DNA of 32,677 nt. Source: a virus. The stretch covers positions 1 to 32,677 of IMG/VR virus record IMGVR_UViG_3300047557_000801, one strand, 5' to 3'. Shown in pieces: positions 1 to 32,677 of this stretch. Positions within the stretch are counted from its first letter, which is position 1. Every line of letters starts with the position of its first letter. Made by a program: the position numbers and the translations under genes. The notes under the pieces were generated by a model that saw only the letters and a list, made by a program, of their open reading frames with translations, was not told where the DNA came from and ran no database searches.

Positions 1-32
1 ATTTAAGCATTATCCAGATCGTATCGGTCACA

Positions 33-54
33 CTTTGCCCGTTGCCGGGCAAAG
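33..54. other. Perfect 9-bp hairpin
   Basis: CTTTGCCCG at 33-41 pairs perfectly with CGGGCAAAG at 46-54 around a TTGC loop. It is followed on the plus strand by a run of A, not T, and has no T-run on the minus-strand 3' side, so it does not read as a standard intrinsic terminator in either direction. Its role is unknown: it could be an RNA end-stabilising hairpin or part of a structured RNA. Confidence 0.55.
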
Positions 55-148
55 AAAAAACATTATCCGAGTCGAACATGTCACACAGCGTTAGAGCATT
101 ACAGAGGCGGTTGTCCGGTACCTCGAGCTCCGTCTTTATACAACGGCG

Positions 149-180
149 GTCTATACACATACGCTATCACATGCATAGAC
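149..180 (-). other. 13-bp hairpin favoured in minus-strand RNA
   Basis: On the minus strand, bases 180-168 pair with 161-149 around a 6-base loop, giving 13 consecutive pairs of which several are G-U. The same positions on the plus strand would be A-C mismatches, so the fold favours a leftward transcript. Such an RNA would lie downstream of the gp55-gp47-gp46 operon. Confidence 0.4.
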
Positions 181-182
181 GT

Positions 183-204
183 GGGGTTTTTCTCCCCTCT
201 TTTT
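183..204 (+). terminator. Weak possible rightward terminator
   Basis: GGGG (183-186) and CCCC (194-197) can pair around a 7-base loop and are followed by TCTTTTT (198-204). The stem is only 4 bp, so this is a weak candidate. It would end a rightward transcript from left of the window. Confidence 0.2.
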
Positions 205-372
205 ACCTTTACAAATCCTTTTCAAACAACTAAATCGCAGGTTTTAAGCGATCTTCATCCATAAATGGGTAGTAGTTGAGTACCATTGCGGCATGGTTTT
301 TCGTCCCTGTGACCACGATTGACCAGGTTTAGAGCGCACGAAATTAGGCCTGCGCCAGCCAAAAAACCGCTG

Positions 373-807
373 TTATTTTGCCTTTTTATGTTCTTCGAGA
401 CGTTGCCTAAGTATGTTTGATCCGCCTACTCTGACATTTATAATACCATTATAATAGTCATCTGTTTCTAAAACTCGGCGTTCAAATTGCTCTCTTGCCT
501 CTAGATATGACATTTCTGCCTTGGATTTGCAAAGATAAAGTATTTCTCTTGTGAAATTTTCCGGACCTAGTGCTTGGACGTCTGCTTGTAGCCTATCGGA
601 AGAACCCCAGTAATCGCGCCAATCGCTTTCTACTGTGCTTCTTCTTTTAAGTTTTTTGCCTTTGAGTGGTGGTTTAGTACGTTTGAACTGTGCTAATTTT
701 TTGCCTATGTACTTCTGCCCGGTTTTGGTGTTCGTGATGAGGTATACAAAGCCAATGTAGCCTTCTGGTATTTCTTCTACGATTTGATTTTGATACGTCC
801 ACAGCAC
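373..807 (-). CDS. SegE-like GIY-YIG endonuclease family protein
   Basis: This 144-residue protein resembles the SegE-type GIY-YIG proteins of T4-like phages. The hallmark pair is FVYLI at about 20-24 and KYIG at about 32-35. A basic stretch (about 42-57) follows, then DWRDYWGSS (62-70), a conserved glutamate near 103 and a YYNGIINVRVG segment (118-128) as in the family. It is the last gene of the leftward recombination operon and starts directly after the stop of the preceding small gene. SegE-type proteins are homing endonucleases in T4, but many relatives in marine T4-like phages sit at fixed positions, so a housekeeping nuclease role is also possible. The frame stays open for 42 codons beyond its TAA stop. 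Family membership is a motif-based call; nuclease activity is not shown. Confidence 0.75.
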   Translation of the reverse strand: MLWTYQNQIVEEIPEGYIGFVYLITNTKTGQKYIGKKLAQFKRTKPPLKGKKLKRRSTVESDWRDYWGSSDRLQADVQALGPENFTREILYLCKSKAEMSYLEAREQFERRVLETDDYYNGIINVRVGGSNILRQRLEEHKKAK

Positions 808-1038
808 TCATTTAGTTATATTGAGCGGTTTGCCTCTCATGCCTTTTCTGGCTATTTTTCTCTGTTCTCGTTTTTCTTGTATTTCTTTGCGCCTAATACT
901 TGCCTCGTTACGTATTTCCGACAGCCAAAATCTTGCCTTTATGCCTGCTTCGTCTGAATGCTTGTATTCAAACCTTTCTTGCCATTTGAAATATTCCTGG
1001 AACGCTCGTATCATACGATCGTGTGAATCTGTGCTCAT
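808..1038 (-). CDS. Small charged helical protein, conserved next to gp46
   Basis: This 76-residue protein is rich in Lys, Arg and Glu and is predicted by eye to be almost entirely helical, with a very basic C-terminus (REQRKIARKGMRGK). Its start codon overlaps the gp46 stop (ATGA at 1035-1038) and its stop abuts the next gene, so it is translated as part of the operon. Small proteins with a similar KWQERFE...LSEIR...RRKEIQEK pattern occur beside gp46 in marine T4-like phages, from memory of the family. No enzymatic motif is visible. A nucleic-acid-binding or gp46/47-accessory role is only a guess from charge and location. Confidence 0.75.
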   Translation of the reverse strand: MSTDSHDRMIRAFQEYFKWQERFEYKHSDEAGIKARFWLSEIRNEASIRRKEIQEKREQRKIARKGMRGKPLNITK

Positions 1039-2813
1039 GATACTATTTCGATATCCGTAGAATAACTGGTAAACCCATTTTCTTTAATAACCTTTAATAC
1101 ATGATTTACACGGCTAGTTAGATCATCTCTATGAGAAATTAAGAAAACATTCTTATCTCGTTCTCTGGTCATGCGTTTTAATACAGCAATACTAGATTCA
1201 ACACCGCTAGCATCCATGCCACTATCAACAAGTTCATCGATAAACAATAAATTGATGCTTTGATAGAGATTTTCCCATACATCTCGGAAAGCCCAAGACA
1301 GAGATAGTATCAATCTATTGCGTTCTCCGCGACTTAGATTATCAAAGTCTAGATCTTGACCCAACTGAGTAATGATAACTGTTAGATCATTTTGGAATTC
1401 AACACTGTGCGGCAATCCGATCTTATCAAGATAGTATGTCAGTCTTTGGTTTAAAAATGCTAAATTCTGATCAATAATACGTTTTCTAACGAAGCTATCT
1501 TTATTTGTTAAAAGTTTATGTAGGAATTCTTGATGATCCTTGACACGTACCAGTTCATTTAGATAATCCCAGTTTATCTCTTGTACAGCAGTTGATTGTA
1601 GTTCTGAGATTTGTTCGTCGTAGGGATTTTCTTCGGCTTGTTTTAGTGTAAGATCTTTTTCTAGACCATCTAATGTGCTCTTGTGATTCAATGCTTGTTC
1701 TAAGTTATCATAGGTTACCTTAGGACAATCGCCGAGATCACCTAATAAAGACAGAGATTCATTTAATATCGATAATTCTTCTAAATGCTCGCTGATAGAT
1801 AGTTTGCTTTCTTCGACTTGTTGTGCTTTTACCGACATCATAGATTCATGTTTTTCATCATGCAGTTCTTGTCCGCAACTATGGCATTTATGATCAGCAA
1901 GACTCACCAGTTCTTTTTCTAATTTTTCTAAAACTTTTTGTTCTTTTTCTAGCGCGGCGGTTTGTTTAGCAATCAAAGAATTAACATTATCTTTGTCTTT
2001 CTTAGTTTTATTCCATTCGACTAATGTTCTCTGATTGATAATTTCTTGATCGATATCAATATCGCTGAGTCTATCGATATTTTTTCTTAGATTTTCTAAA
2101 GAAGTTTCTTTTTGTTCTTCCCATAGCTTTTGTTTTCTTACTAAGGCATCGATACTTTGTTGTATTCTTTCGTTGCTGGCTTTGATAGTTTCGATCTTAG
2201 TATTTTCTGTGGAAATAGCCTCTTTAGAAATTTTAATGGATTCTTTTAATGCTTCTGCTTTTTCAGATAGGATAGTTATACCTAGAAGTTGTTCGATGAT
2301 AGCACGTTGATCTGCGGCTTTCATTGAAAGAAAAGGCTCTGTGTATGTGTTTAGAGCTACTAAATGTTTGAACATTTCGTGAGTCATGCCAAAAACATCT
2401 TCGATACTTTTTTGTGTCTCTCTAGAATCACCTTGACTTTCGTCGAGGTCATTCAATTCTTGTTCTTGTCCATTGATCGAGAACTTCAATAGATTAGGTT
2501 TACGACCTCTTTCGATATGATATTCTATACCATCTTTTTCAAAAGTAACAGTACAGAGCATACCTTTACTATTAATTTTATTAACGAGGTTATCACGTTT
2601 AATATTAGTTAAGGCTTGACCGTAGATCGCATAACTCAAGCCATTGATGATAGTTGTTTTGCCCGTACCATTGCGAGCCCCAGAATCATCACCTCCTAGA
2701 TCTAGATTTTCACCTAAGACTAGAGTTAATTGACCACGGTCAAAATCGATAGCCTGGGTTTGATTGCCCACGCTCATAAAATTTTTCACAGTGAGATTTT
2801 TTATTTTAATCAT
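1035..2813 (-). CDS. 46: Recombination endonuclease subunit gp46 (Rad50/SbcC-like)
   Basis: This SMC-type ATPase partners gp47 to resect DNA ends for recombination-dependent replication and host DNA breakdown. The 592-residue chain has the expected order. An N-terminal Walker A (NGTGKTT, 48-54) comes first, followed by a long coiled-coil arm. A zinc-hook CxxC (CHSC, Cys310 and Cys313) lies at the apex, then a second coiled coil. The ABC signature LSRGERNR follows at about 488-495, with Walker B in LLFIDELVDSGMD near 523-535. Length is close to T4 gp46 (560). The start overlaps the end of gp47 by 4 bases, indicating coupled translation of the two subunits. All key motifs are intact. Confidence 0.96.
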   Translation of the reverse strand: MIKIKNLTVKNFMSVGNQTQAIDFDRGQLTLVLGENLDLGGDDSGARNGTGKTTIINGLSYAIYGQALTNIKRDNLVNKINSKGMLCTVTFEKDGIEYHIERGRKPNLLKFSINGQEQELNDLDESQGDSRETQKSIEDVFGMTHEMFKHLVALNTYTEPFLSMKAADQRAIIEQLLGITILSEKAEALKESIKISKEAISTENTKIETIKASNERIQQSIDALVRKQKLWEEQKETSLENLRKNIDRLSDIDIDQEIINQRTLVEWNKTKKDKDNVNSLIAKQTAALEKEQKVLEKLEKELVSLADHKCHSCGQELHDEKHESMMSVKAQQVEESKLSISEHLEELSILNESLSLLGDLGDCPKVTYDNLEQALNHKSTLDGLEKDLTLKQAEENPYDEQISELQSTAVQEINWDYLNELVRVKDHQEFLHKLLTNKDSFVRKRIIDQNLAFLNQRLTYYLDKIGLPHSVEFQNDLTVIITQLGQDLDFDNLSRGERNRLILSLSWAFRDVWENLYQSINLLFIDELVDSGMDASGVESSIAVLKRMTRERDKNVFLISHRDDLTSRVNHVLKVIKENGFTSYSTDIEIVS

Positions 2814-3820
2814 AGTTCGTTATAAATGTCCAACAACAATTTTTTGTCATAGGTATCGCTTTCTATAGAATTAATTTGATTAGTTACGATAGTATCAACA
2901 GATTCAAAATTAATGTCTATAGGAATATGATTGCTGTCTACTTCTACTTTTTCCGGTATGAGCATTAATTCTCTGAGATTATACTGAGGCATAAACTGCT
3001 CTTTGATAAAATTAGCTTCTTCGAATGTGATTGGAAGATCGATGGTCACACGACAATGCATCTTTTCACGCAATAGCTTATCTGGAGTATCGATGATCTG
3101 GCTGAGTTTATATAGTCTATATACAGGCTGACTCGGCCAAGTTCGATATTCCGGTTTGCCGCCCCACTCTAACAGCATCATTCCGCGATCGTCGTCGCTA
3201 GCATCGGCATAATTATGAGGAAAAGCATTACCGATATAGACGATTTTCCCCTTTTGTTGACGTTTATGAAAATGTCCAGTGAACACGAAATCTTGATTTA
3301 CAAAATGACCATCTTGTAATTGACCGTGATCCGGCATCTGCACCATAGCATTCATGTAAAAATGAGGAAGTTCTAAGTGACCAAAGATATACTTGCTTTT
3401 GATCTTAGGAACTTTTTGCCATTCGTCACCAACTAACCAAGGCATGATAGTAACATCGCCGTCGGTAAAGATTTCTCGTATAGGAACGACATTAGGAAAC
3501 AGACGCATGAACTCTACAGAGTTGATCTCACGTTTGTCTTTATAGAATAGATCATGATTGCCTAGAATGAAATATACTTTTTCAAAAGATTGACTTAATC
3601 TTTCTAAGTTAGAAAGAGTATAGTTCATAGTGCTAACGTCAGTAGTTGAACGATTATGATGCCAGTCACCGAGAAAGACACAGGTTTCTGCCCCCGCAGC
3701 CTTGGCCTCTTCGCAAAACCACTTAACAAACTCTTCGCAATCGATGTTATGTGTTCTACTACCGCTCTTTAAACCAAAATGTATATCTGTAAAACATGCT
3801 GCTTTTTTGAATAGATTCAT
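2810..3820 (-). CDS. 47: Recombination endonuclease subunit gp47 (Mre11/SbcD-like)
   Basis: This metallophosphoesterase nuclease is the catalytic partner of gp46. The 336-residue protein (T4 gp47 is 339) shows the metal-binding set in order: TDIH (11-14), GDWHH (51-55), GNHD (87-90), GHLE (147-150) and TGHFH (181-185). The C-terminal third would hold the gp46-binding region. It lies 31 bases after gp55 and overlaps gp46 by 4 bases, matching the T4 47-46 order. No clear Shine-Dalgarno sequence precedes the ATG. The next in-frame alternatives would remove TDIH, so the annotated start is kept. Confidence 0.96.
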   Translation of the reverse strand: MNLFKKAACFTDIHFGLKSGSRTHNIDCEEFVKWFCEEAKAAGAETCVFLGDWHHNRSTTDVSTMNYTLSNLERLSQSFEKVYFILGNHDLFYKDKREINSVEFMRLFPNVVPIREIFTDGDVTIMPWLVGDEWQKVPKIKSKYIFGHLELPHFYMNAMVQMPDHGQLQDGHFVNQDFVFTGHFHKRQQKGKIVYIGNAFPHNYADASDDDRGMMLLEWGGKPEYRTWPSQPVYRLYKLSQIIDTPDKLLREKMHCRVTIDLPITFEEANFIKEQFMPQYNLRELMLIPEKVEVDSNHIPIDINFESVDTIVTNQINSIESDTYDKKLLLDIYNEL

Positions 3821-3851
3821 AGATTTACTGTACGCTTTTTATACGATTATG

Positions 3852-4697
3852 TCAATCCCAATCTTCGCCGGAATTGATAGTTACTGGGGCGACATTAGCG
3901 CCGCTGCCACCGCTGTTTTGACGAGTCCAACTAGGATTCATACCGTTCATTTCCAGTATGTCGTCTCTGATGTTTTGGTTACGTTTTTCAATGTTGATGA
4001 TGCGCACGAATGAATTAGTGACAGCAGCAGTGTAATAAGCAAAAGGATTGTCGGATTTACTCTCATCAAATTGAAGTCCTATCTGTGTTAACTGTAGAAT
4101 AGCCTGCCCCTTCATTTCGTCATTATAAGTGTAGCCACGAACGTTGCCTCTGGTAGCATATCTATCGCATAATTTTAAAAACATACGGGCAAGATTATTA
4201 GTCATCTGTCCGTGGTCTTTGCTGAACTTACCAGTTTTAACTCCACCTTTCCAATGACTTTTTCCTACACAGATTAGATTATTGTTTTCATCAAACTTCC
4301 AATGCTGGAAAGGAGGAAAATTTACTTTTTCGTGGCTGTCTGCGGTATTCTTTAGAGTCTTTTTACGACCAGGAGCGAGGGGAACATGCTCGAAAGTCAT
4401 GACACGAAATACTAGATCATGTTTGTCGATTTTTTTATAGTCTATTTCAAATTCTTTAGCAGGTAATTTTTTACCTCCTGCTAGCATGGCTGCTTCGTGT
4501 GCTTCTTTGCTTAGTCTTGCAGCTCTGTTTCTCTTGGCTTCAGCAATGGTTCTAACATTAATTTTTTCTAAGTTAGGTACGATTAGATCGTAGTCTCTGT
4601 ATTCGTCTTTGGTGTATGAACAAAACGTACTCTTGCTTAGATGTATTTCTTTTAATAAGTCTTTGTTTGTTAGATATTTTATTTTAGGTACTGTCAT
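3852..4697 (-). CDS. 55: Late transcription sigma factor gp55
   Basis: This T4-family sigma factor directs host RNA polymerase to late promoters. The N-terminus (KYLTNKDLLKEI, 8-19) parallels T4 gp55 (NYVNNKELLQAI). The sigma-like core lies at about 165-250, with MTNNLARMFLKLCDRY and DNPFAYYTAAVTNSF. It corresponds to the T4 segment with NPHAYITQACFNAF. Between them is a region of about 140 residues absent from T4 gp55 (185 residues) but, from memory, typical of cyanophage gp55. The C-terminus ends in GEDWD and lacks an obvious T4-type hydrophobic clamp-binding tail (LDFLYE). It is the first gene of the leftward operon, preceded by CGGAG (4709-4713) and an extended -10 element. It faces away from the late baseplate operon. 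Confidence 0.9.
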   Translation of the reverse strand: MTVPKIKYLTNKDLLKEIHLSKSTFCSYTKDEYRDYDLIVPNLEKINVRTIAEAKRNRAARLSKEAHEAAMLAGGKKLPAKEFEIDYKKIDKHDLVFRVMTFEHVPLAPGRKKTLKNTADSHEKVNFPPFQHWKFDENNNLICVGKSHWKGGVKTGKFSKDHGQMTNNLARMFLKLCDRYATRGNVRGYTYNDEMKGQAILQLTQIGLQFDESKSDNPFAYYTAAVTNSFVRIINIEKRNQNIRDDILEMNGMNPSWTRQNSGGSGANVAPVTINSGEDWD

Positions 4698-4724
4698 CGA
4701 TTAAAAATCTCCGTAATTAGTAAT

Positions 4725-4733
4725 ATAATAGCA
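4725..4733 (-). promoter_or_regulatory. Extended -10 promoter candidate for gp55 operon
   Basis: On the minus strand this reads TGCTATTAT, a TGn extension plus a hexamer matching TATAAT at five of six positions. Transcription would start near 4718, giving a leader of about 20 bases that contains CGGAG (4709-4713) 11 bases before the gp55 start. No good -35 is needed for an extended -10. It would use unmodified host sigma-70 polymerase, sensible for a gene needed before late transcription. Confidence 0.45.
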
Positions 4734-4744
4734 CATTTTTGTCA

Positions 4745-4753
4745 TAATAAATA
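4745..4753 (+). promoter_or_regulatory. T4-like late promoter candidate (TAATAAATA)
   Basis: TAATAAATA resembles the T4 late -10 element TATAAATA. The predicted start near 4759 gives a leader of about 22 bases to the first baseplate gene at 4782, with AAGGA at 4765-4769. The same 8-mer in the same context (AATAAATA-N-ACTAT) recurs at 28143-28156. It sits in the spacer shared with gp55, the factor that would read it. Confidence 0.6.
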
Positions 4754-4781
4754 GACTATATGACAAGGAAATCTGCTCAAA

Positions 4782-5921
4782 ATGCCTTTATCAATTAATC
4801 CTATAGCTCAATTAGTAGCTTCTGTATCAGAAGGTATTACTAAAGCCACGAATGCAGGACAAAGCCAAATACCTAATGCTACTTCTGTGCTTTCTAAGGC
4901 AAATTTAGACAGCAAAGTTGGACAATTATCCGGTGGATTAGGATCCGGTTTAAACGGTCTTACAGGAACATTCGGTAATCTTACTTCTAGTGTTAGAGGC
5001 GTTGCCGGAAACCTTGGCGGAGTAGTTGGCAGCGCACAATCTGCACTAGGTGGTATAGGTAATAACATTTCCAGCAGTGTAGGCGGAGCATTGAATACCT
5101 TGCAGTCGGTGGCAGGTTCTACATCTAATATCACAGCTGATATCTCCGGTACATTGAACAAGTTGACTGGCGGAAATCTTGCAGGAGGATTACAAAGTCT
5201 TGCAGGAACAATTAGTTCGGCAGCCGGAATGCTCAACAACATACTTAGCCTAAAAAGAGGAGCCAACCTTCCATCGGGAGCAGAAGCTTTTATTAGACAA
5301 GGCACCGCTATTAAATTAGCTCCCGGAGCTAAGAATGATTGGCGTGTAAGAATTACATGCCAGTGGAATATTTTTAACAGTCCGTTGTTTTCTCTGCTCG
5401 AAGAAACCGGAGGAGTTGTTTGGCCATATATGCCTAATATCACAGTTTCGACTAAAGCAGACTACACACCAATTAATACTATTCACAGCAATTATACCAA
5501 TTATGCTTATAAAGGCAGTATGGTAGATGATATTCAAATTTCAGGAGAATTTAGCTGTGAAACAGAAACTGATGCTGCCTATTGGATTGCAGCAACTACA
5601 TTCTTCAAAACAGCTACGAAGATGTTTTTTGGTCAAGGGGAGTTCGCAGGTAATCCTCCGTTGGTCTGCAATTTAACTGGATACGGTTCTAGCATTTTTG
5701 ACAAAGTGCCAGTCATCATTAAATCTTTTTCTGTAGATTTAAAAGATGATGTTAATTATATTCGCTGTAATACATTTGGAACCAATACCTGGGTTCCAGT
5801 ATTAAGTACGATTTCAATAACAGTTTCTCCTGTTTACAATAGACAGAGACTACGTCAATTTAATCTACAGGATTATGCTAAAGGTAAAACAGCCGATCCG
5901 AGTGGAGTAGGATATCTATAA
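4782..5921 (+). CDS. 48: Baseplate tail-tube cap protein, gp48-like
   Basis: This 379-residue protein is the first gene of the rightward late operon. Residues about 45-165 are a Gly/Ala/Ser/Leu/Asn-rich low-complexity region. The C-terminal half (about 180-379) looks like the tube-type fold of gp48/gp54 proteins. It contains KNDWRVRITCQWN, a DIQISGEFSCETETDAAYW segment and a final VPVIIKSFSVDL...WVPVLSTISITVSPVYNR region. gp48 caps the hub and wedge assembly and starts tail-tube polymerisation with gp54. Its stop overlaps the start of gp53 by one base. The length is near T4 gp48 (364). gp54 is the alternative name, since the two share a fold, but the gp48 label follows the usual gene order before gp53 in marine T4-like phages. 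Confidence 0.75.
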   Translation: MPLSINPIAQLVASVSEGITKATNAGQSQIPNATSVLSKANLDSKVGQLSGGLGSGLNGLTGTFGNLTSSVRGVAGNLGGVVGSAQSALGGIGNNISSSVGGALNTLQSVAGSTSNITADISGTLNKLTGGNLAGGLQSLAGTISSAAGMLNNILSLKRGANLPSGAEAFIRQGTAIKLAPGAKNDWRVRITCQWNIFNSPLFSLLEETGGVVWPYMPNITVSTKADYTPINTIHSNYTNYAYKGSMVDDIQISGEFSCETETDAAYWIAATTFFKTATKMFFGQGEFAGNPPLVCNLTGYGSSIFDKVPVIIKSFSVDLKDDVNYIRCNTFGTNTWVPVLSTISITVSPVYNRQRLRQFNLQDYAKGKTADPSGVGYL

Positions 5922-6220
5922 TGGCAAACTATGGAAATGCAAGCCCGTGGTCAACCACACCGCAAAATTCGTTATATTTAGAATTGGTAGATATTAGACC
6001 TGTACCTGCCGAAGACGATGATTATAGATATGTGATTGAGAATCAATATAGACATAGACCGGATTTATTAGCCTATGATTTATACGGTAATTCTAAATTG
6101 TGGTGGGTATTCGTTCAAAGAAATATGCAGACTATTAAAGACCCCATATACGATTTTGAACCAGGAACTGTGATATATCTTCCAAAAAAATCAAACTTAG
6201 AAAAATTTCTAGGAGTCTAA
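5921..6220 (+). CDS. 53: Baseplate wedge protein gp53
   Basis: This 99-residue protein contains the gp53 signature: RPDLLAYDLYGNSKLWWVF followed by KDPIYDFEPGTVIYLP. The pattern is that of a LysM-like fold, ending with a short beta strand typical of wedge gp53. T4 gp53 is about twice as long (196), so this is a compact form that keeps the LysM-like core. gp53 locks adjacent wedges around the hub during baseplate closure. The ATG overlaps the preceding TAA (TAATG), so translation is probably coupled. Confidence 0.87.
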   Translation: MANYGNASPWSTTPQNSLYLELVDIRPVPAEDDDYRYVIENQYRHRPDLLAYDLYGNSKLWWVFVQRNMQTIKDPIYDFEPGTVIYLPKKSNLEKFLGV

Positions 6221-6221
6221 T

Positions 6222-8657
6222 ATGGCTATAGAATATTTAGGAAAAATATTAGATCTTAAGAAACCAGATGGGACAGCCATACTGTCCTCGCCAGCTCAAA
6301 CTATTTTAAATTTGGGATCGGCATCTAATATTACAAAGTTAACAGTATCTAAAGCAACAGATTTTTTAAAAAACGGCACATCATCTGTAATTTCAGATCC
6401 AAAAAAATCTACAGCATCGTCTATAAAAAATCTTCCAAGTTTAATACCAAATCCAATGGAACAGTTTTCTTCTTATTCTGTTTTATGGACACTGGCCTGT
6501 CTTACTCCAGAACAATTTAATAATCCGTCTTCATATAGATCCAGCCCCCAAGCATTAAAAGATGTTGTATTTTCTTCAGGCGGAAGATTCAACGATCAAC
6601 GAGTTAAAACTTTTTTTGGTAGCCCTGAATATTATATCAATAACTTCCAGATGAATTGTATCATAGGAGCCAATGAAAAGACAGGAAACAGCAATGCTGT
6701 AAAATTTTCTTTTGAAATAATTGAACCGCACTCGATGGGACTGTTATTACAAAGTATGCAAAATGCTGCGGTCAAAGCAGGATACCTCAGCTATCTTGAT
6801 AATGCTCCTTACGTATTACGTATGGATATACAAGGCTATGACGAATTAGGAATAGTGATTAAATCGATCAAACCTAAATTTTTTACAATGAAACTGACTT
6901 CGATGAAGTTTACAGTAAACGAAGGTGGATCAAATTATAAAGTTGAAGCCATACCTTATAACCATCAGGGATTTGCAGATGCGATTAATACGACCTACAA
7001 CGATTTAAAAATTTCCGGAGATGTAACCGGAAAAGGTATCGTATCGGAAGTGTTATCCACTAGCAAAGACAGTTTAGTTGCTGTGCTGAATCGCAACGAG
7101 GAAAAATTAAAGTTAGAAGGAAAAATAGGTGTCCCTGATCAATATGCTGTACAATTTCCAAAGCTATCCAGCGATTGGTATTCGTCTGCCGGAAATGTAC
7201 TAGCACCGTCTCGAGCAACCGTTAATCCCTTGGCCGGGGTGGCCCCGAGTATTTCTGGAGGAGCAGCGAAGCCCGAGGATCCAGCAGCCATGCCAATGAA
7301 TGAACTAGGTGGCGCCAGTTTAGGGTTCGATCAATTAAGAGGCGGCAACACACTATTCAAACGTGCAAGTGATCAAATTGATTCTAAAACGGGTCTAGTT
7401 AAAAGAGATGGAATGACCATAGATCCTAAAGCTAGAGCTTTTCAATTCGGTCAAGGCCAGTCGTTGACCGCTATGATCAATCAAGTAGTATTAAGTTCTG
7501 ATTATGCTAAAAAAGCTATCACAAACGAACCCACCCCCGAAGGATATATCAAATGGTTTAAATTAGATGTCCAAGTAGAACTTTTAAAACTTGATCCAAT
7601 CACTGGAGATTACGGTAAAAAAATTACTTACAGAGTTGTTCCTTATTTCATACATCAATCTATATTTGCCAATCCCAATTCTGCTCCTATCGGTTACGGC
7701 GAATTGATGAAACAAGTTTGTAAAGAATATCAATATATCTACACAGGACAAAATGTTGATGTTCTTAAATTTGATATCAATATTAATAATTTATTTTATA
7801 CAGGAGCAAATCCTAGTCCCGAAAATGAAGGTTCAAAAACTTCCAATCAAGATCAAAAATTATCTGAACAACGAAATAATACTGCTAGAACAGGCAAAGG
7901 TCAAGCACCGGCAGCTCAAGCAGCACAGATGGGAAGATCCAGACCTAAGAGAGATCCTAGACTATTGGCAGGTTATAAAGGCGGTAATCCAGATAAGACC
8001 ACTGAACAAAATATTGCAGAAAATTTTCAACAGGCATTTATCAGCGGCAGCAGTGCTGATATGGTATCTGTAGATTTAGAAATTATAGGCGATCCTTTTT
8101 GGTTGGTCGATAGCGGGATGGGAAATTATTTCGCGGGAGCTCCTTCAGAGACTTCTCAGGTCACTAACGACGGAACTATGAATTACGAAAGCGGAAACGT
8201 CTATGTATATCTTACTTTTAAAACACCCGCAGATATCAATGAAACCACAGGTCTTTATGATTTTTCAGTGGCAGGAAAAGAAAGTCCTTTTGGCGGAATT
8301 TATCGTGTTAACATGTGCGAAAATTATTTTCAAGAAGGACAGTGGAGACAGAAACTAAAATGTCTTAGAATGCCAGGCCCCCAAGGCCCTGAGGCCAATA
8401 AGAAAACCGAAGGAAATACTCCTTTACCGGTATCTTCGCAGGATAGCAGAACAACCGAAGTTGGACAACAAGAACCACCTAGACAGTCTCCCATTGACGA
8501 TACTAATCAAACGTCTCCGACAGTGGCTAGCGGATTAAGCCCAACTAACACTGCAGGATCTTCTTCATCAGCTGCTGCTGCAAAAACAATAACAACATCT
8601 AATACCGCAGCCGGAAGAGTTGGTTTTAGATATTACAGAGATTTAGGACAAAATTAA
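6222..8657 (+). CDS. Baseplate hub protein in gp27 position
   Basis: This 811-residue structural protein is preceded by AGGAG six bases before the ATG. Residues about 100-250 contain PEYYINNFQMNCIIGA, VKFSFEIIEPHSMGLLLQ and APYVLRMDIQGYDELG. This pattern suits the tube-like domains of contractile-tail hub proteins. A second structured block (about 420-530) and a third (about 620-720, ending LKCLRMPGPQ) follow. The last 85 residues are Ser/Thr/Pro/Asn-rich and probably disordered, ending in RVGFRYYRDLGQN. It sits directly before the gp5 spike gene, where T4-like phages need the gp27-type trimeric hub that holds gp5. That role is inferred from position and pattern, not clear sequence identity. 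It is about twice the length of T4 gp27 (391). Confidence 0.65.
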   Translation: MAIEYLGKILDLKKPDGTAILSSPAQTILNLGSASNITKLTVSKATDFLKNGTSSVISDPKKSTASSIKNLPSLIPNPMEQFSSYSVLWTLACLTPEQFNNPSSYRSSPQALKDVVFSSGGRFNDQRVKTFFGSPEYYINNFQMNCIIGANEKTGNSNAVKFSFEIIEPHSMGLLLQSMQNAAVKAGYLSYLDNAPYVLRMDIQGYDELGIVIKSIKPKFFTMKLTSMKFTVNEGGSNYKVEAIPYNHQGFADAINTTYNDLKISGDVTGKGIVSEVLSTSKDSLVAVLNRNEEKLKLEGKIGVPDQYAVQFPKLSSDWYSSAGNVLAPSRATVNPLAGVAPSISGGAAKPEDPAAMPMNELGGASLGFDQLRGGNTLFKRASDQIDSKTGLVKRDGMTIDPKARAFQFGQGQSLTAMINQVVLSSDYAKKAITNEPTPEGYIKWFKLDVQVELLKLDPITGDYGKKITYRVVPYFIHQSIFANPNSAPIGYGELMKQVCKEYQYIYTGQNVDVLKFDININNLFYTGANPSPENEGSKTSNQDQKLSEQRNNTARTGKGQAPAAQAAQMGRSRPKRDPRLLAGYKGGNPDKTTEQNIAENFQQAFISGSSADMVSVDLEIIGDPFWLVDSGMGNYFAGAPSETSQVTNDGTMNYESGNVYVYLTFKTPADINETTGLYDFSVAGKESPFGGIYRVNMCENYFQEGQWRQKLKCLRMPGPQGPEANKKTEGNTPLPVSSQDSRTTEVGQQEPPRQSPIDDTNQTSPTVASGLSPTNTAGSSSSAAAAKTITTSNTAAGRVGFRYYRDLGQN

Positions 8658-8667
8658 AAGGTAATCA

Positions 8668-10260
8668 ATGGCACAGTATACTAGACCGTCAGCGGAAAAC
8701 GATGGCAGAAGTGGTGGACTTACCGATGGCATATATCTAGCCAGGGTGATCAGTCACTTAGATCCTACGTTCATGGGTTCTTTAGAAGTTACACTTTTAA
8801 AAGATCAAAATAACACCCCTGGCGACGATTCTCAAATTTATATCGTCAAATATGCGTCACCGTTTTTCGGTTATACCCCATTTGAATTTATGGGAAAAAA
8901 TGACGGAACAACATCTACTTTAGACGGATTTAATGATACACAAAAAAGCTATGGAATGTGGTTCGTTCCTCCCGATGTCGGTGTTAATGTGTTAGTATTA
9001 TTTGTAGATGGTGATCCCAGTCAAGGATATTGGTTTGCCTGTGTGCCAGGAAGGTATATCAATAATATGGTTCCGGCGATAGCAGGTTCTTTACAAAATT
9101 CTTTAGATCCTGAAGATAAAGCTAGATATGGAAATACCAAACAGCCTTTACCTGTAGCTGAAATTAATAAACGCATCAACGGTGAAAAACAAGAAATAGA
9201 TCCAGAAAAAATTAAAAAAGTCGTACACCCTATCGCAGATAGATTTTTAGAACAAGGTTTATTAGAAGATGATGTAAGAGGAGTGACTACTTCTACTCCT
9301 CGCAGAGAAGTTCCAGGAATGGTATTCGGAATTTCAACGCCGGGCCCGGTTGACCGCAGAACCAATGCTAAAAAAGCTGTAATAGGAAAAAATGACAGTA
9401 AGTCTGATCCTGTACCAGTCAGTAGATTAGGTGGTACTCAAATAGTCATGGATGATGGTGATGACAGATATCATAGAGAAAAATCAGCAGCTGAGGGGCC
9501 TGTAAAATATGTTGATCTTTTACAAGAACCTAGTCCGACTAAAAGTCAAGCAACGATTCCTTATAGCGAATATTTTAGAGTAAGAACTAGAACCGGACAT
9601 CAGTTATTGATGCATAATTCTGAAGATTTAATCTATATCGGCAATGCTAGAGGTACCACTTGGATCGAGATGACTAGCAATGGCAAAATTGATATATTTG
9701 CACAAGACAGTATTAGTATTCATACTCATACAGATTTGAACATTAGAGCAGATAGAGATATTAACTTAGAAGCCGGAAGAAATTTCAATGTTAGAACAGA
9801 AAGTGGAAAGTTTCATGCAGAAATAGCTACCGATGCCGAATGGTTAATTAATAACGATTCTAAAATAACCGTGGGTGCTAATCAAGATATTTTAATCGGC
9901 GCAAAATTAAAAATCTCTGCAAACAATGATTTGGATATTGCAACTAATACAGAATTAAAAGTTTCTGCAACAGCAGATATTAGCATCGGCTCCGCATCAG
10001 AATTAAAAATGAACGGAACTAAAATTAATCTCAACGGCCCCAATAATGCTGTAACAGCAGCAGCGGCCGATTTTGTTAAACCTTACGATCTTAGAGATAA
10101 TCCTGCAACTAGTATTACTGCCGGATGGGAAACTAAGAGGTATCAATCTGGTATAGTAAAAAGTATCATGAAACGTATACCAATGCATGAACCTTGGCCT
10201 TTGCACGAAAACCAAGCTCCTGATCAGTTAACACCTGATAACACAGATAGGGATGTTTAA
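8668..10260 (+). CDS. 5: Baseplate hub spike protein gp5, lysozyme-less
   Basis: This 530-residue protein forms the membrane-puncturing spike. Residues about 20-140 look like the gp5 OB-fold (GIYLARVISHLDPTFMGSLEV, then VGVNVLVLFVDGDPSQGYWF). A linker follows with PGMVFGISTPGPVDRR and the KYVDLLQEP segment. From about 300 a triple beta-helix region begins: FRVRTRTGHQLLMHN, then 8-residue-like strand repeats from DIFAQDSISIHTHTDL through ELKMNGTKINLNG (about 340-455). The C-terminus holds IPMHEPWPLHENQ, typical of marine T4-like gp5. The T4 gp5 lysozyme domain (about 165 residues between OB-fold and helix) is absent, and no muramidase Glu/Asp/Thr triad is visible. It is preceded by AAAAGG. Confidence 0.88.
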   Translation: MAQYTRPSAENDGRSGGLTDGIYLARVISHLDPTFMGSLEVTLLKDQNNTPGDDSQIYIVKYASPFFGYTPFEFMGKNDGTTSTLDGFNDTQKSYGMWFVPPDVGVNVLVLFVDGDPSQGYWFACVPGRYINNMVPAIAGSLQNSLDPEDKARYGNTKQPLPVAEINKRINGEKQEIDPEKIKKVVHPIADRFLEQGLLEDDVRGVTTSTPRREVPGMVFGISTPGPVDRRTNAKKAVIGKNDSKSDPVPVSRLGGTQIVMDDGDDRYHREKSAAEGPVKYVDLLQEPSPTKSQATIPYSEYFRVRTRTGHQLLMHNSEDLIYIGNARGTTWIEMTSNGKIDIFAQDSISIHTHTDLNIRADRDINLEAGRNFNVRTESGKFHAEIATDAEWLINNDSKITVGANQDILIGAKLKISANNDLDIATNTELKVSATADISIGSASELKMNGTKINLNGPNNAVTAAAADFVKPYDLRDNPATSITAGWETKRYQSGIVKSIMKRIPMHEPWPLHENQAPDQLTPDNTDRDV

Positions 10261-10262
10261 TT

Positions 10263-10700
10263 ATGTCAACTAAACTTTATAATCAAAAAGTTGTAGCCAG
10301 CACCAGAGCTGCGGTAACTGAAAATCAAGGTATGTTTACCTATAAAGGTTTTAGTTCAAAAGAAACGTCAAAAAATTATAAACTCTATGATATTGATCTT
10401 GTTAAACAAGATCTAATTAATCATTTTTATATACGTAAAGGCGAAAAATTAGAAAATCCAGAATTTGGAACAGTGATATGGGATATGTTGTTTGAACAGT
10501 TTACAGAAGATGTAAAAAATATTATCGCTAAAGATGTAGAAGAAATAATCAATTACGATCCAAGAATAGCAGTTAACGAAGTCCAGATAGACAGCACAGT
10601 TCAAGGTATACGAATTCAAGCTGATATAGTTTATGTGCCTTTTAATATCAACGAACGAATGACGTTTACTTTTGACAGAGCGAATTCTGTGATTATCTGA
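10263..10700 (+). CDS. 25: Baseplate wedge protein gp25
   Basis: This 145-residue member of the gp25/TssE family anchors the sheath to the wedges. The family core is clear: DLVKQDLINHFYIRKGEKL (46-63), then NPEFGTVIWDMLFE (65-78), corresponding to the conserved loop and helix of gp25, and a C-terminal beta sheet (VNEVQI...IRIQADIVYVPFN). It starts two bases after the gp5 stop, with AGGGA inside the end of gp5. Length is close to T4 gp25 (132), plus an N-terminal extension of about 15 residues. Confidence 0.93.
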   Translation: MSTKLYNQKVVASTRAAVTENQGMFTYKGFSSKETSKNYKLYDIDLVKQDLINHFYIRKGEKLENPEFGTVIWDMLFEQFTEDVKNIIAKDVEEIINYDPRIAVNEVQIDSTVQGIRIQADIVYVPFNINERMTFTFDRANSVII

Positions 10701-10730
10701 CCAGTTAATTTTTTAAGGTAAATATGGTAT

Positions 10731-13700
10731 ATGACTACAACCAGCAGACAAAATAATTTAATTTTAAACCAGGACTGGACAAGAATATACCAGACCTTTA
10801 AAAATGCAGACTTTAAATCCTACGACTTTGAAAATCTTCGTAGAGTTATTATCACATATCTGCGTGAAAATTATCCAGAAGATTTTAATGATTATATTGA
10901 AAGTTCCGAATATCTTGCTCTAATCGATGCTATTGCTTTCTTAGGACAAAGTCTAGCTTTCCGCATTGATCTAGCTTCTAGAGAAAATTTTATTGAGCTT
11001 GCCGAAACTAAAGAAAGTGTATTGCGAATAGCTCGCATGTTGTCTTACAACGCCAAGAGAAACGTAGCATCCAGCGGTCTTTTAAAATTTACTTCAGTAA
11101 CAACTACCGAGGATATATTAGATAGCAACGGAAAAAATTTAGCACAGCAGATTATTTCTTGGAATGATCCAACAAATACCGATTGGTTAGAACAGTTCAT
11201 ATTAGTATTAAATGCCGCCATGACAGATAATACAGAATTTGGTCGAAGCCAAGGCAGTGCTACGATTCAAGGAATTCCAACAGAACAATATAGATTTAGA
11301 ACTATAAGTGCTGACGTACCTTTATATTCTTTTACAAAAACTGTAGCAGCCAGAGGAATGACTTTTGAAATAGTTTCTACGGCTTTTAAAAATCGTGAAA
11401 ACATCTATGAAGAACCTCCAGTCCCAGGAAATCAATTAGGATTCGTTTATAAAAATGACGGAACAGGTCCTGGAAGCCCAAATACCGGATTCTTTCTAAT
11501 GTTTAAACAAGGAACTTTAGAATTAGCTGATTTCAGTATAGACGTTCCTACCACAAATGAAAAAATAGCAGTTGATGCGATCAATGTTAATAATGATGAT
11601 GTGTGGTTGTTTTCTTTAAATTCGGCAAATATTCAATTAGAAGAATGGACTAAAGTATCTACATTAGTAGGAAACAATATTGCTTATAACAGTGTTACTC
11701 AAGACATTAGAAACATATATGCTGTGAATACTAAAGTTGATGATACTGTAGATTTAGTATTTGCCGATGGTGTTTATGGAAACTTGCCTCAAGGAGCTTT
11801 CCGTGTATATTACAGAACCAGTAATGGTTTATCATATACAATATATCCTAATGAATTAAGAGGTATTAATATTGGTGTTACCTATCTAAACAAACAAGGT
11901 GTAGAACATACATTAACTATCGGATTGGCATTACAATCGACAGTAGCGAATTCCGCAGCATCTGAGGATATAGAAAATATTAGAACCAATGCTCCTGCAG
12001 TGTACTATACTCAAAATAGAATGATAACTGCTGAAGATTATAATCTTGCTCCGTTGGCAAGCAGTCAAAATATTATTAAAATAAAAGCAATCAATAGAAC
12101 GTCTAGCGGCATCAGCAGAAATTATGATATTATCGATGCTTCGGGAAAATACAGCAGCATCAACATTTTTTGCGACGACGGATATATCTATAAAGAAGAA
12201 ACCGAAGAAACATTAACTTTTAAATTTGATAATAGGATCGACATTATTAATTTTATAAGAAGATCTGTTGAAGCACAATTTACGAACCCAGAAGTTTATA
12301 ATTTTTATTTTACCAAATTTGATAAGATTTTATTCACTGATACTAACACTGTCTGGCAATCAATAACTTCGTCTACTCCTACAGGATATTTTAAAAATAT
12401 TGTAGATAATGCTTTATTAAAAGTTGGATCATATTCTACTAACAGTTTGAAATATCTATTTCCTGATGCTCTTATTAAATTTGTGCCACCGGCAGGGAAA
12501 GCATTTAAAAAAGGTCAACTAGTAAACGTAGATAATTTAGATTCAGAGCAAACGGATAGACTATGGACTAAAGTTATTAGAGTGGTTGGAGACGGAACTA
12601 ATGCCGGTCGGGGTGTATTAGTCAACGGATTAGGACCTATTACATTCAGCGATCAAGTTCCTTCAGGAGCTATTGCATCTAGAATAGTTCCAAGATTTAT
12701 TAATGATTTAACAGCATCTTTAGAAAATGAGATAGTAAATCAGGCTTCTCAAAATTTAAATTTTGGATTAAGATACGATTCCGTGGTTTCTGAATGGAAG
12801 ATCATAACGTCTTCGAATATTGATCTAGTAAGTAATTTCAATCTAGGTAAAGCGGGTGATACAACCAATACCAATGTTGACGCTGCTTGGTTAGTGGCAT
12901 TCGTTAAAGAATTAGATCGATATGTTGTAAGAATAAGAAAACAAAGCTATGTTTTCGGTAGTCTTGCTCAAAATCGTTTTTATTTTGACACCAATGAAAA
13001 GAAATACAATGATCAAGTAGGAAATGTAGTTAAAGACACTGTAAAAATTCTAAGCATAAACACAGATAGTAACGGAATATCAGAATTAAAACAAGATGTT
13101 TCTTTCGAAATCTCAGATACTATCAAATTTGATGACGGATATGAAAGTACCACGGAAATCAAATTATCATTTTTTGATTCAGATGATGACGGTGTGATAG
13201 ATAATCCAGAAGCATTTGAAAAAATCGTCGGAATAGATCAAGACCAGCCAGAAAAAAGATATATCTTTTTTCAAGAAGCAGTTGACGATTACGGAACAAC
13301 AATATATGAATTAATAGATAATTCAGATAATTTAATTTTAATAATAGAAAAAGAATCGTCTATAGATTTTAATGATTCAACAACCTATCCCGACGGTCAA
13401 CTAATTTATTTTTATGATATAGATGAAGACGTTGTAAAACAGGTTAATAGAACAACTAATACATTGGATCTTAAAAGAAATTATAAATCGGTTATTGGCA
13501 GAAGAAATTTAAAATTTCAATATGTACATAATGCCAGCGTAGATAGAAGAATTGATCCTAGTTCTAGCAATATTATAGATCTCTATATGTTAACCAGATC
13601 CTACGACGAAGCGTTTAGAATTTATCTAGCCGGAGGTACTCAAGTTGAACCGGAAGCACCTTCCACTGATAGTTTAAGAACTTCGTTCGGAGGTAACTTA

Positions 13701-14144
13701 GCTAATATCAAATCAATCAGCGACGAAATAATTTACCATCCAGTGAAATATAAAGTACTGTTTGGTATAAATGCAGATCCTAAATTACAGACAACGTTTA
13801 AGGTTGTAAAAAATCCTAATTTGTCTATCAATGACAACGATTTAAAAGTTAGAGTTATTACTGCAATCAATAATTTCTTTGATATTAATAATTGGGATTT
13901 TGGAGATAGATTTTATATGAGCGAGCTTACCACATATATATTAAACTCTACTGCGCCAGATTTAAGTAACATAGTAATAGTTCCTAAACAAACAAATCAG
14001 GTCTTTGGTAGTTTATTTGAGATACAAAGTAGAGCAGATGAAATATTAATTAGTGGAGCCAATGTTGACGATATAGAAATAGTATCAGCGATTACAGCAG
14101 CAGAAATTGGTGCTAGTGTTAATAATGTAGTAACTACAACTTAA
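10731..14144 (+). CDS. 6: Baseplate wedge protein gp6
   Basis: This 1137-residue protein is the main inner wedge ring component. The N-terminus (NADFKSYDFENLRRVIITYL, then ALIDAIAFLGQSLAFRIDL) is the strongly conserved gp6 start. NRMITAEDYNLAP near 430-445 is the baseplate J-type signature. T4 gp6 is 660 residues. The surplus here is a central insertion of several hundred residues, including an EF-hand-like loop at 816-827 (DSDDDGVIDNPE). The C-terminus (about 1000-1137) returns to wedge-type sequence. It is preceded by AAGG 12 bases upstream. A nearby ATG at 10723 is out of frame and closes at once. gp6 dimers link wedges through gp53 and gp7. Confidence 0.9.
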   Translation: MTTTSRQNNLILNQDWTRIYQTFKNADFKSYDFENLRRVIITYLRENYPEDFNDYIESSEYLALIDAIAFLGQSLAFRIDLASRENFIELAETKESVLRIARMLSYNAKRNVASSGLLKFTSVTTTEDILDSNGKNLAQQIISWNDPTNTDWLEQFILVLNAAMTDNTEFGRSQGSATIQGIPTEQYRFRTISADVPLYSFTKTVAARGMTFEIVSTAFKNRENIYEEPPVPGNQLGFVYKNDGTGPGSPNTGFFLMFKQGTLELADFSIDVPTTNEKIAVDAINVNNDDVWLFSLNSANIQLEEWTKVSTLVGNNIAYNSVTQDIRNIYAVNTKVDDTVDLVFADGVYGNLPQGAFRVYYRTSNGLSYTIYPNELRGINIGVTYLNKQGVEHTLTIGLALQSTVANSAASEDIENIRTNAPAVYYTQNRMITAEDYNLAPLASSQNIIKIKAINRTSSGISRNYDIIDASGKYSSINIFCDDGYIYKEETEETLTFKFDNRIDIINFIRRSVEAQFTNPEVYNFYFTKFDKILFTDTNTVWQSITSSTPTGYFKNIVDNALLKVGSYSTNSLKYLFPDALIKFVPPAGKAFKKGQLVNVDNLDSEQTDRLWTKVIRVVGDGTNAGRGVLVNGLGPITFSDQVPSGAIASRIVPRFINDLTASLENEIVNQASQNLNFGLRYDSVVSEWKIITSSNIDLVSNFNLGKAGDTTNTNVDAAWLVAFVKELDRYVVRIRKQSYVFGSLAQNRFYFDTNEKKYNDQVGNVVKDTVKILSINTDSNGISELKQDVSFEISDTIKFDDGYESTTEIKLSFFDSDDDGVIDNPEAFEKIVGIDQDQPEKRYIFFQEAVDDYGTTIYELIDNSDNLILIIEKESSIDFNDSTTYPDGQLIYFYDIDEDVVKQVNRTTNTLDLKRNYKSVIGRRNLKFQYVHNASVDRRIDPSSSNIIDLYMLTRSYDEAFRIYLAGGTQVEPEAPSTDSLRTSFGGNLANIKSISDEIIYHPVKYKVLFGINADPKLQTTFKVVKNPNLSINDNDLKVRVITAINNFFDINNWDFGDRFYMSELTTYILNSTAPDLSNIVIVPKQTNQVFGSLFEIQSRADEILISGANVDDIEIVSAITAAEIGASVNNVVTTT
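13176..13211 (+). other. EF-hand-like calcium loop within gp6
   Basis: Residues 816-827 of gp6 read DSDDDGVIDNPE. Asp at positions 1, 3 and 5, Gly at 6, Ile at 8, Asp at 9 and Glu at 12 fit the 12-residue EF-hand loop exactly. Flanking residues (LSFF before, AFEKIV after) could form short helices or strands. Dockerin or thrombospondin-type calcium loops are alternatives. Confidence 0.55.
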
Positions 14145-14149
14145 AAATT

Positions 14150-17100
14150 ATGGCAAATAAATCTTTTCCTAAAAGCAACTTACCTATTAGAAAATCAGCA
14201 GAACTATTGCCTGTTGTCTTTCAAACAGATGCCAACGATAAATTTTTATCAGGTGTTTTAGATCCACTTATACAGCCCGGGGTCTTAGAAAAGACCACAG
14301 GATTTGTTGGACGTAGATATGGTAAAACTTTCAACGGTAATGATGTTTATCTTGATACTGATCAAACACTAAGAAGCAGATATCAGTTAGAACCTGGTGT
14401 GATCTATAAGAATCATGATAAAATTGAAAATTTTTATGATTACATAGATTTTAAAAATCAATTAAAGTTTTTTGGTAATCTGGACGATAGAGACGATAAA
14501 ATCACCGACCAAGAACATTATACATGGAATCCTCCGATCGATTGGGATAAGTTTATCAACTATAGAGAATATTTCTGGGTACCCAGCGGTCCTCCTAGTA
14601 TTTCGATATTAGGACAGAGTGCTTCGATCACAAGTACCTACAAAGTAGTTTTAAGCGAAACAAATAATTCGTTTATCTTCACACCTGATTCTTATACAAA
14701 TAATCCGACAATAACTCTGTATAGAGGACAAACATATAAGTTTAGAATAAATGCTCCGGGAGAAGGATTTTCAATCAGAACAAACTATGATACTGGATCT
14801 TTGTTATTTCAAACACTTACCTTTTATAGAGCAGGAAGTTTAGTAGTTTATGATGATAAACTATGGAGAGCAAAGCAGGATGTTATGCCCAGCGACGGTA
14901 GTTCAATAACTCTTGACAGCCAAGATTGGGAATATGTAGAGCCTGCATCGTCTGGAGATGCACTTGAGTATAAAAAAGGAATTACAAATAACGGAATTGA
15001 AAATGGAGTTTTAACATTTGTAGTTCCTTACGATGCTCCGGACATTTTATATTATCAAGGACTAATAACAGCAGATGCATTTGGAAGATTTTTAATTGCA
15101 GACATTGAAGAAAACACATTTATTAATGTCGAAAAAGACATTTTAGGAAAAAGCACTTATACTTCAAGTAATGGGATAGAATTATCTAACGGCATGGTTT
15201 TAGAATTTAGGGGTAGTGTTACTCCAGAAAAATATTCTAAAGACACCTGGCTAGTCGAAGGCGTCGGTAATGCAATTACTTTAACAAAATTTTCAGATCT
15301 TATTGTTCCTGTATTAACATCAGATGTTCCTGAGGTTTTATTTGATAATGAAGGGTTTGACACACTGCCGTTCGACGATGCAGCTTCATATCCTACGTAT
15401 AAAGATTATATTACTGTCTCTAGAGACAGCATCGATAGAAACCCATGGAGCAGATACAATAGATGGTTTCATAGATCAGTTTTAGAAAAATCTTATTCAT
15501 TAAGAAATGAAGATTTTTTTGCAACAGAAGATTCTAGAGCTAAAAGACCAATTATAGAATTTTCAGCAAATCTTCAGTTGTTTAATTTTGGAACTACAGC
15601 TAAAGAAACAGTTGATTATGTTGACGACTATACCACTGATGTTTTTTCAAGAATAGAAGGCAGTTCGGGATATAATATCGACGGTGAATTTTTATTTGAA
15701 GGTGCAAGAATTCTTGTTGTCGCAGATAGAGACAGCCTAGCTAATAACAAAATTTATACAGTTACTTTTATAACACATAATAATAATAGACAAATACATC
15801 TAGTAGAATCGTCAGATTCTGTATCTGTTTTAGGTGATTGTGTTTTAGTTCGAAGAGGAAATAAAAATGGAGGAAAGATGTTTCATTTTAATGGAACATC
15901 ATGGATAGTCAGTCAAGAAAAGACGAAAGTTAATCAACCACCATTGTTTGATGCTTTTGATAGTAATGGAATAAGTTTTTCTGATTCCGAATCATATCCT
16001 ACTAGTTCTTTCGTTGGAACAAAGATATTAAGTTATAAATCTGGAAATGGTAGGATAGATAAAGAATTAGGTTTCGCTCTCAGTTATCTTAACATTGATA
16101 ATGTCGGAGATATACAATTCAATTGGGATTGGGACGACGAAATAATTAATTATACCTTAAATAGACTTCCGAAATCTGTAAAAATATCCACAGGTTATTT
16201 TAAAATTAATCCTAATAACACATATAGTAATGGTTGGTTATTAATGGATAATCAATTCTTACAGCCGATTATTGATAGTCAAATAATTGCTACAAATACT
16301 AATACAGTAATTTTTAATTCAATTGACTGGACAAAATTAGATTCAGACCCAATAATCAACATTTATATAAACGATCAAAAATATTTAGGATCTTGGCAAA
16401 GGGACTTAAACTCATTTACATTTTCGACCATATTAAAATCTAATGATGTTGTTACATTGAAAATTATCTGCGACATAGAACCCGATCAAGGATATTATGA
16501 AATTCCGTCAGGATTAGAAAAAAATCCTTTTAACGATTCTTTAAAATCTTTTACTCTAGGCCAAGCAGTTGATCATATAACTACGGCTTTGGAATTTAAT
16601 AACAATATTGTCGGAACAATACCGGGCAATTCTAATCTGAGAGATATTTCGGATTATCAAAAATATGCTAAACGATTTTTAAAACATTCCGGCCTATCGC
16701 CAATATCTGTGATGTTATTATGTGATAAGACACATAATATTATTAAATCTTTGCAATATTCTAAAAAGAGTTATACCGAATTTAAAAATAATTTCTTAGC
16801 AAAAGCAATAGAGATCGCATATAACGATAATATCTCTGATTTTGTAGATGATATCATTAATAGTTTAACAAAGACTAAAGATTTTAATAGTCCGTTTTAT
16901 GACAGTGACATGATAGGTGCAGGTGCTTTTACTAGAATAATTTATGAAGTAGAAGATGTCGGAATCAAAACTTTTTCACTAACAGAAAAATTTGATTTAC
17001 AGACTTTATCTAAAAAAGCAGTTTATGTCTATCTTAATAATAGTCAATTACTAAACACCAAAGATTATGAGTTTAATTCTACATTTGGATTCGTGAGACT

Positions 17101-20100
17101 ATTGATAGATCTAAATGAAGGGGATGTAATCGAAATAAGAGAATATATTTCTACATCTACCAATCATATTCCTCCTACACCTACCTCCTTGGGTCTATAC
17201 AAAAAATATACTCCTTTGAAATTCTTAGACGATACCTATGTAGAACCTAGAGAAGTTATCCAAGGACATGACGGAAGTATTACAGCCGCATTTGGAGATT
17301 TTCGAGATGATTTATTATTAGAATTAGAATATCGAATCTATAATAATATCAAAAAAGAATATGACGAAAAATTATTTGACATCGATAAGATAGTCGGCGG
17401 TTATTATGGTTCGGGTGTATATAAAAAATCTCAACTAGATTCTATCGTTAATCAAGAATTTTTGAAATGGATCCAGAATACAAATATCAATTATACCTTA
17501 AATGAATATTTTGACAATCAGGATTCGTTTACCTATACATATTCTGCGATGTCAGATCCTACCAAAACGCAAACCCTACCGGGCTATTGGAGAGGAGTAT
17601 ATAAATGGTTTTATGATACTGATAGACCGCATCGATGTCCTTGGGAAATGTTAGGTTTCTCAGAAAAACCGTCGTGGTGGAATACTGTATATGGACCGGC
17701 TCCTTATACAAAAAATAATTTAATTTTGTGGGAAGATTTAAGAGACGGCGTTGTAAAACAAGGATCTAGAGCAGGAAGACACGATCGATATAAGAGACCT
17801 AGCTTGTTAGATCATATTCCAGTTGACGACGATGGTAATCTATTAAGTCCTTTAGATTCCGGTCTAGCACAAGATTTTTCATTAATCAATAATAAGGGAC
17901 CATTCGTTCTAGGAGATATTGGACCAGTTGAATATGCATGGCGATCAAGTTCTGAATGGCCATTTGCTGTGACATTGGCTATGTGTTTGATGAAACCGTT
18001 TGAATTTATAACAGATAGTTATGATAGGTCCATTACATATCTGAATAACTTAGAACAGACGGTGAATCTAAACACAAAATTATTTGTAACTAAAGATGAC
18101 ATTTCGTCTAAATCATTAACTGAGCCATCTGTCGGATTAATAAAATATCTTGTGGCTTATATCAAATCTAGAGGAATTTCCGTTGATACAATTTTAGAAA
18201 AAATAAGTAATCTCGACGTAGCATTGTCTCATCGAATGTCTGGATTTGTAGATCAACAACAGCAAAAGTTCTTACTAGATTCAAAGAGCCCAAATTCAAA
18301 AACCAGCAGTATCTATATTCCACCGGAAAATTATGATATAATTTTTAATGTTAGCTCTCCTATAACATCAGTATCTTATAGCGGAGTGATTTTAGAAAAG
18401 ACCGAGGGGGGCTGGGTAGCGACAGGTTATGATGATATAAATCCTTATTTTAATTATTATCAAGCTATGCCGAGTCAGAAAGATCCAGTTATTTCTGTAG
18501 GTGGAGTTAGTGAAACTTTTGTAGATTGGTCAGAAAATAAAAATTATAACAATGGTGTATTAGTTCGATATGCAAGTAATTTTTATCGAGCACTAAAAAC
18601 ACATAACAGTGGATCGGATTTCGATATCGCTAACTGGCAGAAGTTAGGAACCATACCTAAGATTGGTGCTGTCGAAGCATTGAGAAGAAGATCTTTTAAT
18701 ACTTTATCTATTAAAAAATTAAGTTACGGAACTAAATTTACAACCATACAACAGGTAGTTGATTTCTTATTGGGATATGAAAATTACCTTAAATCTGTAG
18801 GATTTAAATTTGACAGATACGATCCAGAAAATCAAACTAGTCAAGATTGGTTGAGTTCTTGTAAAGAATTCATGTTTTGGACTAAACATAATTGGGAAAT
18901 CGGATCTTTAATTTCTCTAAGTCCGTCAGCACAAAAAGTCGATATTTCGATTCCTGTGGGCGTGGCTGATAATATTTTAGATGGATTTTATGATTATCAG
19001 GTATTAAAAGGAGATGGAAAACCACTTCAGCCTAGATTTATTAATGTCAATAGAAGTTTTCAAAATGTTTCTATAGAGACAGTTAATACCACCGATGGAA
19101 TATTTTATTTAAAATTGTATTATGTTTTAAAAGAACATATTACGATTTTTGATGATAGAACAGTTTTTAACGACATAATATACGATAAGACTACCGGATA
19201 TCGTCAAGGACGTATTAAAGTTCAGGGATTCAGAACTGTAGATTGGGACGGAGATTACACCAGCCCAGGATTCTTGTTTGATAATGTCAATATTGCTGTA
19301 TGGCAACCTTTTACCGATTATCGATTAGGAGACATCGTTGCATACAAATCTTATAATTGGGTAAGTCTAAAAAATCAATTAGGTACCGAAACTTTCGACG
19401 ATACCTTCTGGAGTAAATTAGATACAACACCTATAAAACAATTAATTCCTAATTTTGATTATAAGATTAATCAGTTCTCAGATTATTTTGAAGTATCATC
19501 GGAAGGAATTAATCAAAGCCAGAGAGATTTGGCAAGACATACTATAGGATACCAACAAAGAGATTATCTACAAAACCTTGCAGAAGATCCAGTAAGTCAA
19601 TTTCAATTATATCAGGGATTTATTAGAGAAAAAGGATCAGCTAATTCAATATCAAAAATCTTTGGAAAGTTAAGTCGTTCCGGTAGTGATAGTATCATAT
19701 TAAATGAAGAATGGGCCTTTTTAGTTGGACGCATGGGAGGCACTGATCAACAAACTGAAATAGAAATTCAATTAGAAAAAAATAAATTTGAATTAAATCC
19801 TCAATTATTTTTAGTTGAGTCTAATGAAGAATTAATCGATAGAGATCAAAATTATAGATTAACTTCTAGAGATTTTACGATAGCGCCGATTCCCTATGTT
19901 GCAGATATAATTCCTAAAACATTAGAAATTCAGCCAACAATGACTGCTGGATATGTAAGCAGCGGGCAATATCAACACGTTATTTCTTCAATATCTGATT
20001 TATCAACATTAGATATTAATACTGTTAAAGAAAATGATCATATTTGGGTTACTTTTTATAGAGATACCTGGACAGTTTTAAGAGTAAATGAATCTTTATT

Positions 20101-23100
20101 TTTATATGTAACTAATATCAATAGATTAGATGAAACAACAGTAGAAATAACATTCAACAGATCTCACAATTTTGCTGTTGGGGATTATATAGGATTTAGA
20201 GAAATTCCTAACTTAATCGGATTTTATGAAGTAGTTTCAATTTCTAATTCGATAATAAATCTCAGAGTTGATGCTGAAATAGATGATCCGATTTTAGATT
20301 CAAGCACCGGAATAAATCCTCAGGTGATAACAAATTGTAGATTTGATAATTATCAGTCTATAAATGAGGAACAGGCAGCTCTATATAATAATGGTTCTAG
20401 AATTTTCTTAGACAACAACGGAGAAAGTTTATGGGAAGTTGTAGAGAAAAATAAACAGTATTCTGCCAAATTAATTTCTGATTATGGAACGACCACACCG
20501 TTGAATACAGGTGAAAAAGTTTTATATGATAATGTAAACAAGCATATAATAACCAGTATACCCGGATCCGCAGTTGTGGTTGTTTATGTTGAGGGATCAT
20601 CTGGGTTATTATTAAAAGAAATTATTTCTCCTCCTAATGGTTACTATAACAGTGTAATAGGATCTTTTGGTAGAAAAATGGCAGTTACTGCCGACGGAAG
20701 ATTTTTGATTATTGGTTCTCCATCTGCCAGCGGAGTAACTAGCAATTTTAGAGGAGAGTGGGCCACGGATGTTGCCTACCAGCAGGATGACATAGTTTTA
20801 TATGGCGGAAGATTATGGAAAGCTAAAAATGCCAATACTGTCATAGGCGACGGCAGCACAGATTTAGCAGTAAACACTGACGATTGGGAATCAGCTACAA
20901 ATATTCCTGCGCAGACGTCTGGAAGAGACCCAGGTCTATACCAGCAGGGCATGATAACGATTTATGAATTTGCCAATGGTCGATATACCCCAACCGCTTC
21001 TTTTTTAAGTCCAAGACCTTCGGATAATGAGCAATTTGGATCAGAGATCGTTGTGTCTTCTAGCGGATCTAATTATTATTTGGCAGTATCGGCTGTGGGA
21101 TCTTACAACAGCACAGGACGAGTTTATCTCTATAAATTTGACGGACAAAATTGGAATCATCTAGAAAATAATAGATATAAAGGAATTTATAATCCTGTAA
21201 CTACCTATTACGCAGGCGACATAGTGTGGCAGGCAGCTCAAGATCCTATAGTAGAAGGAGTTAAAGGAAACCTATGGACTTCCTTAGACGATTCTACATC
21301 TGATGGTAGCACTATCACTCTTGAATCAATGAGTTGGTTAAAAGTCAGCGATATATCTACCAATTGTTCTTTACCTACTAATATTGCTGTCGAAGATGAC
21401 GGTTCTACTTTAGAATTTGCATATACAGGATTAATTTCTGACATGCAGATGGCCGAAATAATCAAACAGGGAGATCAATTCGGATTTTCCATGGCAATGA
21501 ACAATGACGGTAGTTTATTAGTCATAGGCGCCCCCTACAGCGATGGACAATATTTTGCAAATTATAGAGGGGTGTGGAGATCTGATGTTGAATATGTAGA
21601 AGGCGAAGTGGTCAGACATTTGGGATCTGTCGGAGAATCTTATCAATATTATAGATTAGGAGATGCTTATCTAGGACCAGATTCTACATACAGAAGTTAT
21701 AATGAGGACCCTTCGGATAGTGAAAACTGGGTACAGATCAGTGACAGTACTACACAGTCTTCCGGAAAGATATTTGTATATAAAAGATCGGCCGGAGATG
21801 TTTATGTATTAACACAAATGATCAATGCCGGATCTATCAGCTCCTTTACAGATATAGATTCTGGACTGATAATTAGTACCGGCGACCAATTTGGATTTTC
21901 GATGGATTTGGATTCTACCGGAAATGTTTTAGTAGTTTCTAGTCCTAAAGCAGATATTAATTTTCAAGATCAGGGATCTGTTTACGTTCTGGGATTAGAT
22001 ACGGCCACTACCGAATTCAGAGTTAAACAAAGATTAGAAAGTTTTGAACAATACCCAAATGAATTTTTTGGTTATGGTGTATCTATTAGTCCTAACGGAA
22101 TCAAGATTGCAGTAGGAGCACGTAATACTTCAAATAATTATCCTATCAACTTTGATTTATTGTCCGGAACTATTTTTGATAGTGCCAGAACATCGTTCCA
22201 TGTAAAACAAGGTTATACAGGTGGTGTTTATATATTTGATAAGAAAGATGAAAAGTTTTTCTTAACAGAAAAATTACAAGAAGTATTTTCTCCTAATGAA
22301 TCCTTTGGTTACAGTGTCGATTGTGTAGGTTCTTATGTAGTAGTTGGATCGCCATTTTATAGGGTTCCTGTACTTCATGCAGATAATACATTTGCATTTG
22401 AAGGTCCGAATATAGGAAACGTAAGATTGTTTAAAAAGGACGATAATGTTTCGTCTTGGAATACATTGATCGCTCAACAACCTGTTATAGATATTAGAAA
22501 AATTGCAGCGATTGAATTATACGATAATATAAAAAATGTTAAAATACAAGACATTGATTATATTGATCATGCTAAATTTAAAATTCTAAACGTAGCAGAA
22601 CAAGAAATTAAATTTAAAACTCCTTACGATCCTGCGATATATTCCGTAGGAAATGACGAAGTAGTTGTAGATTCTGCAGTCGCATGGTATGAAAAAAATG
22701 TAGGAAGACTATGGTGGAATATTTCTACAGCTAAATGGTTCTATGCAGAACAAAAAGATTATTCTTATAGAGCAGGAAACTGGAATCAATTAGTAGAAGG
22801 TGCCAGCATCGATGTATACGAATGGGTTGAATCTGTTCTGTTGCCTAGCGAATGGGCCGCTTTAGCTGATACCAATGAAGGAATTGCAGAAGGAATATCT
22901 GGTCAGCCTCTTTATCCCAACGACGATGTATACAGCTTTAAACAATTTTTTAATGCAACTACAGGAGCGATTTCGGAAACAAAATATTATTATTGGGTAA
23001 AATCTAAGACAGTTGTACCTACAAACATGCCAGGAAGAACTCGAGCATCTTCAGAAGTTGCTTCATTGATATCTAATCCTGCAGGAACTGGTACAGCTTT

Positions 23101-26100
23101 TATTGCATTGATTGATTCAAATAAATTTTTAGCTTATAATTTTGAATCTATATTATCATCGGATACTGCACTTATTAATTTTAGATTTAAAAATGACCTA
23201 AAAAATTCTACTCCGATACATAATGAATATCAGTTGTTAACTGAAGGTGTAGCAGATAGCGTTCCTATTGAAAAATTAGAAACAAAATGGATCGACAGTT
23301 TGATTGGTATCGATTCTGCAGGAAACCGTGTTCCTGCAACTAATCTTCCAGCAAAACAAAAATACGGTGTTAATTTTAGACCCAGACAAACAATGTTTGT
23401 TGATAGATTATCGGCTTTAAAATTAGCTATTACTAACATCAATTCAGTTTTAGAAAAAGAACCATTCTCGACAATTATCGATTTTACAAATTTAAATTTA
23501 ATAGATGATATTCCGGATCAAATATTAAATCTATATGATGCTGAAGTTGACACAGAGATAGATCTATCAACAGTAGGAACTGTCAGAACAAAGAGAGCGG
23601 TTTTACAGGCTAATATAGTTAATGGCGAATTAGATACTATAGATATTATCGATCCGGGATTCGGATATAAAGTAGTCCCTAGCTTAGAATTAGAAGGCGA
23701 CGGCACCGGAGCTAAAGCATCAGTAACAATAGATAATCAAGGAAGAATATCTACGGTTACGGTAACAGCAAGAGGAAAAAAATATAGTGTATTGTCAGCT
23801 ACTATAAGATATTTCTCAGTTCTAGTTAGAAGCGATTCAACCATCAACGGATTTTGGAGTATATATTCTTGGGATGATGTGCGTAAAGTATTTTTTAGAA
23901 GCCAGTCTCAAGCATTTGATACTACCAAGTATTGGTCTTACATTGATTGGTGGAAAGAAGGATATGATGAAAACACTAGAGTTATTATAGAACTTGACAG
24001 CATCTTCGATGAACCCAAATTTATCATCCTAATAGGGGACCTTATAAGAGTTAAAGAATATGGTGCCGGAGGATGGGCAGTTTTTGAAAAGATATCCGAT
24101 TCTGGAGAAACATTCTCAGACAGATTTATTTTAGTAGGAAGAAAAGACGGAACTATTCAATTAAGCACTTCTCTTTATGATACAACGATATTTGGTATAG
24201 GATTTGACAATACTCAAACATATGATAATACCACCTATGATATTGAAAATGCTATAGAATTAAGAAATATATTTAAAGCAGTAAAACAAGATATTTTTAT
24301 CGGTAATTACACAGTCGAGTGGAACAAGTTATTCTTTTCTAGTATTAGATATGTTTTAGCAGAACAACAATATGTAGATTGGGTCTTTAAGACTAGTTTC
24401 TTAAATGCTACACACAACATAGGCAGTTTTGAACAAAAAGTAAATTATAAAAATGATAATCTTGAAAGCTATCAAGATTACATCGATGAAGTCAAACCAT
24501 TTAGAACTACAGTTCGAGAATATGTAAGTAGATATGACAATTTAGAGCCTTACAGATCTTCAGTAGCTGATTTTGATCTGCCTCCGAAATTCTCCAAAGT
24601 TGACGGAAAGATAGTTCCGATAACTTTTGAAAGATCTGAATTACAACAGTATCCTTGGAAATGGTGGTCGGATAACAACGGATATTCTGTTGTAGCAATC
24701 ACAGTATATGATAGAGGAGCCCAATACACCACTCCTCCAAAAGTTCTCATAGAAGGAGACGGCACTGGAGCAGTAGCTAAGGCGTTTATATCGAATGGAC
24801 GAGTTTCTGGAATTACAATGCTAGACGGCGGCCGCGGCTATACCAAAGCACCCACAATCACATTAGTTGGCGGGAACCCATCTAATTCTATACAGGCTAA
24901 AGCGGCAGCAGTTTTAGGAGATACAAAAGTAAGAACTTTTGATCTCAGTATTAAATTTGATAGAACTAATAAAACTGGAGATTATCAAAATTATACTCAG
25001 TCGCAATCATTCATAGCTACTGGATTTACAGCAGTTTTTGAACTTAATTATGCTCCTACACGAGACAAAACTAAGATCTCTATATTAAAAAATGATCAAT
25101 TGGTTTTAAACAGCGATTATTCTATTAGTTTATATTACAGTTCGGCAGACAGCTATTCTTTATTAAGAGGAAAATTAATTTTTAATCAAGCACCTAATGC
25201 TGGAGATATAATAGCCGTAGAATACGAAAAAAATATAGAATTATTAAATGCTGTTAATAGAATAGATCGATTCTATTCTCCTGCATCAGGGATGATAGGA
25301 AAAGAATTAAATCAGTTAATGACAGGTGTAGATTTTGGAGGTGTATTAATTCAAGGAACTACATTTGACGTAACTGGCGGTTGGGATGCTCTTCCTTGGT
25401 TCACAGATAACTGGGATAGTGTTGAATCAAGTTCAGATTATTATTATGTAGTAAACGTAGAAGATTTGATAGATTCAAGCAAAATATATTCTGCCGGGGA
25501 GATAATCGATTACAAAGGAAAATTATATCAGGCACTGAAACAAAACGTTGATGGTAGCGGAGATATTGTATTACCGACAGTAAACGCCGGTTGGGAAAAT
25601 TATTGGGAAATATTAAAAGTAACATTGCCTTTTGTTCCTGCTATAGGTCAAGAGATTACGATTTATTGGAAAAAACTCAGTCAAAATTATCCAAGGAATA
25701 TCGATACCATCGGAGATCCTTTAGTTAATCCAACAGTCATACTGAACAAAGAAATAGATTTTTTACCTCAAATTAGAATTGACGATCCGGCTTTTAACGA
25801 TCAAGTAGATTCTTCGACTAGCATAAATCCGGAAGCACAGATGCCAACATTTGTCGGTGACGGTGTAACCAATAGAATTGAAATTGGTTCATATGTCTCA
25901 GCTAGAACGGGAGACATTATAATATTCCGTCCGATAGAGAGTGACGGTTCTGTAACTATTACAGATGAAAATCTTGTTGATACACAAATAAGTGGCGGAT
26001 CCCTATCAGCGATCGATAGCATTTATGTTAGTGCTACAGGAACCACTGCAGAAGAAATAGTTATTAACGGAGGAAAATTTGTTGAACCCGATCACGTACC

Positions 26101-28147
26101 TGCTCCTGAAGAAAATGTTCCAGGACAGGTATTAGATAGTGTTAGCATCAAAGTTTATCAGAGCACCGTCTCGGGGGCCGCTGCATTACAGTCTAAGATA
26201 ATCGAATCAGACGGTCTAACATTAATCTATGATATAGGTCAGAAAGTTTTAGAAAATAAATCTGTAATCGTATATGTCAATAAAATTAAGAAAACGTTTA
26301 GTGTTGACTACAATTTAGATCTACAAAATTACAAAGTTGAATTTAATTTAGCTCCGAGTGCTGGCACATTAATAGAAATATTATCTGTTGGTATAGGCGG
26401 TTTAGGCATCCTAGACTATCAAGAGTTTGTAGCCGATGGCACTACTAATTTATTTTTAACTAATGCTAATTATGACAATACAGCTACGGTATTTGTAACT
26501 ATCAATGGAGAATACATCGATACTGGATTTAGAAGCAGCACAGATATTGTTGATGCAGTAGGGAAGACTTTAATCGAATTCGGTTTCAATCCTGCAGAAG
26601 GTGATATCGTAAAAATTGTTTGTTTAGAAGCAGCGTCTGACGTAGATTCGTCTGGTTTAGCTATAATTAAAGTGAATACACAGACAGTATATTTTGAAGG
26701 AAGTACAAGAAGTTTTGATCTTGATAATTTTGTAGATTTGTCTAGAGGTTCAGCTAGAAACTCGATGATAGTCGAGGTAGATGGCAAAATATTGAAAGGT
26801 TCAGATACAACTTATGCAATTTATAACGGAACAAATAATGTCTTTACTTTAGGAATAGATCCTTTAGAATCTGCCGGATCGATATTACCAAGCAACATCA
26901 GAGTTTTTGTTAATAACTTAGAAAGAACATTTATTACTGATTATGTATTTGATGGTCCTACAAAAGTACTAACGATATATCCTTCGGTATTATCTATCGG
27001 CGATATAATAAAAATACAGAACGACTTAAGAGCAGAATACAGAATTGTTGGTAACAATTTAGTAATCAATAATGATGTTCCAATGACATCTGTTGATGAA
27101 ACAGATAATGTTAAAATAGATATCACGTGGTTCAGCGAATATCCGTCATTTGATGTTATCGCAGATCAAAAATCTGGAGGCAAAGTACAATATCAATTAT
27201 CGAGACCACCTATATCTGCAAGTTATGTGTGGGTCTATAAAAATGGAAATAGATTAACGCAAGATCAAGATTACTATGTTTCTATACCCAGAAATGTTTT
27301 ATATCTAAATGTTCCATCTACTCCGGCTGATGACATTAAAACAATATCATTTACCGCAGATATTTTTAGATTGCCTAGTGCCTATGAAATACACAAAGAT
27401 ATGTTGAATGTTTTCCACTATAAGAGATTTGCTAAAGGAGAAGTGACACTTTCGTCAGCATTAAATTACTACGATACAGTAATAAATGTCAGCGATTCTT
27501 CTAGTTTAACAAAGCCAATCTCTAATAGAAATATTCCTGGAATAATTTGGATTTCTGGTGAACGCATAGAGTATATGACCATAAACGGTAATACTTTAGG
27601 GCAGTTAAGAAGAGGAACACAAGGTACTTCAATAGGGGAAGTTTATCCCGAAGGATCGGCGGTGGTTGATATCGGCTACGATGAAACGATACCTTATAAT
27701 GAAACACAGGATAGACAAGACTTTGTCAGCGATGGTAGTACACTGTTAGTTGGACCTCTAGACTTTGTACCTTTAAAATCTTCTAGAAATTCCTGGATCA
27801 GAAATTCAATACCAGCAGAATACGGTCCTTGCGATCAGGTTGAAATATTTGCAGCAGGTCGCAGATTGCGAAAAGATCCTATCGATATATGGATTGAAAA
27901 TAATGGCTCATCTAGCCCGCAGGCAGATGAAACTTTAGAAGCAGAATTTTCTGTTAACGGAACCAGTACATATATACGCCTAACAGATCCATTACCTGCA
28001 GGAACTAGAATTACTGTAATTAAAAGAACAGGGAAAATTTGGTACGAACGAGGTGAATCTACAGCATCTAATGGACGCTCGTTAGTTGATAGCGACACGC
28101 CTATAGCGAAATTCATAGCTCAAAAGTCCACTAGTTTACCTGAATAA
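14150..28147 (+). CDS. Giant 4665-residue baseplate protein in gp7 position
   Basis: This single uninterrupted frame fills the gp7 position after gp6. T4 gp7 is only 1032 residues. The first 160 residues (SNLPIRKSAELLPVVFQT, then GFVGRRYGKTFNGNDVYLDT) and RPHRCPWEMLGF near 1159-1170 look like conserved wedge sequence of marine T4-like phages. Further on are at least seven CBM5/12-like modules (about 223-265, 1459-1501, 1716-1759, 2202-2251, 2343-2398, 2473-2532, 3775-3823). An FG-GAP_2-like beta-propeller spans about 2168-2770. Two GDGTGA repeats lie at 3169-3213 and 3521-3575, with fibre-type beta repeats from about 3620 to the end. The start lies 5 bases after the gp6 stop and has no visible Shine-Dalgarno, so coupled translation is likely. 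Very large cyanophage proteins of this kind have sometimes been called VrlC, from memory. A wedge-plus-receptor-binding role is inferred. Confidence 0.8.
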   Translation: MANKSFPKSNLPIRKSAELLPVVFQTDANDKFLSGVLDPLIQPGVLEKTTGFVGRRYGKTFNGNDVYLDTDQTLRSRYQLEPGVIYKNHDKIENFYDYIDFKNQLKFFGNLDDRDDKITDQEHYTWNPPIDWDKFINYREYFWVPSGPPSISILGQSASITSTYKVVLSETNNSFIFTPDSYTNNPTITLYRGQTYKFRINAPGEGFSIRTNYDTGSLLFQTLTFYRAGSLVVYDDKLWRAKQDVMPSDGSSITLDSQDWEYVEPASSGDALEYKKGITNNGIENGVLTFVVPYDAPDILYYQGLITADAFGRFLIADIEENTFINVEKDILGKSTYTSSNGIELSNGMVLEFRGSVTPEKYSKDTWLVEGVGNAITLTKFSDLIVPVLTSDVPEVLFDNEGFDTLPFDDAASYPTYKDYITVSRDSIDRNPWSRYNRWFHRSVLEKSYSLRNEDFFATEDSRAKRPIIEFSANLQLFNFGTTAKETVDYVDDYTTDVFSRIEGSSGYNIDGEFLFEGARILVVADRDSLANNKIYTVTFITHNNNRQIHLVESSDSVSVLGDCVLVRRGNKNGGKMFHFNGTSWIVSQEKTKVNQPPLFDAFDSNGISFSDSESYPTSSFVGTKILSYKSGNGRIDKELGFALSYLNIDNVGDIQFNWDWDDEIINYTLNRLPKSVKISTGYFKINPNNTYSNGWLLMDNQFLQPIIDSQIIATNTNTVIFNSIDWTKLDSDPIINIYINDQKYLGSWQRDLNSFTFSTILKSNDVVTLKIICDIEPDQGYYEIPSGLEKNPFNDSLKSFTLGQAVDHITTALEFNNNIVGTIPGNSNLRDISDYQKYAKRFLKHSGLSPISVMLLCDKTHNIIKSLQYSKKSYTEFKNNFLAKAIEIAYNDNISDFVDDIINSLTKTKDFNSPFYDSDMIGAGAFTRIIYEVEDVGIKTFSLTEKFDLQTLSKKAVYVYLNNSQLLNTKDYEFNSTFGFVRLLIDLNEGDVIEIREYISTSTNHIPPTPTSLGLYKKYTPLKFLDDTYVEPREVIQGHDGSITAAFGDFRDDLLLELEYRIYNNIKKEYDEKLFDIDKIVGGYYGSGVYKKSQLDSIVNQEFLKWIQNTNINYTLNEYFDNQDSFTYTYSAMSDPTKTQTLPGYWRGVYKWFYDTDRPHRCPWEMLGFSEKPSWWNTVYGPAPYTKNNLILWEDLRDGVVKQGSRAGRHDRYKRPSLLDHIPVDDDGNLLSPLDSGLAQDFSLINNKGPFVLGDIGPVEYAWRSSSEWPFAVTLAMCLMKPFEFITDSYDRSITYLNNLEQTVNLNTKLFVTKDDISSKSLTEPSVGLIKYLVAYIKSRGISVDTILEKISNLDVALSHRMSGFVDQQQQKFLLDSKSPNSKTSSIYIPPENYDIIFNVSSPITSVSYSGVILEKTEGGWVATGYDDINPYFNYYQAMPSQKDPVISVGGVSETFVDWSENKNYNNGVLVRYASNFYRALKTHNSGSDFDIANWQKLGTIPKIGAVEALRRRSFNTLSIKKLSYGTKFTTIQQVVDFLLGYENYLKSVGFKFDRYDPENQTSQDWLSSCKEFMFWTKHNWEIGSLISLSPSAQKVDISIPVGVADNILDGFYDYQVLKGDGKPLQPRFINVNRSFQNVSIETVNTTDGIFYLKLYYVLKEHITIFDDRTVFNDIIYDKTTGYRQGRIKVQGFRTVDWDGDYTSPGFLFDNVNIAVWQPFTDYRLGDIVAYKSYNWVSLKNQLGTETFDDTFWSKLDTTPIKQLIPNFDYKINQFSDYFEVSSEGINQSQRDLARHTIGYQQRDYLQNLAEDPVSQFQLYQGFIREKGSANSISKIFGKLSRSGSDSIILNEEWAFLVGRMGGTDQQTEIEIQLEKNKFELNPQLFLVESNEELIDRDQNYRLTSRDFTIAPIPYVADIIPKTLEIQPTMTAGYVSSGQYQHVISSISDLSTLDINTVKENDHIWVTFYRDTWTVLRVNESLFLYVTNINRLDETTVEITFNRSHNFAVGDYIGFREIPNLIGFYEVVSISNSIINLRVDAEIDDPILDSSTGINPQVITNCRFDNYQSINEEQAALYNNGSRIFLDNNGESLWEVVEKNKQYSAKLISDYGTTTPLNTGEKVLYDNVNKHIITSIPGSAVVVVYVEGSSGLLLKEIISPPNGYYNSVIGSFGRKMAVTADGRFLIIGSPSASGVTSNFRGEWATDVAYQQDDIVLYGGRLWKAKNANTVIGDGSTDLAVNTDDWESATNIPAQTSGRDPGLYQQGMITIYEFANGRYTPTASFLSPRPSDNEQFGSEIVVSSSGSNYYLAVSAVGSYNSTGRVYLYKFDGQNWNHLENNRYKGIYNPVTTYYAGDIVWQAAQDPIVEGVKGNLWTSLDDSTSDGSTITLESMSWLKVSDISTNCSLPTNIAVEDDGSTLEFAYTGLISDMQMAEIIKQGDQFGFSMAMNNDGSLLVIGAPYSDGQYFANYRGVWRSDVEYVEGEVVRHLGSVGESYQYYRLGDAYLGPDSTYRSYNEDPSDSENWVQISDSTTQSSGKIFVYKRSAGDVYVLTQMINAGSISSFTDIDSGLIISTGDQFGFSMDLDSTGNVLVVSSPKADINFQDQGSVYVLGLDTATTEFRVKQRLESFEQYPNEFFGYGVSISPNGIKIAVGARNTSNNYPINFDLLSGTIFDSARTSFHVKQGYTGGVYIFDKKDEKFFLTEKLQEVFSPNESFGYSVDCVGSYVVVGSPFYRVPVLHADNTFAFEGPNIGNVRLFKKDDNVSSWNTLIAQQPVIDIRKIAAIELYDNIKNVKIQDIDYIDHAKFKILNVAEQEIKFKTPYDPAIYSVGNDEVVVDSAVAWYEKNVGRLWWNISTAKWFYAEQKDYSYRAGNWNQLVEGASIDVYEWVESVLLPSEWAALADTNEGIAEGISGQPLYPNDDVYSFKQFFNATTGAISETKYYYWVKSKTVVPTNMPGRTRASSEVASLISNPAGTGTAFIALIDSNKFLAYNFESILSSDTALINFRFKNDLKNSTPIHNEYQLLTEGVADSVPIEKLETKWIDSLIGIDSAGNRVPATNLPAKQKYGVNFRPRQTMFVDRLSALKLAITNINSVLEKEPFSTIIDFTNLNLIDDIPDQILNLYDAEVDTEIDLSTVGTVRTKRAVLQANIVNGELDTIDIIDPGFGYKVVPSLELEGDGTGAKASVTIDNQGRISTVTVTARGKKYSVLSATIRYFSVLVRSDSTINGFWSIYSWDDVRKVFFRSQSQAFDTTKYWSYIDWWKEGYDENTRVIIELDSIFDEPKFIILIGDLIRVKEYGAGGWAVFEKISDSGETFSDRFILVGRKDGTIQLSTSLYDTTIFGIGFDNTQTYDNTTYDIENAIELRNIFKAVKQDIFIGNYTVEWNKLFFSSIRYVLAEQQYVDWVFKTSFLNATHNIGSFEQKVNYKNDNLESYQDYIDEVKPFRTTVREYVSRYDNLEPYRSSVADFDLPPKFSKVDGKIVPITFERSELQQYPWKWWSDNNGYSVVAITVYDRGAQYTTPPKVLIEGDGTGAVAKAFISNGRVSGITMLDGGRGYTKAPTITLVGGNPSNSIQAKAAAVLGDTKVRTFDLSIKFDRTNKTGDYQNYTQSQSFIATGFTAVFELNYAPTRDKTKISILKNDQLVLNSDYSISLYYSSADSYSLLRGKLIFNQAPNAGDIIAVEYEKNIELLNAVNRIDRFYSPASGMIGKELNQLMTGVDFGGVLIQGTTFDVTGGWDALPWFTDNWDSVESSSDYYYVVNVEDLIDSSKIYSAGEIIDYKGKLYQALKQNVDGSGDIVLPTVNAGWENYWEILKVTLPFVPAIGQEITIYWKKLSQNYPRNIDTIGDPLVNPTVILNKEIDFLPQIRIDDPAFNDQVDSSTSINPEAQMPTFVGDGVTNRIEIGSYVSARTGDIIIFRPIESDGSVTITDENLVDTQISGGSLSAIDSIYVSATGTTAEEIVINGGKFVEPDHVPAPEENVPGQVLDSVSIKVYQSTVSGAAALQSKIIESDGLTLIYDIGQKVLENKSVIVYVNKIKKTFSVDYNLDLQNYKVEFNLAPSAGTLIEILSVGIGGLGILDYQEFVADGTTNLFLTNANYDNTATVFVTINGEYIDTGFRSSTDIVDAVGKTLIEFGFNPAEGDIVKIVCLEAASDVDSSGLAIIKVNTQTVYFEGSTRSFDLDNFVDLSRGSARNSMIVEVDGKILKGSDTTYAIYNGTNNVFTLGIDPLESAGSILPSNIRVFVNNLERTFITDYVFDGPTKVLTIYPSVLSIGDIIKIQNDLRAEYRIVGNNLVINNDVPMTSVDETDNVKIDITWFSEYPSFDVIADQKSGGKVQYQLSRPPISASYVWVYKNGNRLTQDQDYYVSIPRNVLYLNVPSTPADDIKTISFTADIFRLPSAYEIHKDMLNVFHYKRFAKGEVTLSSALNYYDTVINVSDSSSLTKPISNRNIPGIIWISGERIEYMTINGNTLGQLRRGTQGTSIGEVYPEGSAVVDIGYDETIPYNETQDRQDFVSDGSTLLVGPLDFVPLKSSRNSWIRNSIPAEYGPCDQVEIFAAGRRLRKDPIDIWIENNGSSSPQADETLEAEFSVNGTSTYIRLTDPLPAGTRITVIKRTGKIWYERGESTASNGRSLVDSDTPIAKFIAQKSTSLPE
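20652..22460 (+). repeat. FG-GAP_2-like beta-propeller repeats
   Basis: Within the giant protein six units share FG-x-x-(3-4 residues)-DG-x-x-hydrophobic-VG/VS. They begin near residues 2168 (SFGRKMAVTADGRFLIIGSP), 2293 (QFGSEIVVSSSGS), 2441 (QFGFSMAMNNDGSLLVIGAP), 2578 (QFGFSMDLDSTGNVLVVSSP), 2637 (FFGYGVSISPNGIKIAVGA) and 2716 (SFGYSVDCVGSYVVVGSP). Most units end in a Gly-Val-Tyr-Ile/Val-Phe-like strand. This is the FG-GAP_2 pattern of integrin-type propellers. The first three spacings are about 125-148 residues because a separate module sits in each. Confidence 0.75.
20753..21746 (+). repeat. Three CBM5/12-like modules inserted between propeller blades
   Basis: Residues about 2202-2251 (WATDVAYQQDDIVLYGGRLW, ending DDWES), 2343-2398 (YNPVTTYYAGDIVWQ, ending MSWLKVS) and 2473-2532 (WRSDVEYVEGEVVRH, ending ENWVQIS) fit the pattern aromatic-x(5)-Y-x(2)-G/D-D/E-x-V, then an aromatic, then a final Trp. 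That is the layout of short CBM5/12-like chitin-binding-type modules. Each falls between two FG-GAP blades. Confidence 0.6.
23654..24875 (+). repeat. Two G-x-G-Y / GDGTGA repeat units
   Basis: Residues 3169-3213 (PGFGYKVVPSLELEGDGTGA and following) and 3521-3575 (GAQYTTPPKVLIEGDGTGA, then GGRGYTKAPTITLVGG) share a Gly-x-x-Tyr, PP/VP, GDGTGA, Gly-Arg-Ile/Val-Ser layout. This is a beta-rich repeat seen in many phage fibre and baseplate proteins. The two copies are separated by about 310 residues of unrelated sequence. Confidence 0.65.
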
Positions 28148-28150
28148 ATA
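28143..28150 (+). promoter_or_regulatory. Second late promoter candidate (AATAAATA)
   Basis: AATAAATA overlaps the stop of the giant gene. The surrounding AATAAATATACTAT matches the 4746-4759 promoter candidate (AATAAATAGACTAT) at 13 of 14 bases. Transcription would start near 28156, inside the longest form of the next gene, which argues that the gene really starts at 28179. Confidence 0.5.
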
Positions 28151-28165
28151 TACTATGATGGAATC

Positions 28166-28173
28166 AAAAGAGA
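28166..28173 (+). promoter_or_regulatory. Ribosome binding site favouring start at 28179
   Basis: AAAAGAGA ends five bases before ATG 28179. The upstream in-frame ATGs at 28155 and 28158 have no purine-rich site and lie at or beside the predicted late transcription start. Confidence 0.35.
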
Positions 28174-28178
28174 ATAAA

Positions 28179-28823
28179 ATGCCCGAAAATCAACAAAATC
28201 AACAGCAAAATTCCCGCCCTAACGAAGTCGGTGGGTTTCATTTTGAAGGTCATATCAAGATTTTTGACCCAGAAACTAAAGAAGTTTATATAGACAAACG
28301 AAACGCTATACATTATGAAAATATGAGTGTAGCAATGGTGCAGAGCTTGTCGAATCAAGGATACGGCACTGTATATGAAATGGTTTTTGGCACAGGCGGA
28401 ACCACTGTCGATCCTACAGGATTAATTACATATCTTACTCCAAACACTATAGGAATAAATTCTAGTCTTTATAATCAGACTTATTCTAAAGTCGTTGATC
28501 AGAATGCTACAGAAAATGTGGACCCTGTGCGTAATAAAATGGAAGTAAGACATATCAGCGGAGCAACTTACAGTGATATTTTAATCAGTTGTTTATTAGA
28601 TTATGGTGAGCCATTGGATCAAGAAGCTTTTGATAATTCAGTTGATATGAATGGAAACTTTGTTTTTGATGAACTTGGACTTAAAAGCAAAGGACCTAAT
28701 GACACTGACGGAAAATTGTTAACACATGTTGTATTCCATCCGGTGCAAAAGTCTTTGAATAGATTATTACAGATTGATTATACAATCCGTGTACAGAGCT
28801 TAACCGGTTTCACAGAGGTATAA
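28179..28823 (+). CDS. Baseplate structural protein in gp8 position
   Basis: This protein is 214 residues from ATG 28179 (222 from the longer in-frame start 28155). The later start is chosen because a late promoter candidate at 28143-28150 would begin the RNA near 28156 and AAAAGAGA precedes 28179. The N-terminus is Gln/Asn-rich and likely disordered. The body begins GGFHFEGHIKIFDPETKEVY. It also contains YEMVFGTGGTTVDPTGLITY and VFDELGLKS, and ends with LLTHVVFHPVQKSLNRLLQI and a DYTIRV strand. Similar segments occur in marine T4-like structural proteins, from memory. Position after gp6 and the gp7-position gene suggests gp8 wedge, but sequence identity to T4 gp8 (334 residues) is not evident. 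Structural role is fairly safe; the gp8 label is tentative. Confidence 0.7.
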   Translation: MPENQQNQQQNSRPNEVGGFHFEGHIKIFDPETKEVYIDKRNAIHYENMSVAMVQSLSNQGYGTVYEMVFGTGGTTVDPTGLITYLTPNTIGINSSLYNQTYSKVVDQNATENVDPVRNKMEVRHISGATYSDILISCLLDYGEPLDQEAFDNSVDMNGNFVFDELGLKSKGPNDTDGKLLTHVVFHPVQKSLNRLLQIDYTIRVQSLTGFTEV

Positions 28824-28826
28824 TAA

Positions 28827-31112
28827 ATGCCATATACAGTTAATTTTACAGATAGAAATAATAAAACACCGATTACTGTATTTGACAACACCTCAAGTAC
28901 AGATACTAGTTTAACATTTCCCGGTAGAAACGTTACAGGTTATGGTCAAATTATTGCCGAAAACTTTTTAGCATTGTTGGAAAATTTTGCCAGTTCCGAT
29001 GAACCAGTTAATCCTACCGAAGGACAACTTTGGTACGATAGTGCCAACGGAGTTCTAAATATTTGGGACAATACGGCTTGGAAAGCTGCGTCGGGAATTC
29101 AAAGAGGACCATCAGAACCAAATATTCCAGACAGTAAAGTTGGAGAACTATGGGTAGATACAACTAATCAGCAGTTAAGAATTTTTACAGGAAATAGATG
29201 GTTACTGGTAGGTCCTACAGAAAGTTCTGTAGACGGATTAAGATATGGTCCTGTAGTTGAAAAAATTGCCGATAGCGATAACTTAGATAGATTTATATTA
29301 ACTTTTTATATCGCCGACATTCCAGTTATTATATTCAGTAAAGATAGCTTCACACCAAAGGTATTAATTTCTGGATTTGATATTATTAGGTCAGGTATCA
29401 ATATTTCGTCTCCATCAACTGCGGCTGAAATTTCAGAGTTTATTGGAGGGTTTCTTCCTACATTGTATGGAACTGCCAAAAATGCAGATGCATTAAATGT
29501 CGGCGGAGTTGAAGTCGAAGCTGGAAAATTTTTAAGATCAGATGTTATCAATACCACAGAAAACAGTTTCAACATAAGAAATAATAATGGTCTAACTATA
29601 GGTGTTGACGGTACTTTTAATATCGCTACAACTTCAACTGCTGCTAAAATTTACAATTCTGCAGTTGGAAGTTCGATAGATATTCAAACAAATAGAAACG
29701 GTATTCCTGCTACAATTTTAAGAGTAGTAGATAACCGTGTAGGTATTAATCAAGCTACACCCAATGAAGCACTAGATGTAGACGGAAACATAACTTTAAC
29801 TGGATCGCTAATCTTAACTAATTCAACGGCTAGTACTAACTTGAGCAATGGTAGTATTAGAACAGCTGGCGGAATATCTATAACAAAAAACTTATTGGTA
29901 GGTGATGGTGCAGATATAACTGGTACATTACAGACTAATAATATACAACCAAAAACAACAGAATTATACGATTTAGGAACAAGTTTAAGAAGATGGAATA
30001 ATGTTAGAGCCAAGACAGTTATAGCAGATACTATACAAGGAGTATTACAAGGTAACATCAGTGGTAATGCTAATACAGCCACAGCTCTTACAAATGTAAC
30101 AAGTTTTAGATTAGCAGGAGACGTAGTAAGTCCTGCGATACAATTTGATGGTCAGTTAGGTAGTTATTCCAAAGTCTTTAACACTACTTTAACTGCAAAT
30201 ATTATTTCTAGTAAGGATACTCCTTTTCCTAATATATCTCAAAAATCTGATTTTGTATTAGTATATCGACCAAGTTTAGCAGCCGCCGCGGCAGTAACTG
30301 CTACAGTAAATGCCGGAGATTTTGTTACAGGTACTACATACACTATTGCATCTATCGGATCTACTGATTTTACACAGATAGGAGCAACTTCTAACACTAT
30401 AGGTTTAGGTTTCGTGGCAACTGGTCCGGGTTCAGGAACAGGTACTGCAACAACAACTATAACTAACCAAGGTCTTATTAAACAAACTAGAGATACCTTT
30501 GTTGGAGATCTAGGAATTCCGATAGGTGGTATTATACCATATGCAGGAGCAACTCCGCCTTATGGTTTCTTATTCTGCGACGGAACAGAAGTTGAACGAG
30601 CAAAATATTCGGATCTTTATGATGTAATAGGAACCATATATAATACTTCAGCTCCGTTGGTTGGAGTTAATACATTTCGGGTTCCGGATCTCAGAGGAAG
30701 ATTTGCTTTAGGAAGAGACAATATGGATAATGCCATAACAGTTCCTGTGGCAGCTGGCGGTTACGTTGATGCTGGTGGCGGAACGACTGGTAGAGTTCCG
30801 GACGTTAAAGCACAGACATTGGGAGGAGATGCTGGACAAAGCTCAGCAACATTGACATTATCTAATATTCCAGAGCATAGCCATACGTTATCTTCTTCTC
30901 GACAAGACTATTCTGCAATAGCTGTAACGACTACTATTGACCCTGATGCAACTAGCGGTTTAGGACCAACAGCTCCTGGACAAGCTCAATATCTAAAAGA
31001 TTCCGGCGGTGTAAAGAAACCTGCAGGAACAACATTAAGCACTCCTGTCGGACTCATGAATCCTTATCTAACAATAAACTATATTATTAGATCTGGACCA
31101 CCGGCATTCTAA
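28827..31112 (+). CDS. Tail fibre protein with phage tail collar domain
   Basis: This is a 761-residue fibre protein. The N-terminal attachment region has GYGQIIAENFLALLENFAS and two GxLWxD repeats (GQLWYDSANGVL, GELWVDTTNQQL), shared with the next gene. Then come KDSFTPK and a beta-rich shaft (about 230-480). At about 488-545 there is a TTYTIASIGSTDFTQIGATS module ending in GTGTA, a common fibre insert. A tail collar domain follows (about 560-632: GGIIPYAGATPPYGFLFCDG, then FRVPDLRGRFALG). NIPEHSHTL near 680 carries the H-x-H that binds metal in T4 gp12-type tips. The end is PYLTINYIIRSG, typical of collar fibres. It probably forms a trimer that contacts the host surface. AGAGGT precedes the ATG. 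Confidence 0.88.
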   Translation: MPYTVNFTDRNNKTPITVFDNTSSTDTSLTFPGRNVTGYGQIIAENFLALLENFASSDEPVNPTEGQLWYDSANGVLNIWDNTAWKAASGIQRGPSEPNIPDSKVGELWVDTTNQQLRIFTGNRWLLVGPTESSVDGLRYGPVVEKIADSDNLDRFILTFYIADIPVIIFSKDSFTPKVLISGFDIIRSGINISSPSTAAEISEFIGGFLPTLYGTAKNADALNVGGVEVEAGKFLRSDVINTTENSFNIRNNNGLTIGVDGTFNIATTSTAAKIYNSAVGSSIDIQTNRNGIPATILRVVDNRVGINQATPNEALDVDGNITLTGSLILTNSTASTNLSNGSIRTAGGISITKNLLVGDGADITGTLQTNNIQPKTTELYDLGTSLRRWNNVRAKTVIADTIQGVLQGNISGNANTATALTNVTSFRLAGDVVSPAIQFDGQLGSYSKVFNTTLTANIISSKDTPFPNISQKSDFVLVYRPSLAAAAAVTATVNAGDFVTGTTYTIASIGSTDFTQIGATSNTIGLGFVATGPGSGTGTATTTITNQGLIKQTRDTFVGDLGIPIGGIIPYAGATPPYGFLFCDGTEVERAKYSDLYDVIGTIYNTSAPLVGVNTFRVPDLRGRFALGRDNMDNAITVPVAAGGYVDAGGGTTGRVPDVKAQTLGGDAGQSSATLTLSNIPEHSHTLSSSRQDYSAIAVTTTIDPDATSGLGPTAPGQAQYLKDSGGVKKPAGTTLSTPVGLMNPYLTINYIIRSGPPAF

Positions 31113-31125
31113 TTAGGTTAAAAAA

Positions 31126-32677
31126 ATGGCATATCAAATTAATAAAACAGATGGAACGATCGTAGCTACAGTGGCAGACGGTCAGGTTGACACGCTGTCT
31201 ACTGATTTGACTCTTATTGGAAAAAATTACAGCGGATTCGGTGAAGCACTTAATGAAAATTTTATTAAATTATTAGAAAATTTTTCTAGCACCGCAGCTC
31301 CAGAAAATCCAATTAGGGGTCAAGTTTGGTTTGACACCAGTGAAAATAAATTAAAAGTTTATAACGGTAGTGACTTCCTACCAGTTAGTTCGGCGACCAT
31401 CTCCAACACACAACCATCCACATTATCTATAGGAGATTTGTGGTTTGATGATATTGGATCTCAACTATATTTCTTTGATGGAACGAATCCTATCCTTATA
31501 GGACCTGCCTATTCTACAGTGCAGGGCATTAGTGGATTAAAAGTAGAAAGCATTCTTGATACGTTAAATCAAACTCGTGTTATAACATATCTTTACAACA
31601 ACGGAATATTGTTGGGAATTTTCGCTAAAGATAGCTTCACACCAAAAAACGAGATAGTAGGATTTACTGGCAGTATACAGCCCGGATTCAATGCAGGAAC
31701 TCTTTCTGGGTTAAAATTTAACGTAACCTGTACCAATTCAGAACAGTTGGGAGGAGCACCTGCTACGACTTATGTAAGAACAGATACATCAAATGCCATT
31801 AACGGACAATTACGTATCACCACAGACTTGGGAATAGTTGTTGGTTCTGCTGGTCAAATGAACTTATATGTCACCACAGGTGACATTTATATGTCTAATG
31901 CCGCAACTGATAAAAATCTAATATTAAACGTTAGAAAAGGTATTAACCAGGAAAATGCCTTGGTAGTCGATGCACCAAATAGAAAGGTAAAATTATACGA
32001 AGGATTTTCGGACAGTCAGGTAGAGTTAGGTGGTAATTTAGTAGTTTCTGGAAACTTAACCGTTGAAGGTACAACTACTACAATTAATACAGCTAACGTA
32101 ACAGTTGAAGATAAAAATATTACATTAGCTAATGTTGCTGTGCCATCAGATGCCACAGCCGACGGAGCAGGTATTACTATTCGAGGTTCGACAAACAAAA
32201 CTATTTCATATTCTTTATCAGATAACTGGTTAGACATATCCGAAACTATTAATCTAGCAGCAGGTAAGGCTCTGTACATCGGAGATACATTAGTTATTAA
32301 CGGTAATAGCTTAGGATCTGCAATCACAAGTATTCCTGGAGTAACATCATTTGGCACACAGAACGTAATTAATATCGGACCAGGAATACCTCCAGTTACC
32401 CAAATGAGATTAGAAAATAATCGAATCTCTACAGTAGCTGGTAATGATAATATTGAATTAGCACCAGACGGCACAGGTAATGTAGCCCTAATAGGTAGTC
32501 CTCGAATAACAGGAATGGCCAATCCGAGCAGTGCTCAAGATGCTGCTACTAAAGAATATGTTGATAATGTAGTCGAAACCAGAGATATTGTTCTTAGTAT
32601 AGATTTATCAGACGGTAAATCTAACACATATATCATTGACAATATATTAAATGGTCCAGCACCGACGGGTCCGGGAT
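31126..32677 (+). CDS. Second tail fibre protein, partial (cut by window end)
   Basis: An open frame runs from ATG 31126 to the window edge (517 complete codons, no stop). It begins MAYQINKTDGTIVATVADG. It shares the first fibre's plan: YSGFGEALNENFIKLLENFS, then GQVWFDTSENKL and GDLWFDDIGSQL, then KDSFTPK. A shaft follows with VVSGNLTVEGTTTTINTANV and DKNITLANVAVPSD, a motif common in marine T4-like fibres, and AQDAATKEYVDN near 470-480. The C-terminal tip lies outside the window, so receptor specificity cannot be judged. It starts 13 bases after the first fibre with a weak TTAGG. It is a clear paralogue by N-terminal layout. Confidence 0.88.
   Translation, partial: MAYQINKTDGTIVATVADGQVDTLSTDLTLIGKNYSGFGEALNENFIKLLENFSSTAAPENPIRGQVWFDTSENKLKVYNGSDFLPVSSATISNTQPSTLSIGDLWFDDIGSQLYFFDGTNPILIGPAYSTVQGISGLKVESILDTLNQTRVITYLYNNGILLGIFAKDSFTPKNEIVGFTGSIQPGFNAGTLSGLKFNVTCTNSEQLGGAPATTYVRTDTSNAINGQLRITTDLGIVVGSAGQMNLYVTTGDIYMSNAATDKNLILNVRKGINQENALVVDAPNRKVKLYEGFSDSQVELGGNLVVSGNLTVEGTTTTINTANVTVEDKNITLANVAVPSDATADGAGITIRGSTNKTISYSLSDNWLDISETINLAAGKALYIGDTLVINGNSLGSAITSIPGVTSFGTQNVINIGPGIPPVTQMRLENNRISTVAGNDNIELAPDGTGNVALIGSPRITGMANPSSAQDAATKEYVDNVVETRDIVLSIDLSDGKSNTYIIDNILNGPAPTGPG

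Follow-up and report, generated by a model that had tools for sequence, protein, structure and literature searches.

A giant baseplate-cluster protein of metagenome-derived phages with a predicted seven-bladed FG-GAP propeller bearing CBM5/12-like modules

Genomic context of the giant protein

The window, by which we mean the whole stretch of DNA analyzed, is a 32.7-kb virus fragment, IMG/VR record IMGVR_UViG_3300047557_000801 (32,677 nucleotides). Its genes run in the order baseplate hub/lysozyme, gp25-like, gp6-like, and then a giant open reading frame (ORF), the order characteristic of a gp7-like gene. The gp6-like baseplate wedge gene (positions 10731 to 14144, plus strand, as are all features below) matches phrog_10646 with an E value of 3.7e-286. 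The giant ORF lies directly 3' of it (14150 to 28147) and encodes a protein of 4,665 amino acids that matches phrog_10938 with an E value of 0. By synteny, the giant protein occupies the gp7 position of T4-like phages. Its equivalence to T4 gp7 is drawn from synteny, since a phmmer search of the giant protein against PDB sequences matched no solved chain; the gp6-like protein likewise gave no match in that search. Phages Phosso, Atu_ph07, PA5oct, SCTP-2, GAP32, and PHA46 each encode an orthologue, their giant virion protein, and a baseplate wedge gene precedes it in Phosso, Atu_ph07, PA5oct, GAP32, and PHA46. The PA5oct orthologue carries an ESI-MS/MS flag in its database record. Two further stretches of the giant protein match other families, residues 3145 to 3220 (window 23582 to 23809) matching phrog_438 (baseplate wedge) and residues 3510 to 3577 (24677 to 24880) matching phrog_460 (head closure); both matches probably stem from a common G.GY..P.V repeat.

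A predicted closed propeller of seven blades

The FG-GAP_2 profile is matched in the window with 71 bits against a curated cut-off of 23 (E value, 7e-20) and is present in 55 of 55 aligned sequences. FG motifs occur at residues 2173, 2296, 2444, 2581, 2640, and 2719, with spacings of 123, 148, 137, 59, and 79 residues. The initial annotation had described six FG-GAP_2-like blades with the same last four spacings and a first spacing of 125. The six motifs are there, but an AlphaFold2 model of residues 2085 to 2800 shows seven blades, each four-stranded as read from its secondary structure; the blade that had been missed is N-terminal, degenerate, and without an FG motif. The model was built from the alignment of 55 sequences (pLDDT, 79.7; pTM, 0.78) and supersedes an earlier, poor prediction made with 23 sequences (pLDDT, 63.8). 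The predicted propeller spans from about residue 2118 (nucleotide 20501) to about residues 2780 to 2785 (nucleotide ∼22500), so that the interval first proposed, 20652 to 22460, cut off blade 1.

Blade 1 (20501 to 20665; residues 2118 to 2172) is the degenerate one, its four strands being predicted at residues 2124 to 2159. Blade 2 (20666 to 21025; residues 2173 to 2292) carries module 1 (20741 to 20917; residues ∼2198 to 2256) in its B-C loop. Blade 3 (21026 to 21466; residues 2293 to 2439) carries module 2 (21170 to 21361; residues ∼2341 to 2404) after strand D, followed by a conserved, partly helical linker of 35 residues (21362 to 21466; residues 2405 to 2439; mean pairwise identity, 0.61), of which residues 2411 to 2427 have a pLDDT below 50. 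Blade 4 (21467 to 21880; residues 2440 to 2577) carries module 3 (21557 to 21757; residues ∼2470 to 2536), again in a B-C loop. The model then gives blade 5 (21881 to 22054; residues 2578 to 2635), blade 6 with a B-C loop of 33 residues (22055 to 22291; residues 2636 to 2714), and blade 7 (22292 to 22489; residues 2715 to 2780). The module regions have pLDDT values of about 53 to 90, lower than most blades.

The inserted segments, earlier placed at residues 2202 to 2251, 2343 to 2398, and 2473 to 2532, are borne out at the limits given above. Successive blades do bear them, but because of the extra N-terminal blade without an FG motif these are blades 2, 3, and 4 rather than the first ones. 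That the modules account for the additional spacing holds in part: subtracting them leaves 64, 84, 70, 59, and 79 residues, but the second gap contains the 35-residue linker as well as module 2.

Structural comparison gave the integrin alphaL headpiece (5e6u; Z score, 26.8; root mean square deviation [rmsd], 3.1; 361 residues) and nvWrap-T, a symmetric propeller of seven blades (7bie; Z score, 24.9; rmsd, 2.3; 276 of 286 residues aligned). Matches to closed seven-bladed rings cover residues 2102 to 2767. Since they extend over the whole ring, the ring is closed in the model, supporting the earlier proposal of a propeller whose blades close, here as a predicted ring of seven.

Long loops and module exchange on one face

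In the secondary structure of the model, the A-B and C-D loops, fourteen in all, measure 2 to 6 residues, against 4 to 109 residues for the B-C and D-A loops (Mann-Whitney P value, 5e-5). Module 2 takes a D-A position because the strand that precedes it makes a turn of four residues with strand C. With modules 1 and 3 in B-C loops, general propeller topology would have all three modules open on one face, in agreement with the initial annotation. Strand D of blade 3 is ambiguous, however, and module 2 could lie on the opposite (C-D) face, a placement with which the relative L036 is compatible. Among relatives, 61 of 62 large indels, counted per sequence and not per event, fall in B-C or D-A stretches.

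These relatives came from three scans of viral contigs, which yielded 186 full-length propeller segments (overlapping loci from repeat scans included), 87 of them distinct and 54 remaining once near-duplicates were removed at 92% identity. When 50,697 phage records were searched with the propeller by tblastn, no match appeared at 1e-5, only stray weak ones at E values up to 1, and a pattern scan of GTDB genomes found no relative of the propeller, so no host is assigned. Among the records searched, all those with the propeller sequence were viral contigs of metagenomic origin.

A tree computed from the blades only requires no fewer than four changes in module 2 and three in module 3. The relative L036 has mostly lost module 2 and has gained 86 amino acids after residue 2574; counting that insertion, the gains and losses amount to at least eight events. 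Such comparisons between relatives support the view that the inserted segments are gained and lost as units. Together with strand sets that stand apart from the blades in the model, this agrees with the original description of the inserts as separate domains. Other domains are nested within the modules. In some relatives module 2 contains GTTDF/GTTDW-type domains of 53 to 57 amino acids, in others a distinct domain of 77 amino acids, and module 3 contains a GTTDW-type domain in L105, L142, and L161. One could read this as a receptor head nested at three levels, in which loops of one face are sockets for CBM-like modules, the modules are sockets for further domains, and swaps change the adhesion target. 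We consider that improbable.

Partial kinship of the modules to CBM5/12

Scanned alone against the Pfam CBM_5_12 profile, as had been proposed earlier, module 1 gave 25.9 bits (E value, 1e-5) and module 3 a weak 14.5 bits, but module 2 gave no match, and all fall below the curated cut-off of 26.2. One relative's module 3 alone reached 19.4 bits, and 53 of the 55 sequences have a CBM_5_12 match somewhere in the segment (best E value, 1.7e-11). A profile made from these modules scored 67.8, 41.8, and 26.7 bits for modules 1, 2, and 3; the scores are partly circular, because the underlying alignment included module 1 of the window and the relatives' versions of all three modules. Similarity to CBM5/12 and chitinase modules is mostly limited to the N-terminal half of the module, for most solved entries roughly positions 1 to 35 of 53. 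The solved matches include Cis13 (All3316) of the Anabaena contractile injection system, which is the best, chitinase modules, and a weak one to residues 29 to 58 of the Milano tailspike. The last match falls inside residues 1 to 175 of the tailspike, its N-terminal tail-binding module according to its authors (PMC10811340).

The likeness to CBM5/12 (PF02839, chitin-binding type 3) lies in the N-terminal half, a Y..GdiV.y.g.lw.a hairpin. The difference is that here a GDGST-type segment without tryptophan replaces the C-terminal half with its usual binding aromatics. Characterized CBM5/12 modules have their sugar-binding aromatics in the C-terminal half. The propeller modules do not show the aromatics expected there: tryptophan is absent from that half of module 1 in 53 of 55 sequences and from that of module 2 in all 55, and module 3 mostly lacks it. 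The kinship appears real but partial. Conservation is 0.50 for the modules and 0.54 for the blades, suggesting that modules evolve at blade-like rates.

About four further CBM5/12-like modules lie in the giant protein outside the propeller, among them one at residues 220 to 266 (14807 to 14947; own-profile i-E value, 1.8e-13) and one after the propeller at residues 3777 to 3817 (25478 to 25600; Pfam E value, 0.0055; own-profile i-E value, 2e-5). Another, at residues 1459 to 1502 in the conserved core (18524 to 18655), exceeds the Pfam cut-off with 26.9 bits and is common to PA5oct, Phosso, SCTP-2, and Atu_ph07, that is, to orthologues without the propeller. Elsewhere, the relatives L206 and L207 (IMG/VR records of L204 and L052) have long fiber-like ORFs, about 40 to 50 kb from the giant baseplate gene, with seven to eight CBM5/12-like modules in array, some above the Pfam cut-off.

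The initial annotation had proposed a multivalent glycan-binding head. Its modules would bind host-surface or particle-bound polysaccharide directly, weak reversible adhesion being multiplied by the six-fold baseplate. The CBM_5_12 similarity, the chitinase modules among the solved matches, the presence of several modules adjacent on one face, and the module arrays in the fiber-like ORFs of two relatives are in keeping with this. However, the half-module matches, the missing C-terminal tryptophan, and the occurrence of the same module type in the conserved core and in baseplate anchors speak against it, and the conservation of the modules does not show receptor-driven divergence. Glycan binding by the modules is possible but not supported, and we hold the head as proposed to be unlikely.

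The same observations could instead be taken to indicate passive architecture, the propeller and modules serving as spacers that widen the wedge rim and contact neighboring subunits, with no changing partner. CBM-like modules are indeed found along the whole giant protein, conserved core included, those of the propeller are conserved like the blades, and their solved relatives include Cis13, a protein of a contractile injection system. The repeated gains and losses on one face nevertheless suggest a face free of a fixed partner, and we regard a purely passive role as rather doubtful.

A variable site in the giant protein

The propeller lies between two conserved blocks, the left one extending to about residues 1900 to 2075 and the right one beginning at about residues 2765 to 2790. 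The phrog_10938 giants of Atu_ph07, Phosso, PA5oct, SCTP-2, GAP32, and PHA46 are the same gene with the flanking blocks kept, but they have other sequence at the site, 207 to 1,516 amino acids, and a propeller profile detected no propeller in any of these proteins of six cultured phages. FG-GAP_2 is absent from the complete records of PA5oct, SCTP-2, GAP32, and PHA46; in those of Phosso and Atu_ph07 it is found elsewhere. The Sinorhizobium phage Phosso (L041; PV764938.1) has 42 FG-GAP_2 matches at 48 to 69 kb and 92 to 94 kb, most of them in two ORFs of 3,182 and 3,702 amino acids distant from the baseplate giant.

Two candidates for the site were rejected. A bare ancestral propeller was considered for SCTP-2, PA5oct, GAP32, and PHA46 because the site there is about 200 to 320 amino acids long, and neither the propeller profile nor Pfam gave a blade signal. 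In the Salicola phage SCTP-2 (L044), a segment at residues ∼2110 to 2360 of the giant protein that resembles a LamG jelly roll occupies the site of the window's propeller, and no profile confirmed that reading. Since the outgroups have a site of variable length and no propeller, the propeller is one occupant of a variable site, specific to its lineage. Its gain in the lineage of the window, rather than loss in the others, is the simpler reading of the sequences.

A proposed contact platform and its known counterparts

The anatomy of the propeller is confirmed and is richer than first described, its ring and one-face arrangement being those of the predicted model. The explanation that we favor, with somewhat more confidence than doubt, is a peripheral platform for contact or docking on a giant baseplate protein of one lineage of uncultured large T4-like phages. 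The predicted seven-bladed FG-GAP propeller sits at a site of the gp7-position protein that varies in length and content between phages. Its ring would be a rigid scaffold, and the B-C and D-A loops of one face would be sockets into which CBM5/12-like modules were inserted and other small domains are still entering, sometimes within the modules. The decorated face would bind a partner, a tail fiber or other virion protein more likely than sugar, and exchange of modules would alter that partner. We infer the position of the propeller on the virion, its orientation, and its binding of a partner. A contact platform is favored because the long loops and 61 of the 62 large indels are confined to the B-C/D-A face, and because module 2 changed state at least four times and module 3 at least three, with the 86-residue insertion of L036 in addition. 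Its place on the baseplate is supported by the location of the gene in the baseplate cluster, and its restriction to one lineage by the absence of the propeller from the six outgroup giants.

Baseplate wedge proteins are usually seen as conserved machinery, and here a wedge-position protein bears a domain scaffold with module gain and loss on one face. The relatives are a natural swap set with which to probe what is bound at the outer rim of a large-phage baseplate.

Searches of a largely non-subscription literature for baseplate proteins of phages with FG-GAP, propeller, or CBM domains turned up no account of such an architecture. The best structural match, the integrin alpha propeller, is likewise built of seven FG-GAP-type blades with a domain inserted in a propeller connection, the alphaI domain lying between blades 2 and 3 (PMC3192720), and the nesting of domain in domain seen here parallels that insertion. 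The integrin has a single vWA domain where the propeller of the window has three small modules, and a beta subunit where none is known for the latter. The strict integrin type has an FG-GAP/Cage motif in all seven blades (PMC3192720), against six FG motifs here, one blade being without; the calcium-binding DxDxDG motif of integrin-type A-B loops (PMC3192720) does not occur in residues 2085 to 2800. The nozzle of the Kuravirus SU10 is a seven-bladed propeller of a phage tail with a fiber-dock loop on blade 1 and, between blades 2 and 3, inserted domains (PMC9509320). It differs in being a podovirus nozzle with Ig-like inserts, and it is likened here by its published description and not by sequence. 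The docking role is argued by analogy with this nozzle and with the alphaI insertion. We favor it because the nozzle is a precedent for a tail propeller with a fiber-dock loop (PMC9509320), and because Cis13 and the tail-binding portion of the Milano tailspike contain relatives of the modules.
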